Below, one piece after another: positions 1 to 64,000 of a stretch of DNA of 64,000 nt. Source of the DNA: an uncultured Pelagibacteraceae bacterium. Lineage in GTDB: Bacteria; Pseudomonadota; Alphaproteobacteria; Pelagibacterales; Pelagibacteraceae. The notes under the pieces are model-generated. The model worked only from the letters and a program-made list of their open reading frames with translations, made no database searches and was not told the DNA's origin. The stretch covers positions 1 through 64,000 of the forward strand of contig CACALX010000001.1 in the NCBI GenBank assembly GCA_902533445.1, in the 5' to 3' direction. Each line of letters opens with the position of its first letter. Positions within the stretch are counted from its first letter, which is position 1. Both the position numbers and the translations under genes were made by a program.

Positions 1-488
1 ATGGAAGAAAAATTCCTGAAAGCGCATTAATTTTATCAATTATAAGACAAGAAAGTGAATTTGATTTAAAAGCAAATAGTCATGCAGGTGCAAAAGGATT
101 AATGCAATTAATGCCTTACACTGCAAAAATAGTTGCTAAACAAGCGAAGCTTCCTTATGCAAAATCTAGATTAACAACCGATCCTGAGTACAATATAAAT
201 TTAGGATCTCATTATATCGCTGGTTTAATTCAGCAATATGACGGTGCTTATCCATTTGCAATAGCAGCATACAATGCTGGTCCGAATAGAGTTAAATATT
301 GGAAAAAATTAAATAATGATCCACAAAAAAAGCAGATAAACTATGTTGATTGGGTTGAGCTAATCAAGTTTAGAGAAACTAGAAACTATGTTCAGCGTGT
401 ATTAGAAAATTACAATGTATACAGATATGTACTGGAACAAAATCCAATAGTAATGAAAGATTTTTTTAAAGATCAGCCTTTATATTAG
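1..488 (+). CDS. Lytic murein transglycosylase, C-terminal part (5' end outside window)
   Basis: The reading frame is open from the left edge (first full codon at base 3), so the gene starts upstream of the window and an ATG at 102 is internal. The visible ~161 residues are the catalytic lysozyme-like SLT domain. The motif IIRQES carries the catalytic glutamate, followed by HAGAKGLMQLMP, a YIAGLI segment and the AYNAGPNRV motif, all hallmarks of Slt70/MltC-type enzymes. Such enzymes cleave the MurNAc-GlcNAc bond of periplasmic peptidoglycan to give 1,6-anhydro-muropeptides. The C-terminus (FRETRNYVQRVLENYNVYRY) is typical of Slt70-family proteins. The stop codon lies directly before a convergent tRNA-Ser gene. 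Family assignment is firm; the subfamily is likely Slt because the domain is C-terminal. Confidence 0.93.
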   Translation, partial: GRKIPESALILSIIRQESEFDLKANSHAGAKGLMQLMPYTAKIVAKQAKLPYAKSRLTTDPEYNINLGSHYIAGLIQQYDGAYPFAIAAYNAGPNRVKYWKKLNNDPQKKQINYVDWVELIKFRETRNYVQRVLENYNVYRYVLEQNPIVMKDFFKDQPLY

Positions 489-580
489 TGGCGGAGAGAG
501 AGGGATTCGAACCCTCGGTACAAGTTTCCTCGCACGGTCATTTAGCAAACGACTGGTTTCAGCCTCTCACCCATCTCTCC
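489..580 (-). tRNA. tRNA-Ser (anticodon GCU)
   Basis: Read on the minus strand, the gene starts GGAGAGA and ends with an encoded CCA. The anticodon stem GTCGT/ATGAC encloses the loop TTGCTAA, giving anticodon GCU. A long variable arm (about GCGAGGAAACTTGT) and the T-arm GAGGGTTCGAATCCCTC are present, as expected for a type II serine tRNA. It lies between the transglycosylase gene and soxB, convergent to the former and divergent from the latter. Confidence 0.96.
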
Positions 581-647
581 GTATGACATTGTGTAATAAG
601 TGATTTTATTGAAAATTCAATATTTATAAAGTAATTATTCAATTATT

Positions 648-1901
648 ATGGGAAATAAATACTCAATATTTTCACTGATCAAAAATGCTCTTTCATATCA
701 TGAGAATTGGCAAAGAGCATGGAAAGACCCTACGCCAAAAAAAGAGTATGATGCTGTCATAGTTGGTGGAGGTGGTCATGGTCTAGCGACAGCATATTAT
801 TTAGCAAAAAAACACAACATGAAAAATATTGCTGTTGTTGAAAAAGGATGGATTGGTGGAGGAAACACTGGACGTAACACTACAATTATTAGATCGAATT
901 ATTTATGGGACGCTAGTGCTAGACTATATGATCACGCACTAAAAATTTGGGAAGGATTATCTCAAGAATTAAACTACAATGTTATGTTTAGTCAAAGAGG
1001 TGTAATGAATCTTGCTCACAATTTGCAAGATGTAAGAGATTTAAAAAGAAGAACACACGCAAATAGACTAAATGGCATTGATGCTGTTTACTTGAGTACA
1101 GAAGAAGTTAAAAAGTTTTGTCCAATTATAAATACATCTCAAGATATAAGATATCCAGTACTTGGTGGTACATTACAAAGAAGAGCTGGTACAGCAAGAC
1201 ATGATGCTGTTGCCTGGGGTTATGCTAGAGGTGCTGATGAAATGGGTGTTGATATAATTCAAAATTGTGAAGTAAAAGGTATAAAAAGAAATGGTGATAC
1301 TGTTGAAGGTTTAGAAACAACAAAAGGATTTATTAAAACTAAAAAAATTGGAGTTGTAGCAGCTGGACATTCAAGTGTGATTGCTAATATGGCTGGAATA
1401 AGACTTCCTCTGGAAAGTAAACCTCTTCAAGCACTAGTATCTGAACCCGTAAAACCAATAATTGATACAGTAGTTATGTCAAACGCCGTACACGCTTATG
1501 TTAGTCAATCAGATAAAGGTGAATTGGTTATTGGTGCTGGTACAGATGATTATGTTTCATATGCTCAAAAAGGAAGTCATCAAATAGTTGAAGGTACTCT
1601 AAATGCTATTTTAGAATTGTATCCAATTTTTAGCCGTATGAGAATGTTAAGACAATGGGGAGGAATTGTAGATATATGTCCTGATGCAAGTCCAATATTA
1701 AGTAAAACTTCTATCAAAGGACTTTATTTTAATTGTGGTTGGGGTACAGGAGGCTTTAAAGCTACACCTGGATCAGGAGATTTGTTTGCACACACAATTG
1801 CTAATGATGAACCACACAAACTCAATGCAGCATTTAATTTAAATAGATTTGTAAGTGGAGACCTTGTTGATGAACATGGTGCTGCAGCAGTTGCTCACTA
1901 A
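648..1901 (+). CDS. soxB: Sarcosine oxidase beta subunit
   Basis: This is the flavin-bearing subunit of the heterotetrameric sarcosine oxidase, which oxidatively demethylates sarcosine to glycine and passes the one-carbon unit to tetrahydrofolate. The 417 residues match the family length. The N-terminal Rossmann motif [16 protein letters not shown] (about residues 38-53) binds FAD. The sequence [10 protein letters not shown] contains His185, which probably corresponds to the covalent FMN ligand known from characterised TSOX beta subunits (inferred by motif). The C-terminal [14 protein letters not shown] segment is also conserved. The start is the first in-frame ATG after a short AT-rich leader. 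It is the first gene of soxBDAG, and its stop overlaps the soxD start by one base (TAATG). In a marine oligotroph this operon would feed glycine betaine-derived methyl groups into C1 metabolism. Confidence 0.96.
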
Positions 1902-2176
1902 TGTTTGTTATTAATTGTCCATATTGTGGTGAGAGGGATCAGCAAGAATTTAAAGCTGGTGGTGAAGCTCATATTGAAAGACCAAAACAACCAACAGAGC
2001 TTAGTGATGATGAATGGGCAGAATATTTATTTATGAGAAAAAATATTAAAGGTGTTCAATATGAAAGATGGAACCATGCTCATGGTTGTCGCAAATGGTT
2101 TAATATGGTTAGAGACACTTCGAATGATGAAATAAAAGCAATTTATAAGATGGGAGAAAAACCTCCTTCAATATAA
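1901..2176 (+). CDS. soxD: Sarcosine oxidase delta subunit
   Basis: This small subunit (91 residues) carries the structural zinc site of heterotetrameric sarcosine oxidase. The N-terminal CPYCG motif, a conserved HIERP segment and the C-terminal HAHGCRKWF supply the Cys/His ligands typical of SoxD. It overlaps the soxB stop by one base and is followed after 5 bp by soxA, so translation is probably coupled. It has no separate enzymatic role; it stabilises the alpha-beta complex. Confidence 0.96.
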   Translation: MFVINCPYCGERDQQEFKAGGEAHIERPKQPTELSDDEWAEYLFMRKNIKGVQYERWNHAHGCRKWFNMVRDTSNDEIKAIYKMGEKPPSI

Positions 2177-2181
2177 AAGAA

Positions 2182-5100
2182 ATGTCAGAAAATTTAAGAA
2201 TTAAATCTAGTCAATATATTGATGAAACTACAAGAATTTCATTTAAATTTAACGGTACTACCTATTATGGATTTAAAGGAGACACACTTGCTTCTGCTTT
2301 ATTGGCAAATAATGTTCATTTAGTAGGTAGAAGTTTTAAATACCATAGACCAAGAGGTATAATGACGTCAGGTTCTGAGGAGCCCAATGCAATTGTTCAA
2401 ATTAATCCAAATACCAATAGAACTGAACCAAATGTTAGGGCAACTGAAGTTGAAATATACGAGGGAATGGAGGCATCAAGTCAAAATTGCTGGCCAAGTG
2501 TAAACTTTGATATTGGTGGAATAAATAATTTCTTATCACCACTACTTCCTGCAGGATTTTATTACAAAACATTTATGTGGCCTGCAAGGTTCTGGGGGAA
2601 ATATGAATACTTTATAAGACACTCAGCAGGATTAGGAAAATCACCAATGTTAAAAGATCCTGACATTTATGATCACAGAAATATTCATTGTGATGTTCTT
2701 GTAGTTGGCGCAGGTATATCTGGAATTCTAGCTGCTAAAAATGCTGCAAAGAATAACTACAAAACTTTACTTTTAGATGAAAAAAATGAATTGGGAGGAT
2801 CAACTATTTATGAAAACAATGAAAGTAATAAAATTGATAACAAAAATTCATCTGAATGGTTAAAAAAAGAAATTGAAGAACTTAAAAATATTAAAAATTT
2901 AGAAATAAAAACTAGAACAAGTGTTGCTGCCTACCATCAATATAATTATTTACTAGCAAGAGAGAACTTAACAGATCATTTAGAAAAAAAAGATAAGACA
3001 AATAAAATTAGACAAAGGTTACTTAAAATAAGAGCAAAGAAGGTAATTTTGGCAACAGGTGCTTTGGAAAGACCGATGGTATTTAATAATAATGATAGAC
3101 CTGGAATAATGCTTTCTTCTGCAATTAAAAAATATAGTGATTTTTATGGTGTAGCCTGTGGTAGGAAGATTGTATTTTTTACAAATAATGACAGTGCATA
3201 TGAAAATGCTCTTTCATTAAACGATAAAGGTATCAAAGTTGAAGCAATAGTTGATATTAGAAAGCAATCTAAAACAAATTTAGAAAAAAGAGTTATTGAT
3301 GCAGGTGTAAAAATATACTGGGAACATACAGTTGTTGATACCTCTGGTTATAAAAGATTAAACAATGTCTCAATAATGAAACTATCAAATGATGGAACTT
3401 CAGTAACTGGAAATAAAATTTCTATTTCATGTGATTGTTTAGGAGTTGCTGGTGGATGGACTCCAGCTGTTCACCTATGTACTCAGTCAGGTAGCAAACT
3501 TGCTTTTGATGAGGATAAAAAAATATTTATTCCAAATAAAAATAATTCAGATCAAATAAGTGTTGGATCTTGTTGTGGTGATTTTAAGCTTGATGAAATA
3601 CTTAAAAACTTAAATGAAAAACTAAAAGATTTTTTAGATATAACTAAAACAGATTTTGAAAATATTACTTTTAATAACGACCAAGAGATTTCAAAAAGAA
3701 ATATATGGTTATTACCGTCTGATAAAGCTTTAGGCAAAACTAGGCCTTTTGTTGATTATCAAAATGATGCAACTGCAAAAGATATAAAATTAGCACTAAG
3801 AGAGGGTTTCAGATCTATTGAACATGTCAAAAGATATACAACAATTGGGATGGGAACTGATCAAGGAAAATTAGGAAATATGCATGCTTTGGGAATAATT
3901 GCAGATACAGCAGGTGTTAAGATAGGAGAACTTGGAACAACTACTTTTAGACCTCCTTATACTCCTTTAACATTTGGAACAATTGTAGGACGTAATGTTG
4001 GTAAGTTTTTTGATATTTTTCGAAGAACACCTATGAATGATTGGCATGTTGAGCAAAAAGCAGAATTTGAAAATGTTGGTCAATGGAAAAGAGCTTGGTA
4101 CTACCCCATTAATGGTGAAACTATGCACCAAGCAGTTCAAAGAGAAAGCAAAGCTGCAAGAGAAAGTTCAGGAATATTAGATGCGTCCACACTTGGTAAG
4201 ATTGATATACAAGGAAGTGATGCTTCAGAGTTTTTGAATAGAGTTTATACAAATGCCTGGTCAAAACTTGGTATTGGCAAATGTAGATATGGTTTAATGT
4301 TAAATGAAGATGGTATGGTATATGACGATGGTGTTACTACGCGATTAGGCGAAAATCACTATCTGATGACAACAACAACTGGTGGTGCAGCAAATGTTCT
4401 TGGAAAATTAGAGGATTACCTTCAAACTGAATGGCCAGAATTAGATGTATATTTAACTTCAGTTACTGATCAATTTGCTACAGCAAGTTTGTGTGGCCCT
4501 AATAGTAAAAAAATTCTCAAAAAAATTATTCCTGATTTAGATTTGTCTGATGAAAATTTTCCACATATGTCTTTTAAAGAAGCAAAAGTTGAAAACATTG
4601 TTTGTAGGATTATGAGAATAAGTTTCACTGGTGAACAAAGTTTTGAAATTAACGTTCAAGCAAGTTATGGAAAAGATCTATGGGAAAAATGTATAGAGGC
4701 TGGTAAAGAATTTAATATTACTCCTTATGGTACAGAAACGATGCACTTATTAAGAGCTGAAAAAGGTTTTATTATTGTTGGTCAAGATACGGATGGTACG
4801 ATGACCCCAATAGACTTACAGATGGATTGGATAGTAAGTAAAAAAAAATATGATTTTATTGGCAAAAGATCTCTTTACAGGTCAGATACTATAAGAGAAG
4901 ACAGAAAACAATTGGTGGGATTGTTAACAGATGACCCAAAGGTTGTATTAGAAGAAGGAGCACAAATTGTTTCTGAACTAAATAAAAATCCTGTTGAAAT
5001 GCTTGGTCATGTTACATCAAGTTACTTTAGTCCAAATTTAAATAAATCTATAGCCTTGGCCGTTGTCAGAGGAGGTAAAGATATGATTGGTAAAAAATTA

Positions 5101-5187
5101 TTTATTCCTATGGAAGATAAAACAATCAATGTAACTGTTTCAAATCCAGTATTTTTTGATCAAACTAACGAAAGATTGAATGCTTAA
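2182..5187 (+). CDS. soxA: Sarcosine oxidase alpha subunit
   Basis: This is the large subunit (1001 residues), which holds NAD+ and the folate site. The N-terminal ~100 residues form the ferredoxin-like Fer2_4 region (GDTLASALLANNV, FKYHRPRG). The Rossmann motif VLVVGAGISG at about residues 171-180 binds the dinucleotide. From about residue 640 to the end lies an aminomethyltransferase (GcvT-like) domain (ARESSGILDAS, KGFIIVGQDTDG) that passes formaldehyde to tetrahydrofolate. Domain order and length match characterised TSOX alpha subunits. It follows soxD by 5 bp and overlaps soxG by 8 bp. Residues 200-300 and 480-560 are lysine- and asparagine-rich, consistent with AT drift. Confidence 0.96.
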   Translation: MSENLRIKSSQYIDETTRISFKFNGTTYYGFKGDTLASALLANNVHLVGRSFKYHRPRGIMTSGSEEPNAIVQINPNTNRTEPNVRATEVEIYEGMEASSQNCWPSVNFDIGGINNFLSPLLPAGFYYKTFMWPARFWGKYEYFIRHSAGLGKSPMLKDPDIYDHRNIHCDVLVVGAGISGILAAKNAAKNNYKTLLLDEKNELGGSTIYENNESNKIDNKNSSEWLKKEIEELKNIKNLEIKTRTSVAAYHQYNYLLARENLTDHLEKKDKTNKIRQRLLKIRAKKVILATGALERPMVFNNNDRPGIMLSSAIKKYSDFYGVACGRKIVFFTNNDSAYENALSLNDKGIKVEAIVDIRKQSKTNLEKRVIDAGVKIYWEHTVVDTSGYKRLNNVSIMKLSNDGTSVTGNKISISCDCLGVAGGWTPAVHLCTQSGSKLAFDEDKKIFIPNKNNSDQISVGSCCGDFKLDEILKNLNEKLKDFLDITKTDFENITFNNDQEISKRNIWLLPSDKALGKTRPFVDYQNDATAKDIKLALREGFRSIEHVKRYTTIGMGTDQGKLGNMHALGIIADTAGVKIGELGTTTFRPPYTPLTFGTIVGRNVGKFFDIFRRTPMNDWHVEQKAEFENVGQWKRAWYYPINGETMHQAVQRESKAARESSGILDASTLGKIDIQGSDASEFLNRVYTNAWSKLGIGKCRYGLMLNEDGMVYDDGVTTRLGENHYLMTTTTGGAANVLGKLEDYLQTEWPELDVYLTSVTDQFATASLCGPNSKKILKKIIPDLDLSDENFPHMSFKEAKVENIVCRIMRISFTGEQSFEINVQASYGKDLWEKCIEAGKEFNITPYGTETMHLLRAEKGFIIVGQDTDGTMTPIDLQMDWIVSKKKYDFIGKRSLYRSDTIREDRKQLVGLLTDDPKVVLEEGAQIVSELNKNPVEMLGHVTSSYFSPNLNKSIALAVVRGGKDMIGKKLFIPMEDKTINVTVSNPVFFDQTNERLNA

Positions 5188-5743
5188 TTATAATCAAGTA
5201 ACAATTAGCGAAATTAATAGTAACGGTGTTTCTGTAAAAGAAATTGCACCAGTAATGAAATTAAATTTAAGAGGTAAAACAAGAGAATTTTTTACAAATG
5301 TAGGAAAAAGTTTAAATATGATTTTACCAACAGAAGCCAATACATCTTCATCAAGTGATAAACTTACTGCGATATGGTTAAGTCCAGATGAATGGATGAT
5401 TGTATCCAACGAGAGGACTAGTAAAGAAACCAATCAATACGAATTAAATGATATATTATTTAATAATATTTCAAAAACATCATTAGGTGCTGTAACTGAT
5501 GTAACTGACCAATTTGTACAATTGGAGATAAAAGGTGATAAAGTTTATGATCTTTTTTCTTCAGGATGTCCTTTTAATTTTAACTTATTTCGTGAAAAAA
5601 AAGGATCGACTGCTCAAACTTTACTAAATCATATAGATGTTATTATTCACAATAAAGACAAAGATTTTGTTAATTTATTTGTTAGAAGATCATTTGCTAA
5701 ACATCTTTGGGAATGGATAGAAGATAGTTCTTTAAGACTGTAA
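5180..5743 (+). CDS. soxG: Sarcosine oxidase gamma subunit
   Basis: This is the 187-residue gamma subunit of heterotetrameric sarcosine oxidase, structurally a GcvT-like folate-domain relative that packs on the alpha subunit. The segments TAIWLSPDEWMIV, VTDVTDQFVQLEIKG and the C-terminal RRSFAKHLWEWI are typical. It starts inside the last codons of soxA (8-bp overlap), closing the canonical B-D-A-G order. Its stop is only 3 bp from the stop of the convergent nuclease gene, with no recognisable terminator hairpin between them. Confidence 0.93.
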   Translation: MLNYNQVTISEINSNGVSVKEIAPVMKLNLRGKTREFFTNVGKSLNMILPTEANTSSSSDKLTAIWLSPDEWMIVSNERTSKETNQYELNDILFNNISKTSLGAVTDVTDQFVQLEIKGDKVYDLFSSGCPFNFNLFREKKGSTAQTLLNHIDVIIHNKDKDFVNLFVRRSFAKHLWEWIEDSSLRL

Positions 5744-5746
5744 AGA

Positions 5747-6274
5747 TTAATTTTTTCGCCTAAAATCCCATGGCATTTCAAATTTACCTTGCCAAATACC
5801 TAATTTGTTATTTTTGGCATTAATTTCATCAGAAATGTATTTTTTAGAATACTTTCTATATGCTACTGCATAACCATTTGAAACCATCCAAGAATTTAAA
5901 TTTATATTTCTTTTAAAACACTCGCCTATTAACCTTTTATACCTATCAACATCTAAAATATTACAATTTAATTTTTGTTTATTGATCTTTTTAATTAACT
6001 TTTGAGTAGATACTTCTCCACACATATAATCTTTAGTAAAAGACATAAAAGATATTGTTAAATAAGTTTTTTTACATTTTTGTTTTTTTTCAGGTGCATC
6101 AATACCGTATAATCTGATTTTTTTTGAATTGATCTTGATTGTATCTCCATCAACAACTTTAGCAAAACCTGATATTTTATTTATATTTTCAGATCTTACA
6201 TCGTTATATGTAAGTATAAAAAATATAGATGAAATAATTATCAAAATTATCAATTTCTTTTTTGTATAAAACAT
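5747..6274 (-). CDS. Secreted or membrane-anchored thermonuclease-family (SNase) protein
   Basis: The 175-residue protein has one N-terminal hydrophobic segment (about residues 7-24) that could be a signal peptide or anchor, followed by a staphylococcal-nuclease fold. The motifs VVDGDTI, IRLYGIDAPE and DRYKRLIGEC hold the Asp/Arg/Glu residues used for calcium binding and catalysis in the family. A periplasmic or surface nuclease that releases nucleotides from DNA or RNA is likely, but substrate and location are inferred. Its start overlaps the MATE gene stop by one base; it is the last gene of the operon led by gatC. Confidence 0.85.
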   Translation of the reverse strand: MFYTKKKLIILIIISSIFFILTYNDVRSENINKISGFAKVVDGDTIKINSKKIRLYGIDAPEKKQKCKKTYLTISFMSFTKDYMCGEVSTQKLIKKINKQKLNCNILDVDRYKRLIGECFKRNINLNSWMVSNGYAVAYRKYSKKYISDEINAKNNKLGIWQGKFEMPWDFRRKN

Positions 6275-7611
6275 TAACCAATAGTTAATTTATTGTTAAT
6301 ATAATATTTAACATAAAAGAACAGTAAGATTGATATTAACCATTGCAATATTGCCCAGATATAAAAAAAAGTTTTAAAATCTGCATCAATAGAACGTGCT
6401 ATATAATAAGATAAAAATGGAACCAGCACGTTCCTCAATATGTTGTTAATCATTGCTTTCTCAGATTTTTTTAAAGCCATAAAAAAACCATTTGATAGAA
6501 AAAATATTGGGTATGCTGGTAAGATAAATGCAGAAATTTTTAAATACATTGACCCATATTCAATAACTTCTGTGTTAGATGAGAAAAATTTTGGCATTAC
6601 ATCTGCAGTTACAAATACTAAAACCCCAGACGCTAACATTATAATCAAGCCGTATTTTACTGATGTAAAATAAGATTGTTTTACTCTATAATAATATTTC
6701 GCACCTATATTCTGTGCAATAATTGATATTATTGCTGTATTTATCCCCAATATAGGCAGTAAGACAACCTGCTCTATCCTTGTTGCTGCTCCATAACCAG
6801 CTACGGCATATTCTCCTGTAAATGCAACATAAGTAAATACGATTGTTGCAGCAATTGAGTAGCCCAAAATAGCTATTGTAATTGGCATTGATTGGAAGAA
6901 AATATTTTTAATGTAGAGTAGTTTGATCTTAAAATTTTGAGTAGCGATTTCTTGAATACGTTTATTTTTTAACAATTTAATTAAAACGATTATTAGTGAA
7001 AGAAATTGAGCAATCAAAGTTGCGTAACCTATGCCTGCAACACCAAAAGCAGGGATAAATAAAAAACCAAATATAAATATTGGATTTAATAAAACGTTTA
7101 AAAAAAAAGATAATATCAGAGCATTTCTATATGTAACTGTATCACCCTCTGCATGAAGAAATGAATTTAAAGCTACAACCAGGATGAAGAGAATAGTTCC
7201 GTAAAATATTACATTGGTATATTCAAGGCCAAGAGTAATTACCTCTCTTGATGAATTCATGGTTAAAAATAATTTTTCAGAGAAACTAAAGCCAATTATT
7301 GATACAAGTATTGAAATTATTACTGAATAAAGAATGATATTTGTAAAATAACCTAATACATTTTTTTCGTTTTTTTCCCCAATGCTACTTCCAATTAATG
7401 AAGTGCCCGCAACAGTGACACCAATAGATGTAGCAATAATTAAAAAGTAGATTGGAAAGGACTTACTTAATGCAGATAAAGCTTCAGGTGAAATTTTCCC
7501 AGCATAAAAAGTATCAACTAAAGTGTATAGTGTTTGAAATAATGTTCCAACACTTGCGGGTATTGCAAGTTTTTTTATAAGTTTAGAAACTTCATCTTTT
7601 AATAAATTCAT
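6274..7611 (-). CDS. MATE-family multidrug/toxin efflux transporter
   Basis: The 445-residue polytopic inner-membrane protein has about 12 predicted hydrophobic helices in two similar halves, as in MATE (MatE/NorM/DinF) antiporters. The N-terminal half has LAIPASVGTLFQTLYTLVDTFYAG, the typical first-helix signature, and the second half has the related IEQVVLLPILGINTAII segment. It would export organic cations or other compounds using Na+ or H+; the substrate cannot be read from sequence. It lies between trhO (20 bp upstream) and the nuclease gene (1-bp overlap). Confidence 0.92.
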   Translation of the reverse strand: MNLLKDEVSKLIKKLAIPASVGTLFQTLYTLVDTFYAGKISPEALSALSKSFPIYFLIIATSIGVTVAGTSLIGSSIGEKNEKNVLGYFTNIILYSVIISILVSIIGFSFSEKLFLTMNSSREVITLGLEYTNVIFYGTILFILVVALNSFLHAEGDTVTYRNALILSFFLNVLLNPIFIFGFLFIPAFGVAGIGYATLIAQFLSLIIVLIKLLKNKRIQEIATQNFKIKLLYIKNIFFQSMPITIAILGYSIAATIVFTYVAFTGEYAVAGYGAATRIEQVVLLPILGINTAIISIIAQNIGAKYYYRVKQSYFTSVKYGLIIMLASGVLVFVTADVMPKFFSSNTEVIEYGSMYLKISAFILPAYPIFFLSNGFFMALKKSEKAMINNILRNVLVPFLSYYIARSIDADFKTFFYIWAILQWLISILLFFYVKYYINNKLTIG

Positions 7612-7631
7612 TTTTTTAAACTAAAAATATT

Positions 7632-8537
7632 TTAATATTCTTTTTGAAAGATATGTCTTTTCCCGGTTTTTTTAGCAAGATTAATTTGTTTTTGTCTCAT
7701 TCTAAATCTTGATTTTTGATCGTTTGTTAAATTATCGTGACAATTTGGACAAGAAACTCCTTCTTCATATTTTTTAGATTTTTTATCTATTGGAGAAATA
7801 GGTTTTCTACAACCACTACACATTGAGTAAGAACCTATTTTCAAACCATGCTTTAAACTAATTCTGTTATCAAATACAAAACATTCACCCTTCCATAAAC
7901 TTTTTTTTAGGGCTGTTTTTTTTAAATAGTTTAAAATACCACCCTTTAGTTGGTAAACGTTATTGTAGCCTTTATTTTCCAGAAATACTGATGCTTTTTC
8001 ACACCTAATACCTCCAGTACAAAACATAGCAATAGGTTGATTTTTGTTTAATTTTTTTAAATATTTTGGAAAATCTCTAAAATTATCTATTTCCGGATTA
8101 ATTGAACCTTTGAAGGTTCCAACTTTATATTCAAATGGTTTTCTCGCATCAATTAAAACTGTTTTTTTGTCTTTTATTAATGAGTTCCACTTTTGAGGAT
8201 TAACATGACTATCTTTTTTTTTAATTCTCTTTTTTAAACTTAAATTCATTGGAACTAATTCTTTTTTAATTTTTACTTTTGGTTTGTGAAACGGTTGAAA
8301 TGAGCTTTTTGAAATATTGTTACTATCAAATTTTTCGAATTTAAATAATTTGTGTAAATAATCTTTGATTAATTTAATATCTTTATTTTTTCCAGAAATT
8401 GTTCCATTTAATCCTTCTTTAGAAATAATTATTGTTCCACGTATGTTTTTATTTAATAATTTTTTGTGAAGTAGTTTTTGATTTTTCTTTAAATAAGAAA
8501 TTTTTATAAATTTATAAAATCCAAAAACATCAAACAT
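7632..8537 (-). CDS. trhO: Rhodanese-domain tRNA uridine(34) hydroxylase
   Basis: The 301-residue protein matches the YceA/TrhO family, which uses O2 to hydroxylate uridine 34 at C5 in certain tRNAs, the first step to cmo5U or mo5U. It has an N-terminal acylphosphatase-like domain (about 1-100), a rhodanese domain with VLIDARKPFEY and the active-site loop FCTGGIRC (catalytic Cys173), and a C-terminal cysteine cluster (CSGCRKPI, CPNCHD) that probably binds zinc. It overlaps the O-methyltransferase gene by one base. Some relatives of the neighbouring methyltransferase's fold (TrmR) methylate 5-hydroxyuridine in tRNA, so the pairing could be functional. Confidence 0.94.
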   Translation of the reverse strand: MFDVFGFYKFIKISYLKKNQKLLHKKLLNKNIRGTIIISKEGLNGTISGKNKDIKLIKDYLHKLFKFEKFDSNNISKSSFQPFHKPKVKIKKELVPMNLSLKKRIKKKDSHVNPQKWNSLIKDKKTVLIDARKPFEYKVGTFKGSINPEIDNFRDFPKYLKKLNKNQPIAMFCTGGIRCEKASVFLENKGYNNVYQLKGGILNYLKKTALKKSLWKGECFVFDNRISLKHGLKIGSYSMCSGCRKPISPIDKKSKKYEEGVSCPNCHDNLTNDQKSRFRMRQKQINLAKKTGKRHIFQKEY

Positions 8538-9187
8538 TATAATTTTCTACAAACTGTCATTCCATCACCTAAAGGTACTATGGTTTTTTCAACTCTTTTA
8601 TCTTTAGAAACATAATTATTAAAATCTTTAATGGTTAAAGTGATTTTATCATCACTTTTTTCATCAACAACCTGACCATACCATAGAACATTATCAATTA
8701 TTATTAAGCCGTTTCTCTTTAATAAAATTAAAGATTTTTCATAATATTCTTTATAATTTTTTTTATCAGCATCAATAAAAATTAAATCAAAATCATTTTC
8801 TTTGATTTCGTTCATACTTTCTAAAGCAGGTTTAATTATTGTTTGAATTTTATGACTTTGTTTTGCTTTCTCAAAAAATTTAATTGCAATTTCGTTAGTT
8901 TCTTGATTTTTGTCTAAAGCAATAATTCTACCAACTTCTGGTAAAGCTAGAGACATTGATAAAGCACTTAAACCAGTAAAAGTTCCAATCTCTAGTATTT
9001 TTTTAACATTAGATATTTTTACTATTAAGTGTAAAAATTGAGATTGTGATATAGATATTTGCATCCTTTTAATATCTCCAAGAGACTCATTATAAGAAAT
9101 AATTTCTTTTTGAACCGGATGAAGATCTAGTCCATTATTTAAAATGTAGTCTTGAATTTTGCTGCTAATTTTTAGGTCTGAGCCCAT
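8537..9187 (-). CDS. SAM-dependent O-methyltransferase (family 3; possible TrmR-type tRNA ho5U methyltransferase)
   Basis: The 216-residue class I methyltransferase has ILEIGTFTGLSALSMS (motif I, SAM binding), IIALDKN (motif II), and FDLIFIDADKKNYKEYYE with IIIDNVLWYG, the metal-binding Asp residues of the catechol/CCoA-OMT family. The same family includes bacterial TrmR, which converts ho5U34 to mo5U34 in tRNA. The gene overlaps trhO, which makes ho5U34, so a tRNA role is the best context-based guess; a small-molecule catechol substrate is the alternative. The gatB start lies 4 bp upstream. Confidence 0.87.
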   Translation of the reverse strand: MGSDLKISSKIQDYILNNGLDLHPVQKEIISYNESLGDIKRMQISISQSQFLHLIVKISNVKKILEIGTFTGLSALSMSLALPEVGRIIALDKNQETNEIAIKFFEKAKQSHKIQTIIKPALESMNEIKENDFDLIFIDADKKNYKEYYEKSLILLKRNGLIIIDNVLWYGQVVDEKSDDKITLTIKDFNNYVSKDKRVEKTIVPLGDGMTVCRKL

Positions 9188-9191
9188 GAAC

Positions 9192-10655
9192 CTAAAGCTT
9201 TTTCTTTAAAATCTCATTTACTAACTGAGGGTTAGCTTTTCCACCTGAAACTTTCATTACTTGTCCAACAAAGAATCCAAATAATTTAACTTTACCAGAT
9301 TTATATTCAGTAGCTTTATCTCTATTGTTATCAATAACTTTATCTATTAAAGCCTCTAAAGCTTTTGGATCGCTTTCTTGTTTTAATCCCTTTTCTTCAA
9401 CAATTTTTTTAGGATCCTTGTCCCCTTCCATCATTTGTTCAAATACAGTTTTTGCAATTTTTCCAGAAATTGTTCCATCCTTAATTAAATTAATTAATTT
9501 TGATAAATTACCAGCACTAATTGGGCTACCGGTTATTTCTAAATTTTTTTCATTAAGTGCAGCAAATAATTCACCTATAATCCAGTTGGTTGCTAATTTA
9601 ACGTCAGATTTTTTAACAACATCTTCAAAATAGTTTGAAGTTTCAATGTCTGAAACCATGATATTTGCTTCATATGGAGTTAATTTAAATTGATCTATAA
9701 ATCTTTTTTTCTTTTCATCGGGTAACTCTGGTATTTCTGATTGTAATTGATCGATAAATTCATCAGAAACTTCTAATGGTAATAAATCAGGATCTGGAAA
9801 ATATCTATAATCATGAGCATCTTCTTTTGACCTCATAGATCGTGTTTCATTTTTTTTGGTATCAAAAAGTCTTGTTTCTTGATCAACAGATTGTCCATCT
9901 TCAATTAAATCAACTTGTCTATTTGCTTCATATTCAATTGCCATTTGCATGAATTTAATAGAATTAACGTTTTTAATTTCACATCTAGTACCAAAATCTT
10001 TTGTACCTTTTTTTCTTACAGAAACATTAACATCTGCTCTCAAAGATCCTTCCTGCATGTTACCATCACAAGTTCCTAAATATCGCATTATTGATCTTAA
10101 TTTCTTAATATAAGCATTAACTTCCTCTGGTGATCTTAAATCAGGCTTGCTAACAATTTCCATTAAAGCAACTCCTGATCTATTTAAATCAACAAAAGTA
10201 TTTTTTGGATCTAAATCATGAATACTTTTGCCTGCATCTTGTTCTAAATGTAATCTTTCTATACCAACCTCTTTTTGACCTTCTGGCATATCTAAAATCA
10301 CTTTACCTTCACCAACTATTGGGTCTTTAAATTGAGAGATTTGGTATCCTTGTGGTAAATCAGCATAAAAATAATTTTTTCTATCGAATACTGATCTTTT
10401 GTTAATTTTAGCTTTTAATCCTATTCCAGTTTTAATTGCTTGCTTCACACAAAATTCGTTAATAACTGGAAGCATTCCAGGAAATGCTGCATCTACTAAA
10501 CTTACCTGTGTGTTTGGTTCAGCACCAAATTTAGTAGCTGACGTAGAAAATAACTTTGATTGAGAAAGTACTTGAGCGTGAACTTCTAAACCAATGACAA
10601 CTTCGTATTGATTGTCATTTCTATTAATTAAATATTCTGACTTTTCTTTACTCAC
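9192..10655 (-). CDS. gatB: Aspartyl/glutamyl-tRNA(Asn/Gln) amidotransferase subunit B
   Basis: The 487-residue kinase/tRNA-binding subunit of GatCAB phosphorylates misacylated Glu-tRNA(Gln) or Asp-tRNA(Asn) so that ammonia from GatA can amidate it. The N-terminal signature [12 protein letters not shown], the LPQGYQISQ and [14 protein letters not shown] motifs, the [18 protein letters not shown] motif and the C-terminal YqeY-like tRNA-binding domain are all present. It overlaps gatA by 4 bp (ATGA) and the order gatC-gatA-gatB is canonical. Its presence implies glutaminyl-tRNA is made indirectly. Confidence 0.97.
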
Positions 10656-12109
10656 TTAATCCACCAATCAGAAATTTTATTTTTAAAATTAATTTTTTCT
10701 TCCATTGCATAAGCAATGTTTAAGATATTTTGTTCATCAAATACTTTTCCAATAATTTGCAAACCTAAAGGATAACCTTTGCTGTCATGACCAGCTGGAA
10801 TAGAAATTCCTGGTAAACCCGCTAAATTTACAGGAACAGTAAAAATATCGTTTAAGTACATTGAAACTGGGTCATTTGTTTTTTCACCAATTTTAAAAGC
10901 AGAACTTGGCGTTGATGGGGTTAATATTGCATCTACTTTTTTGTACGCTTCGTCAAAATCATTTTTAATTAGTTTTCTAACTTTTTGAGCTTTCAAATAA
11001 TATGCATCGTAATAACCTGAAGATAAAACATATGTACCTATCATTATTCTTCTTTGAACTTCGGCTCCAAATCCCTCTGATCTAGTTTTTTCATACATAT
11101 CAATAAGGTTTTCTCCATCAGCTCTAAAGCCATATTTAACACCATCATATCTTGCAAGATTAGAAGATGCTTCAGCTGGTGCCACTATATAGTAAGTTGG
11201 TAAAGCATAATTTGTGTGTGGAAGAGAAATATCGATTATTTCTGCACCACAATCTTTAGCGTACTCAATACCTTTCTGCCAAAGATCATCAACTTCTTTT
11301 GGCATTCCATCAACTCTATATTCTTTTGGTATACCTATTTTTTTTCCTTTAATGTTTTTTGTTAATTCTTTGCTGTATTGGTTTCTTTTAAAATCAATAG
11401 AAGTTGAGTCTTTTTGATCGTATGAGCTAATTACCTCTTGCAACAAAGCACAGTCTTTAACATTTTGAGCCATTGGACCTGCTTGATCGAGGGAAGATGC
11501 AAATGCAACTATTCCGTATCTAGAACAACTACCATAAGTTGGTTTTAAACCTACTGTACCTGTAAATGACGCTGGTTGTCTGATAGATCCACCTGTATCT
11601 GTTCCAATTGTAATTGGAGTTAATTGTGCTGCTACAGCAGAAGATGAACCACCAGATGAACCACCTGGAACTAAATTTTTATCAATCGGATTTTGAACAT
11701 TTCCAAAAAAACTTGTTTCATTTGAAGATCCCATTGCAAATTCATCACAATTTAATTTACCTATAAGAATTGCTCCTTCATTCCAAATATTTTGAGTTAC
11801 AGTAGATTCGTAAGTAGGTTCAAAATTATTTAATATTTTGCTACCAGCTGTTGTTCTTAAATTAGCTGTACAAAATAAATCTTTAACAGCCATTGGAATT
11901 CCTGGTAATTTTAAATCTAAGTTTGGGTTGGCATCAAATTTTTTAGCTTTATCTAAAGCATTACTAAAATCTTCAGTAATATAAGTGTTTAATTCTTTTG
12001 ATTTTTCTGATCTATCAACAAAAGCTTTAGTAACTTCTGAAGAAGAAAGTTTTTTTTTTTTAATATTATTAACTAATTCAGAAAGTGTTTGCTTGGTAAT
12101 ATCAGACAT
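10652..12109 (-). CDS. gatA: Aspartyl/glutamyl-tRNA(Asn/Gln) amidotransferase subunit A
   Basis: The 485-residue amidase subunit hydrolyses glutamine and supplies ammonia to GatB. The amidase-signature catalytic triad is visible: lysine in AVKDLFC, the first serine in [14 protein letters not shown] and the second serine in [12 protein letters not shown]-terminal LPGISIPAG is conserved. The start overlaps the gatC stop by one base and the stop overlaps the gatB start by 4 bp, so the three subunits are probably translationally coupled. Confidence 0.97.
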
Positions 12110-12396
12110 TATTCTATAACTTTTGGTACAACAAAATAATCTTCATTATCTTTTGGAGAATTTTTTATTATTTGTTCCCTTAAATTTTTACTTTTAACTT
12201 CATCAGGTCTTAATTTTAAAGTCGTTTCAGCCACGGATGTAAGTGGTTCAAGGTTTTCAGTTTTAAGTTCATTGAGTTTCTCAATGAAATCAAAAATTGA
12301 GTTCAAATCACTAGCAAGTTTTTCAGCTTTTTTCTCATCTACTGAAATTCTTGATAATTTAGATATATGCTTTATGGTTTTAAGATCGATGCTCAT
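12109..12396 (-). CDS. gatC: Aspartyl/glutamyl-tRNA(Asn/Gln) amidotransferase subunit C
   Basis: This small subunit (95 residues from the chosen start) stabilises GatA. The family begins with a residue pattern like MSIDLKTIKHISKLSRI, so the ATG at 12396 is chosen over an ATG 10 codons upstream that would add a hydrophobic, non-homologous MIVCVIFKYH. The C-terminal LRPDEV segment is conserved. It is the first gene of a minus-strand operon continuing through gatA, gatB, a methyltransferase, trhO, MATE and the nuclease. The 50-bp gap to divergent ruvX must hold the promoters of both. Confidence 0.93.
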   Translation of the reverse strand: MSIDLKTIKHISKLSRISVDEKKAEKLASDLNSIFDFIEKLNELKTENLEPLTSVAETTLKLRPDEVKSKNLREQIIKNSPKDNEDYFVVPKVIE

Positions 12397-12446
12397 ATGA
12401 TATTTAAATATGACGCAAACTATCACTATAGTTTAAAATATACAAC

Positions 12447-12902
12447 ATGATCACAATAGAAGAATTTAAAAAAAAACAGTCAGAAAAATGTCGTTTGATA
12501 GGTTTGGATCTTGGCTCAAAAAGAATTGGTGTATCAATTTGTGACGAAAAGCAATTAATTGCTACCCCTTATAAAACTATACATAAATCAAAAAATAAAG
12601 AATTAATTGAAGAGTTAAAAAACATTATTCAAGATAATGATATAAAGGCAATTATCATTGGTTACCCTTTAAATATGGATGGATCTGCAGGCTCTTCAGC
12701 ACAGTCAGTCAATGATGTATCTAAAAATATAGATAAAGAGATAGATGTTGATGTTTGTCTCTGGGATGAGAGATTGTCAACAGTTGGGGCTTTTAATTTA
12801 TCAAGCCAATTAGATTTTAATGTATCTAAAAGAGAAAAGAATATAGATCAGAACGCAGCAGCTTTTATTTTACAGGGAGCCATAGACTATCTAAATAATT
12901 AA
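12447..12902 (+). CDS. ruvX: YqgF/RuvX-type Holliday junction resolvase-like nuclease
   Basis: The 151-residue RNase H-like protein has LIGLDLGSKRIGVSICD, which carries the first catalytic Asp, then IIIGYPLNMDGSAG, WDERLSTV and a final DQNAAAFILQGAIDYL with the last acidic residue. The family acts in 16S rRNA 3'-end maturation and possibly recombination; in E. coli it is essential for pre-16S processing. It is divergent from gatC and directly upstream of pyrB, whose ATG lies 42 bp after its stop. Confidence 0.94.
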   Translation: MITIEEFKKKQSEKCRLIGLDLGSKRIGVSICDEKQLIATPYKTIHKSKNKELIEELKNIIQDNDIKAIIIGYPLNMDGSAGSSAQSVNDVSKNIDKEIDVDVCLWDERLSTVGAFNLSSQLDFNVSKREKNIDQNAAAFILQGAIDYLNN

Positions 12903-12944
12903 TCCTTGCCATTCAACGGCTTTATAGTTATAGAGTTAATTTTA

Positions 12945-13883
12945 ATGGCAAAAAACATCAAAGCTATTAAAATTTCTCAAAAACATTTGTTAGGTATCCA
13001 AGATCTGTCTGTAAGTGATATTAACTACATTTTAGATGAATCTGAAACTTTCATTAAATTAAATCAAAGTAAGAACAAGAAAATTGATGTTCTAAGAGGT
13101 AAAACTCAAATTAATCTATTTTTTGAACCATCAACAAGAACTCAAAGTTCATTTGAGTTAGCTGGAAAAAGACTTGGTGCTGATGTGATGTCAATGAATA
13201 TGAATAATTCAGCAATTAAAAAAGGTGAAACTTTAATTGATACAGCAATGACTCTAAATGCGATGCATCCTGATATTATTGTAATAAGACATCAAGATTC
13301 TGGAGCATGTAATTTATTATCTCAGAAAGTTAATTGTGTAGTATTAAATGCAGGTGATGGAAGGCGTGAGCACCCTACTCAAGCATTACTTGACGCTTTA
13401 ACAATAAGAAATAGAAAGAAAAAAATTGAAGGATTAAAAATTGCTATATGTGGAGATATTCTTCACTCCAGGGTCGCAAGATCAAATATTTATTTATTAA
13501 CTATGCTTGGTGCTGAAGTAAATATTGTTGCTCCAACAAATTTAATGCCAAAGGAAATCGAAAAATTTGGTGTTAATACTTTTACTGATATGAAAAAAGG
13601 ATTGAAAGATTGTGACATTGTAATGATGCTAAGATTGCAAAATGAGAGAATGACAAGCTCTTATTTATCGTCAAATAGAGAATATTATGAATATTATGGT
13701 TTAACACCTGATAAATTGGATCATGCAAAACCTGATGCACTAATAATGCATCCTGGCCCAATGAACAGAGGTATCGAAATAGATACTAGATTAGCAGATG
13801 ATATAAATAAAAGTGTAATCAAAGAACAAGTTGAACTAGGAGTTGCTGTTAGGATGGCTTGTTTAAAAATATTTTGTGAATAA
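12945..13883 (+). CDS. pyrB: Aspartate carbamoyltransferase catalytic subunit
   Basis: The protein condenses carbamoyl phosphate and aspartate to carbamoyl-aspartate in pyrimidine synthesis. From the chosen ATG (12945) it has 312 residues, the family length; an upstream TTG at 12906 would add 13 unrelated residues. The carbamoyl-phosphate motif [12 protein letters not shown], the [11 protein letters not shown] helix, the [10 protein letters not shown] segment and the HPGPMNRG motif are intact. It abuts a degenerate dihydroorotase gene (stop TAA then ATG), the arrangement known for class A ATCase dodecamers in which an inactive DHOase-like chain is structural. Confidence 0.95.
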
Positions 13884-15170
13884 ATGAAAAAACAATATTT
13901 TATTAACGCAAATATAATTGATCCTCAAAATTCAATAAATGAAAATGGAGGATTAATTGTTAATGAAGTAGGTAAAATTGAAGCAATAGGAAAAAAAGTA
14001 AATACAAATAATTTACCATCCAGAGAAAAGCCTATTGATTTAAAAGGAAAATATATATTCCCTGGTTTAGTCGATATGAGAGTTTTTGTTGGAGAACCTG
14101 GTTATGAGTATAAAGAAAATTTCAGAACTTTGAGTAATGCAGCTTTATCTGGAGGAGTAACATCTGTAGTAACAATGCCTAATACAGATCCTGTAATTGA
14201 CAATGTTTCAATTGTAGATTTTTTAAAACGAAGAGGACGAGATAAATCTAAGATTAATATATTTCCATGCGCATCTCTTACACAAAATGTAGAGGGAACT
14301 AATATGACAGAGTTTGGATTATTAGCTAATAAAGGGATTGTAGCTTTTACAGATGGTGTAAAAACAATTCAAAATACTAGATTAATGTCAAGAATAATGA
14401 ATTCAGCAAAAGATTTGGGATGTCTTATAATGCAACATGCTGAGGATTATGAGTTAGCAAAAAACGGTATGATTAACTCAGGTATAATTGCTACCAAACT
14501 CGGATTATCTAGTATACCAGATGTAGCTGAGAGAATAATAATTGAAAGAGATTTGACATTATTAGAAAAAGTAAAGTGTCGATATCATATATCTCAACTA
14601 TCATCAGGAAAATCAGTAGAAATTATTAAGGAAAGAAAAAATGATATTAAATTTACTTGTGGAGTTTCAATAAATAATCTTTCGTTAAATGAAAATGATA
14701 TCGGAGATTTTAAAACATTTTTAAAATTATCCCCACCATTGAGAAAAGAAGAAGACAGATTAGCGTTAGTTCAAGGAATTAAAGATAAAACAATTGATGT
14801 GATTGTTTCTGATCATAAACCAGAAGATGAAGAATCAAAAAGATTGACATTTTCTCAAGCTGCAACTGGTGCTTCTGGTATTGAAACTTTATTGTCTTTA
14901 AGTTTAGAACTATTTCATAATGGATCTGTAAAACTTGAAACAATAATTCAAGCACTAACATCTAATCCAGCAAAAATTTTAAATATCAATAAAGGAAATC
15001 TTTCAATTGGTAATGATGCTGACTTTTGTATAGTTGATATAAATAAACCTTGGATTGTAAAAAAAGAAAATTTAATTTCAAAGTCTAAAAATACGTCTAT
15101 TGAAGACAAAAAACTTCAAGGAAAAGTAACCAATACATTTGTAAAAGGTAAAGAATTATTTAAGATATAA
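13884..15170 (+). CDS. Dihydroorotase-like protein, probably non-catalytic (PyrC'/PyrX type)
   Basis: The 428-residue amidohydrolase-fold protein is related to class I dihydroorotases. Active enzymes have the metal-binding motif D-x-H-x-H after PGL(V/I); here residues 64-69 read DMRVFV, so both histidines are replaced by Arg66 and Phe68. QHAED and the late SDHKPEDEE motif remain recognisable, but the histidine expected after DHxP is missing. This pattern matches pseudo-dihydroorotases encoded next to pyrB that assemble with and support aspartate carbamoyltransferase. It starts directly after the pyrB stop. An active DHOase should be encoded elsewhere in the genome. Homology is certain; lack of catalysis is inferred from the missing ligands. 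Confidence 0.9.
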   Translation: MKKQYFINANIIDPQNSINENGGLIVNEVGKIEAIGKKVNTNNLPSREKPIDLKGKYIFPGLVDMRVFVGEPGYEYKENFRTLSNAALSGGVTSVVTMPNTDPVIDNVSIVDFLKRRGRDKSKINIFPCASLTQNVEGTNMTEFGLLANKGIVAFTDGVKTIQNTRLMSRIMNSAKDLGCLIMQHAEDYELAKNGMINSGIIATKLGLSSIPDVAERIIIERDLTLLEKVKCRYHISQLSSGKSVEIIKERKNDIKFTCGVSINNLSLNENDIGDFKTFLKLSPPLRKEEDRLALVQGIKDKTIDVIVSDHKPEDEESKRLTFSQAATGASGIETLLSLSLELFHNGSVKLETIIQALTSNPAKILNINKGNLSIGNDADFCIVDINKPWIVKKENLISKSKNTSIEDKKLQGKVTNTFVKGKELFKI

Positions 15171-15172
15171 AA

Positions 15173-15751
15173 ATGGAATTATTAACAATAGGTATTGTCT
15201 CATACCTAATGGGTTCTATCCCTTTTGGGTTAATATTAACTAAAATTTTTTTAAAAAAAGATATTAGAGAAATTGGATCAGGTAATATTGGTGCAACAAA
15301 TGCGCTAAGAACAGGAAATAAATTTATTGGTTATTCAACTTTAATACTTGATATAGTCAAAGCAGTTATTCCAGTTTTATATGTAAAAGTAAATTTTCCT
15401 GATCTGATTTATGTATCAGCTTTATGTGTTTTTTTAGGTCATGTTTTACCAGTTTGGTTAAAGTTTAAAGGTGGTAAGGGAGTGGCTACTTATGTTGGTA
15501 TATTATGTAGTATAAACATATTGTTTGGAATAGTTTTTGGTATTTGTTGGCTTGTAACTTTTTTTATTTCTAAATTTTCATCATTAGCATCACTGATTGG
15601 ATCATTCTCAGTTCCTATTTATTTATTACTTTTTGATGCTGCTGGAAATAAAATATTTTTTGGAATAATGTTTATTTTAATATTTTATACTCATAGAGAA
15701 AATATTAAACGACTGATAAATAAAGAGGAAAACAAGACTAAAATTTATTAA
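15173..15751 (+). CDS. plsY: Acyl-phosphate:glycerol-3-phosphate acyltransferase
   Basis: The 192-residue inner-membrane enzyme transfers an acyl group from acyl-phosphate to glycerol-3-phosphate, starting phospholipid synthesis. The three PlsY motifs are visible: YLMGSIPFGLI with REIGSGNIGATNALR, then LKFKGGKGVATYVG, then FYTHRENIKRL near the C-terminus. About five membrane segments are apparent. It begins 2 bp after the pyrC-like stop, so it is probably co-transcribed, with topA 37 bp downstream. Confidence 0.95.
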   Translation: MELLTIGIVSYLMGSIPFGLILTKIFLKKDIREIGSGNIGATNALRTGNKFIGYSTLILDIVKAVIPVLYVKVNFPDLIYVSALCVFLGHVLPVWLKFKGGKGVATYVGILCSINILFGIVFGICWLVTFFISKFSSLASLIGSFSVPIYLLLFDAAGNKIFFGIMFILIFYTHRENIKRLINKEENKTKIY

Positions 15752-15788
15752 TTTGACTATCAAACACTTTTAAGTAGTTTGTTAAATT

Positions 15789-18365
15789 ATGAATCTAGTC
15801 ATAGTTGAAAGTCCTGCAAAAGCTAAAACCATCAACAAATATCTTGGTGATAATTATACTGTTTTAGCTAGTTATGGTCACATAAGAGATTTACCATCGA
15901 AAAATGGATCGGTTGATCCTGATCATAATTTTAAAATGGAATGGGAAGTTGATAGTTTTTCAAAAAAATATTTAAAAGAAATAACTGATGTTGCAAAAGA
16001 ATCCTCTAAAATAATACTAGCTACTGATCCTGACCGTGAAGGAGAAGCTATAGCATGGCATGTTAAAGAATATCTTGATGAAAAAAAACTTCTAAAAGAT
16101 AAAGAAATTGAAAGGGTTGTTTTTAATGAGATAACCAAAAAAGCTGTAATTCATGGCATTGAAAATCCACGACAAATCGAACCATTGTTGGTGGATGCCT
16201 ACATGGCAAGAAGAGCTCTTGATTACTTGGTTGGTTTTAATATTTCTCCAATACTTTGGACTAAACTACCTGGGTCAAAATCAGCTGGAAGAGTTCAGTC
16301 TGTAGCTTTAAAATTAATCACTGAAAGAGAACATGAAATAGAATTATTTAATCCAGAAGAATTTTGGACACTTACTCTTAAATTTGGAGATGATAATAAA
16401 AACACTATTACTGCAAGCATCTCTCAATTAAATGGAGATAAAATAGAAAAATTTACTTTCAGAGATAAAAGTAGCATTGAAAAAGCAATCAAAAAAATAA
16501 AAGAGAAAAAATTTCAAATAACAGATATTTCTTCGAAGGTTGTAAAAAGAAACCCATCAGGTCCATTTACAACTTCTACACTTCAACAAGTAGCATCTAG
16601 TAGGTTGGGTTTTGGAGCTTCAAGAACAATGCAAATTGCACAAAAATTATATCAAGGTGTTGAGATTGATGGAGATACTGTTGGATTAATTACTTATATG
16701 AGAACTGATGGAACTAACTTATCAGCTGATGCAGTAAATGATTTTAGAAATTTTATTAATAATGAGTACGGTAATGAATATTTGCCTGCTTCTGCAAATA
16801 ATTATTCTGGTAAAAAAGCCAAGAATGCACAAGAAGCTCATGAAGCTATTAGGCCAACAGATATAAATAGAGCACCCAACACTTTAAAAAAATATTTAAG
16901 CAGTGATCAACAAAAACTATACAATTTAATTTGGTCCAGAGCTTTGTCCTCACAGATGGAAGTTGCCCAATTTGACAGAAACACCATAACAATAGAGTCG
17001 GAAGATAATCAAACAATATGTAAGGCAAGTGGCTCTGTACTAAAATTTGATGGTTTTTTAAAAGTTTACTCAAATACAATTAAAGATGATGATGAAGAAA
17101 TTTTACCAGAAATGTCAAAAGGGCCGATTAATATTGAAGCATTAATTGATGAACAACATTTTACACAGCCACCTCCAAGATATTCTGAAGCAAGTTTAGT
17201 AAAAAAATTAGAAGAACTGGGAATTGGTAGACCTTCTACTTATGCAAGTATAATTTCAACTATAGCTAATCGAGGTTACGCAGAAATAGTAAATAAAAGG
17301 TTTTTTCCAACAGATCGTGGCAAACTTATCTCTGCTTTTTTAGAAAAGTTATTTTCTAAATATGTTGATTATAACTTTACAGCAGGTTTAGAAGATCAAT
17401 TAGATGAAATTACAACTGGTAAAGAAAGTTGGATAAAAGTTTTAGAAATGTTTTGGAAAGATTTTAACAATAATGTTTCTGAGGTTAAGGAGAAAAGAAC
17501 AAGAGAAGTGTTAGATCTGTTAAATGAAAGTTTAGGAGCCCTAATTTTTGATACTGATAAAGATGGAAATATTGTTCGAAAGTGTCAGCTATGTGATACA
17601 GGTTCACTAAGTCTTAAAAATAGTTTTAGAGGTGGAGCTTTTATAGGATGTTCAAATTATCCAGAGTGTAAATTCACTAGACCCTTGTCTAAGGCAAAAG
17701 CAGCAGCTCAATCACAGTTAGCTGAACCTAAATTTTTAGGAAAACATGAAAATGGTAATGATATATATCTGAAAAATGGAAGATTTGGCCCCTATCTGCA
17801 ATATGAAAAACTTAAGGAAGAAGAATTAGTAGAGACAAAAACTAAAAAAAAGAAAAAAACAAAATCTAAACCAAATGTTAATGAATTAATTAAAAATGTT
17901 TCTATCCCAAAGGGTTTAGAGTTAGAAAGTATAGACTTAGAAAAAGCTCAGTTTTTATGTTCTCTGCCAAAATCAATTGGTGTTAACCCTGACAATCAAA
18001 AAGAAATCATTTTAAATACTGGAAGATTTGGTCCTTATCTAAAGTGTGAAAATAAATCTGCTAGAATAGAAAATGTTGATGAAATTTTCTCTATAGGATT
18101 AAATCGAGCAATTACTCTTATTGCTGAAGCAAAACCAGGTAGAATGTCTTCCTCAATTATTAAAGATTTAGGAGAACACCCAGAAGATAAAAAACCAGTT
18201 AGAGTTATGAAGGGACAATATGGTCCTTATATTAAATATAAATCTTTAAATGCAACAATTCCTGAAGAAAAAGATCCAACAGAGCTTACAATGGAAGAGG
18301 CTCTAATCTTAATTGAAAAAAGAAGAGAATACGACAAAAACAAAAAAGGTAAAAATAAAAAATAA
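15789..18365 (+). CDS. topA: DNA topoisomerase I
   Basis: The 858-residue type IA topoisomerase relaxes negative supercoils. The N-terminal TOPRIM domain has VIVESPAKAKTI and the acidic LATDPDREGEAIAWH motif. The active-site tyrosine is Tyr303 in LITYMRTDGTN. A C4 zinc ribbon (CQLC...CSNYPEC, about residues 598-624) is followed by three topoisomerase C-terminal repeats containing GRFGPYL, GRFGPYL and GQYGPYI. The C-terminus is lysine-rich, a common feature of alphaproteobacterial TopA. The start follows a short AT-rich leader after plsY. Confidence 0.97.
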   Translation: MNLVIVESPAKAKTINKYLGDNYTVLASYGHIRDLPSKNGSVDPDHNFKMEWEVDSFSKKYLKEITDVAKESSKIILATDPDREGEAIAWHVKEYLDEKKLLKDKEIERVVFNEITKKAVIHGIENPRQIEPLLVDAYMARRALDYLVGFNISPILWTKLPGSKSAGRVQSVALKLITEREHEIELFNPEEFWTLTLKFGDDNKNTITASISQLNGDKIEKFTFRDKSSIEKAIKKIKEKKFQITDISSKVVKRNPSGPFTTSTLQQVASSRLGFGASRTMQIAQKLYQGVEIDGDTVGLITYMRTDGTNLSADAVNDFRNFINNEYGNEYLPASANNYSGKKAKNAQEAHEAIRPTDINRAPNTLKKYLSSDQQKLYNLIWSRALSSQMEVAQFDRNTITIESEDNQTICKASGSVLKFDGFLKVYSNTIKDDDEEILPEMSKGPINIEALIDEQHFTQPPPRYSEASLVKKLEELGIGRPSTYASIISTIANRGYAEIVNKRFFPTDRGKLISAFLEKLFSKYVDYNFTAGLEDQLDEITTGKESWIKVLEMFWKDFNNNVSEVKEKRTREVLDLLNESLGALIFDTDKDGNIVRKCQLCDTGSLSLKNSFRGGAFIGCSNYPECKFTRPLSKAKAAAQSQLAEPKFLGKHENGNDIYLKNGRFGPYLQYEKLKEEELVETKTKKKKKTKSKPNVNELIKNVSIPKGLELESIDLEKAQFLCSLPKSIGVNPDNQKEIILNTGRFGPYLKCENKSARIENVDEIFSIGLNRAITLIAEAKPGRMSSSIIKDLGEHPEDKKPVRVMKGQYGPYIKYKSLNATIPEEKDPTELTMEEALILIEKRREYDKNKKGKNKK

Positions 18366-18366
18366 A

Positions 18367-18649
18367 ATGAAAAAACTATTTTTAATTTTTATAGTTTTTT
18401 TTTAACATTAGCATTTCATTAGCATAAGAAAATAAATGTAAAGAATTTAAAAAATTTTCTAAGGAATACATAGAATGTAATGCAAAAAAATTAAAAGAAG
18501 CAAGTTCAAAGAATGCTAAAGAATTAAAGGATGGAACGTCCAAAAAAACACAAGAATTAAAAGAAGGAACTTCTAAAAAAGCTAAAGAACTGAAAGAAAA
18601 TCTTGTAGAAATTGGAGATAAGGTTAAAAATAAGATTAAAAAAAAGTAA
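18367..18649 (+). pseudogene. Broken small secreted protein with 11-residue amphipathic repeats
   Basis: An ATG at 18367, just after topA, begins a signal-peptide-like MKKLFLIFIVFF that ends in a poly-T tract at a stop. Removing one T would restore NISISLA, a plausible signal-peptide end, then one in-frame TAA (at 18425-18427), and then an open frame of 71 codons from 18437 to 18649. That frame encodes CKEFKKFSKEYIECNAKKLKE followed by near-repeats of (A/S)KELK(D/E)GTSKK, an apolipoprotein-like lysine/glutamate helix. Two lesions (a frameshift and a stop) separate the signal and the repeat region, so this looks like a recent pseudogene, or sequencing error in the homopolymer plus one true stop. 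Function is unknown. Confidence 0.7.
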
Positions 18650-18655
18650 TAGTTA

Positions 18656-19117
18656 ATGAGTTTTAATAAAAAAATAGAAGAATTAAAAATTATACTTCCA
18701 GAGGCGAAGCCTCCTGTTGGATCTTATGTGGCAACAAAAAAGTCAGGAAATTTACTTTTTATTTCTGGTCAAATTTCGATTGATGAAAATGGAGAATTAA
18801 TTAAGGGAAAAGTTGGAAAAGATTTAAGCACAGAACAAGGTTATGAAGCTGCAAAAAGATGTGGATTAAGTTTAGTTGCACAAGCAAAGGATGCTTGTGA
18901 TGGAGATCTATCTAAAATAAAGTCATGTATCAAATTAACTGGATTTGTTAATTCAACAAATGACTTTACTGAACAACCAAAAGTAATTAATGGAGCTTCA
19001 GATTTAATTGCATCGATATTTGGAGATGCTGGTATACATACAAGAGCTGCGGTAAGTACTAATAGTTTACCATTAGGAGTTTCTGTGGAAGTTGATGCTA
19101 TATTTGAGCTAAACTAA
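18656..19117 (+). CDS. RidA/YjgF-family protein
   Basis: The 153-residue protein belongs to the Rid superfamily, trimeric proteins that hydrolyse reactive enamine/imine intermediates or have related roles. The family core is visible in GNLLFISGQISID, YEAAKRCGLSLVAQAKDA and the C-terminal HTRAAVSTNSLPLGVSVEVDAIFEL. The C-terminal arginine (in HTRAAV) is near the position of the deaminase Arg of RidA, but this longer subgroup (YjgF-like with a SVATKKSGNL-type N-terminus) is not clearly the archetypal RidA, so I give no symbol. It is convergent with ugd, one base apart. Confidence 0.9.
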   Translation: MSFNKKIEELKIILPEAKPPVGSYVATKKSGNLLFISGQISIDENGELIKGKVGKDLSTEQGYEAAKRCGLSLVAQAKDACDGDLSKIKSCIKLTGFVNSTNDFTEQPKVINGASDLIASIFGDAGIHTRAAVSTNSLPLGVSVEVDAIFELN

Positions 19118-19118
19118 A

Positions 19119-20417
19119 CTATCTTCCAATCCCAAAATAATTGATATTTAATTTTTTCATTTTTGAAGGAGAATACATATTTCTCATATCATAAATATTA
19201 AAATTTCTTTTTTTTACTAATTTTTTAAAATTTAATAATTTAAAATCATTCCATTCAGTATGTAAAATTATTAAATCACTATTCAAACATGCCTTATTTA
19301 TATTATTAAAATACTTAACATTTTTTAAATTTTGAAATTCCTTCTTCTGACCTGAGGGATCAAAATATTTTATTTTACATTTTTTTTTATTAAAATACTT
19401 AATCATTGGTATACTAGAGGCTTCTCTCATATCATCTGTATTTGGTTTAAATGTTACTCCTAAAAATGTAATTGTTTTATTTAAAAGTTTATTATTTAAT
19501 ATTTTCTCAACTCTTTTGATTGATAAAAATCTTCTTTTATCATTCGATGTAACAACAGTTTTGACTATAGATAAATCTGTATTAAATTTTTTACCTGTAT
19601 CAATTAAGGCTCTAGTATCTTTTGGAAAACATGATCCTCCGTAAGCTGGTCCTGCTCTCAAAAACCTATCCCCGATACGTTCATCTGATCCCATACCAAC
19701 AGATATATCTTTCACATCTATACCCGTTTTTTCACAAAGATTTGCAATTTCATTAATAAATGAAATTTTTGTAGCTAAAAATGCATTTGAAGCATATTTA
19801 ATTAATTCAGCACCTCTTCGAGAAGTATTAAAATATCTACTATTTGTCTTTATTATAGGCATGTAAAGTGACTTTAAAATCTTATTAGCTTTTTTGCTGT
19901 CAGTGCCAATAATTACTCTATCAGGGTAGACAAAATCTCTTATGGCCTCACCTTCTCTTAAAAACTCAGGATTGGAAACAATATCGACCAATTTTCTTTT
20001 TTTTAAATTTTTTAAAATGTTTTCAATTTTATCACCAGTAGTTACTGGGACTGTAGATTTGGTTATTATAATTTTATAACTTTTTATTATATTTTTTAAT
20101 TCTTTTGCAACACTAAACACATATTTTAAATCAGCTGAATTACTATTTTTTTTTGTCGGAGTTCCAACACATATAAAAATTATGTCAGAACTTGAAACCG
20201 CTTTTTTTAAATCAGATGTAAATTTTAAACGATTTTGTTTATAATTTTTTTTTAAAATTTCCTCTAAACCAGGCTCATAAATAGGAACATTGCCTTTGTT
20301 TAATTCTTCTATTTTTTTTTTATCTTTATCTACACAGTAAACAATATTACCAACATCAGAAAAACAAACACCACTAACTAAGCCAACATAACCTGTACCT
20401 ATCATACAAAGTTTCAT
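19119..20417 (-). CDS. ugd: UDP-glucose 6-dehydrogenase
   Basis: The 432-residue enzyme oxidises UDP-glucose to UDP-glucuronate with two NAD+. The N-terminal NAD-binding motif is IGTGYVGLVSG. The catalytic cysteine is Cys263 in GGSCFPKDTRAL, and the lysine helix AELIKYASNAFLATKISF is conserved. The C-terminal UDP-binding domain has GVTFKPNTDDMREA. Its start overlaps galU by 4 bp, so substrate-forming and substrate-using enzymes are translated together. The product probably feeds surface polysaccharide or glycolipid synthesis. Confidence 0.96.
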   Translation of the reverse strand: MKLCMIGTGYVGLVSGVCFSDVGNIVYCVDKDKKKIEELNKGNVPIYEPGLEEILKKNYKQNRLKFTSDLKKAVSSSDIIFICVGTPTKKNSNSADLKYVFSVAKELKNIIKSYKIIITKSTVPVTTGDKIENILKNLKKRKLVDIVSNPEFLREGEAIRDFVYPDRVIIGTDSKKANKILKSLYMPIIKTNSRYFNTSRRGAELIKYASNAFLATKISFINEIANLCEKTGIDVKDISVGMGSDERIGDRFLRAGPAYGGSCFPKDTRALIDTGKKFNTDLSIVKTVVTSNDKRRFLSIKRVEKILNNKLLNKTITFLGVTFKPNTDDMREASSIPMIKYFNKKKCKIKYFDPSGQKKEFQNLKNVKYFNNINKACLNSDLIILHTEWNDFKLLNFKKLVKKRNFNIYDMRNMYSPSKMKKLNINYFGIGR

Positions 20418-21229
20418 ATTTTTTCTATTTCTTTATTTGAATTAATAAAACCTTGCATAGTCCCACAATCTAAATACTTACCAGAAAAATTATGAGCTAT
20501 AAATTTTTCACCTTCTTTAATTAAAGTTTGAATAGCATCTGTTATGTGTATTTCACCACCATTACCAGGTTTCTGCCTAGCTAATTTATTAAATACAGTT
20601 TTAGGAAGAATGTATCTTCCTATTACTGCTTTATTGGAAGGAGCATTTTTAACTGAAGGTTTTTCAACTACTCCATCAATATAATAATCATTTTTTGAAA
20701 TTTTTTTGTTTAAACTATAGATGCCCCATCTTGAAACTGTTTTAGAATTAACTTTCATACTGGCCATTACAGATGATTTATGTTTATGATGGACTTTAAT
20801 CATATCTTTGGAACAGTTTTTTTTAATTATCAAATCGTCTGGTAGCAACATTAAAAAATATTTATCTTTTATATATTTTTTTGTTTTAAATACAGCATCA
20901 CCTGTTCCCTTAGGTACATTTTGATATACAAATTTTATTAATTTTTTATATTTTAATATTTTTTTATATTCAAAAATAATTCTAGGATCTTTTTTCTTTT
21001 TTATAATTTTTTTGTAGAAATTATCACTGTAGAAATAATTTTTAATCATTTTTTTTTTATTTGATATTATGAAAACAACTTCTTTTATACCAGCTTCAAT
21101 GCATTCATCTAAAATATATTCAATTCCAGGCTTTCCATTTATTGGAAGTAGTTCTTTTGCAAAAACACTTGTTAAAGGCAAAAGTCTGGTTCCTTGACCT
21201 GCTAGAGGAATAATTGCTTGTTTAATCAT
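20414..21229 (-). CDS. galU: UTP-glucose-1-phosphate uridylyltransferase
   Basis: The 271-residue nucleotidyltransferase forms UDP-glucose from UTP and glucose-1-phosphate. The motif AGQGTRLLPLTSVFAKELLPI binds the nucleotide, with VPKGTGDAV, LLPDDLI and the C-terminal GEIHITDAIQ and DCGTMQGFINS segments matching GalU. It is slightly shorter than the E. coli enzyme (302). It overlaps ugd by 4 bp and is divergent from panC across 34 bp. The coding sequence is heavily lysine-rich. Confidence 0.95.
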   Translation of the reverse strand: MIKQAIIPLAGQGTRLLPLTSVFAKELLPINGKPGIEYILDECIEAGIKEVVFIISNKKKMIKNYFYSDNFYKKIIKKKKDPRIIFEYKKILKYKKLIKFVYQNVPKGTGDAVFKTKKYIKDKYFLMLLPDDLIIKKNCSKDMIKVHHKHKSSVMASMKVNSKTVSRWGIYSLNKKISKNDYYIDGVVEKPSVKNAPSNKAVIGRYILPKTVFNKLARQKPGNGGEIHITDAIQTLIKEGEKFIAHNFSGKYLDCGTMQGFINSNKEIEKI

Positions 21230-21263
21230 ATAAATGTTTTACTTATCTAGATTTCTAATACAA

Positions 21264-22079
21264 ATGAAAATTTTATTAAATAATAATTCATTATTTAGAG
21301 CTTTAAGGCCATATAATGATGTTGGTTTTGTTCCTACAATGGGGAGTATACATGAGGGTCATTTATCACTTATAGAAAGATCAAATCGAAGTTGCAAAAA
21401 GACAATAGTAAGTATTTTCGTCAACCCCAAACAATTTAACAATAAAAAAGATTTCAAGAACTATCCCACAAATATCAAAGAAGATATTAAAATTTTAAAA
21501 AAAACTAAAAAAGTGGATTTCTTATACATCCCAAAATTCAAAGATGTTTACAATAATAATAAAAAATCAAACATAAAAATTACAAAAAAAAATAAAATTT
21601 TATGCGCCAAATTTAGAAAAGGCCATTTTGAAGGAGTACTAGATGTAATGGAGAGATTAACTAATCTCGTAAATCCGAAAAAAATATTTATGGGCAAAAA
21701 AGATTATCAACAATATTTCTTAATAAAAAATTATCTAAAAAATAAATATAAAACTTCTATTATTCCATGCAGAACGATTAGAAATAAAAGCAAAATAGCT
21801 TTGTCTTCAAGAAATAATCATTTGGATTTAAATGGAATTAAAAAAGCAAGTTTTCTAAGTAAAAGTTTAATCAAATTAAAAAAAAAATTGAAAAATAGTA
21901 AAAAAATAAAACAAAATTTAAATACTCAAATAAAAAATTTTGAGAAATTATTAAAAATTAAAATTGAATACTTGGAATTAATATCAATTAAAAATCTTAA
22001 AATATCTAATACTGTTAGAGGCTCACGTTTATTTGTTGCTTATTATATTGATAACGTAAGATTGATTGATAATTTTTAG
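21264..22079 (+). CDS. panC: Pantoate-beta-alanine ligase (pantothenate synthetase)
   Basis: The protein joins pantoate and beta-alanine with ATP to make pantothenate. The family begins close to the substrate loop, so the ATG at 21264 (271 residues) is preferred to the ATG ten codons upstream. The motifs FVPTMGSIHEGHLSLI (HIGH-like ATP site), SIFVNPKQF, FGKKDYQQ-like MGKKDYQQYFLIKN and ALSSRNNHL are present. The C-terminal third is unusually rich in lysine and asparagine, presumably AT drift. It overlaps the convergent mgtE gene by 4 bp at the stop codons. Confidence 0.93.
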   Translation: MKILLNNNSLFRALRPYNDVGFVPTMGSIHEGHLSLIERSNRSCKKTIVSIFVNPKQFNNKKDFKNYPTNIKEDIKILKKTKKVDFLYIPKFKDVYNNNKKSNIKITKKNKILCAKFRKGHFEGVLDVMERLTNLVNPKKIFMGKKDYQQYFLIKNYLKNKYKTSIIPCRTIRNKSKIALSSRNNHLDLNGIKKASFLSKSLIKLKKKLKNSKKIKQNLNTQIKNFEKLLKIKIEYLELISIKNLKISNTVRGSRLFVAYYIDNVRLIDNF

Positions 22080-23449
22080 AGAAAGTAAGCTCCAACACCT
22101 AAAAATGAGACAAAACCTATAACATCAGTAATGGTGGTAACAAAAACACTCGATGCAATTGCGGGATCAACATTCATTTTTTTTAAAGTAAAAGGAACAA
22201 GTATACCAAACAGTCCAGCTATAATCATCGTAAGTACCATTGATATTGAAATGATTATTGAAAGAATACTATCTTGAAACCAAATTTGAACTATTAAAGC
22301 ACTTATGGCAGCAAATATAATTCCATTTAATATGCCAATTGAAAATTCTTTAAAAACATTTGATGAAAAATTATTTTGTGTTAAGTCATTTGTTGCAATT
22401 GTTCTGACTGTAACAGCCAGTGTTTGCATTCCTGCATTTCCACCCATTGAGGCAACAATTGGCATCAGAAAAGCAAGAACTACCATTTGCTCAATAGTTG
22501 CTCCAAACAGGCTGATACACCAAGTAGCTAGAAAAGCTGTAAATAAATTTAATAAAAGCCAGTTAAATCTTCTTTTAGTTTTTGTTACAATACCATCGGT
22601 TATTTCTTCATCACCTACACCTGCAAGTCTTAATGCATCTTCCTCAGCCTCTTCTTTTAGGACTGTGAGAACATCATCGTTCATAATCATTCCTACCAAT
22701 TTATTATTTTTATCAACTACGGCTGCTGAGTTAAGATTATAATTTTCAAATAGGTTAGCCACCTCTTCTTTATCCATATCCACAGGCACTAATAGTTGAG
22801 ATTCAGACATGATGCTTGCCATCTTTGTGTCTCTCGGTGAAGTAAGCACTCTTGATGATGGAACTGTTCCAATAGGTTTAAATTCTTCATTAACAATAAA
22901 AATTTCCAAAAATTCTTCAGGCAGATCTTTATTTTCTCTTAGATAGTCAATTGTTTGACCTACAGACCAGTTGCTTGGTATAGCTGTAAACTCACGCTGC
23001 ATAAGTCTAGCAGCAGTATCCTCTGGATAGCTTAAGCTTTCTAACAGAGCAAATCTGTCTTTAGGTGGTAATGAGCTTAATATAGTGTTCTTGTCTTCTT
23101 CAGGTACATTTTCTAAAATCGAAATAGCATCATCTGACTCTAAGTTGGTAAGTATAGTTACAATTGAATCTGAAGATAAATATTTAATTATTTCAGTTTG
23201 TATAGACTCATTTAATTCAACAAAAACCTCTGCATCAATATTAAAGTTATTTAACTTAATTAAACTTTCTCTATCACTAATACTTAAGTGTTCAATTATG
23301 TCTGCTGCATCAGCAGGATGCATTTCATTAAATGAGTCGTTAATAAATTTTGCGTCATTATTAGATATTTTAGAGGTGACAACTCTTAAATATTCTTTAT
23401 TAAATTCAAAATTTACTTTTTTATCTTTAGTTTTTTTAATTAAAGACAT
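22076..23449 (-). CDS. mgtE: MgtE-family magnesium transporter
   Basis: The 457-residue protein has the MgtE architecture: an N-terminal helical superhelix (about 30-135, with MHPADAADIIEHL), tandem CBS domains (about 140-260) that sense Mg2+, and five transmembrane helices from about residue 290. The TM region holds the conserved LAFLMPIVASMGGNAGMQTLAV segment of the ion pore. It imports Mg2+ across the inner membrane. It is convergent with panC and divergent from lipB across 61 bp. No Mg2+ riboswitch can be recognised in this short leader. Confidence 0.95.
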   Translation of the reverse strand: MSLIKKTKDKKVNFEFNKEYLRVVTSKISNNDAKFINDSFNEMHPADAADIIEHLSISDRESLIKLNNFNIDAEVFVELNESIQTEIIKYLSSDSIVTILTNLESDDAISILENVPEEDKNTILSSLPPKDRFALLESLSYPEDTAARLMQREFTAIPSNWSVGQTIDYLRENKDLPEEFLEIFIVNEEFKPIGTVPSSRVLTSPRDTKMASIMSESQLLVPVDMDKEEVANLFENYNLNSAAVVDKNNKLVGMIMNDDVLTVLKEEAEEDALRLAGVGDEEITDGIVTKTKRRFNWLLLNLFTAFLATWCISLFGATIEQMVVLAFLMPIVASMGGNAGMQTLAVTVRTIATNDLTQNNFSSNVFKEFSIGILNGIIFAAISALIVQIWFQDSILSIIISISMVLTMIIAGLFGILVPFTLKKMNVDPAIASSVFVTTITDVIGFVSFLGVGAYFL

Positions 23450-23510
23450 AAATGTACCTATAATTTAGTTGTGCACTATTAATACATAATTAAAATATTA
23501 CAAATTTTAA

Positions 23511-24128
23511 ATGGATATAGAGATCAAAAAGTCAATAAAACCGGTAAATTATTTTGAGGCTATTGATCTATTAGAGTCTAGATTAATAAATATTACAGCT
23601 AATAAAGAAAAAGAATTAATTTGGATTTTAGAGCATCCTGAAATTTTTACCGCAGGTACATCGTATAAAGAAAATGAAATAATTGATAAATCAATTGATC
23701 TATTAAAAACAAACAGAGGAGGAAAAATTACGTATCATGGTCCAGGTCAATTAATTTGTTATTTTGTTATTGATCTAAGAGAAAAAAAAGACATTAGAAA
23801 ATTTATTAAAACTATTGAAAATACAATTATTCAAAGTTTAAAAAAATATAATATTGAAACGTTTGCTGATAAAGAAAATATTGGAATATGGCATGAAGAC
23901 AAAAATAAAATTCAAAAAATTGCTGCGATAGGTATTAGAGTGAGAAAATGGATTGCGTATCATGGATTTGCAATAAATATTGATAACAACTTAGAAAATT
24001 ATAAAAAAATAGTACCATGTGGAATTTCCGATAAAGGTGTGACAAATTTAAAAAAAATTTCAAATCAAGATTATTCTAACTTGTATAATGAAATTATTGA
24101 AAATTTTATTTCAAATTTGAAAATCTAA
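23511..24128 (+). CDS. lipB: Octanoyltransferase (lipoate biosynthesis)
   Basis: The 205-residue enzyme transfers octanoyl from ACP to lipoyl domains. The signatures [16 protein letters not shown] and [19 protein letters not shown] are present. The catalytic cysteine is Cys170 in IVPCGIS and the partner lysine is in the KIAAIG motif. Length and motif order match LipB. The 3' end overlaps the convergent pseudouridine synthase gene by 23 bp. Confidence 0.95.
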
Positions 24129-25023
24129 GTCTTTTTGATTTTAACAACTTTTTAAAATATTCAGGTAATAAGGCTGAATAAGTATGCTTCATATCATTTA
24201 TTTTAAATTTAATTTGGTACGAGTGCAGCATAAGATTTTTATTTATACCTTTATCTGACTTAGAGAGTTTGTATTTAGTATCACCAAATATAGGATTTCC
24301 AATTGCAAAAAGCTGTTTACGTAACTGATGTTTTCTTCCAGTTATTGGTTTTAATTCCAATAAAGATGCTTCAGAATTTTTATCTATTACCTTGAATATA
24401 GTTTTTGCTTTTTCTACTAACTTTTTATCTCCATCGTATCTTATTAAGTCATCATCCCAAACTCCTGAGTTTTTATTTATTTCTCCTTGGCATATGGCAA
24501 GATAAGTTTTATGTACCTTTCTTAATCTAAATAATGATGTTAGTAGCTGTGCGCTCTCTCTATTTTTCGCCATTATAAATACACCAGATGTATCTTTGTC
24601 TAATCTATGAACAGAGTAAGGTTTTGTTCCTTTAAAAATTTCACTCTTTGCAAAAATATCAACTAAGTTTTTTTTAGATTTTGTACCACCTTGTACAGAT
24701 ATTCCTGATGCTTTATTTAATACAACAAAATTATCATTATCATCAATTATTTGATCTTCGTTTGATTTTATTATTTCTTTAGTTGGTAAAAATTTTATTT
24801 TTTTTTGTTCTACTCTTTCTTTAAATTCAATATTAAATATATTTATCTGATCTCCATTTTTTATTTTGTGAAAACTTTTAACTTTTTTTTTATTAATTTT
24901 AATTTTTCCTGTCCTAAGATATTTTTCAATTAAACCTTGAGGTATTTTTCCAATATTTAATCTCATCCATCTATCAATACGCATATCATTACACGTTGAA
25001 TCAACGATGTATACCTTGTTCAT
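24106..25023 (-). CDS. RluC/RluD-family 23S rRNA pseudouridine synthase
   Basis: The 305-residue protein has an N-terminal S4 RNA-binding domain (about residues 15-70: [21 protein letters not shown]) and a C-terminal pseudouridine synthase domain. The catalytic aspartate lies in the motif [10 protein letters not shown], and [11 protein letters not shown] and GDTKY are conserved. It isomerises specific uridines in 23S rRNA; RluC versus RluD cannot be decided from sequence alone, although RluC is favoured by KTYLAICQG. It starts 10 bp downstream of rplQ in the same direction and may be the tail of the ribosomal operon. Confidence 0.92.
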
Positions 25024-25033
25024 GAATTTGGAT

Positions 25034-25477
25034 TTAAGCTGTAGCTTGTTTATTTTCTTCTGTTTTTGGAGCTTCTTTTGACGTATCTTTTTTCTTCTTA
25101 TCTACTCTTTTGGCTTCAACATTTCTATCTACAAATTCTATAATTGCCATTGGAGCATTATCACCATATCTAAAACCTGCTTTAATAATTCTAGTGTAGC
25201 CACCTTTTCTATTTGAATATCTTTTAGAAAGAGTTTTTTTTACTTTATTAGCTGATTTAATATCCTGCAATTGAGATACAAGAATCTTAGTTGTTTGCAA
25301 TGTATCTTTTTTACCTAAAGTAATAATTTTGTCAGCTTGAGGTCTTAAAAACTTTGCTTTTGGCAGTGTAGTTTTAATCTGTTCATATTTTATTAAAGAA
25401 TTTAACATATTCTTTAACAGAGCTTTTCTATGCTCAGATGTTCTGTTTAGTTTTTTGTTGGCTAAGCCGTGTCTCAT
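25034..25477 (-). CDS. rplQ: 50S ribosomal protein L17
   Basis: The 147-residue large-subunit protein has the conserved [20 protein letters not shown] start and the YTRIIKAGFRYGDNAPMAIIEFVDR core. It is about 20 residues longer than the E. coli protein because of a charged Lys/Glu-rich C-terminal tail. It is the last gene of the alpha operon, with its start overlapping the rpoA stop by one base. Confidence 0.97.
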   Translation of the reverse strand: MRHGLANKKLNRTSEHRKALLKNMLNSLIKYEQIKTTLPKAKFLRPQADKIITLGKKDTLQTTKILVSQLQDIKSANKVKKTLSKRYSNRKGGYTRIIKAGFRYGDNAPMAIIEFVDRNVEAKRVDKKKKDTSKEAPKTEENKQATA

Positions 25478-26505
25478 TAAATTGCTTCCTCTAATTTTTT
25501 AGACATTTCTGCTATATTATCTGGTGGCCAGTTAGGTATTTCCATACCTAAATACAGAGACATTCCAGTTAGAACTTCTTTAATCTCATTTAAAGATTTT
25601 CTACCAAAATTTGGTGTTCTTAACATTTCACCCTCAGATTTTTGAACTAAATCACCAATATAAATTATGTTGTCATTTTTTAAGCAATTCATTGATCTAA
25701 CAGATAGCTCTAGTTCATCAACTTTTCTTAATAAATTCTTGTTAAACTCAGGTTCAGATGAAACTTCTTTTACTGGAGCTTCAACTGGCTCATCAAAATT
25801 AACAAACATTTTCAACTGGTCTTGAAAAATTCTAGCTGAATACGCAACAGCATCCTCAGCGGAAATTGAACCGTTAGTCTCTACTTCCATGGTTAATTTA
25901 TCGTAATCAAGAGCTTTACCTTCTCTTGCTGTGCTAACAGAATAAGAAACTTTTTTTACAGGGCTATATAAAGAGTCAATAGCAATTAAACCTAATGGTG
26001 GCTCCTCTGGCTTGTTTAGGTCAGCTGGAACATAACCTTTTCCAGTGTTTACATTCATTTCCATGTGAAAAGTAGTATTTTCATCTAAATTACAAATTAC
26101 TAACTCTGGATTTAATATTTCTACATCAGTCACTGGAGCAATGTCTGAAGCTTTTATTTCACCTGGGCCTTTTGCATCTAATACTAGTTTTTTTGTACCT
26201 TCAGAATTACATTTTAATGCTAATGATTTAACATTTAATACTATATCTGTTACATCCTCTCTTACACCTTTAATTGATGTAAATTCATGTAGAACACCAT
26301 CTATTTGAATTGAGGTAACTGCAGCTCCTCTGATTGAAGAAAGCAAAATTCTTCTTAAAGAGTTTCCTAAAGTTAATCCGTAACCTTTTTCTAAAGGCTC
26401 AGCTACAATCTTAGCATGTGTTAAGTCATCACTAATTTGAACATCTAATTTAGATGGTTTAATCAAAGATTTCCAATTTTTAACATTAACGTTTTCTAAT
26501 TCCAT
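25477..26505 (-). CDS. rpoA: RNA polymerase alpha subunit
   Basis: The 342-residue alpha subunit nucleates core RNA polymerase assembly. The N-terminal dimerisation domain includes [18 protein letters not shown] and the GKGYVPAD region. The C-terminal domain, which binds UP elements and activators, has [20 protein letters not shown] and [16 protein letters not shown]. Both domains are intact. It sits between rpsK and rplQ with one-base overlaps on both sides, the standard alpha operon order. Confidence 0.98.
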
Positions 26506-26954
26506 TAAACTCTCCTTTTTTTTGGTGGTCTAGTTCCGTTGTGAGGCATAGGTGTTGTATCTTTAATTGACAAAATTTTAAAACCTCTTGCTTGTAAAGC
26601 TCTTAATGCTGTTTCTCTTCCTGAACCAGGCCCTTTTACCTCAACAGATAAAGTTTTCATTCCATACTCTAATGCTTTTGATGCTGCGGAGTCCGCTGCT
26701 ATTTGAGCTGCATAAGGTGTAGATTTTCTTGATCCTTTAAATCCTTTCTGTCCAGCAGATGCCCAGGATATTACATTTCCATTTGTATCAGCAATTGAAA
26801 TTATTGTGTTATTAAATGTCGACTGCACATAAGCAATTCCATTTAAAATATTTTTTTTTATCTTTTTCTTTTTTGAATAAGAACTTTTAGCACTTTTTTT
26901 AGAAGATTTTTCTACCTTCTGATCTTTATTGTCAGTTTTTTCTGTTTTTGCCAT
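26505..26954 (-). CDS. rpsK: 30S ribosomal protein S11
   Basis: The 149-residue platform protein contacts 16S rRNA near the E site. The core ([44 protein letters not shown]) is fully conserved. Compared with ~129 residues elsewhere, it has a ~20-residue Lys/Ser-rich N-terminal extension, an alphaproteobacterial or lineage-specific addition of unknown role. It is 2 bp downstream of rpsM. Confidence 0.97.
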
Positions 26955-26956
26955 TA

Positions 26957-27340
26957 TTATTTTTTAGTTGGTGTTAATTTCTTCCCTGCAATAGCTATTG
27001 CTTTTCCTTTTCTTGTTCTTGCATTACATCTTGTTCTTTGACCTCTTACAGGTAATTTTTTTCTATGTCTTGTTCCTCGATAACATGCAAGATCTATTAA
27101 TCTTTTAATACTTAAAGAATAATCTCTTCTAAGATCTCCTTCGACTTTAAAATTTTGATCGATGAATTCTCTTATTTTTAAAATTTCATCATCAGTTAAC
27201 TCATTCACTCTTTTGGCTCTTGGAATTTCTAGAGAAGAACAAATTTGTTGTGAGAATTTATCACCAATTCCATAAATATATGTTAGTCCAATGTGGACAA
27301 GTTTATTTTGTGGAATGTTTATACCTGCGATACGAGCCAT
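26957..27340 (-). CDS. rpsM: 30S ribosomal protein S13
   Basis: The 127-residue head protein bridges to the 50S subunit and P-site t[16 protein letters not shown], the helix-hairpin-helix region and the basic C-terminal [14 protein letters not shown] are conserved. It opens the alpha operon after a 55-bp gap from adk, and that gap contains a good promoter candidate. rpmJ (L36), which often precedes rpsM in other bacteria, is not here. Confidence 0.97.
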
Positions 27341-27363
27341 AATTTTTGTGATAAATTGTGCCT

Positions 27364-27391
27364 TTTATATAAGAAGATTAATCAAAGTCAA
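27364..27391 (-). promoter_or_regulatory. Candidate sigma-70 promoter for rpsM-rpsK-rpoA-rplQ
   Basis: On the minus strand the gap between adk and rpsM contains TTGACT (27386-27391) and TATAAA (27364-27369) separated by 16 bp. This is close to the TTGACA/TATAAT consensus. Transcription would start about 17 bp before the rpsM ATG. This is sequence resemblance only. Confidence 0.55.
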
Positions 27392-27395
27392 CGTC

Positions 27396-27959
27396 TTAAA
27401 CATTTATAAAAGTGTCTATTTTCCTTGTTATTTCGTCTATTTCTAAGCTCCCTTCAATTTGCCTAAATTTAGGATTCTCTGAGTAGTAATTCAGCACTGG
27501 CTCTGTAGTGTTCATATATGTATCAAAACGTTTTAGAATAGTACTTGTTTCATCGTCTGATCTATTTTCAATAATTTTTCTTTTCTCTAGTCTTTTTACC
27601 ACCGTATCTTTATCAACTTTAAGATACAAAATTAAATCTATCTTTTGATTTGATGCCTCAAGTAAGATATCTAAATTTTTTGCTTGGCTCAAAGATCTAG
27701 GGTATCCATCAAATATTAACCTATTTTTTTTTTGAGGGTCAGAAACTAAATTTTCAATAAGCTTATTTACAATTTCGTCACTTACAAATTTACCATTTTT
27801 CATGTCATTGGTTATTTTCTTACCAATATCAGAATTTTTATATATTTCTTCTCTTAAAAGTTCACCAGTTGAAATCTGAAAGGAATTTAATTTTTTTACT
27901 AAATATTTAGCTTGAGTACCCTTACCAGCACCAGGCGGTCCAAACAAAACTATATTCAC
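27396..27959 (-). CDS. adk: Adenylate kinase
   Basis: The 187-residue enzyme interconverts ATP + AMP and 2 ADP. The P-loop GPPGAGKGTQAKYL is at the N-terminus, with STGELLREE (AMP binding) and IFDGYPRSLSQA. It is the short form: the LID region is compact and lacks the zinc-type insertion of ~215-residue enzymes. It lies directly after secY, one base apart, an arrangement common in Alphaproteobacteria. Confidence 0.97.
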   Translation of the reverse strand: MNIVLFGPPGAGKGTQAKYLVKKLNSFQISTGELLREEIYKNSDIGKKITNDMKNGKFVSDEIVNKLIENLVSDPQKKNRLIFDGYPRSLSQAKNLDILLEASNQKIDLILYLKVDKDTVVKRLEKRKIIENRSDDETSTILKRFDTYMNTTEPVLNYYSENPKFRQIEGSLEIDEITRKIDTFINV

Positions 27960-29240
27960 TTACTTTCCAAATTTAGTTTTCTTAATTAATTGTTCGTATT
28001 GAGAGCTCATTAATCTCGTTTGAATTTGAGTTACAGTATCAATGGCTACAACAACAACAATTAGAATAGATGCACCACCCAAATAAAAAGGAATTGGGTA
28101 ATTAGCTATTAAAAATTCTGGCATTAAACATACAAGTGTCAAATATAGAGCACCTATTGTAGTAAGTTTAGTTAAAATATTTTCAATATATAATGCTGTA
28201 CTTTCACCAGGTCTAATTCCTGGTACAAAGCCACCATATTTTCTTAAGTTTTCTGCTGTTTCAGTTGGGTTAAATGTAATTGAAGTATAGAAAAATGTAA
28301 AAAATATTATACCAGATGCATATAGCAACATGTACAAAGGTTGACCTTGAGTAAAATAAGAACTTAAGTTTAAAAAAGTTTCATTGTTTGAAAAAGAAAA
28401 GTTAGAAAAAGTAACTGGTAACAATAATAAAGCAGATGCAAAAATTGCTGGTATTACTCCTGCTTGATTAATTTTTAATGGCAAATGAGAAGACTCGCCA
28501 CCATACATTTTGTTTCCCATTTGTCTTTTAGGATAATTGATAAGAATTTTTCTTAACGCTCTCTCCATAAAAACAACAAATAAAATAGTTAATATTAAAA
28601 GAACAAAAATTGCTAGGATCATGAAAGTTGACACGGCACCTGTTCTACCTAATTCAAAAGTTGTAACCAAAGCTCTAGGTATTTCAGCAACGATACCAGC
28701 AAAAATAATTAAAGAAATTCCATTTCCAATTCCTCTTTGAGTGATTTGTTCTCCTAACCACATAAGAAAAATTGTACCAGCAACAATGGTTGTCACTGTT
28801 GTAATTTTAAAAAATGCTCCTGGATTAATTACCAAATCTGCAGAAGATTCTAAACCTACTGATAAACCATAACCTTGAACTGTAGCGAGTAAAACTGTTC
28901 CATATCTTGTAATTTGAGTAATCTTTGCCCTACCAGTTTCTCCCTGAGCTTTTAAATTCTTAAAATAATCTGAAACCCCTGTTAACAACTGAACTATAAT
29001 AGCTGATGATATATATGGCATTATACCAAGAGCAAAAATTGCCATTCTACTGACGGCACCTCCAGCAAAAACATTAAACATGCCAAGTAACCCTTTTTGA
29101 TTGCCGTCCATCATGATTTTTAATTGTTCTGGGTCAATTCCTGGCAAAGGAACAAATGTACCAAATCTATATACTGCAAGAATTGCTATGGTAAAAATTA
29201 TTCTATTTCTTAAATCATTTGTTGAAGATGATGCGCTCAT
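27960..29240 (-). CDS. secY: Preprotein translocase subunit SecY
   Basis: The 426-residue protein forms the inner-membrane channel of the Sec translocon. Ten hydrophobic helices are apparent. The plug region, GEQITQRGIGNGISLIIFAGI, and the cytoplasmic loop NPTETAENLRKYGGFVPGIRPG are conserved. It follows rplO by 9 bp and precedes adk. The partner secE lies in the same supercluster at 51.9 kb. Confidence 0.97.
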   Translation of the reverse strand: MSASSSTNDLRNRIIFTIAILAVYRFGTFVPLPGIDPEQLKIMMDGNQKGLLGMFNVFAGGAVSRMAIFALGIMPYISSAIIVQLLTGVSDYFKNLKAQGETGRAKITQITRYGTVLLATVQGYGLSVGLESSADLVINPGAFFKITTVTTIVAGTIFLMWLGEQITQRGIGNGISLIIFAGIVAEIPRALVTTFELGRTGAVSTFMILAIFVLLILTILFVVFMERALRKILINYPKRQMGNKMYGGESSHLPLKINQAGVIPAIFASALLLLPVTFSNFSFSNNETFLNLSSYFTQGQPLYMLLYASGIIFFTFFYTSITFNPTETAENLRKYGGFVPGIRPGESTALYIENILTKLTTIGALYLTLVCLMPEFLIANYPIPFYLGGASILIVVVVAIDTVTQIQTRLMSSQYEQLIKKTKFGK

Positions 29241-29249
29241 TTAAACAAA

Positions 29250-29702
29250 TTATTTTTTCAATTGAATAGATCCACCAATTTTTTCTAGTTTTTCTATTGC
29301 TGATTTTGATGCTAAGTCAGCCTCAATATTAATTTTATTTTTTAACTCTCCAGTACCTAGTATTTTTAATTTTGTAGAGTTTTTGTTAATTAATTTTAAT
29401 TTTTTTAAAGATGAAGAATTTAGTACTTCATTTGGATTAATATTTTTTTTATCAATGTAAGACTGAATTTTTTCTAAGTTTAAAATTGCAATGTTTTCTC
29501 TTGAAATTGGATTAAAACCTCTTTTAGGTAATCTTCTGTATAAGGGCATTTGACCACCTTCAAAACTTTTTATTGCTACACCAGATCTAGATTTTTGACC
29601 TTTAACACCTCTGCCAGATGTTTTACCTTTTCCTGATCCTATACCTCTTCCTACTCTAATTTTAGGTTTATTAATTTTCTGTCTTGTATTTAATGTAATC
29701 AT
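29250..29702 (-). CDS. rplO: 50S ribosomal protein L15
   Basis: The 150-residue L15 has the glycine-rich basic N-terminus (RVGRGIGSGKGKTSGRG) and EGGQMPLYRRLPKRGF motif. Its start codon shares one base with the rpsE stop, leaving no room for rpmD (L30), which sits between these two genes in many bacteria. Confidence 0.97.
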   Translation of the reverse strand: MITLNTRQKINKPKIRVGRGIGSGKGKTSGRGVKGQKSRSGVAIKSFEGGQMPLYRRLPKRGFNPISRENIAILNLEKIQSYIDKKNINPNEVLNSSSLKKLKLINKNSTKLKILGTGELKNKINIEADLASKSAIEKLEKIGGSIQLKK

Positions 29703-30217
29703 TATCCTCTTTTTTCAATAATTTCTGATATTTTTATATTTCTTATTGCTGAAATTTGTTTTGGTGAATTTTGTTTCATTAAAGCTTTCATAGTAGCTCT
29801 AATCACATTATGTGCATTAGATGTACCCATTGATTTAGCAACAATATCTTTTACTCCCAATACTTCGCAAACAGCTCTTACTGGACCACCTGCAATAATA
29901 CCTGTACCTTTTGATGCTGCTCTTAAAACTATTCTACCAGAACCATCTTTGGCTTTGACATCATGATGGATTGTTCTTCCTTCTCTCAAAGGTATGTGTG
30001 TTAATTTTCTTCTAGCCATTTCATTAGCTTTTTTAATTGCATCTGGAACTTGCTTTGCTTTAGCGTGTGCTATTCCAATTTTTCCAGCCTGATTTCCTAC
30101 TACTACAAGGGCTGAAAAACCAAATCTTCTTCCACCTTTAACAACCTTAGTAATTCTGTTGATATGAACTAACTTTTCTAAAATGTCGTCTGTTTTTTTA
30201 TTTTTGTTATTTTCCAT
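29702..30217 (-). CDS. rpsE: 30S ribosomal protein S5
   Basis: The 171-residue S5 helps decoding accuracy at the mRNA entry site. The double-stranded RNA-binding S5 domain (VHINRITKVVKGGRRFGFSA) and the C-terminal domain with GTGIIAGGPVRAV and SMGTSNAHNVIRAT are intact. It is 2 bp downstream of rplR and directly abuts rplO. Confidence 0.97.
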   Translation of the reverse strand: MENNKNKKTDDILEKLVHINRITKVVKGGRRFGFSALVVVGNQAGKIGIAHAKAKQVPDAIKKANEMARRKLTHIPLREGRTIHHDVKAKDGSGRIVLRAASKGTGIIAGGPVRAVCEVLGVKDIVAKSMGTSNAHNVIRATMKALMKQNSPKQISAIRNIKISEIIEKRG

Positions 30218-30219
30218 AA

Positions 30220-30576
30220 TTAAAATTCCATCCCATTTTCTCTTAATGTGTCTGCAAAAGCTTTGATTCTGCCATGATATTTATAAGATCCTCTGTCAAA
30301 ATAAATTTTTGTGATATTTTTTTCCTGAGCTTTTTTTGCAAGCTTTTGAGCAACTAATTTTGACAACTCTGTTTTATTAATTTTATCAGATGATTTTAAA
30401 TCTTTCTCAATGGATGAAGCTGATAACAAAGTTACTTTTTTTGTATCATCAATGATTTGAGCTGAAATATTTTTGACAGATCTAGAAATACTTAATCTAA
30501 ATCTATCTTTTGGAGCAACTTTCTTTACTTTATTGCTAACTCTAAATCTTTTTCTAATACTAGTGTTTAGTTTCAT
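30220..30576 (-). CDS. rplR: 50S ribosomal protein L18
   Basis: The 118-residue L18 binds 5S rRNA with L5 and L25. The basic N-terminus ([12 protein letters not shown]) and the C-terminal [20 protein letters not shown] motif are conserved. It shares a base with rplF upstream and is 2 bp from rpsE. Confidence 0.97.
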
Positions 30577-31115
30577 TATTTTTTCTTACCTTCTTTTTTA
30601 AGAACATATTGGCCTTTTTCTCTAACACCCTTACCCTTATATGGCTCAATTTTTCTAAATGTTTTAATTTTTGATGCAACTTCACCAACTAATTGTTTGT
30701 CAGATCCAGTGATCTTAAGCGTAGTTTGTTTTTCTACAGCAATTTTTATTCCTTCTGGAATATCAAAATCAATTTCGTGACTGTAGCCTAATTGTAAATT
30801 TAACTGATTTCCTTTTAATGCCGCTCTGTATCCAACGCCTACAAGTTCTAACACTTTTTCGTATCCGGTACTTGAGCCAATTACAGCATTATTAATTAAA
30901 CTTCTGTTCATACCCCATAGTCGTTTAGAATTTTGGTCAATTTTTTTTGGTTTGATTGAGATCTCTTTTCCTTCTTTGATATCCAAATTAAACATATCTA
31001 AATCAATATTTATTGATTTCTTCCCTAATGGCCCTTCTATATTGATGATGTTACCAGCTAAAGCAACTTTAACTTTTTCAGGGATTGATATATTTATTTT
31101 TCCAATTTTAGACAT
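30576..31115 (-). CDS. rplF: 50S ribosomal protein L6
   Basis: The 179-residue L6 has two tandem alpha/beta domains and lies near the GTPase-associated centre. [18 protein letters not shown] and the C-terminal [15 protein letters not shown] are the diagnostic segments. It has one-base overlaps with rpsH and rplR. Confidence 0.97.
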
Positions 31116-31510
31116 TAAAATACCTTACAAATAATTTCACCACCAACACGTTGTTTTCTGGCATCGATATCAGTCATTACACCTTTAGGTGTAGATATTA
31201 TTGCAATGCCAAGACCGTTATTAATTTTAGGTAAACCTTCGGCGCTAGAAAATATTCTTCTTCCTGGTTTAGAAACTCTTTCAAATGCACTGATTACTGG
31301 GTTACCAGAGTGATACTTAAGTTCTAAAGACAAAGTTGGCTTATTATCCTCTGAACTAATTTTAAAATCTTTAATAAAACCTTCATTTTTAAGTATATCT
31401 GCAATTTTTGACTTAAAGTTAGAAGATGGCAGATCTACTTTTTTATGATTTCTTGCTTGAGCGTTCTTAACTCTAGCTATCATATCTCCTATTGGGTCAC
31501 TTAAACTCAT
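31115..31510 (-). CDS. rpsH: 30S ribosomal protein S8
   Basis: The 131-residue S8 binds the central domain of 16S rRNA. MSLSDPIGDMIARVKNAQ at the start and GLGIAIISTPKGVMTD near the end are the family signatures. In E. coli S8 also represses the spc operon by binding mRNA at rplE; no such site could be recognised by eye here. Confidence 0.97.
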   Translation of the reverse strand: MSLSDPIGDMIARVKNAQARNHKKVDLPSSNFKSKIADILKNEGFIKDFKISSEDNKPTLSLELKYHSGNPVISAFERVSKPGRRIFSSAEGLPKINNGLGIAIISTPKGVMTDIDARKQRVGGEIICKVF

Positions 31511-31521
31511 AATTTTCCTTC

Positions 31522-31827
31522 CTACCAGCTCGACTTAACTAAGCCAGGTATTTTTCCTTGTAATCCTAATTGTCTAAGAGCGATTCTTGATATTTTTAAT
31601 TTTCTATAAACACCATGTGGTCTACCTGTTATCTCACATCTATTCATCACTCTTGTTTTAGCTGAATTTCTTGGCAGTTTTGATAATTTTTGCTGCGCCT
31701 TAAATCTTTCCTCTAATGGTAGTTTTTTATCCATTATTATTTTTTTTAAATTTTGTCTTTTCTTGAACATTTTGTCTGAAAGTTTAATTCTTTTTTTATT
31801 TTTATTTACAGCGCTAAGTTTAGCCAT
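31522..31827 (-). CDS. rpsN: 30S ribosomal protein S14
   Basis: The 101-residue S14 is the long, zinc-independent form: the paired CxxC motifs of the short form are missing. [21 protein letters not shown] and the C-terminal IPGLVKSSW are conserved. It is 2 bp downstream of rplE. Confidence 0.97.
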
Positions 31828-31829
31828 TT

Positions 31830-32384
31830 TTAATTGTCTCCTTTTTTAATAAATGGAAAATTCATTTTTTCTAATAATGCAAAGCTATGCTCTTTGTTAA
31901 TTGCTTTAATGACAATAATGATATCTAACCCTCTAACTTTATCAACTCTATCAAAACTAACTTCAGGAAATATAATGTGTTCCTTTATACCAAAAGTATA
32001 ATTTCCAAATTTGTCAAAACCTTTTGGTGACAATCCTCTGAAATCTTTAATTCTAGGAAGAGCAATATTTACTAATCTATCTAAAAATTCATACATCTTG
32101 TTTTTTCTTAAGGTTACTTTTAAGCCTGCATTAGATCCTTTTCTTGTCTTAAAATTTGCTACAGATTTTTTGAATTTTGTAGTTACGGGTTTTTGACCTG
32201 TTATCTTTGCCATATCCTCTTCACACGATTTAAGAATTTTAGAGTCTGAACCATCTAAACCAAGACCCATATTTAAAACAATTTTTTCAATTCTTGGTGC
32301 CATGTAAATATTTTTAAAACCAAATTGATCTTTTAAAGCTGGTTGTATTTCTTTATTAAAAATTTCTTTTAATCTCGGAGTCAT
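31830..32384 (-). CDS. rplE: 50S ribosomal protein L5
   Basis: The 184-residue L5 binds 5S rRNA and contacts the P-site tRNA and S13. The core [27 protein letters not shown] and [15 protein letters not shown] motifs are present. It overlaps rplX by one base. Confidence 0.97.
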
Positions 32385-32629
32385 TATTTCTTAGCCTCTT
32401 TTTTCTTTTCTGCTTTTTCATCTATTAATTTTAAATTTGATAAATGAATAAAACTTTCTTTTGAAAAAATTCCACCTTTTTTCTCTTTTGTTGTTTTAAC
32501 GTGTTTTTTAACCATATTAATTTCTTTTACTTTGGCTCTATTATTTGCTCTGTCAATTTCGATAACTTCACCTTCTTTTTTTTTATCTTTTCCATTTAAC
32601 ACTCTTACTTTTAAACCTTTTTTAATCAT
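32384..32629 (-). CDS. rplX: 50S ribosomal protein L24
   Basis: The 81-residue protein has the KOW motif near its N-terminus ([20 protein letters not shown]) and the EKEGGIFSKE-like [16 protein letters not shown] segment of L24, an assembly initiator that binds 23S rRNA. It is shorter than the ~104-residue E. coli protein and ends in a Lys/Glu-rich tail. It sits 1 bp after rplN and overlaps rplE by one base. Confidence 0.96.
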
Positions 32630-32630
32630 T

Positions 32631-32999
32631 TTATAAAACCTCCGGTGCTAGTGAAATTATTTTCATTTGCCCTCTACTTCTCAATTCTCTTGTAACGGGG
32701 CCAAATATTCTAGTACCAACTGGTTCACCTTTATCGTCAACTAATACTGCTGCATTGTTATCAAATTTTACTTTTGATCCATCGTTTCTATGTATTCCTT
32801 TTTTAACTCTTACTACTACAGCTTTATGAACAGTTCCCTTTTTGACTTTACCCTTAGGGATAGCCTCTTTCACAGCAATTACAATTGTATCTCCAATACT
32901 GGCATATCTTCTCTTAGATCCACCCAATACTTTGATACACTCTATTCTTTTTGCACCAGTGTTGTCAGCAACTTGTAATTCTGTCTGTACACCAATCAT
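32631..32999 (-). CDS. rplN: 50S ribosomal protein L14
   Basis: The 122-residue L14 lies at the subunit interface. The sequence begins [20 protein letters not shown] and holds [33 protein letters not shown] and the C-terminal [10 protein letters not shown], all characteristic. It shares a base with rpsQ. Confidence 0.98.
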
Positions 33000-33235
33000 T
33001 ATTTATTATTCTCCATAACTTGAAATTTTTTATTTTTTGAAAATGGTTTGCTTTCAATAATTGAAACTTTATCACCTGTTTTAAATGTATTGTTTTCATC
33101 ATGAGCATTGTAATTTTTTCTAACTCTTATGACTTTTTTCAATACAGGGTGTGAATATTTTCTCTCTACCATAACAGTAACTGTTTTATCAGGTTTATCG
33201 CTTATCACCACTCCTGTTAATATTTTTTTAGGCAT
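32999..33235 (-). CDS. rpsQ: 30S ribosomal protein S17
   Basis: The 78-residue OB-fold protein binds 16S rRNA helix 11. [20 protein letters not shown] and the [18 protein letters not shown] motif are typical. It overlaps rpmC by 8 bp and rplN by one base. Confidence 0.97.
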
Positions 33236-33419
33236 TTGTTTTTCCTTTTAAAATTGTTTTCAACCTTGCAATTGTTTTTCTTGTTTCTCCAATTTTTGCA
33301 GGATTGGTTATTTGAGAATTTATCTTTTGAAATCGAAAATTAAATAAGTCCTTTTTAAGTTTATCAATATTTTTGACAACTTCATCTTTGCTTAATTTTT
33401 TAATCTCTTGTTTTTTCAT
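33228..33419 (-). CDS. rpmC: 50S ribosomal protein L29
   Basis: The 63-residue two-helix protein sits near the nascent-chain exit site. [20 protein letters not shown] and the C-terminal [12 protein letters not shown] match L29. It lies directly after rplP with no gap and overlaps rpsQ by 8 bp. Confidence 0.95.
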
Positions 33420-33830
33420 TTATGCAAATCTCTTTATTGTCTTTGTTTTTATTGGTAATTTTGCTGAAGCTTTATAAAGTGCCTCTTTAGCAATTTGTTC
33501 AGAAACACCATCAACTTCAAATAAAATTCTTCCAGGTTTTACTCTACAAGCAAAATATTCTGGTGATCCTTTTCCTTTACCCATTCTAACTTCTATTGGT
33601 TTTTTAGAAACTGGAATATTTGGAAAAACTCTCGTCCATACTCTTCCTTGTCTTTTCATGTGTCTAGTTAAAGCAACCCTAGCAGCCTCAATTTGCTTTC
33701 CAGTAACTCTTTCAGGCTGTAGTGCCTTCAAAGCATATGCACCGTAATTAATAGTACTTGCTCTAGTAGCATTACCATGAATTCTTCCTTTATGAGCTTT
33801 TCTCCATTTAGTTCTTACTGGCTGAAGCAT
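33420..33830 (-). CDS. rplP: 50S ribosomal protein L16
   Basis: The 136-residue L16 organises the A-site finger region of 23S rRNA. The segments [31 protein letters not shown] and [18 protein letters not shown] are diagnostic. It overlaps rpsC by one base. Confidence 0.98.
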
Positions 33831-34510
33831 TATTGTTTACCTTCCTTTGGAGTTACTTTGTTTGTTTCCTGGCTAAATTCTCTTGCAAAAACTTCTCCTT
33901 TATAAATCCAAACCTTAATTCCAATAATTCCATATGTTGTAAGAGCTTCCGCTTCTGCATAATCTATATCTGCTCTTAAAGTGTGTGATGGTATACTACC
34001 ATCTCTTAACCATTCAGTTCTAGCGATCTCATTACCACCTAATCTTCCACTTACTGAAACTTTAATCCCTTTTGCACCTAGTCTGATACATGATTGCATT
34101 GCTCTTTTCATTGCTCTTCTGTATGAAATTCTTTTTACTAACTGTTGTGCAATGTTTTCAGCAACTAAATATGCGTTTGTTTCAGGTTTTTTAACCTCTT
34201 TTATATTTAAGTTTACTTCATTTGTCGTAAATTTTGATAAGTTATTTTTAATTTTATCAATATCACTACCTTTTTTACCAATTACAAATCCAGGTCTAGA
34301 TGTGTAAATTGTAACATAACATTTGTTTGATGTTCTCTCTATCATCACTTTAGATACACCTGAATTAATTACATTTTTCTTGATGTATTCTCTTATTTTA
34401 AAATCTTCAATTAGATAGTTGCCAAAATCTTTTTTCTTAGCATACCAAACAGAGTCCCAACCTCTGTTTACACCTAATCTAAAACCTACAGGATTAACCT
34501 TTTGTCCCAT
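33830..34510 (-). CDS. rpsC: 30S ribosomal protein S3
   Basis: The 226-residue S3 forms the mRNA entry tunnel with S4 and S5. It begins [20 protein letters not shown], has a KH domain with [17 protein letters not shown], and the C-terminal domain with [20 protein letters not shown]. It overlaps rplV by 17 bp, the longest overlap in the cluster. Confidence 0.98.
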
Positions 34511-34892
34511 GTTTCTCCATTTGTTTTGCCTCTGATAAAATTATAGTTACTGTTGACCAAGGTTTTAAAATTGGTGCCGCTCTACCTTTTGCTCTTGGTC
34601 TAAATCTTTTCATAACAATTTTTTTTCCACAATACGCTTCTTTGACAATTAAATTATCAATATCATATTGAAAGTTATTTTCAGCGTTTGCAACAGCTGA
34701 GCTAATTGTTTTTCTAATATCTCTGGTAACTCTTTTTTCCGAAAACTGTAGATCTCTAATAGCTACATCAACCTTTTTACCAACAATACTTTTTAAAATT
34801 GGATTAATTTTTCTTACGCTAGATCTAATTCCATTATTTATAGACTTTACAGTCTTATCGTTATTTTTATCAATTTTCTTTTTCTTGCCCAT
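34494..34892 (-). CDS. rplV: 50S ribosomal protein L22
   Basis: The 132-residue L22 lines the exit tunnel. The core starts at about residue 24 ([16 protein letters not shown]) after a lysine-rich N-terminal extension, so the protein is ~20 residues longer than in E. coli (110). The tunnel hairpin region [19 protein letters not shown] is present. The start is 2 bp after rpsS. Confidence 0.96.
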
Positions 34893-34894
34893 AA

Positions 34895-35185
34895 TTATTT
34901 TTTCTCTGCTGGTTTAGCTTTCTTATCAGCTGGTGTGTGTCCAAAGAAAGTTCTTGTTGGCGCAAACTCTCCTAATTTGTGACCCACCATATCCTCTGAT
35001 ACTGTTATTGGAATAAATTTTTTACCGTTATATATTTGAAAAGCTACTCCAACAAAATCTGGAAGAATAGTAGATTTTCTTGACCATGTTTTAATTGGAA
35101 TTTTCTTCGGATCATCTTTGTACTTGTCTACTTTTTTCATCAAGCTTTCTTCAACAAATGGTCCTTTCCATACAGCTCTAGCCAT
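34895..35185 (-). CDS. rpsS: 30S ribosomal protein S19
   Basis: The 96-residue S19 forms the head with S13. [27 protein letters not shown] and [14 protein letters not shown] are the hallmark segments. It overlaps rplB by one base. Confidence 0.98.
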
Positions 35186-36024
35186 TACTTAGTATCCTTC
35201 CTTTTATTTCTTCTCTTAACTATAAATTTATCTGTTCTCTTATTATCTCTAGTTTTTAAACCTTTTGCTGATTGTCCTGTTGGAGACACCGGATGCCTTC
35301 CTCCTGCTGACTTACCTTCACCACCTCCATGTGGGTGATCTACTGGGTTTTTAACAACACCTCTAGTATGAGGTCTTCTTCCTAACCATCTTGATCTACC
35401 AGCTTTTCCAATTTTAATATTTTTTTGATCAGGATTACTTAAAATTCCAATAGTAGCTAAAGCTCTAGAATCTATTTTACGTACTTCACCTGATGCTAAT
35501 TTAATTAAACTATAATTTCCATCTAATCCACTAATCGTAACTGAAGAACCAGCAGCTCTAGCTATTTTACCACCAGCACCTGGTTGAATTTCAACGTTAT
35601 GAATATTGATACCAACTGGTATATCTTGTAACGGCATACAATTTCCAATTTTAATTTCTTTTTTCGATCCACTCTCAATCTTATCTCCTACCTTAATTTT
35701 TTGAGGAGCTAAAAAATACGAATGTGTTCCATCTTCAAATTTAACCAACATTATGTAGCAAGATCTATTCGGATCGTATTCTATTCTTTCAACAGTAGAC
35801 TCCATGTCAAATTTTTTTCTATAAAAATCAACATGCCTATACATTTTCTTATGTCCACCAGCTCTGTTAATTGAAGTGATGTGTCCATTATTGTTTCTAC
35901 CCTTCATGGCATTTTTTGGAGAAACAAGTGTTTTGAATGGTTTACCTTTCCAAAGACCAGTTCTATCAACTAAAATAGTGCCTCTAGTAGATTTTGTGTA
36001 TGGTTTAAAAGTTTTTAATGCCAT
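35185..36024 (-). CDS. rplB: 50S ribosomal protein L2
   Basis: The 279-residue L2 is needed for subunit association and the peptidyl-transferase centre. The conserved [21 protein letters not shown] contains the near-universal HPHGGG motif with the critical histidine. The rest follows the family along its length. It is 2 bp after rplW. Confidence 0.98.
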
Positions 36025-36026
36025 TC

Positions 36027-36320
36027 TTAAATTCCTGTTGTTAGATCAATGCTTTGACCTTTTTTTAGAGTTATGATTGCTTTTTTGTATCCTGAAACTT
36101 TCACTTTTTTACCTCTAGTGAGTTTAGTTCTATTTTGTTTATTAATGATGTTAATTTTAGTGACATTAACTTTAAAAATTTTTTCAATATTTTTTTTTAA
36201 GTTTTTTTTGTTAGCACCGTCAGGAACCTTGAAAGTAATTTTATTCAATTCTGATAAGTTTGTTGATTTCTCAGTTACAACTGGGAAAAGAATTTTGTCG
36301 TATAAATGAATTTTATCCAT
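36027..36320 (-). CDS. rplW: 50S ribosomal protein L23
   Basis: The 97-residue L23 sits at the tunnel exit and docks trigger factor and SRP. PVVTEKSTNLSELNKITFKV and the C-terminal YKKAIITLKKGQSIDL are typical. It is 1 bp after rplD. Confidence 0.96.
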   Translation of the reverse strand: MDKIHLYDKILFPVVTEKSTNLSELNKITFKVPDGANKKNLKKNIEKIFKVNVTKINIINKQNRTKLTRGKKVKVSGYKKAIITLKKGQSIDLTTGI

Positions 36321-36321
36321 A

Positions 36322-36945
36322 TTAAGAATACCTTTTCTCCAATTCTTTTACTGAACTTTCAGTAAAAACTACTTTCTTAAATTTTATAATATCGTATGCA
36401 CTAAAATGATTTACGTCAGTAACTTTTACGTTTGGAATATTTCTTACAGATTTTTCTATCTTATCTTTTGAATTTTTATCAAGAATAATTAGTGAATTAG
36501 AAATCTCTAGTTTGTTAATTATTGAATTCATTTCTTTTGTTTTTTTAATTTCAGAATTAAAATCATTTAAAATTAATAAGTTCTTATTATTATTTTTTTC
36601 AGTAATTAAAGAAGCAACACTTTGTTTCTTTTCATTTTTATTCAACTTTCTTTTTTTGTAAGCTAATTCACCCTTTGGACCATGAGCTATACCACCACCA
36701 ACAAATATAGGAGCCTTTCTACTAGCGTGTCTTGCTCCACCAGTTCCTTTTTGTGCATAAATTTTTGATGTTGGACCTTTTACTTCATTTTGTTGTTTAG
36801 TCTTAGCGTGTCGGCCTTTGTAATTGGCATTTGTTTTATATAAAACGCTAGTAACTAACTTTTGATTAATCTTAGCAGAAAATATTTTATCTAATACTTC
36901 TATGGTATCTTTTTTTCCGTCTATGCTAATTTTATCTAGTTTCAT
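36322..36945 (-). CDS. rplD: 50S ribosomal protein L4
   Basis: The 207-residue L4 lines the tunnel; in E. coli it also autoregulates the S10 operon. RHAKTKQQNEVKGPTSKIYAQKGTGGARHASRKAPIF holds the conserved basic loop (read here in parts: QKGTGGARH, FVGGGIAHGPKG). The C-terminal half is more divergent and lysine-rich. It overlaps rplC by one base. Confidence 0.96.
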   Translation of the reverse strand: MKLDKISIDGKKDTIEVLDKIFSAKINQKLVTSVLYKTNANYKGRHAKTKQQNEVKGPTSKIYAQKGTGGARHASRKAPIFVGGGIAHGPKGELAYKKRKLNKNEKKQSVASLITEKNNNKNLLILNDFNSEIKKTKEMNSIINKLEISNSLIILDKNSKDKIEKSVRNIPNVKVTDVNHFSAYDIIKFKKVVFTESSVKELEKRYS

Positions 36946-37655
36946 TATTTTTTCTTCTTCTCTGGTGTTTTTTTTGCTTCTTCAGCAGCAACATGTTTTT
37001 CACTTATTGTCATTTTATTTATATTTTTTACTGATTTTTTAACCATAACTTCAGCATTTTTTGATCCTGGAATAGATCCTTTTAAATAAAGTAGTTCGTT
37101 TTCTAAATCTGTTTTTATAATTTCAATATTTAGCATTGTTCTTAATTTATCACCCATATGACCAGCCATTTTTTTTCCTTTAAAAACTTTACCTGGGTCT
37201 TGGCTGTGTCCTGTTGAGCCATGCGCTCTGTGAGAAATAGAAACACCGTGACTGGCTCTCAACCCACCAAAATTATGTCTCTTCATAGCACCAGCAAAAC
37301 CTTTACCAATTGTTTTTGATCTTGTGTCTACAAATTTTATATCTTTGAATATTTCTAGACCAAATTCATTTCCTTCTTTATATACAGAAGTATCATTTAC
37401 CCTAAATTCTTTTAGTTTTTTCTTAGCTTCAGTGTTTTTTTTTGCAAAAACACCTTTCATTGCTTTTGTTAATTTTGAATTTTTTATTTTTCCGTATCCA
37501 AGTTGAACGGCTTTGTAACCTCTGTTTTCTTCTTCAATTACTTGAATAACTCTAGCTTTTTCAACTTTAAGAACTGTAACAGGTACTAGTTGACCAGACT
37601 TATAAAATTCTCTAGTCATGCCGATTTTCTTACCTAATAAAGCTATCTCACTCAT
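36945..37655 (-). CDS. rplC: 50S ribosomal protein L3
   Basis: The 236-residue L3 is an early assembly protein. LLGKKIGMTREFYKSGQLVP, GFAGAMKRHNFGGLRASHG and HRAHGSTGHSQDPGKVFKGK are diagnostic; the glutamine in SQDPG is the usual PrmB methylation site. A Lys/Glu-rich C-terminal tail of ~25 residues extends beyond the E. coli length. It is 2 bp after rpsJ. Confidence 0.98.
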   Translation of the reverse strand: MSEIALLGKKIGMTREFYKSGQLVPVTVLKVEKARVIQVIEEENRGYKAVQLGYGKIKNSKLTKAMKGVFAKKNTEAKKKLKEFRVNDTSVYKEGNEFGLEIFKDIKFVDTRSKTIGKGFAGAMKRHNFGGLRASHGVSISHRAHGSTGHSQDPGKVFKGKKMAGHMGDKLRTMLNIEIIKTDLENELLYLKGSIPGSKNAEVMVKKSVKNINKMTISEKHVAAEEAKKTPEKKKK

Positions 37656-37657
37656 AA

Positions 37658-37966
37658 TTAAATTTTTATCTCCACATCTACACCTGAAGCTAAGTCTAGT
37701 TTCATTAGAGCTTCTACGGTTTGTGGTGTTGGTTCTATAATATCTATTAACCTTTTGTGAGTTCTTGACTCAAACTGCTCTCTACTTTTTTTATCAATGT
37801 GTGGTGATCTTAAAACTGTATATCTTTCAATCCTTGTTGGAAGTGGTATAGGACCCTTAATTGTAGCTCCAGTTCTTTTTACTGTATTTACAATCTCTTC
37901 AGTAGAAGCATCTAGAACTTTATTGTCATATGCTCTTAATTTAATTCTAATATTTTGTTTTTCCAT
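37658..37966 (-). CDS. rpsJ: 30S ribosomal protein S10
   Basis: The 102-residue S10 (also the antitermination factor NusE in other bacteria) has [44 protein letters not shown] and HKRLIDI. It follows fusA by only 2 bp, with no tuf gene between, so the str and S10 operons are fused. Confidence 0.98.
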
Positions 37967-37968
37967 AA

Positions 37969-40047
37969 TTAACCTGCAATCTTCTTAGTTACTTCGTCTT
38001 GAACATTTTGAGGAACTTTGGAATAATGATCAAAAAACATTGAATATTGTGCTCTTCCTTGTGACATTGATCTTAAATTATTTATGTAACCAAACATATT
38101 AGCTAAAGGAACCATTGCTGTAATTACAGTCGCATTACCTCTTTGTTCTTGAGTGCTGATTTGACCTCTTCGACTGTTTAAATCACCTATTACATCACCC
38201 ATGTAATCTTCTGGAGTTACTACCTCAACTCTCATTACTGGTTCTAATAATTTTAAACCACCTTTTGTACAAGCCTCTTTAAAGCAAGCTCTACTAGCTA
38301 ATTCAAAAGCTAATACACTAGAGTCAACATCGTGATGTAAACCATCTAGGATAGTTACTTTATAATCAATCATTGGAAAACCAGCTAAAATTCCAGAATC
38401 TGAAACTGTTTCTATACCTTTTTCAACACCAGGGATAAATTCTTTTGGAATTGCGCCACCTTTAATTTTGCTCTCAACATCTCGACCTTTACCAGGTTCT
38501 TGGGGCTCTACTAAAAGTTTAACTTTTGCAAATTGACCTGCACCACCACTTTGTTTTTTGTGAGTGTATTCAACCTCTGAAGCAGCTTCTATAGTTTCTC
38601 TATAAGCAACTTGTGGAGCACCGACGTTTGCTTCTACTTTAAATTCTCTTTTCATTCTATCAACAATAATATCTAAGTGTAATTCACCCATTCCTTTTAT
38701 AATAGTTTGTCCAGACTCTTCATCTGATGTAACTCTAAAAGAAGGATCTTCCTTAGCTAACCTACCTAAAGCTTCACCCATTTTCTCTTGGTCAGCTTTT
38801 GTTTTTGGTTCTACTGCAATTTCAATTACTGGATCAGGGAATTCCATTGGTTCAAGAAGCACTGAATTTTCTTTGTCGCATAAAGTGTGTCCTGTAATAG
38901 TATTTTTTAATCCAGCTAAAGCTACTATGTCGCCTGCATTAGCTTCTTTAATATCTTCTCTAGAGTTAGCGTGCATTAAAAGCATACGACCAACCCTTTC
39001 CTCTTTCTCTTTAGAAGAATTGAAGACGGCAGTACCAGTTTTGATTGTACCTGAATAAATTCTAATAAAAGTTAATGAGCCAACAAATGGATCGTTAGCC
39101 ACTTTGAATGCTAAAGCAGAAAATGGAACACTGTCTTCAAATTTCATTTCCATTTCATCTTCACTGCCTAATTTAGTTCCCTTGATAGAACCAATATCTA
39201 CTGGGCTTGGTAAATAATTCACAACAGCATCAAGTAAAGGCTGAACACCTTTGTTTTTGAATGCTGAACCTGTTAAAACTGGAACAAAACTGAAATTAAG
39301 TGTTCCTTTTCTTATACATTTAACTAAATCTTCTTCTTTAATTTCATCGCCATTTAAATAAGCCTCCATTAGCTTTTCGTCTTGTTCAACGGCTGTTTCT
39401 ACTAATTCTGTTCTATATTTTTCTGAAATTTCTTTTAGATCATCAGGTATATCTTTATATTCCCACTCTGCACCTAATGCTTCATTTTTCCATACTTGTG
39501 CTTTCATTTTAACAAGATCAACAACGCCAGTTAAAGAAGCTTCAGCACCTATAGGGACTTGTACAACCAAAGGTTTGGCACCCAATCTATCTCTTATCAT
39601 ATCTACACATCTAAAGAAATCAGCACCTGTTCTATCTAATTTATTAACAAAGCAAATTCTTGGTACTTTATACTTATCAGCTTGTCTCCATACAGTTTCA
39701 GATTGAGGTTCTACGCCTGCTACACCATCAAAAACGGCAACAGCACCGTCTAAAACTTTTAAAGATCGTTCTACTTCAATAGTAAAATCTACGTGACCAG
39801 GAGTGTCTATGATATTAATTCTATGATCATTCCAAAAACAAGTAGTAGCCGCAGATGTAATTGTAATTCCTCTTTCTTGTTCTTGCTCCATCCAATCCAT
39901 TGTTGCAGCACCATCATGTACTTCACCAATTTTGTGACTTTTTCCAGTATAGTATAGAACTCTTTCTGTAGTAGTTGTTTTGCCAGCATCTATATGTGCC
40001 ATGATCCCAATATTTCTGTATTTATTTAATGTATGAGTTCTAGCCAT
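37969..40047 (-). CDS. fusA: Elongation factor G
   Basis: The 692-residue translational GTPase moves tRNA-mRNA during elongation and acts in ribosome recycling. G1 [13 protein letters not shown]2 with [11 protein letters not shown]3 DTPGHVDFT and G4 [10 protein letters not shown] are all intact, followed by domains II-V. Length is near the ~700 of typical EF-G. It is 6 bp after rpsG. Confidence 0.98.
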
Positions 40048-40053
40048 AATTTA

Positions 40054-40524
40054 TTACCACCTAAAATGAGCAAATGCCTTATTAGACTCTGCCATTTTAT
40101 GAACATCCTCTCTTTTTTTAACTGCAGCACCTTTTTTTTCATAAGCATCATACAGTTCATTAAAAATTTTATCTGACATGTGTTTATCTTTTCTTTTTCT
40201 TGCAGAATCAACTAGCCATCTTATTGCAAGTGCTTGAGCTCTTTTACTTTTAACTTCAACAGGTACTTGATAAGTTGCACCACCAACTCTTCGTGATCTA
40301 ACTTCTACAGTTGGTTTGATATTGTTGATTGCTTCATTAAAAATATTAATAGGTTCGTCTTTAGTTTTTGTTTTTATTTTTTCAATTGCTTCATAAACTA
40401 TTTTTGCAGCAATTCCTCTTTTACCATCATACATAATGTTATTAATTAATTTTGGAATTATAGTTGAATTAAATTTTGGATCAGGAACTACATTTTTTTT
40501 GGGTTGAGTTTTTTTTCTAGACAT
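40054..40524 (-). CDS. rpsG: 30S ribosomal protein S7
   Basis: The 156-residue S7 nucleates the head of the small subunit. The segments PDPKFNSTIIPKLINNIMYDGK, EVRSRRVGGATYQVPVEV and the C-terminal HKMAESNKAFAHFRW are diagnostic. The start overlaps the rpsL stop by one base. Confidence 0.98.
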   Translation of the reverse strand: MSRKKTQPKKNVVPDPKFNSTIIPKLINNIMYDGKRGIAAKIVYEAIEKIKTKTKDEPINIFNEAINNIKPTVEVRSRRVGGATYQVPVEVKSKRAQALAIRWLVDSARKRKDKHMSDKIFNELYDAYEKKGAAVKKREDVHKMAESNKAFAHFRW

Positions 40525-40895
40525 TATTTACCTTTTTTTGTTCCGTATAAAGATCTTCTTTGTTTTCTATTTGCAACACCTTGAGTATCTAAATTTCCCC
40601 TTAAGATATGATATCTAACGCCAGGTAAATCTTTAACCCTACCACCTCTAATTAGTACTACTGAGTGTTCTTGTAAGTTATGGCCTTCACCTGGAATATA
40701 AGCAGTTACTTCAAAACCGTTTGACAATCTAACTCTTGCAACTTTTCTTAATGCAGAGTTTGGTTTTTTTGGAGTGGTTGTATAAACTTTAACACAAACA
40801 CCTCTTTTTAAAGGTTGCTTTTGTAAAGCAGGAACTTTGTTTCTAGAAAGTTGTTTAACTCTTTTTTTTCTTAACAACTGATTAATAGTTGGCAT
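40524..40895 (-). CDS. rpsL: 30S ribosomal protein S12
   Basis: The 123-residue S12 is part of the decoding centre. [12 protein letters not shown], the [16 protein letters not shown] loop with Lys43, and [14 protein letters not shown] are conserved; the residues where streptomycin-resistance substitutions arise are wild type. It begins the str operon after a 167-bp gap downstream of rpoC, which contains a promoter candidate. Confidence 0.98.
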
Positions 40896-41005
40896 AATTT
40901 CTTTATAATTAATTAGTTTATTTTTGAGATGAAAATAACTGACAGGTTATTTTGTGGCAGCGTTTAGTACCTCGAGAGCACTACATTCCAACCAAAAACA
41001 TCGCC

Positions 41006-41033
41006 AAAATACTTATTAATCAGCTATTGTCAA
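41006..41033 (-). promoter_or_regulatory. Candidate sigma-70 promoter for rpsL-rpsG-fusA-S10 operon
   Basis: The rpoC-rpsL gap (40896-41062) is the largest in the supercluster. On the minus strand it has a perfect TTGACA (41028-41033), a 16-bp spacer and TATTTT (41006-41011). Transcription from here would leave a leader of about 100 nt before rpsL; a GC-richer stretch in that leader (40960-40990) may fold. This is by resemblance to consensus only. Confidence 0.6.
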
Positions 41034-41062
41034 ACTAAAACTGCAATTTTTAAGTGATTTTT

Positions 41063-44000
41063 TTATTGATTTACTTGCGTTTCTTCAGTCTCAGAAGCTT
41101 CGAGTTTATCCTGTTCTTCTAAGAAGCTATTATCATCTTCCAAGGCCTTGTTGTTCCATCTGTTCTTGATATTACCCGTACCAGCAGGAACTAATCTTCC
41201 AACAATTACGTTCTCTTTTAAACCATTTAATGGATCAACTTTCCCTTTAATTGCAGCATCTGTTAATACTCTTGTTGTCTCTTGGAAAGATGCAGCAGAA
41301 ATGAATGATTCAGTTTGAAGTGAAGCTTTAGTAATACCCATTAAAACTCTTTCTCCAACTGCAGGAGTTTTGCCTTCAGCAACTAATTTTTCATTAATAT
41401 TATCAAACTTGATTCTATCAACCACTTCACCTGGTAAATAGCTTGAATCTCCAGATACCTTAACTTCAACTTTCTTAAGCATTTGTCTCAGAATTGTTTC
41501 AATATGTTTATCGTTAATAATTACACCTTGTAATCGATATACTTCTTGAACTTGATTAACAAAATATTCTGTTAATTCTTTAATGCCTAAAATTCTTAAA
41601 ATATCATGCGGTAATGGCTGTCCATCTAAAAGATATTCACCTTTTTGAATTTTTTCACCAGGATTAAAGTTAATGTGTTTTCCTTTTGGAATTAAATAAT
41701 TTGATGGTTCTGATCCGTCTTCAGGAACAATCGAAATTCTTTGTTTACCTCTAACCTCTTTTCCAAAAACAACGCTTCCATCATTTTCAGCAATAATAGC
41801 ACTGTCCTTAGCTTTTCTAGCTTCAAAAAGTTCAGCTACTCTTGGAAGACCTCCGGTAATATCTTTGGTTTTAGTTGTTTCTTTAGGCAATCTTGCAATA
41901 ACATCACCGGCATAAACTTTTTGACCATCTTTAATTGATAAAATCGAATCTGGTACTAAGTAATATCTAGCTTCATTGTCATCTGCTTTTTTAATTACAT
42001 TTCCTTTTTCATCTCTTAAAGTAATTCTTGGTTTTAAATCTGTACTCTTAGATTGACCTCTCCAATCAATTACAGATTTTGATGATATACCAGTTGCATC
42101 ATCAGTAGTTTCTTGAATTGAAACACCATCTATCAAATCAACATAACTTGCAATACCACTCTTTTCAGCAATAACTGGAGTTGTGTATGGATCCCACTCA
42201 CAAATTTTTGTGTTTGCTTTAACTTTGTCTCCATTATTAAAAAATAATCTTGATCCATAAGCAACTTTGTAAACTGCTATTTGAACACCATTATCATCCT
42301 CTATAGAAAGCTGAGTATTTCGACCCATAACAATTAAATTCTTTTTAGAATCTTCCAAAATGTTTGAATTAATAATTTTTAATGTTCCATCGCTTTTGCT
42401 AATAATCTGGTTATCTTGTTTTACTGAAGCTGTTCCCCCAACGTGGAAAGTTCTCATAGTTAACTGTGTACCAGGTTCTCCAATTGATTGAGCTGAAATC
42501 ATTCCAATAGCTTCACCAACATGTACCATTTTACCTCTTGATAAATCTCTACCGTATGATGTTGCGCAAACACCTTCTTTTGAACCACATGTCATGACTG
42601 AATAAACTTTAATTGATTTTACTCCAGCAGCATCAATTTTATCGCATCCAGCCTCATCAATCATAACCTGTTTTTTAATAATAACTTCACCAGTCAACGG
42701 ATGTTTAATGTCATCAAACGAAACTCTACCTAAAGCTCTTTCAGATAAACTTACAACAACATTTCCACCTTCTAAAATCTCTGATAACTCTATAAAACCT
42801 GGATTTTTGCAATCACAAGCCTTTTTAGTAACTGTCAAATCTTGTGCAACGTCACATAATCTTCTTGTTAAATAACCAGAACTTGCTGTTTTAAGGGCAG
42901 TATCAGCTAATCCTTTTCTTGCTCCGTGTGTAGAATTAAAATACTCTAAAGCTGTTAATCCTTCTTTAAAGTTAGAGATAATTGGACTTTCAATAATTTC
43001 ACCTGAAGGTTTTGCTATTAATCCTCTCATACCAGCTAGTTGTTTCATTTGCGCTGCTGAACCTCTTGCACCACTATCAGCCATCATAAATACTGAGTTT
43101 ATTTTCAAGCCTTCCTCCGTTTTTTCAGTTGCAGAAATTCTTTTCATCATTTCACCCGCAACTTTATCTGTACATTTAGACCATGCATCAACAACTTTGT
43201 TGTACTTCTCGCCTCTTGTAATCAAACCTTCAGCATATTGAGTTTCATAATCAGCAATTAATTTTTTAGTATCATCAATTAATTGAGTTTTATTTTCAGG
43301 AATAATTAAATCATCTTTTCCAAACGAAATTCCTGCTTTAAATGCATGCTTAAATCCTAAATCTTTAAGTTTATCACAGAAAATAACTGTCGTTTTCTGA
43401 CCACAGAATCTGAAAACCACATCAATTATTTCAGAAACAACTTTTTTTGGTAGCAATCTATCAACTAATGAAAATTTAATATTACTATTTTTAGGTAAAA
43501 GGTTAGCTAATAAAAATCTTCCTGCAGTTGATGTATATTTTTCAATCTTTTTACTACCTTGTTCATCAATAGTTTCATATCTTGAAATAATAGTGCTATG
43601 TACGTTAATTTCACCTGAAGATAATGCAAACTCTATTTGATCAGAATTAGTAAAGTATCCAGATGGTTTATCCGATACTGGTTCCTGTGAAAGATAATAT
43701 ATTCCTAAAATCATATCCTGACTTGGAACAATAATAGGTTTACCGTTTGAAGGTGATAGAATGTTGTTTGTTGATAGCATTAATATTCTTGCTTCCAACT
43801 GAGCTTCCAAACTTAACGGTACGTGAACAGCCATTTGGTCACCATCAAAGTCTGCATTAAAAGCAGCACAAGTTAAAGGGTGTAGCTCAATTGCATCACC
43901 TTCAATTAATTTTGGTTCAAAAGCTTGAACACCAAGTCTATGAAGTGTCGGTGCTCTATTTAATAAAACAGGGTGTTCTCTTACGATTAATTCTAATGCA

Positions 44001-45241
44001 TCCCATACAGCATTAGTTTCTTTCTCTACTAATTTTTTAGCTTGTTTAATTGTAGATGCTAAACCTAATTTGTTTAATCTTGCGTATAAAAATGGTTTAA
44101 ATAACTCCAAAGCCATTTTTTTTGGTAATCCACACTCATGTAATTTTAAGTCTGGACCGACAACAATTACCGATCTTCCAGAGTAATCTACTCTTTTTCC
44201 TAATAAGTTTTGTCTAAATCTACCCTGCTTACCTTTAAGCATTTCTGCAAGAGATTTAAGTGGTCTTTTACCTGTTCCAGTGATAACTCGACCTCTTCTT
44301 CCATTGTCGAAAAGAGCATCAACAGACTCTTGAAGCATTCTTTTTTCGTTTCTAACAATGATGTCTGGAGCTTTAAGATCCATTAATCTTTTTAATCTAT
44401 TATTTCTGTTAATAACTCTTCTATATAGGTCGTTAAGATCTGAAGTAGCAAATCTACCACCATCTAGCGGAACCAAAGGTCTTAATTCTGGTGGAATAAC
44501 TGGAACCACAGTCATAATCATCCACTCTGGTTTTTGACCAGTTTCGATAAATGACTCTATTAATTTTAATCTCTTAATAGCTCTTTCTTCATTAACTTTA
44601 GATTTAGTCTCTTTAATAAAGCTAACAAGATTTTTTCTTTCTAATTCTAAGTCAAGATTTTTTAACATCTCAAGAACGGCTTCTGCTCCAATACCTGCAG
44701 TAAAGCTTTCTTCTCCAAATTCATCTTGATATTTTGCTAATTCTTCCTCATTTAAAAGTTGGTTTTTTTGCAAACCAGTTAACCCAGGTTCAATAACTAT
44801 AAAGTTTTCAAAATAAAGAACTCTCTCAATTTCTTTCAACTTCATATCTACAGCGAGTGCAATTCTACTTGGTAATGATTTTAAAAACCATATGTGTGCC
44901 ACAGGAGTTGCAAGATTAATGTGGCCCATTCTCTCTCTTCTTACATTAGATTTTGTTACCTCAACACCGCACTTTTCACAAATAATACCTCTAAATTTCA
45001 TTCGTTTATACTTTCCGCATAAACATTCATAATCTTTAATTGGTCCAAAAATTCTTGCACAGAATAGACCATCTTTCTCTGGTCTAAATGTTCTATAATT
45101 TATAGTTTCTGGTTTTTTAATTTCACCAAATGTCCAAGATTTAATTTTCTCAGGACTAGCTAAAGAAATTTTTATACTATTAAAATTCTGTGCTTCAGAA
45201 ATTTCGCTACCTTTAAATAAATCTGTTAATTCTTTTTTCAT
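41063..45241 (-). CDS. rpoC: RNA polymerase beta' subunit
   Basis: The 1392-residue beta' subunit holds the catalytic Mg2+ in [12 protein letters not shown]. The N-terminal zinc finger ([20 protein letters not shown]), the clamp, [19 protein letters not shown] and the trigger loop region [11 protein letters not shown] are present, as is the second zinc site with CDCKNPG and CATSYGRDL-type cysteines. It overlaps the rpoB stop by one base. Confidence 0.98.
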
Positions 45242-48200
45242 TAATTAAGCTCCACATTTAATGCTAATGATTTAATTTCTTTAACTAAAACGTTAAATGA
45301 CTCTGGAATACCAGACTCAAAATTTTCTTCACCTTTAACTATAGTTTCGTAAACTTTAACCCTTCCAGCAACATCATCAGATTTTACAGTCAAAATTTCT
45401 TGTAAAGTATAAGAAGCTCCGTAAGCTTCAAGAGCCCATACTTCCATTTCTCCAAATCTTTGACCACCTAATTGTGCTTTACCACCGAGAGGTTGTTGTG
45501 TAACCAAACTGTAAGGACCTGTAGATCTTGCGTGAATTTTATCTTCAACTAAGTGATGAAGTTTCAACATATAAATTATTCCAACTGTAACTGGTCTATC
45601 AAATTTTTCTCCAGTTCTTCCGTCCCATAAATAAGTTTGTCCAGATCCTGGTAAGTTCGCTAACTCTAACATGTCAGTTACATTTTTCTCTTTAGCGCCA
45701 TCAAAAACAGGAGTTGATATTGCAATACCATTTTGTAAGTTTTCGCAAAGATCTTTAAATTCGTTCTTACTTAATTTGTCTACTTTTTCATTGAAAGTAT
45801 CTTCTCCGTAAACAGATTTTAAAAATTTTTCTATTTTTTCAGTTCTTTCTATTTTTTTGTTATTTTCATTAACTAAATTTTTAATCTGTTCACCAAATTC
45901 TTTACAAGCCCAACCTAGGTGGGTCTCTAAAATTTGACCTACATTCATCCTACTTGGAACACCTAGAGGATTTAAAACAATATCTACTGGTCTACCATCT
46001 TCTCTATATGGCATATCTTCAACAGGTACTATTTTACTAACAACACCCTTGTTACCGTGTCTTCCTGACATTTTATCGCCTGGTCTTAATCTTCTCTTAA
46101 TAGCCACAAAAACTTTTACCATTTTCATAACACTTGGTAATAAATCATCACCACTTCTAATTTTTAAAACTTTATCTTCAAATCTTTCTGTGATGTCTTG
46201 TTTTGCTTTATTGTATTGATCTTTAAGCTGTGCCAACGTTGCTTCATCATTTACATTTCCAATCGTTATTTTAAATACATCATTTATAGAAAGATTATTG
46301 ATTGCATCAAAATCAAGCTTTGTTCCTTCAGACAAATCTTTTACTTTTTTAGTTAATGATGATCCTGATAAAATTTGTGAAGCTCTTTGCTTTATACTTC
46401 TTTCTAAAATTTCTTCCTCTACTAATTTATCTTGCTGTACTTGTTCAATTTCAGCTCTTTCAATAGTTATTGATCTTTCGTCTTTTTCAATACCATGTCT
46501 ATTAAATACTCTTACATCAACAACCGTACCACTAGCACCTCGTGACATTCTTAAAGATGTATCCGTAACATCAATAGCTTTTTCTCCGAAGATTGATCTT
46601 AATAGTTTTTCTTCTGGTCCTGATGCTGAATCACCTTTTGGAGTTACTTTTCCAACTAAAATATCACCGGCGTTTACTTCGGCCCCAATGTAAACTATTC
46701 CAGACTCATCAAGATTTTTTAAAGCTTCTTCATTAACATTAGGAATATCTCTGGTAATTTCCTCTTCTCCTAATTTAGTGTCTCTCGCCATTATTTCGTA
46801 TTCTTCAATATGAACTGAAGTAAATACATCGTCAGTTACACATCTTTCTGAAATCAAAATTGAGTCTTCAAAGTTGTAACCCTGCCATGGCATAAAAGCT
46901 ACTGTTACATTTTTTCCAAGTGCTAACTCACCTAATTTTGTTGATGGTCCATCTGCAATAATATCACCAGATTTAACTTTATCACCAACTCTAACAAGTG
47001 GTCTTTGGTTAATACATGTATTTTGGTTTGATCTTTTAAATTTTTGTAAGTTATAAATATCTACACCTGATTCACTAAAATCAGTTTCTTCTGTTACTTT
47101 AATAACAATTCTCTTACCATCAATTTTATCAACAACTCCATCTCTCTTAGCAACAATCGTTACACCAGAGTCTAAAGCTACATCACTTTCAATTCCAGTA
47201 CCAACCAATGGAGATTCTGGTTTTAAAAGAGGAACTGCTTGCCTCATCATGTTAGAACCCATTAGAGCTCTGTTTGCATCATCATTTTCCAAGAATGGTA
47301 TCAAAGATGCAGCAACAGAAACTAGTTGTTTTGGTGAAACATCAATATAATCTATTGCATCTGGTTTTGATAAAAGGAAGTTTAAATTTTGTCTGCAAGA
47401 AACAAGCTCTTCAACTATCTTTCCATTTTTATCTAATTTTGTATTCGCTTGAGCAATTGTAAATTTGGTTTCTTCCATGGCAGATAAATATTCTACCTTA
47501 TCTTGCACAACACCATCTTTTACTTTTTTATATGGGCTCTCAATAAAGCCATATTTATTTATTTTTGCATAAGTGGATAAACTATTTATTAAACCAATGT
47601 TTGGTCCCTCTGGAGTCTCGATTGGACAAATTCTTCCATAGTGAGTTGGGTGAACGTCTCGAACTTCAAATCCTGCTCTTTCTCTAGTAAGTCCGCCTGG
47701 TCCTAGTGCAGAAACTCTTCTTTTGTGTGTAATTTCAGATAATGGGTTCGTTTGATCCATAAACTGTGAAAGTTGAGAGCTAGCAAAGAAATCTTTTAGC
47801 GAAACAGTTAAAGGTTTTGCATTAATTAAATCTTGTGGCATCGCAGACTCAACATCTAAAGTAGTCATTTTTTCTTTGATTGCTCTTTCCATTCTGTAAA
47901 CTCCAATTCTTGCTTGGTTTTCAACCAACTCACCTACAGAACGTACTCTTCTATTTCCTAAATGATCAATATCGTCAACATCATCTTTACCATCTCGCAA
48001 ATCTAACATTTTGTGAATGATTGCTAGGATGTCATCATTTCTTAAAATTGTAATTTTATCAGAACACTCTTGGTTTAATCTTGAATTCATTTTTACTCTA
48101 CCAACATCAGATAGATCATATCTATCAGAGCTAAAGAAAAGATTGTTAAATATTTGAGTAGCTATCTCTATTGTTGGTGGCTCACCTGGTCTTAGCATTT

Positions 48201-49326
48201 TATATATTTCAGTTATAGCTTCATCTTTAGAGTTATTTTTGTCTGCCAAAACAGTTGTTAATAAATATGGTCCTTTATTTATTGAATTTGTTACCGATAT
48301 TTGTAAAGAGTGAATATTTGCATCCAGTATTTGTTGAATAGTTGTATCATTAAGTTCGGTACCAATTTTAAACGTACCTTCTTCTTCATCACTTACTTTA
48401 ACATCTCTATGTAAGAATTTTCCAAAAAGAGATTCTCTTGAAACTAAAATATCTTTAAGTCCATCATTAGCTAATTTTTTAGCATTTAAAAAATTAATTT
48501 TATCACCTAATTTTATTACTACTTCACCAGTTTTTGCATCAATTACTTCTTCAGAAAAATTTTTAGCTTTGTAATTCTCGGGATTAAATTTAGTTTTCCA
48601 TTTTTCTGTCTTAGGATCATAACTATATTGCTCACTATCATAAAACTCATCAACAATTTCTGATTTAGAAAAACCTAAAGCTAAAAGTAACGTTGAAGCA
48701 AATATTTTTTTCTTTCTATCAATTTTAAAATATAGAAAATCTTTAACATCATATTCAAAATCTAACCATGATCCCCTGTTAGGTATTACTCTACAATTAA
48801 ATAATAACTTTCCGCTTGCATGAGTTTTTCCTTTATCATGGTCAAAAAAAACACCTGGACTTCTATGCATTTGGTTTACTACAACACGTTGAACACCATT
48901 GGTAATGAACGTTCCACTATTAGTCATCATAGGAACTTCGCCCATGTAAACTTCTTGTTCTTTCGCTGATAAAATATCTTTGGTATTGTTTTCTTGATCT
49001 ATTTCGTAAACAACTAATCTTAATGTACATTTAAGAGCTGAAGAATAAGTTAAACCTCTTGTTATACATTCTTCAACATCAAATTTAGGTTTTTCTAATC
49101 TGTATGAAACATATTCAAGAGTTGCCTTGTCGTTCAGATCTTCAATTGGAAATATACTTTTAAAAACTCTATCAAAACCTTTTGTTAATTCTGTATCAGC
49201 ATAGAATTCAGTTAATTCTTTGTAAGAATTTTTTTGAACTTCAATAAGATTTGGAATTGATAAGCTTTCTTTTAGTTTACCAAAACTTTTTCTAATGTTT
49301 TTCTTTTCAGTAAAAGATAATTGCAT
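45241..49326 (-). CDS. rpoB: RNA polymerase beta subunit
   Basis: The 1361-residue beta subunit matches family length. The rifampicin region reads [17 protein letters not shown]...[13 protein letters not shown], that is, wild type at usual resistance positions. The switch and flap regions and the C-terminal [15 protein letters not shown] with the ATP/NTP-site motif GVKGRHGNKG-like [12 protein letters not shown] are intact. It is 56 bp downstream of rplL; a strong stem-loop lies in that gap. Confidence 0.98.
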
Positions 49327-49337
49327 CTATATTTATT

Positions 49338-49363
49338 AATACTGATTAAAAATAATCAGTATT
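49338..49363 (-). promoter_or_regulatory. Perfect 11-bp stem-loop in the rplL-rpoB gap
   Basis: AATACTGATTA (49338-49348) and TAATCAGTATT (49353-49363) form a perfect 11-bp inverted repeat around a 4-base loop. It ends 12 bp before the rpoB start on the transcribed (minus) strand. It has no following run of U of terminator type. In E. coli the same gap contains an attenuator and an RNase III processing hairpin, so a similar role in setting the rpoBC:rplJL ratio is an inference. Confidence 0.7.
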
Positions 49364-49382
49364 TGAATTCTTTCTAATTAAT

Positions 49383-49748
49383 TTATTTAAGTTCTACTTT
49401 TGCGCCAGCAGCTTCTAATTTAGCTTTGATCTCTTCGGCATCTTTTTTGTTAACACCAGATTTAACTTCTTTTGGTGCTCCCTCTACAAGATCTTTTGCT
49501 TCTTTTAAACCTAATGAAGTAGCTGCTCTTACTTCTTTGATAACATTAATTTTTTTATCACCTGCAGAAACTAACATGATAGTGAAATCATCTTTTTCTT
49601 CTGCTGGAGCTGCACCACCTGCTGCTGCTGGAGCTGCTGCTGCCATTGGAGTTACACCCCACTTTTCTTCTAACTGTTTTGAAAGTTCAGCTGCTTCAGC
49701 AACAGTTAAACTTGATAAGTCTTCAATAATTTTGTTTAGGTCAGGCAT
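49383..49748 (-). CDS. rplL: 50S ribosomal protein L7/L12
   Basis: The 121-residue stalk protein recruits translation factors. The N-terminal dimerisation domain ([20 protein letters not shown]), an Ala-rich hinge (about 35-50) and the C-terminal domain with [27 protein letters not shown] are in canonical order. It is 6 bp after rplJ. The alanine/GC-rich hinge stands out against the AT-rich surroundings. Confidence 0.98.
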
Positions 49749-49754
49749 ATTTTT

Positions 49755-50276
49755 CTACTCTTTGGGTTGTGTTTCAGAATTTTCTGCGGACAAACTACTC
49801 ATTTTTTCCGAATGTGCAAGCAAAATACTAATTAATTTTGAGGCTGGAGCGTTTAAAATACCTACAATATTGGCTCTTGCTTCATCTAGTGTAGGTAAAC
49901 TAGCAACATTTTGGACACCGGCTTGATCCAAGACCTCATCATCCATTATTCCACCAATTAATTTAAGATTCTCATTATCTTTAGCAAATTTAGACAATAT
50001 TCTTGCGGACATTATTGCATCTTCACCAAATGCAACTGCCGTTGGACCTGTGAAAAGATTAGATAAATCTTTACACTTAGTCTTTTCCAACGCTAATTTT
50101 GTAATTCTGTTTTTAGTGATCTTAAAGACGATACCATGCTCTCTCATTTTTGCTCTTAAATCATCTAACTGAGTCATTGTTAAGCCTTGATAGTGTGTAA
50201 CCATTACGGCCTTACTACTCTCAAATTTAGAGACCATTTCTTCAATGTAATTTTTCTTTTGTTCTTTGTTCATCAT
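49755..50276 (-). CDS. rplJ: 50S ribosomal protein L10
   Basis: The 173-residue L10 anchors the L7/L12 stalk to 23S rRNA. The N-terminal half (VMVTHYQGLTMTQLDDLRAKM, KNRITKLAL) is the rRNA-binding domain; the C-terminal helix that binds L12 dimers follows (ILNAPASKLISILLAHSEK). It is 2 bp after rplA. Confidence 0.97.
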   Translation of the reverse strand: MMNKEQKKNYIEEMVSKFESSKAVMVTHYQGLTMTQLDDLRAKMREHGIVFKITKNRITKLALEKTKCKDLSNLFTGPTAVAFGEDAIMSARILSKFAKDNENLKLIGGIMDDEVLDQAGVQNVASLPTLDEARANIVGILNAPASKLISILLAHSEKMSSLSAENSETQPKE

Positions 50277-50278
50277 AA

Positions 50279-50968
50279 CTATATCGATTTTCCTAATTTA
50301 ACTTTGTAAGAAACACCCATTGTAGTAGTTGCGAAAACACCTCTAATTAAATCTCCTTTTAGAGTGTTGTTGGACTTTTCCTTTTCTAATGCATCTATTG
50401 TAGCATTATAATTTTTTAACAATTGATCATCACTGAATGATTTTTTTCCAATACTAACTCCAATGTTTCCATCTTTATCATTTCTAATTTCAACTTGTCC
50501 TGATTTTGCATCAGTAACTGCTTGTTTAATATTTTCAGATACTGAACCAAGTTTTGGATTTGGCATTAATCCCTTTGGACCTAAAACTTTTCCTAATTTC
50601 GAAAGTTTAATCATCATTCCTGGTGTGCAAATTAATTTTTCAAAATTTAAATCTCCACCTTTGATTTGTTCAACAAATTCATCTCCACCAACAATATCAG
50701 CACCTGCATCTTTTGCCTCTTGAGCTTTATTATCTTCACAAACAACTGCAACTTTTACTCTCTTACCTGTTCCTCCAGGAAGATTTACTACAGTTCTAAT
50801 GTTGACTTCACTTTTCTTTTGTTTGTTATTTATTTGAAAACTTAAATCTAAAGACTCATCAAATTTTGTTGTGCAGTTTTTTTTCAGCTCAGGTAATAAT
50901 TTTTCAATAGATTCTGCATTTAAGTCTAGAGTTTTTTCAGGCAATTTTCTATATCTTTTTGAAGCCAT
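50279..50968 (-). CDS. rplA: 50S ribosomal protein L1
   Basis: The 229-residue L1 forms the mobile stalk over the E site. The conserved segments NLPGGTGKRVKVAV, LGKVLGPKGLMPNPKLGSV and the C-terminal ATTTMGVSYKV are present. In E. coli, L1 represses its own rplKA operon by binding mRNA near rplK. It overlaps rplK by one base. Confidence 0.97.
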   Translation of the reverse strand: MASKRYRKLPEKTLDLNAESIEKLLPELKKNCTTKFDESLDLSFQINNKQKKSEVNIRTVVNLPGGTGKRVKVAVVCEDNKAQEAKDAGADIVGGDEFVEQIKGGDLNFEKLICTPGMMIKLSKLGKVLGPKGLMPNPKLGSVSENIKQAVTDAKSGQVEIRNDKDGNIGVSIGKKSFSDDQLLKNYNATIDALEKEKSNNTLKGDLIRGVFATTTMGVSYKVKLGKSI

Positions 50969-51393
50969 TATTCTTTCACCTCTATACCCATTGATCTAGC
51001 TGAACCTGCAATAATTTTTACTGCTTCATTTATATCATGAGCATTTAAATCATTCATTTTTTCTTTTGCTATATCTTCTAATTGTTTTTTAGAAATTGAA
51101 GCTACAATATTTCTTCCTGGCTCTTTAGATCCACCTTTTAATTTAACAGCTTCTTTAATATAAAAAGATGCTGGCGGTGATTTAATTTTAAAATCGAATT
51201 TTTTGTCTTTATAAACAGTAATTTCAACTGGAACAGGTTTTCCAGCCATAGATTTTGTTTTGTCATTAAATGCTTTACAAAATTCCATTATATTCACACC
51301 ACGTTGACCTAAAGCGGGACCAACAGGAGGAGCAGGATTAGCTTGACCACCTTTAATTTGTAATTTTATAAATCCACTTATTTCTTTTGCCAT
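50968..51393 (-). CDS. rplK: 50S ribosomal protein L11
   Basis: The 141-residue L11 belongs to the GTPase-associated centre and is needed for the stringent response by RelA in other bacteria. [29 protein letters not shown] and the C-terminal [12 protein letters not shown] are typical. It overlaps nusG by one base. Confidence 0.98.
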
Positions 51394-51923
51394 TAACTTA
51401 CTTTCTCAACTTGGTTATATTCTAAATCTACCGGTGTTGGACGACCAAATATAGAAACTGACACCTTAAGTCTAGCTTTTTCTTCATCAATTTCTTCAAT
51501 CATTCCATTAAATGATGCAAATGGACCATCAACAACCTGAACTTTTTCACCAACGCTGTAATCTATACCAGATTTCGGCTGAGCCACACCATCTTTAATT
51601 TGACCTAAAATCTTTTCAACTTCCTTATCAGAAACAGGTACTGGGATGCCTTTTGATCCAAGGAAACCACTAACTCTCTTTATTCCTTTGATCATATGAT
51701 AAATATTGTTATCCATTTCACTCTTAATAAGTACGTATCCAGGAAAATATTTCTTTTTTCTTTGAATTCTCTTTCCTCTTTTAACTTCCGTAACATCGTG
51801 AGTTGGAACTATAATTTCTTCAAATTTCTCACTTATTTTAGCCTTATCCGCCTCTTCTTTAATTAGTGAAGCGACTTTATTCTCAAAACTGGAGTGTGAT
51901 TGAACAATGTACCAATTTTTCAT
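51393..51923 (-). CDS. nusG: Transcription termination/antitermination factor NusG
   Basis: The 176-residue factor bridges RNA polymerase with Rho or ribosome. The N-terminal NGN domain starts [15 protein letters not shown] and has [12 protein letters not shown]; the C-terminal KOW domain reads [22 protein letters not shown] and [16 protein letters not shown]. It overlaps secE and rplK by one base each. Confidence 0.98.
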
Positions 51924-52114
51924 TAAATACTCACCTTTAACAACAATTCTAAGAAGAATTTAAGAACCTGATCTAATAAAAGAAAAAATAAAGACATTAT
52001 AACCGCCATAACGAATACCATTAAAGCACCTTGCAAAGTTTCTTTCCAAGTGGGCCAAGTAACTTTAAATGCCTCTTGTTTTACTTCCTGAATAAATTTA
52101 ATCGGGTTCTTCAT
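51923..52114 (-). CDS. secE: Preprotein translocase subunit SecE
   Basis: The 63-residue protein is the short single-membrane-span form of SecE that clamps SecY. The amphipathic motif FIQEVKQEAFKVTWPTWKET precedes one hydrophobic helix (about 29-58). It lies between tRNA-Trp and nusG, the usual bacterial arrangement. Confidence 0.96.
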   Translation of the reverse strand: MKNPIKFIQEVKQEAFKVTWPTWKETLQGALMVFVMAVIMSLFFLLLDQVLKFFLELLLKVSI

Positions 52115-52131
52115 AATTCTTTAGCTCAAAT

Positions 52132-52207
52132 TGGCAGGAGCGGAGGGACTCGAACCCTCAGCCTCCGGTTTTGGAGACCGGCGCTCTACCAATTGAGCTA
52201 CACTCCT
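52132..52207 (-). tRNA. tRNA-Trp (anticodon CCA)
   Basis: On the minus strand it starts AGGAGTG and ends with discriminator G and an encoded CCA. The anticodon stem CCGGT/ACCGG encloses CTCCAAA (anticodon CCA). The D-arm TAGCTCAATTGGTAGAGC and T-arm GAGGGTTCGAGTCCCTC are standard. It sits between tuf and secE, an order conserved in many Proteobacteria. Confidence 0.97.
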
Positions 52208-52217
52208 ATTTATAGAG

Positions 52218-53408
52218 TTACTCTATAATTTTAGTTACTACTCCTGCTCCAACAGTTCTACCACCTTCTCTAATAGCAAAGTTTAATTTTTCTGCCATTG
52301 CAATAGGTGTAATCAGTTTAACAGTGAATTTAGCATCATCACCTGGCATAACCATTTCAGTACCTGCTGGTAATTCTACTTCTCCTGTAACGTCTGTTGT
52401 TCTAAAATAAAACTGCGGTCTATATTTTGTAAAGAAAGGAGTGTGTCTTCCACCCTCGTCTTTTTTAAGAATATAGGCTTGAGCTTCAAATTTAGTATGA
52501 GGAGTTATTGATCCAGGCTTACAAAGAACTTGACCTCTTTCAATGTCTGTTCTCTCAATACCTCTCAATAAAATTCCTACGTTATCACCAGCTTCACCAG
52601 AATCTAAAAGTTTTCTAAACATTTCTACTCCAGTACAAACTGATTTTTTTGTTTCTTTAATTCCAACGATTTCAACTTCTTCACCAGTTTTAATTACACC
52701 AGATTCAACTCTTCCAGTTGCAACTGTACCTCTTCCTGAAATTGAAAATACGTCCTCAACTGGCATCAAGAATGGTTTGTCAACTTCTCTAGCTGGTTGC
52801 GGAATATGTTCATCAACAGCTTTCATTAATTCTAAAATTGAATTTTTTCCAATTTCATCATCTCTTTTTTCAACTGCCGCTAAAGCCGAACCTTTAACGA
52901 TTGGTGTTGTATCTCCAGGATATTTATATGAAGTTAAAAGTTCTCTAATTTCTTCTTCTACAAGTTCAATCATATCTTTATCATCAACTTGGTCTACTTT
53001 ATTTAAGTAAACAACAATTGCTGGAATACCAACCTGTCTTCCTAAAAGAATATGTTCTCTTGTTTGTGGCATTGGACCATCAGCTGCATTAACAACTAAT
53101 ATTGCTCCATCCATTTGTGCTGCACCAGTAATCATATTTTTTACATAGTCAGCGTGACCAGGACAGTCTACGTGAGCATAGTGTCTTTTTTCAGTTTCAT
53201 ATTCAACGTGTGCTGTTGAAATTGTAATCCCTCTTTCTTTTTCCTCTGGAGCTTTATCGATTTGATCGTATGCTACAGCTGTTCCACCACCAGCTTCAGC
53301 TAATACATTTGTTATAGCTGCAGTAAGAGTTGTTTTACCATGGTCGACATGACCAATAGTCCCAATGTTACAGTGGGGTTTACTTCGTACGAATTTTTCT
53401 TTTGACAT
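52218..53408 (-). CDS. tuf: Elongation factor Tu
   Basis: The 396-residue GTPase delivers aminoacyl-tRNA to the ribosome. G1 [15 protein letters not shown]2 with [15 protein letters not shown]3 [12 protein letters not shown] and G4 [10 protein letters not shown] are intact, as are domains II and III. It is the only tuf in the window; the position next to fusA that often carries a second copy is empty, so a single copy is likely. tRNA-Gly lies 44 bp upstream and tRNA-Trp 10 bp downstream. Confidence 0.98.
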
Positions 53409-53452
53409 TTCTTTTTAACCTCAATTTTTTTTTGTTTCTTACTTTAATTTCT

Positions 53453-53526
53453 TGGAGCGGGTAAAGGGAATCGAACCCTTACATCCAGCTTGGAAGGCTA
53501 GCGTTCTACCATTGAACTACACCCGC
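53453..53526 (-). tRNA. tRNA-Gly (anticodon UCC)
   Basis: On the minus strand it begins GCGGGTG and ends with an encoded CCA after discriminator T. The anticodon loop CTTCCAA gives UCC, and AAGGGTTCGATTCCCTT forms the T-arm. It lies between tRNA-Tyr and tuf and is likely processed from the same transcript. Confidence 0.97.
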
Positions 53527-53572
53527 ACAACCCCAAGAGTAACACTCCATTGTTATTTAAAATTATATTAAA

Positions 53573-53658
53573 TGGTGGAGGGGGAAAGATTCGAACTTTC
53601 GAAGACCGAAGTCAACGGGTTTACAGCCCGCCCCATTTGACCGCTCTGGAACCCCTCC
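53573..53658 (-). tRNA. tRNA-Tyr (anticodon GUA)
   Basis: On the minus strand the 86-nt gene starts GGAGGGG and ends with an encoded CCA. The loop CTGTAAA gives anticodon GUA, and a long variable arm (TTGACTTCGGTC) marks a type II tRNA. It is the first gene of the translation/transcription supercluster. Confidence 0.96.
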
Positions 53659-53705
53659 TTTGGGGAAGTGTCCCCTTGTTTAATATAGCTTCAAATTACA
53701 TGCGT

Positions 53706-53733
53706 TTTATATATTTTATTTATCCAAATGCAA
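53706..53733 (-). promoter_or_regulatory. Candidate sigma-70 promoter for tRNA-Tyr/tRNA-Gly/tuf
   Basis: On the minus strand TTGCAT (53728-53733) and TATAAA (53706-53711) are 16 bp apart. A start point would fall about 40 bp before the tRNA-Tyr gene. It is the most upstream promoter candidate for the minus-strand supercluster. Evidence is consensus resemblance only. Confidence 0.5.
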
Positions 53734-53788
53734 CACGTGATTTATTAAGAAAAACTATAAAAAAACGTGTAAAACACATCATAATTTT

Positions 53789-54532
53789 ATGAATAAATCA
53801 TCTTTTTTCATTGTTGGTCAACATGCGGTAATGGAAGCATTACGTAATCCAAATAGGAAAGTTTTAAGAGTGTTTTTAACAGAGGATGCTAAAAAAAATA
53901 TTCATAGAAAAAATCCAAATAAAAATCTTCTTGAAGAGGTAAAAGTATATTTTAAATCAAAAAAAGAGTTAGACAAATACTCATCAAAAGATCAATTAAT
54001 GCATAATGGATATGTTGCTGAGATTGAACATTTAGATCAACTAGAATTAAAAGAATTTATTAAAGAAAAAAATAATTTAACCTTTGTATGTTTGGATGAA
54101 GTTACTGATCCAAGAAATATAGGTTCACTAATCAGAAGTGCAGCATCTTTTAATATTGATGGTGTAATAATTAAAGAGAGACATTTTCCAAAGGATAGTA
54201 AGCTAATGTATAAATCAGCGAGTGGGTGTATGGAACATGTAAATATTTTTGAAGTTTCAAATATTAATTCTACCTTAAAAAATTTAAGAGAAAAAAATTT
54301 TTGGGTTTATGGTTTTGATTCAAAGGGCCAAAAGGATTTTACTGATGTCAAATGGGAGGGGAATAATATTTTACTTTTTGGATCAGAAGGATTTGGAATG
54401 AGGCAACACACTGGAAAATATGCAGACTTTTTTGTCAAAATTGACATCAATGAAGAAATAGAAAGTTTGAATATATCAAATAGTGCAGCAATAGTGTTTC
54501 ATCATTTAAGTTATTTAAAAAAAAAGAGTTGA
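53789..54532 (+). CDS. rlmB: TrmH/SpoU-family 23S rRNA 2'-O-methyltransferase (RlmB-type)
   Basis: The 247-residue protein has an N-terminal substrate-binding domain (FFIVGQHAVMEALRNPNRKV) and a C-terminal SpoU knot domain. Motif 1 is DEVTDPRNIGSLIRSAASF, motif 2 ILLFGSEGFGMR and motif 3 LNISNSAAIVFHH, where SAM binds in the trefoil knot. RlmB methylates G2251 of 23S rRNA; this specific role is inferred from overall similarity. It is divergent from the tRNA-Tyr operon and lies 33 bp before tRNA-Thr. Confidence 0.9.
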   Translation: MNKSSFFIVGQHAVMEALRNPNRKVLRVFLTEDAKKNIHRKNPNKNLLEEVKVYFKSKKELDKYSSKDQLMHNGYVAEIEHLDQLELKEFIKEKNNLTFVCLDEVTDPRNIGSLIRSAASFNIDGVIIKERHFPKDSKLMYKSASGCMEHVNIFEVSNINSTLKNLREKNFWVYGFDSKGQKDFTDVKWEGNNILLFGSEGFGMRQHTGKYADFFVKIDINEEIESLNISNSAAIVFHHLSYLKKKS

Positions 54533-54565
54533 TTATTTAACAAATAATTAATAATTATTGCGCAT

Positions 54566-54641
54566 GCCCTTGTAGCTCAGTTGGTAGAGCAATTGATTTG
54601 TAATCAATAGGTCCGCGGTTCGAATCCGTGCGGGGGCACCA
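54566..54641 (+). tRNA. tRNA-Thr (anticodon UGU), probable integration site
   Basis: The 76-nt gene begins GCCCTTG and ends with an encoded CCA. The anticodon stem ATTGA/TCAAT encloses TTTGTAA (anticodon UGU). The D-arm TAGCTCAGTTGGTAGAGC and T-arm CGCGGTTCGAATCCGTG are standard. It is intact and points directly into an integrase gene 210 bp downstream on the same strand, the usual layout of an element integrated at a tRNA 3' end that has restored the tRNA. Confidence 0.97.
54617..54641 (+). other. Candidate attL core (3' end of tRNA-Thr)
   Basis: The T-arm to CCA segment of tRNA-Thr is the expected crossover zone for a tRNA-targeting tyrosine integrase. The core length cannot be defined, because no second copy of this segment is visible between 54642 and the right edge. 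The call rests on the adjacent integrase, not on a matched repeat. Confidence 0.45.
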
Positions 54642-54732
54642 GAAAACAATAAGCAATTCAATAAAATTTCCTTTCAAGAAAGTAAGAACATAAGAACAAC
54701 GAAGAACATACATTGCACGAATGTGGAATTGT

Positions 54733-54754
54733 TTGTAGTCGATTTGTAGTCGAT
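54733..54754 (+). repeat. Two perfect 11-bp tandem repeats upstream of integrase
   Basis: TTGTAGTCGAT occurs twice head to tail (54733-54743 and 54744-54754) in the 210-bp tRNA-integrase gap. It is followed by a pyrimidine-rich stretch of similar short units (CTGTTCC, CTGTTTCC, CTGCTTTC). Position and form suit integrase arm-type sites or an operator for the integrase promoter. Confidence 0.7.
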
Positions 54755-54851
54755 CTGTTTTTCGATACCTAAAGCGTTCAGTATCTGTTCCCTGTTTCCT
54801 GCTTTCTGATTTTAGAAATAAAATAAAACAAAAGTTATCGAAAGGAAAAAA

Positions 54852-56207
54852 ATGAAATTAACAGATAAATATATTAAAGATTTAAATCACTTGGACAAGG
54901 ATCAATGGATCAGTCATGATGGTGTAACAGGACTTGTACTTGGTGTTTATAAGTATCCATCGAAATCTAAAACTTTCTTTTATCAATATCGGCCTAAAGG
55001 AAAACACTCTGTCAGAATTAAAATTGGTTCTTACGAAGAGCTTGGAATACAAAGAGCTATTAAAAGAGCAAAGCAACTATCTAACGATATTTTTTCAGGT
55101 AAAGATCCGTATTTAACAAGACAGAAATTTGCAGGTGAGCCAACGCTTGGTGAACAGTTAAAAGAATCTTATAAATCTATTCTTACAACTACCAGATATT
55201 CAGCAGCAACTATTCAATCTATTAAAAGTATATTTGATACATATATTTTTAGAAAAACAGCAAGGCAAGAAATAAGAGATTTATTTAATCAACTAGACAA
55301 TATTCAGCATATTAAATTATCTGGAATTACTAATAAACATATTCAAAATCATCATCAAATCATTGGTTCAAGAACCCCAACACAAGCTAATAGATTCACA
55401 GAATATCTTAGAATGTTTTTTAATATCTGGAATGACAGAGGTATTACAAACAATCAACCTTGCAAAATTAAAGCCCATGATAAGTTTGAAGAAAAAGAAT
55501 ATTTAGATTTTCTTAGACCTACAGAAGCAACCCGTGTTCTAAGTATTTGTTTTCAAAAAGACCATAGGACAGGAAGATTTTTAGAATCTCATTACAAGAA
55601 AAATAAATTATCTGTTGTTGCTTGTGCATTAATTGCATTTCAAATTTATTCTTCCAGAAGGACCAGATCCGAAGGTTCTAAGGTTAGATGGGATAAAATA
55701 ATTGAAGGTGAAGAGCCGACACTTAGATTGGAAAAAACTAAAACATCAAAGAAAAACAAGAAGTTAGATTTTGGAATGGGTGATGATGAGTTAGATGTTA
55801 TTCAAACTATTAGAAGAGATAGGCTCAACAATCCTAAAAGTAAGTTTTATTATCCGCCCCATGATCCAAGGTCAGAGTATGTATTTCCTAGTAGATCTTA
55901 TGGTTACAAAAGAAAAAATGGTAAAATATTTAAAACTCCATACCTAGTTGATGTAGATAAAACATGGAAAAAAGTTTTGTTGTTAGCAGGTGTAAAAAGA
56001 AAGTTAAAACATTATGCAACAAGACACACCCATGCAACTTTACTACTAAGGAAGACAGGAAATTTAAAACTTGTTGCAGATACTTTAGGAATAACAATTA
56101 AACAGGCTAGTAAGTATGCAAAAACTATTCACTCAGATGTTATTGAAGGTAAGAACAAAACATTTGGAACAGTTGCTGCCCCTGCTCCATTGAAAGAAAT
56201 AGTTTAG
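54852..56207 (+). CDS. int: Tyrosine-recombinase integrase of a mobile element
   Basis: The 451-residue protein has the layout of P4/phage integrases: an N-terminal arm-binding DUF4102-like domain (about 1-95, KIGSYEELGIQRAIKRAKQL), a core-binding helical domain (about 100-200) and a C-terminal catalytic domain. An arginine cluster SSRRTRSEGSKVRW (269-280) matches the box I region, HYATRHTHATLLL (His387, Arg391, His392) matches box II and Tyr422 in QASKYAK is the likely nucleophile. The usual LGH histidine before the tyrosine is Ile414 instead. A ribosome site (AAAGG) lies 8-9 bp before the ATG. It adjoins tRNA-Thr, so it likely catalyses integration there. Confidence 0.9.
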   Translation: MKLTDKYIKDLNHLDKDQWISHDGVTGLVLGVYKYPSKSKTFFYQYRPKGKHSVRIKIGSYEELGIQRAIKRAKQLSNDIFSGKDPYLTRQKFAGEPTLGEQLKESYKSILTTTRYSAATIQSIKSIFDTYIFRKTARQEIRDLFNQLDNIQHIKLSGITNKHIQNHHQIIGSRTPTQANRFTEYLRMFFNIWNDRGITNNQPCKIKAHDKFEEKEYLDFLRPTEATRVLSICFQKDHRTGRFLESHYKKNKLSVVACALIAFQIYSSRRTRSEGSKVRWDKIIEGEEPTLRLEKTKTSKKNKKLDFGMGDDELDVIQTIRRDRLNNPKSKFYYPPHDPRSEYVFPSRSYGYKRKNGKIFKTPYLVDVDKTWKKVLLLAGVKRKLKHYATRHTHATLLLRKTGNLKLVADTLGITIKQASKYAKTIHSDVIEGKNKTFGTVAAPAPLKEIV

Positions 56208-56226
56208 TTGTTCTGTTGATCCGTGA

Positions 56227-56250
56227 GGCCTGATGAATTAAACTCGGGCC
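56227..56250 (+). promoter_or_regulatory. Hairpin directly against the next start codon
   Basis: GGCCTGA (56227-56233) pairs with TCGGGCC (56244-56250) around a 10-base loop, with one G-T pair. The ATG of the following gene begins at the next base. No T-run follows, so it is not a simple terminator, and no Shine-Dalgarno sequence is visible. It could control translation or end the int transcript; function is unproven. Confidence 0.5.
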
Positions 56251-56748
56251 ATGGCTAAATGGGAAGAGCTTATAAAATATTTAAATACTACAACTGCTAA
56301 ACCTGCAGCGGTTTTAAAGTTAATCAAAAATACTTGGAAACCCAAAGGTTCTAAATCTGTAAGAATAGATGATTATAATACGCTTAGAAGAGCTTGGAAA
56401 TATCATGTAGTTAATTCTATTTACAATGCTGATGGTACAAATCTTAAAGCTAAAATTTGGAATGTTGTTGAAGCAGAGTCTTATGAACATCAATTTAAAG
56501 CATTTAATTTGAAAGCTAAAAATAAAACTCCAGAGCAACATTTTAATGCATGTAAAAAATTATGGACTACTTCTAAAAATATAAGAGCAGAATTAAAAAA
56601 GAATGGTGGTCATTTAGATCCGCTCACAATTGCTGAGGTCCTTGTGCCAATGTACAAAGACAATGAAGGAAAAATAAGTACAGATAAATTCCTAGATGAA
56701 AATAAATGGTTGGTGAAACCTTTAGCAGCTAAGAAGAAAAAGAAATAG
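56251..56748 (+). CDS. Unknown basic protein of the integrated element
   Basis: The 165-residue protein is not recognised. It is rich in lysine, with predicted helices throughout, tryptophans at regular places (AKWEELI, KNTWKPKG, RRAWKYHV, KIWNVVE, KKLWTTS) and a KKKKK C-terminus. There is no signal peptide or membrane segment. It lies between the integrase and the HTH genes, 43 bp after int, with a short hairpin next to its start. A DNA-binding or structural role within the element is possible but not shown. Confidence 0.75.
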   Translation: MAKWEELIKYLNTTTAKPAAVLKLIKNTWKPKGSKSVRIDDYNTLRRAWKYHVVNSIYNADGTNLKAKIWNVVEAESYEHQFKAFNLKAKNKTPEQHFNACKKLWTTSKNIRAELKKNGGHLDPLTIAEVLVPMYKDNEGKISTDKFLDENKWLVKPLAAKKKKK

Positions 56749-56815
56749 ATACCTACCGCAGCAAGTATCCGAACTCAGATATACTTATATAAAATATATT
56801 ATACCAATACTTTCT

Positions 56816-57037
56816 ATGAACTTAGAGCATAGAAAATTTCTTAGACCAAATGAAGTAGAGGAAATCTACGGAATTAAAGTTGGTACGTTAGCCAAGCAGC
56901 GTAATCAAGGATTTGGATTGCCTTATGTAGTTATTGGACGAAAGCCCAAAAAAAGAAAAGGTGGAATTATTCTTTATGACAAAGAGGCAATTGAAGAAGT
57001 TTTAAAATCAAAAAATAAAGTTGAGGTAGTAGCATGA
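56816..57037 (+). CDS. Excisionase/AlpA-like HTH protein 1
   Basis: The 73-residue protein has the small winged-HTH pattern of MerR/Xis/AlpA proteins: FLRPNEVEEIYGIKVGTLAKQRNQG is the helix-turn-helix with the following LPYVVIGRKPKKRKGGIILYDKEAIEEVL wing and end. AlpA proteins of satellites activate integrase expression or act as recombination directionality factors. An inverted repeat AAGTAT/ATACTT (56763-56786) and an AT-rich stretch with TATAAA lie just upstream. It overlaps the next gene by 4 bp (ATGA). Confidence 0.8.
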   Translation: MNLEHRKFLRPNEVEEIYGIKVGTLAKQRNQGFGLPYVVIGRKPKKRKGGIILYDKEAIEEVLKSKNKVEVVA

Positions 57038-57435
57038 ACAATAGATCAAATGTTGAATCAAGAATGCCAAGTAAAGGTGATGGATCAGCAGCTAAAGAAT
57101 TAATGAAACTTGCTTCTGAAACGCCAGAAGAGGAATTTGAATTAGACGTACAAACAACATTAAAAGAATTACCTAAGTGGTTAAAAGAAAATCCAGATAA
57201 AGATGTGATGGATTTCTATAGAGAAAAAGGAATTATAATTAAAAGAATTGAATTAGATGACGGGGGTAAAGTGATCGACCTTCAATCTTATTTGAAACAA
57301 CGTGAAACTCCAAAAGTAAAAAAAATAGATTTAGCTCAAGGAGATTTTAACAAAACAGTCGCTGGACTAAGCTCAAAAGATAAAGATCTAATAAAAGAAC
57401 TTCTAAGAAAATCAGGTGTGTTGGTTGGAGATTAA
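57034..57435 (+). CDS. Unknown acidic/basic mixed protein of the element
   Basis: The 133-residue protein is not recognised. It is charged and helical: an acidic first half (ASETPEEEFELDVQ), a short WLKENPDKDVMDFYREKG segment, and a C-terminal helix (SSKDKDLIKELLRKSGVLVG). There are no membrane segments. Four-base overlap with the HTH gene upstream and direct abutment with the second HTH gene downstream show one translation unit. Confidence 0.75.
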   Translation: MNNRSNVESRMPSKGDGSAAKELMKLASETPEEEFELDVQTTLKELPKWLKENPDKDVMDFYREKGIIIKRIELDDGGKVIDLQSYLKQRETPKVKKIDLAQGDFNKTVAGLSSKDKDLIKELLRKSGVLVGD

Positions 57436-57732
57436 ATGTCATTAACAAAAATAAATTTTAAAGAAAAAGAAATAGCTACTATGTATTCTATTCCATTAAA
57501 GACGCTGAAGAAGTGTCGTAAGAATCAAGAATTTGGTAAGGACGTTTGTTTTACAGCTCCGAATAGTCATATCGTTTTATACAACAAAGAAAAATTTGAA
57601 GAGTGGTTTGAAGCTAATAAAGAAACAGCTGTCTATACACTAAATCAACGGATGAAAGCTGTTGTTGCAAGTTTAAAAAAAAATGGTTGGTGGCCTGATG
57701 GTAGAAAAAAGAATTATGAACGAAAAAGATAA
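57436..57732 (+). CDS. Excisionase/AlpA-like HTH protein 2
   Basis: The 98-residue protein has an N-terminal pattern similar to the first HTH protein: INFKEKEIATMYSIPLKTLKKCRKNQEFGKDVCF, then IVLYNKEKFEEWFEAN, as in MerR/AlpA-type winged HTH domains. A C-terminal basic helix (RMKAVVASLKKNGWWPDGRKK) is extra. It directly follows the preceding stop. Two such genes separated by one unknown gene suggests a small regulatory module. Assignment is by pattern, with moderate certainty. Confidence 0.65.
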   Translation: MSLTKINFKEKEIATMYSIPLKTLKKCRKNQEFGKDVCFTAPNSHIVLYNKEKFEEWFEANKETAVYTLNQRMKAVVASLKKNGWWPDGRKKNYERKR

Positions 57733-57883
57733 ATTATTAAAATTAATAGAATCTATTGATCCTGAAGCAGTGGACCATGTTGAATTTACTGCAGATGAAT
57801 ACGCAAAATTTAAAAAAGAAATTAACCTACTAGGTGGAAAAATCAAACTTCACATCATTCCACCACCAAAAAGTAAAAGCTAA
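57716..57883 (+). CDS. Small unknown protein of the element
   Basis: From the ATG at 57716 the protein has 55 residues; earlier in-frame ATGs would overlap the upstream gene much more. It is charged, with a VDHVEFTADEYAKFKKEINLLGGK core and a proline end IIPPPKSKS. It is not recognised. It overlaps the preceding gene by 17 bp and the next by one base. Confidence 0.6.
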   Translation: MNEKDKLLKLIESIDPEAVDHVEFTADEYAKFKKEINLLGGKIKLHIIPPPKSKS

Positions 57884-58386
57884 TGAAAATAAAAGAATAT
57901 AACGAAATGATGGCCTATTTAACAAAACCCAACAGAGTATTTCCGTCTAAGCCAAAAGAGAAAACAGATAAGACAGAGAAAGAAGTTATGAAAGATCCTA
58001 ACCTACTTAGAAGAATTAAACATATAGCTGAAACATACGACGATATAAAACTTGGAGAAGATTTTGACAAAGCTATTGCACAAGAAGATAAAAAACTTGC
58101 AGAAGTAAATGGAAAAACAATTCTTCAAAGATATCCAAAAGAAACTACACAAACAGAAAAACCTTTTAAGCAGCAAAAGAAAACCCTGAGGCCTGAACCA
58201 ACTGCAAGAGAGATCTTAGAAGATATAAAACTCAATATACCTGAAGTAGTTGAACCAATAGTCAAAACTCAGGATGAGATTGAAGCTGAAAAAAGATTTA
58301 ATGACATGATGCAGAAAGCTGAAGAAGAAAAACAAAGAATTAAAAATGGTGGCCTGGCTTATCTAATGGGTGGAGCTAAAAAATGA
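57883..58386 (+). CDS. Unknown charged helical protein with GGLAYLMG tail
   Basis: The 167-residue protein is hydrophilic, Lys/Glu-rich and probably largely helical or disordered. Its C-terminus reads KNGGLAYLMGGAKK. A short glycine-flanked GGLAYLMG-like motif recurs at the ends of proteins from marine phages as far as I recall; this link is not verified here. It starts on the stop of the previous gene and overlaps the next by 4 bp (ATGA), so it is in the same operon. Confidence 0.7.
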   Translation: MKIKEYNEMMAYLTKPNRVFPSKPKEKTDKTEKEVMKDPNLLRRIKHIAETYDDIKLGEDFDKAIAQEDKKLAEVNGKTILQRYPKETTQTEKPFKQQKKTLRPEPTAREILEDIKLNIPEVVEPIVKTQDEIEAEKRFNDMMQKAEEEKQRIKNGGLAYLMGGAKK

Positions 58387-58700
58387 TGAAATGGCAACTA
58401 AAGGATAAAATCATAATGCTAGAAGCACAAATCAGGCAGCTTGTTGAAACAAATTTAAAATTAACAACTCAACTTGGAAACCTTTGGGACGAGATAGGCT
58501 CGAAAAATGACTACATACGAGAGCAAAAATTTGAATTAGCTGAAGTTAAAGTTGAACGTGACCGTTGGAAATCTAAGTGGTCAAGGTGTGTTGCGAGGAA
58601 ATGGGAAAAGGTTGATGAAGCTTTAGAAGAAAAGAAAAAAAGAGAAGAAGGCAGAGCAATTATAGAAAAAGCTCTAAGTGACGAGAGGACAGATAACTAA
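58383..58700 (+). CDS. Coiled-coil protein of the element
   Basis: The 105-residue protein is dominated by heptad-like stretches (KDKIIMLEAQIRQLVETNLKL and KFELAEVKVERDRWKSKW) that predict a coiled coil. A second in-frame ATG directly follows the first, so the start could be at 58386. There is no recognised domain. It ends 20 bp before the primase-helicase gene. Confidence 0.72.
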   Translation: MMKWQLKDKIIMLEAQIRQLVETNLKLTTQLGNLWDEIGSKNDYIREQKFELAEVKVERDRWKSKWSRCVARKWEKVDEALEEKKKREEGRAIIEKALSDERTDN

Positions 58701-58719
58701 TTGTAGATAATTAATTTTT

Positions 58720-61023
58720 ATGAGTCGGGAATTTAAAGAAGGAAATAATGATTTTGTTAAACATGCTCCATGCACCAAGTGTGGAAGTAAAGACAATGTG
58801 TCAGTTTATAAAGATGGTCACGGATATTGTTTTGGATGTGAATATTTCTATCCACAATATGATGCTGCAGGTTCAGTAACAAAGCTTAATGGACAAAGCT
58901 CCAACAAGAATAAAATAAATCAAAACAACTATACTTACATGAAAGGAGATTACCATGACATACCATGGTCACTGGATTTTACAGATCCAAAAGAAGGATT
59001 TAAACGAGAGCAATACAAAAAGAAAAAAGGCTACGATACCCATTACATCTACACTGACAAAGAAGGCAATACTGCGTTTGTTGTTGAAAGACAGTACACT
59101 GATGAGTCGAAACAAGAAAAGAAGTTTATACCTTATAGCAAATGGAAAAATAAGATTGATGGTTCAACGAGGTGGATTTCAAAGCACATGTCAAAAGAAA
59201 ATAGAACCATCTATAATTTGGAAGCGTTATCAAAAAGTAGAGAGTCTACTGTTGTAGTTGTAGAAGGTGAAAAAGCAGCTAATGCTTATATCAAACAAAA
59301 GTTACTTCCCTGCACTACATGGTCAAGTGGAGCTAAGGCTGTATTAAAAAATGATTTTGATCCGCTATTAGACTTTCAAAATATAATTTTATTTCCAGAT
59401 AATGATACTGAGGGATTTACAGCAATGCATAAGTTGGCTCAGCATCTTGTGACCGATTTAAATGTTGCAATAGAAAATATTAAACTAGTTTTATTTCCAG
59501 ATGAATTTCCAGAAAAATGGGATTTGGCTGATCCTGTTCCTGAAAATTCGAACACAGATGGACACAGATTAGCATTTAACGCTCTACCCTATACTGAGGC
59601 TGCACCAAATTATTTAGATTTATGGAAAAAATTTAAAGAACCAGATTTATCAGAAAAAGAAAAAGATAAAAAAGATCGACTGTTAGAGGTATCGTCAAAT
59701 GTAATTTACATTGTTGAGCTTGATGAGATGTTAGACATACAAAAAGATTTACTTACTCCATTAAAAGCATTTGATAATAATTATGGATATTTAAAGGTTG
59801 ATAAAAAGAAGCCATCAACATGGTTATTAGAACAAGAACCAGAAATATTTAAAAGAGCTAACTCATTTGAATTTAACCCAAAAAGACCTAGAGGTTTGGT
59901 GGATGTAAATGGTGTTCCTATAGCTAATAGATACAGAGGTCCTTCTATTATTCCAAAGGTTGGTGATGTTACTATGTGGAAAGACACATTAATTGATTTA
60001 TTTGATGATGAAGAAGCAGCTCATGCAGCAGAGCAATATTTTGGTTGGTGTGTTCAAAACCAAGGTGAAAAAGCTATGTGGGCACCATTATGGATTTCTC
60101 CGAAAAAAGGAATTGGAAAAAATTTTATAACTAACATTTTAGGTCAAGTATATGGACTCAAGAACTTTAGACCAAATTTAAAATACAAACATGTGATAGG
60201 TAAATTCAACTCATGGATAATTGGCGCACAGTTTGCGGTAATCAACGAAGTATTTTTATCTAAAAATTTTAACAAAAAGCAGGAACTGTCAGAAGAAATT
60301 AAAGATTTAATTACTGAGCCATATATTCATATTGAGGAAAAATTTAGAAGAGGTTTTGATTATCCTAACACCTGTAACTTTATTTTAATTTCTAATCATG
60401 AAGATTGTATGAATATTGCTGACGACGAACGAAGGTACTATGTAAAAAAATTAACTTCACAAATTAGAAAACGAGATTACTGGAAACCACGATGGGAATG
60501 GGCTGCTGCAGATGGTGCAAGGTTTGTGATGAGTCATTTAACAAATCTAAAAATAGATGATCCTGATCTGTATAAAGAGAGAGCTCCTGTCACTGATGAC
60601 ATGCAAGAACTTGCTAAACTAAGTGAACATCCAATATTCAAATGGTTGGATGAACACAGAGCAGCTGAAACAGGACCATTTAAAAGAAGTGGATCAAGTG
60701 ACTTTAGAGTTTTTAATTACATGTGTGTTGCAACAGAACTACATAGAACTTGTCATGCATTTAAACAAGAAGGTGCATTGGAAGTGGTTATAGATTGGTG
60801 CAAAAAGAGATCAACATCATGGCACCCGATCAAACAAGAATATACTAAACAGATAGTCAGTGGTGATGGTTCGCGTCCGAGAGCCTATCTACTACCACCG
60901 CAAGATCCAGATACAGCAAATGAATATTGGCTGAAGACTCTAAGGTCTAAAGGACCAACGGACCTTGGCCGAATCTACGATATGAAGGGCAGCTATTCTC
61001 CAAAAGAGGAAGATATAATTTAA
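58720..61023 (+). CDS. Replication protein: zinc-finger/TOPRIM primase fused to SF3-type helicase
   Basis: The 767-residue protein is the largest of the element. A zinc ribbon lies at the N-terminus with Cys18, Cys21, Cys37 and Cys40 (CTKCG...CFGC), as in T7 gp4-type primases. A TOPRIM domain follows, with VVVEGEKAANAY (Glu182) and FPDNDTEG (Asp227, Asp229). From about residue 430 comes an SF3/D5-like helicase of the phage DUF5906 type: Walker A SPKKGIGKNF (Lys467), Walker B FAVINEVF (about 505-512), and sensor FILISNHED (Asn559) with an arginine-rich DDERRYYV. It likely primes and unwinds element DNA. The C-terminal ~130 residues are unassigned. It overlaps a 51-codon gene by one base. Confidence 0.9.
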   Translation: MSREFKEGNNDFVKHAPCTKCGSKDNVSVYKDGHGYCFGCEYFYPQYDAAGSVTKLNGQSSNKNKINQNNYTYMKGDYHDIPWSLDFTDPKEGFKREQYKKKKGYDTHYIYTDKEGNTAFVVERQYTDESKQEKKFIPYSKWKNKIDGSTRWISKHMSKENRTIYNLEALSKSRESTVVVVEGEKAANAYIKQKLLPCTTWSSGAKAVLKNDFDPLLDFQNIILFPDNDTEGFTAMHKLAQHLVTDLNVAIENIKLVLFPDEFPEKWDLADPVPENSNTDGHRLAFNALPYTEAAPNYLDLWKKFKEPDLSEKEKDKKDRLLEVSSNVIYIVELDEMLDIQKDLLTPLKAFDNNYGYLKVDKKKPSTWLLEQEPEIFKRANSFEFNPKRPRGLVDVNGVPIANRYRGPSIIPKVGDVTMWKDTLIDLFDDEEAAHAAEQYFGWCVQNQGEKAMWAPLWISPKKGIGKNFITNILGQVYGLKNFRPNLKYKHVIGKFNSWIIGAQFAVINEVFLSKNFNKKQELSEEIKDLITEPYIHIEEKFRRGFDYPNTCNFILISNHEDCMNIADDERRYYVKKLTSQIRKRDYWKPRWEWAAADGARFVMSHLTNLKIDDPDLYKERAPVTDDMQELAKLSEHPIFKWLDEHRAAETGPFKRSGSSDFRVFNYMCVATELHRTCHAFKQEGALEVVIDWCKKRSTSWHPIKQEYTKQIVSGDGSRPRAYLLPPQDPDTANEYWLKTLRSKGPTDLGRIYDMKGSYSPKEEDII

Positions 61024-61178
61024 TGCAGCAAAGGACATTGATTAACATGTTAATGAAAATGATCGAATATTTGATTGCAGATAATACAAGACTGAAAATG
61101 CAGATTGCTAAATATGAAAAAAGATCTGGTGCACAGTTTGGTGGCACTCAGCGTATCAACGAATTTAAAAAAGTTTAA
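61023..61178 (+). CDS. Small 51-residue coiled-coil protein
   Basis: An ATG that shares a base with the primase-helicase stop (TAATG) begins 51 codons to 61178. The peptide (MQQRTLINMLMKMIEYLIADN... ending RINEFKKV) has a leucine/isoleucine heptad pattern and no signal peptide. The translation-coupled start supports it as a real gene; function is unknown. Confidence 0.6.
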   Translation: MQQRTLINMLMKMIEYLIADNTRLKMQIAKYEKRSGAQFGGTQRINEFKKV

Positions 61179-61415
61179 AATGTGGCCACCTACCCTCATT
61201 GGTGTATGGCGAGGGTTCGAACTTATAATCTTTTTCTTTTTAACTGAGTTACCTGAGTTGCTTGAGATCTGATTGATTTATTTTATTTTTTCTCTTCTCA
61301 ACCTTCTCATCACTAAGAAAAAAATAATAGCAACAAACTTACTCTGAATTTCGCAACCTTACCTGAACTGCTGCTAACGAACGCTTAATTAAATTAATAA
61401 ATTGCTGACGTGAAT

Positions 61416-61460
61416 GACCGTGCTAAGCAAGATGAAAAATTTTTTTTACTCAGCATGGTC
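61416..61460. repeat. Long imperfect inverted repeat
   Basis: GACCGTGCTAAG (61416-61427) and CTCAGCATGGTC (61449-61460) form a 12-bp stem with one G-T pair and one mismatch. The 21-base loop contains AAAAATTTTT, which can extend the fold. It resembles a cruciform or terminator, but is large for the latter. Confidence 0.65.
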
Positions 61461-61501
61461 AAATTTATTTAAAAGAAAAAATTAACTGTTATATATAAAT
61501 A

Positions 61502-61562
61502 ATTACGTCCGTAATAAATTCGCTGAGTCAGTTGAGCTCTTCCCGACGCCTTCTGGCTCAGC
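61502..61562. repeat. Two adjacent hairpins
   Basis: ATTAC/GTAAT (61502-61515) surrounds GTCC, and GCTGAGTCA (61522-61530) pairs with TGGCTCAGC (61554-61562) as a 9-bp stem with one G-T pair around a GC-richer 23-base loop. TGACCCAAAAACGTCCTTTTT follows. They could be terminators of the converging operons or parts of an origin. Confidence 0.6.
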
Positions 61563-61645
61563 AATAATTAGTGACCCAAAAACGTCCTTTTTGCATCTAA
61601 TAATTGAAGTAATTTTTTATTTTTTTTTAACAGATTTTTGTTTCA

Positions 61646-62239
61646 TCAAAACATTTTTAGCAAATCATCAAAAGTTAGAGGTAATTTTTGATCTGGATTA
61701 GCATTATATGTATCAGGCATAAATATAGTTACACTATCTACCTCTGTTGGTCCTTGACCTATATTATCAATTTTTTCAAAAAAGATCGTGAAATAATTAT
61801 CTTTAGGTAGAAATTCAATTCTAGAAATATTTTTAGATGGGCGTTTTTCATTAAACGCAAATTTACCTTTATCAATAAACTTTTTTTTACCTATTTTATC
61901 TATGTGCCAAATATCGAACTCTGCATCGCTTTCTAAGCACTTATAATTCATATTTCTACAATAAGGACGAATAGCAACTTCTATAGCAAATTGTTCATCT
62001 ACGAATTTTCTTTTTGGAATTACACATTTTTTGGTGACATTTTTTGAATGTTGTAAATTAACTAAATTTTCATCCTCTGCCACTTCCCACATATTTAAAT
62101 TCCAAGTGCCAATTTTTCTTAATTCAAAATAACCAGACTTTTCATAACAATTAATTTGAATAAGATCGAACCATTGATCAGCAAAACTATTGTTTGACCA
62201 AAAAAGACTAAAAAAGATTAATAATAAAAGTTTTTTCAT
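61646..62239 (-). CDS. Unknown secreted protein
   Basis: The 197-residue protein has a clear signal peptide: MKKLLLLIFFSLFWSNNSFA then DQWFDLIQ. The mature part contains four cysteines (INCYEKSG, KKCVIPKR, PYCRNMNYKC) that could form disulfides in the periplasm. No domain is recognised. The upstream gene's stop directly precedes its start, so the two are co-translated. It ends the minus-strand operon facing the element's right-hand non-coding region. Confidence 0.8.
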   Translation of the reverse strand: MKKLLLLIFFSLFWSNNSFADQWFDLIQINCYEKSGYFELRKIGTWNLNMWEVAEDENLVNLQHSKNVTKKCVIPKRKFVDEQFAIEVAIRPYCRNMNYKCLESDAEFDIWHIDKIGKKKFIDKGKFAFNEKRPSKNISRIEFLPKDNYFTIFFEKIDNIGQGPTEVDSVTIFMPDTYNANPDQKLPLTFDDLLKMF

Positions 62240-63544
62240 CTAATAATTTGGAATATTTAATGTTTTATCGTTAACTAAAATTTTATTTCCCATTATTTTT
62301 ATAGAAGCTTTTTGACGATCACCTAAGCTAATAGATACAAGTTTTTCCAATACCACCTGTTGTTTATCGAGAGTAATTCCTTTTGAATTAAACAAGTCAT
62401 GATCTGCACCCAATCTTTTTTTAACTTTTAAAACTAATAGATCAGAAAATATCCCTGAACCTCCACTGTTTGACTGTGTTTTTAAAACCATTGCACCATT
62501 ATCCGTAGTCCCATAATAAAAATATAAAAAATAACCTTCACCATTTGGATAGTTAATTGAAACGACAGGCTTTCCTTCATCTAATCTTGAGATTTCATAA
62601 TCATCTAAAAGAGAATATTGGTTTGAATCAAATGCGTCTGAAAGATTAATTGTGATGATAATATCTCCACTATCTGCATATCCAGGAATGAAGTCCTTTA
62701 TAATTTCAGGATGTACTGGATGTTTTTGATAAAAGAAATGTTTAGAAAGACATGATTTAATTGTTCCAAATTCATTATCTGATTTTTGACAAACTGGATC
62801 AAGTTTGTCCAAAGTATTTTTAACATTTAAATCCGATAGAGCACTTTCCAAAGATAATTTGGCTGGTTTATAAGTTGGATCAACTTCTAAGGTTTTTTTA
62901 TAATATAAAATAGCTCCATTTAAGTATCCGTTCCTATTAAGCACATGTCCTTTTTGTAGAAGTAATTTTTTATTATCTGATTGTTCCTGTATAGAAACTA
63001 GTTTTCCATTTTCCCATACTGCTGAGAATTTTGCTTTAACATCAGCAAAAACTAAGGTTCCTTGACCATGTTTTTTATTATTCTTATATTTTCCATAAAA
63101 TAATTCACTATTGTCATAAACAATTGGTTGCTCTCCTTCAAAAAATGCAACACCATCTTTAAATTGACCTACATACTCTTCACCAGTTGGTAATATTATT
63201 TTACCTTTGCCGTTCTCCTTATCATTTTTCCATTCACCACTATATTTGAGTCCATTCTTATATCTAATTGCACCAGAGCCACTTTTTTTATCATCCTTCC
63301 ATTGACCTATATAAAGGATACCATCTGCTTCATCTGTGAATGTACCTTCACCATGTCTTTTGTCATTTTTAAATTCACCTTCATATTTTTTAAAATTCCA
63401 ATAAATTAAAGTTCCTTTACCCTCACGTTTTCCATCAACTAATTTTCCAATGTATTCATCTCCGTTAGGATAGAAAAAAGATTCAGCTAAACTAAAATTG
63501 GACCATGATAAAATAATTGTCAGGATTAAAAAAATTTTCTTCAT
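62240..63544 (-). CDS. Secreted MORN-repeat protein with a TPR-like segment
   Basis: The 434-residue protein has a signal peptide (about 1-20, ending SNFSLA) followed by about seven MORN repeats (residues 24-185; for example YIGKLVDGKREGKGTL and YEGEFKNDKRHGEGTF). A TPR-like helix pair follows (about 195-240, LNRNGYLNGAILYYKKTLEVDP). The last ~190 residues are unrecognised. MORN repeats occur in membrane-associated or scaffold proteins; here the location is probably periplasmic. It overlaps the next upstream gene by 4 bp and abuts the downstream gene. Function is unknown. Confidence 0.85.
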   Translation of the reverse strand: MKKIFLILTIILSWSNFSLAESFFYPNGDEYIGKLVDGKREGKGTLIYWNFKKYEGEFKNDKRHGEGTFTDEADGILYIGQWKDDKKSGSGAIRYKNGLKYSGEWKNDKENGKGKIILPTGEEYVGQFKDGVAFFEGEQPIVYDNSELFYGKYKNNKKHGQGTLVFADVKAKFSAVWENGKLVSIQEQSDNKKLLLQKGHVLNRNGYLNGAILYYKKTLEVDPTYKPAKLSLESALSDLNVKNTLDKLDPVCQKSDNEFGTIKSCLSKHFFYQKHPVHPEIIKDFIPGYADSGDIIITINLSDAFDSNQYSLLDDYEISRLDEGKPVVSINYPNGEGYFLYFYYGTTDNGAMVLKTQSNSGGSGIFSDLLVLKVKKRLGADHDLFNSKGITLDKQQVVLEKLVSISLGDRQKASIKIMGNKILVNDKTLNIPNY

Positions 63545-64000
63545 TTAAATTTTTCTATTTTAACTGAATAATCGATACCATTAAATGATGGTTTTTTATC
63601 GTCAAATTTTAGGAAATAAGCTTTTATAAAGTGTTTTCTAGATCCTGTACCCCAATTTGTTCCTTTTAATTTTATCTCACTTAAACCATCACTATTTAAA
63701 TCTTCAATCTCTACACTTCTTGGTGCAAATGTTTGGGTTTGATCAAATTCTTTAATATAGAATGTTGTTTCTTCGCTAACTAATATTACAGGATTATTTT
63801 CTTCAATATAAAATATATAAAACTGTCCACTTTTAGTGTCCTCTCTTCCTGCGTAATAAAATTTATATCCATTATCAGTGGTTTTAATATCGACGATTCC
63901 TGAAAAAAAGTTATTCATTATATCTGAACGCTCTTTAAATTTCTTATAAAGATCATTGTTTGAAAGATTTTTGTTTATAAAATCACTGCTTACCTCTCCT
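63541..64000 (-). CDS. Unknown protein, 5' end outside window
   Basis: The minus-strand frame is open from 63541 to the right edge with no stop, so an ATG at 63918 is not necessarily the start. Upstream codons read ...SDFINKNLSNNDLYKKFKERSDIM before the visible body. The body is beta-strand-like (GYKFYYAGRE, FYIFYIEE, EIKLKGTNWGTGSRKHFIKAYFLKFD) and includes VEIEDLNSDGLSEIKLKG, which resembles an FG-GAP/EF-type calcium loop segment. No domain is certain. It overlaps the MORN gene by 4 bp and belongs to its operon. Confidence 0.75.
   Translation of the reverse strand, partial: GEVSSDFINKNLSNNDLYKKFKERSDIMNNFFSGIVDIKTTDNGYKFYYAGREDTKSGQFYIFYIEENNPVILVSEETTFYIKEFDQTQTFAPRSVEIEDLNSDGLSEIKLKGTNWGTGSRKHFIKAYFLKFDDKKPSFNGIDYSVKIEKFK

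Follow-up and report, generated by a model that had tools for sequence, protein, structure and literature searches.

Satellites of the P4 and PICI type are known to integrate in tRNA genes, whilst the VEIMEs are marine elements, encapsidated in virions, that carry an integrase and replication genes. The tycheposons of Prochlorococcus likewise occupy tRNA sites, where a tyrosine recombinase and a replication module accompany a large and variable cargo. SAR11 bacteria, some of the most numerous cells on the planet, are commonly regarded as poor in mobile DNA. In Vibrionaceae, phage-inducible chromosomal minimalist islands (PICMIs), which a virulent helper packages as concatemers, have been described; in the portion of that description available here, the core of the detection model consists of PF00589, PF12728 (or PF05930) and DUF5906 (or DUF3987) (PMC10803314).

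A SAR11 island of 17.3 kb invites comparison with all of these. As far as the available part of the PICMI description goes, the likeness comprises an integrase, an AlpA-like helix-turn-helix (HTH) protein (PF12728, matched here just below the cut-off), a DUF5906 primase, direct repeats, the lack of recognised capsid genes, and accessory or defence genes 3' of the primase (PMC10803314). Measured against the same partial source, the island differs in lying in tRNA-Thr rather than next to fis and in having a SAR11 rather than a Vibrionaceae host; the SAR11 elements also contain extra conserved genes, with a 7.7-kb core and sizes up to 17.3 kb compared with 6.1 kb for PICMI115 (PMC10803314). With no fis site and a host outside the Vibrionaceae, the island fails the formal PICMI definition; that it is a phage-satellite-like element, PICMI-like and helper-dependent, is nevertheless considered likely. 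It resembles the tycheposons in being a tRNA-bound tyrosine-recombinase element of a streamlined marine cell, with a replication gene and a large cargo load, but compact cargo-free forms exist among the SAR11 elements. With the VEIMEs it shares an integrase, replication genes and a marine setting, but there is no virion evidence for it, and only a distant relative is found on an IMG/VR contig. AlpA-like regulators and a primase-helicase recall P4 and the PICIs, as does the small terminase of some SAR11 relatives, although no small terminase or capsid-remodelling gene is recognised in the island itself.

Boundaries and core genes

The window, the whole 64,000-nt stretch of DNA that was analysed, is C1:1-64000 of genome G000, and coordinates above 64000 continue on the same contig, C1. 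An intact tRNA-Thr(UGU) gene (54566-54641, + strand) was confirmed where the initial annotation had placed one, and its last 46 nt (54596-54641) constitute attL. That annotation had also supposed that the distal att and possible cargo lay outside the window; when the contig was extended to the right, an exact second copy of the 46 nt (attR) was found at C1:71925-71970, and further cargo lies to the right of 64000. The exact repeats delimit an island of 17,329 bp, and attR is 152 bp from the stop codon of the NAD kinase gene, placing the insertion site between tRNA-Thr and NAD kinase, where there is no fis. The best explanation is that the island integrated into the 3' end of tRNA-Thr(UGU) through its own tyrosine integrase, rebuilding the tRNA end. 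Two copies of TGTAGTCGAT, 11 bp apart (54734-54754, + strand), and a third copy close to attR (C1:71826-71835) are probably arm-type sites of the integrase, a role inferred from sequence repeats. Three exact copies occur in L007, with at least three at up to one mismatch in 5 of 200 shuffles, and similar pairs can be read by eye in G172, L110 and L112.

The core begins with a 451-aa tyrosine integrase (54852-56207, +), which matches Arm-DNA-bind_3 (1.1e-11) and Phage_integrase (4.1e-8) in Pfam and phrog_1 (3.4e-21); its PF00589 score of 33.6 bits exceeds the Pfam cut-off of 27.1. Towards its other end is a 767-aa protein (58720-61023, +) that combines a primase, with a T7-type N-terminus and a TOPRIM-like part, and an SF3-type helicase (DUF5906, PF19263, 4.3e-19 and 69.7 bits, above the Pfam cut-off of 27.6; phrog_1156 5.3e-27). 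The P4-type primase model scored 19.5 bits, far below its cut-off of 108.7. Both genes had been identified from the sequence alone, together with two AlpA/Xis-like HTH genes, for which support is uneven. The first (73 aa, 56816-57037, +) is AlpA/excisionase-like, with an HTH_17 (PF12728) match of 8.7e-6 whose 26.3 bits fall just below the 27-bit cut-off, and is 74-93% identical across four close sister elements. The second (98 aa, 57436-57732, +) is a weaker candidate (HTH_17 0.015); its model (pLDDT 73.6) shows one long helix together with two short ones and some short strands.

The remaining core genes, all on the plus strand, are less readily interpreted. Between the integrase and AlpA-like genes lies a conserved 165-aa protein of unknown function (56251-56748), predicted to be all-helical (pLDDT 66); a Foldseek search with this low-confidence model returned nothing (best E 6.4). 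A 133-aa protein (57034-57435) and a proline-rich 167-aa protein with the C-terminus GLAYLMGG (57883-58386) belong to families common to otherwise different SAR11 elements. The idea that this C-terminus copies a pelagiphage virion motif was rejected, no such tail being present in the predicted ORFs of three pelagiphages. A 66-aa ORF (57683-57883), a 105-aa coiled-coil-like protein (58383-58700) and a 51-aa ORF conserved 3' of the primase (61023-61178) complete the set. The coupled, all-plus-strand organisation proposed initially applies to this part only: starts are coupled at 57034/57037, 57435/57436, 57883, 58383/58386 and 61023, but the element genes from 61646 onward are on the minus strand.

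The core genes are followed by a conserved, iteron-rich non-coding block (61179-61645) that is probably the replication origin, both replication and the role of the site being inferred. TGAGT/ACTCA occurs four times in the G000 block and six, eight and nine times in those of sister elements. These counts were reached in none of 1000 shuffles for each element, yet at least four copies are present in 11 of 1271 same-size windows of the 64-kb stretch.

Cargo slot and the search for phage genes

Between the iteron block and the distal att is a cargo slot of about 10 kb, on the opposite (minus) strand to the core. It opens with a 197-aa protein with a signal-peptide-like N-terminus (61646-62239), a 434-aa MORN-repeat protein (62240-63544; MORN 2.7e-24) and a 172-aa protein that crosses the window edge (63541-C1:64059), followed by a DUF6804 protein, small membrane-like proteins and a 391-aa protein (C1:64074-66861). 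Genes for a NOV_C protein (298 aa), an SNF2 helicase (616 aa) and a ParB-like protein (472 aa) then form what is likely to be a defence operon (C1:67002-71160), although defence is inferred; by the same kind of inference, the cargo probably gives the host protection against competing phages. Nearest attR is a 68-aa CxxC protein (C1:71219-71425) that is kept in G172 and is 70% identical in the G287 element. Its Pfam match to DNA_pack_N (E 0.025, below the cut-off) was judged to be due to chance.

The 22 predicted element ORFs were compared with Pfam, and 20 of them with PHROGs, a 103-aa and a 116-aa ORF being excluded from the latter. No structural or lysis gene (capsid, portal, tail, terminase) was recognised in either comparison. 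Below an E-value of 0.001, only integrase, HTH_17, primase, helicase, MORN, NOV_C, EAD11, DUF and unknown-function families were matched; weaker matches included an excisionase (phrog_66, 0.0097) and a ParB-like family (phrog_620, 0.0018). Nor did the scanned ORFs include a small terminase or capsid-remodelling gene of the island's own, and no relaxase or conjugation family, as expected of an ICE or IME, was listed by Pfam for the 22. Neither a terminase nor a pac or cos site was recognised in the element, packaging sites having had no systematic search. The initial annotation had reported no structural or lysis gene as far as was visible and had allowed that such genes beyond the right edge of the window would overturn its reading; what lies there is cargo and the att repeat, nothing structural being recognised as far as attR. 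A complete prophage is rejected on these grounds.

Relatives and the mode of spread

A sister element in G172 (contig LHBX01000008, Pelagibacteraceae GOM-A1) occupies the same tRNA-Thr site as a cargo-free unit of 7,742 bp with 49-nt repeats, its integrase and primase being 71% and 67% identical to those of the G000 island. In AG-325-C03, a relative of 7,726 bp is bounded by 24-nt tRNA-Pro repeats (primase 47%), and in AG-447-L02 an integrase and primase, both 78% identical, directly follow tRNA-Thr. Going by their AG- names, these two are presumably single-cell genomes, in which case a binning error would be excluded. A tRNA-Thr core with a 70% primase (L112) comes from a record titled as a Flavobacteriales MAG; mis-binning is suspected, and no conclusion depends on L112 alone.

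More distant relatives encode small terminases. One is on an IMG/VR contig, L245 (Terminase_2 3.2e-8; phrog_51 4.3e-12), in which a 56-nt exact 3' part of tRNA-Thr adjoins the integrase; that of the G287 element is 35% identical to it (8.5e-22), and a terminase match in G191 is weaker (phrog_57 1.5e-4). All three elements share the 133-aa and/or 167-aa families with the G000 island. Searches of viral collections with the primase and integrase, as had been suggested from the sequence, yielded distant primase matches but no close relative. IMG/VR gave no relative with the window primase alone or with an integrase alignment, and 141 loci with a primase alignment; the 80 that were kept are all distant, matching either at 23-30% along long stretches or through a short N-terminal zinc finger. 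A primase match is present in 266 records of a phage collection, the first of them at 27% over 52%. Three pelagiphages show similarity only in SSB (with the G182 type), the primase and, weakly, the integrase (25%, to that of L245), and none of the unknown element genes is present in them.

An island with its own insertion and replication genes, no recognisable shell genes and cargo would most likely spread by riding with a virus; helper dependence is an inference from this gene content and from the relatives with small terminases. An alternative that is improbable but still to be reckoned with is a tycheposon-like cargo island that excises and replicates itself and reaches other cells in vesicles or through incidental packaging (generalised transduction), without the dedicated hijacking of one helper. 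Tycheposon gross anatomy, in part as given in the accessible portion of PMC10872708, is matched in the tRNA site, the tyrosine recombinase, the replication module and a cargo that is large and variable, and no packaging gene was recognised in the element; against this, two of the relatives lack cargo and form compact units of 7.7 kb with PICMI core genes, and small terminases do occur in more distant relatives.

A static genomic island that has lost its mobility is far harder to sustain. Close integrases or primases are rare among relatives, with two of the 197 family genomes, one of them the window's own, having a full-length primase match above 60%, and none is close in viral contigs. However, the reading frames are open, the 46-nt repeats exact and the arm-like sites recurrent, and presence varies across relatives: tRNA-Thr directly adjoins NAD kinase, an empty site, at 8 of 30 same-genus loci, the window's own and that of G172 counted in. 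In one of the eight empty-junction genomes (G205), a second core copy lies 3.8 kb off, past NAD kinase. Fixation of the block in all relatives, which would have refuted the initial proposal of a satellite or small mobile island, is thereby ruled out, and its variable presence, with no structural gene recognised past the window edge, supports that proposal. Least credible of all is a decayed prophage stripped of its structural genes, since the phage-type integrase and T7-like/SF3 primase are offset by the same gene order without recognised structural genes in G172 and L112 (and in L110 and L111, whose edges are cut), and by exact att repeats and open core ORFs in G000 and G172.

The preferred, helper-dependent satellite reading starts from what can be read directly in the DNA, namely the att ends, empty sites, gene content, absence of recognised structural genes, cargo-free sister, arm-like sites and iteron block; the helper, induction, excision, replication, packaging, defence and site roles are inferred only. 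Infection of an island-carrying cell by a helper phage would begin the cycle, in which the AlpA-like protein and the second HTH protein together would act as excisionase or activator. Int would recombine the two 46-bp att copies to give an excised circle, using arm sites on both sides, and the primase-helicase would replicate this circle from the iteron block 3' of its operon. The helper's packaging machinery may then load island DNA, as monomer or concatemer, into particles, from which it would enter another SAR11 cell and insert in tRNA-Thr, the cargo travelling in the slot between origin and distal att.

Cassettes at tRNA-Thr in related genomes

Extra copies of the tRNA-Thr end are present in 57 of the 146 same-genus genomes with a match, compared with 1 of 140 for the neighbouring tRNA-Leu. 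The view that SAR11 carries little mobile DNA, which the initial annotation had adopted, does not hold at this site. In the 28 of these 57 multi-copy genomes that were cut out, the copies enclose 40 packets, 0.4-6.6 kb in size, whose ends are conserved. None of 99 cassette ORFs gave a match at E 10 or below to a six-row integrase profile, which included the window's own integrase twice and no Xer-type recombinase, and which did find the integrases of L153-L157; a genome-wide PF00589 search covered only 8 of the 28 genomes. The window's own genome shows no cassette, the typical right-end 12-mer occurring once and its reversed control four times, and IMG/VR contained no match to either of two cassette-end patterns.

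It can be suggested, tentatively and with the balance slightly against it, that the 3' end of SAR11 tRNA-Thr(UGU) is an integron-like cassette platform. Satellites would dock there, and visiting phages or satellites would provide, in trans, the tyrosine recombinase with which integrase-less cassettes are swapped, so that genes for restriction enzymes, type IV pilins and secreted proteins change hands. Only the arrays are observed; that cassettes are swapped, and by a recombinase acting in trans, is inferred. Homologous recombination between the repeats, without any recombinase, remains a rival explanation. A family of satellites whose cargo slot is of defence type, together with multiple tRNA-Thr ends, provides a candidate route for gene exchange and the turnover of phage resistance in SAR11, and how these bacteria swap genes becomes testable in virome and single-cell reads that already exist, through att repeats and the junctions of circles. 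The cassettes themselves stand in tandem behind the tRNA, with a copy of its 3' end between each; they have a median length of 1.5 kb, nearly all of their ORFs lie on one strand, and their typical end forms are mutual inverted repeats.

Structure and gene content of the island

The island at tRNA-Thr(UGU) of this SAR11 genome (G000) is a real, complete, integrated element. On re-examination of the window, the tRNA, integrase, HTH genes and primase-helicase were all located where the initial annotation had placed them. That annotation had also proposed that a distal att site and possible cargo lie beyond the window edge, and both are present on the contig (C1; 164,479 bases, of which the window is bases 1-64000): a genome search with the tRNA-Thr region returned a second copy of the 3' end at C1:71916-71970, together with minus-strand cargo genes. 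The exact att repeat is 46 nt (54596-54641 and, as attR, C1:71925-71970) and the island is 17,329 bp long. After the distal tRNA-Thr copy come NAD kinase and then tRNA-Leu(UAA).

The left part of the island, on the plus strand, runs from the integrase (451 aa) through a 165-aa protein, an AlpA-like HTH protein (73 aa), a 133-aa protein, a second HTH-like protein (98 aa) and ORFs of 66, 167 and 105 aa to the primase-SF3 helicase (767 aa) and a 51-aa ORF. Positions 1-126 of the primase profile (A6) match PDB 'DNA primase/helicase' 1nui (6.1e-10), which we take to be the T7 enzyme, and positions 378-606 match 'Primase' 6k9c (6.8e-15). The right part, on the minus strand, encodes a 197-aa protein, a MORN protein, a 172-aa protein, DUF6804 (103 aa), proteins of 131, 149, 116 and 391 aa, a NOV_C protein (298 aa; PADLOC TmtA 4.8e-14, PDC-S36 1.1e-8), an SNF2 helicase (616 aa, TTG start; phrog_62 2.2e-60, with DpdE/DrmD/ZorD-like matches), a ParB-like protein with only weak matches (472 aa; phrog_620 0.0018; EAD11 4.3e-4, below cut-off) and a CxxC protein (68 aa). 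The NOV_C, SNF2 helicase and ParB-like genes are likely to form a defence operon, a reading that remains an inference because none of the three reaches a curated NCBIfam cut-off.

Past the 51-aa ORF lie 467 bases with 61% mean column identity in an alignment with three sister elements, in which A+T-rich stretches are framed by invariant TGAG-type blocks. TGAGT/ACTCA occurs four times in this block in G000, six in the cargo-free sister GOM-A1 (G172), and eight and nine in sister loci L111 and L112, counts reached in none of 1000 dinucleotide shuffles of each. At least four copies are found in 11 of 1271 equal-sized windows of the 64 kb, however, so that the count in G000 alone is less striking and conservation is the stronger argument. 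The block is inferred to be a replication origin.

Sister elements and the wider SAR11 family

Five sister loci were confirmed from 47 pattern stretches in a search of genome contigs: AG-447-L02 (78%), a MAG titled Flavobacteriales (70%), MAG BS30m-G7 (69%), GOM-A1 (G172 C72; 67%) and AG-325-C03 (47%). The order int-165-alpA-133-hth98-167-105-primase is present in AG-447-L02 and G172. L112 has the same order, but its 247-aa protein is tied to the 167-aa family only through the member in another genome, G182; in L111, again with this order, int is cut and 105 has no match. The G172 core occupies the same tRNA-Thr, is bounded by 49-nt repeats and spans only 7,742 bp. Because it is without the 10-kb cargo, yet retains the CxxC gene (69 aa) adjoining attR, the cargo slot is placed, on sequence grounds, after the non-coding block and before the CxxC gene. 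Arm-like sites co-vary at the two element ends, with TGTAGTCGAT at both ends in G000 and at the left end of AG-447-L02, TGTAGTCAAT at both ends in G172 and TGTAGTCGTT at the left end of L112. The L112 contig (JABGVU010000053.1), whose title says Flavobacteriales, has a satellite of SAR11 type at its tRNA-Thr and is probably mis-binned.

The element genes are rare. With the own genome included, the integrase was found in four of 201 genus genomes (E<=1e-10) and five of 397 family genomes (1e-40), and the primase in seven of 197 family genomes (1e-3) and four of 397 order genomes (1e-30), the genome sets of these searches overlapping. G172 alone supplied a close integrase relative in the genus and family searches.

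The island is one of a broader group of satellite-like elements in SAR11, which have its unknown genes in common while their integrase and replication module differ. Two genomes, G182 and G191, combine such genes with other primases, and G093 has a 133-aa protein at 40% to that of the island. The element of G287 adjoins a tRNA-Asp/tRNA-Val pair; its 133-aa, 167-aa and CxxC proteins stand at 35%, 33% and 70% to those of the island and, by eye, its 617-aa protein is read as a PolA-type polymerase and its 216-aa protein as SSB-like. Small terminases are found in G191 (phrog_57, 1.5e-4), in G287 (35% to that of L245) and in L245 itself (phrog_51 4.3e-12; Terminase_2 3.2e-8). The last is a viral contig (IMGVR_UViG_3300017731_002668, 1-8916; 8,916 bp) that also has the 167-aa family, and an integrase that shares 76% identity with one from G093 (L158). 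It carries an exact copy of the final 56 nt of tRNA-Thr, with the 5' part missing. Of the 24 viral contigs in which the 31-nt core occurs, it alone failed a simple check for the 5' part of the tRNA, which looked for GCTCAG within 34 nt. The core is flanked on both sides by element-like DNA and TGTCCGCAA repeats, with the integrase adjoining, and is read as a putative unintegrated attP.

The G000 island appears to work like a satellite of the PICMI type (phage-inducible chromosomal minimalist islands of Vibrionaceae), with helper, excision and packaging all inferred, although formally it is not a PICMI. In the available portion of PMC10803314, the PICMI model comprises int, AlpA, primase and fis, with a hotspot for defence genes lying between prim and fis; tycheposons and picocyanobacterial integrases are treated in PMC10872708 and PMC10187409, likewise available in part. 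Among the matches listed from open PMC text, which leaves out most subscription papers and bioRxiv preprints, no title concerned such SAR11 satellites or tRNA-Thr cassette arrays.

Cassettes at the tRNA-Thr site

The most surprising outcome is that tRNA-Thr is a hotspot holding cassettes without a detected integrase. NAD kinase was matched in 39 of 61 genus genomes and 30 loci were examined, the own locus and G172 among them; in eight of these the intact tRNA-Thr lies directly beside NAD kinase, forming an empty junction. In one of the eight genomes, G205, another copy of the core lies at a distance of 3.8 kb (G205:C6:60508 and 64331): the tRNA-Thr/NAD kinase junction is uninterrupted and the second copy is found past NAD kinase and tRNA-Leu. 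When at most one mismatch is allowed, a 31-nt segment from the 3' end of tRNA-Thr is present in 146 of the 201 genus genomes, 57 of which have at least two copies, with a maximum of five in G297. The 57, counted twice by hand from the match table, take in the two satellite carriers, two genomes with one copy per strand (G328, G343) and cases of far-apart copies such as G264, with one copy 70 kb away. As controls, the backwards 31-nt pattern had no match in the genus genomes, and the neighbouring tRNA-Leu 3' end, searched in the same way, was multiple in one of 140. In L160, L164, L165, L169 and L177, rlmB and the downstream tRNA-Thr are also separated by kilobases of DNA, and 3'-end integration does not explain this upstream DNA.

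Cutting between successive tRNA-Thr copies yielded 40 islands from 28 loci, which represent 28 of the 57 multi-copy genomes; the loci are eight of 20 in one locus set and all 20 in a set picked for repeats. At one of them, L194, the first copy did not pass the simple check for a tRNA. Tandem cassettes separated by 3'-end copies are seen in L187 (from G297), L188-L193 and others. Cassettes measure 411-6,584 bp (median 1,541, n=40), and when ORFs of 50 aa or more are counted, they encode 21,818 aa opposite to the tRNA strand versus 196 aa on it. A profile of the integrases collected here, without the Xer type, found no integrase among 99 cassette ORFs. PF00589 gave one match each, in open frames of 307-325 aa that are presumably Xer, in nine of ten genomes picked for repeats, and none in the tenth (genomes 71-97% complete); eight of the ten are among the 28 cassette genomes, and in these the match and the cassettes are on different contigs.

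As judged by sequence comparison, the cassette ends are conserved, with mean pairwise identities of 0.596 (right) and 0.565 (left) against at most 0.311 and 0.320, respectively, in 200 draws of internal windows. The typical right end has ATTAACGTTGAT 31 bp before the core and the typical left end ATCAACGTTAAT 12 bp after CACCA, the two being inverted repeats of each other. At the expected place, however, only 18 right ends and 22 left ends of the 40 match in at least nine of the 12 letters, and 14 of 40 islands do so at both ends; other forms exist, mainly in islands of 6.1-6.6 kb. L176 (6.1 kb), L195 and L196 (6.6 and 6.1 kb) hold bigger islands that are bounded by att copies, again with no integrase detected. 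One encodes a helicase and a 397-aa protein along with an MmeI-like type IIG enzyme; the other two have a coiled-coil-like protein of 1555 or 1648 aa and a 278-aa protein.

Four protein pairs represent genes 95-98% identical between cassettes of different genomes. The cassettes encode, among other products, an MmeI-like type IIG enzyme, a match to a methyl-directed REase, N-methylated pilins, a polysaccharide lyase, and T5orf172 and GNAT domains. Genes for type IV pilin-like proteins, recognised by the N-terminal sequence FTLIELL, are present in several cassettes, from one to six in each: L187 2986-6725, L192 2079-4121, L200 679-2202, L205 1881-2863 and L173 3020-3490. Such genes could change phage receptors or DNA uptake. 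In the part of PMC2217521 available, the SAR11 hypervariable region HVR4 has tRNA genes at its flanks and contains pilin genes, and no attC sites are reported.

Unrelated-looking cassette proteins in L176, L188, L194, L198 and others have a near-identical signal peptide (MKKLLGIVVLGLLLSGNAYA-like), as if new coding sequence had been fused to a common leader in the building of genes. The 391-aa cargo protein of the G000 island starts MKKLLGII, like several cassette proteins (9 of 99 ORFs by a loose pattern), and because of this resemblance the island may share the history of the cassettes, though the evidence is only suggestive. Elsewhere in the window, Rfam rspL (rpsL sRNA) is matched at 40917-41007 on the minus strand (84.1 bits).
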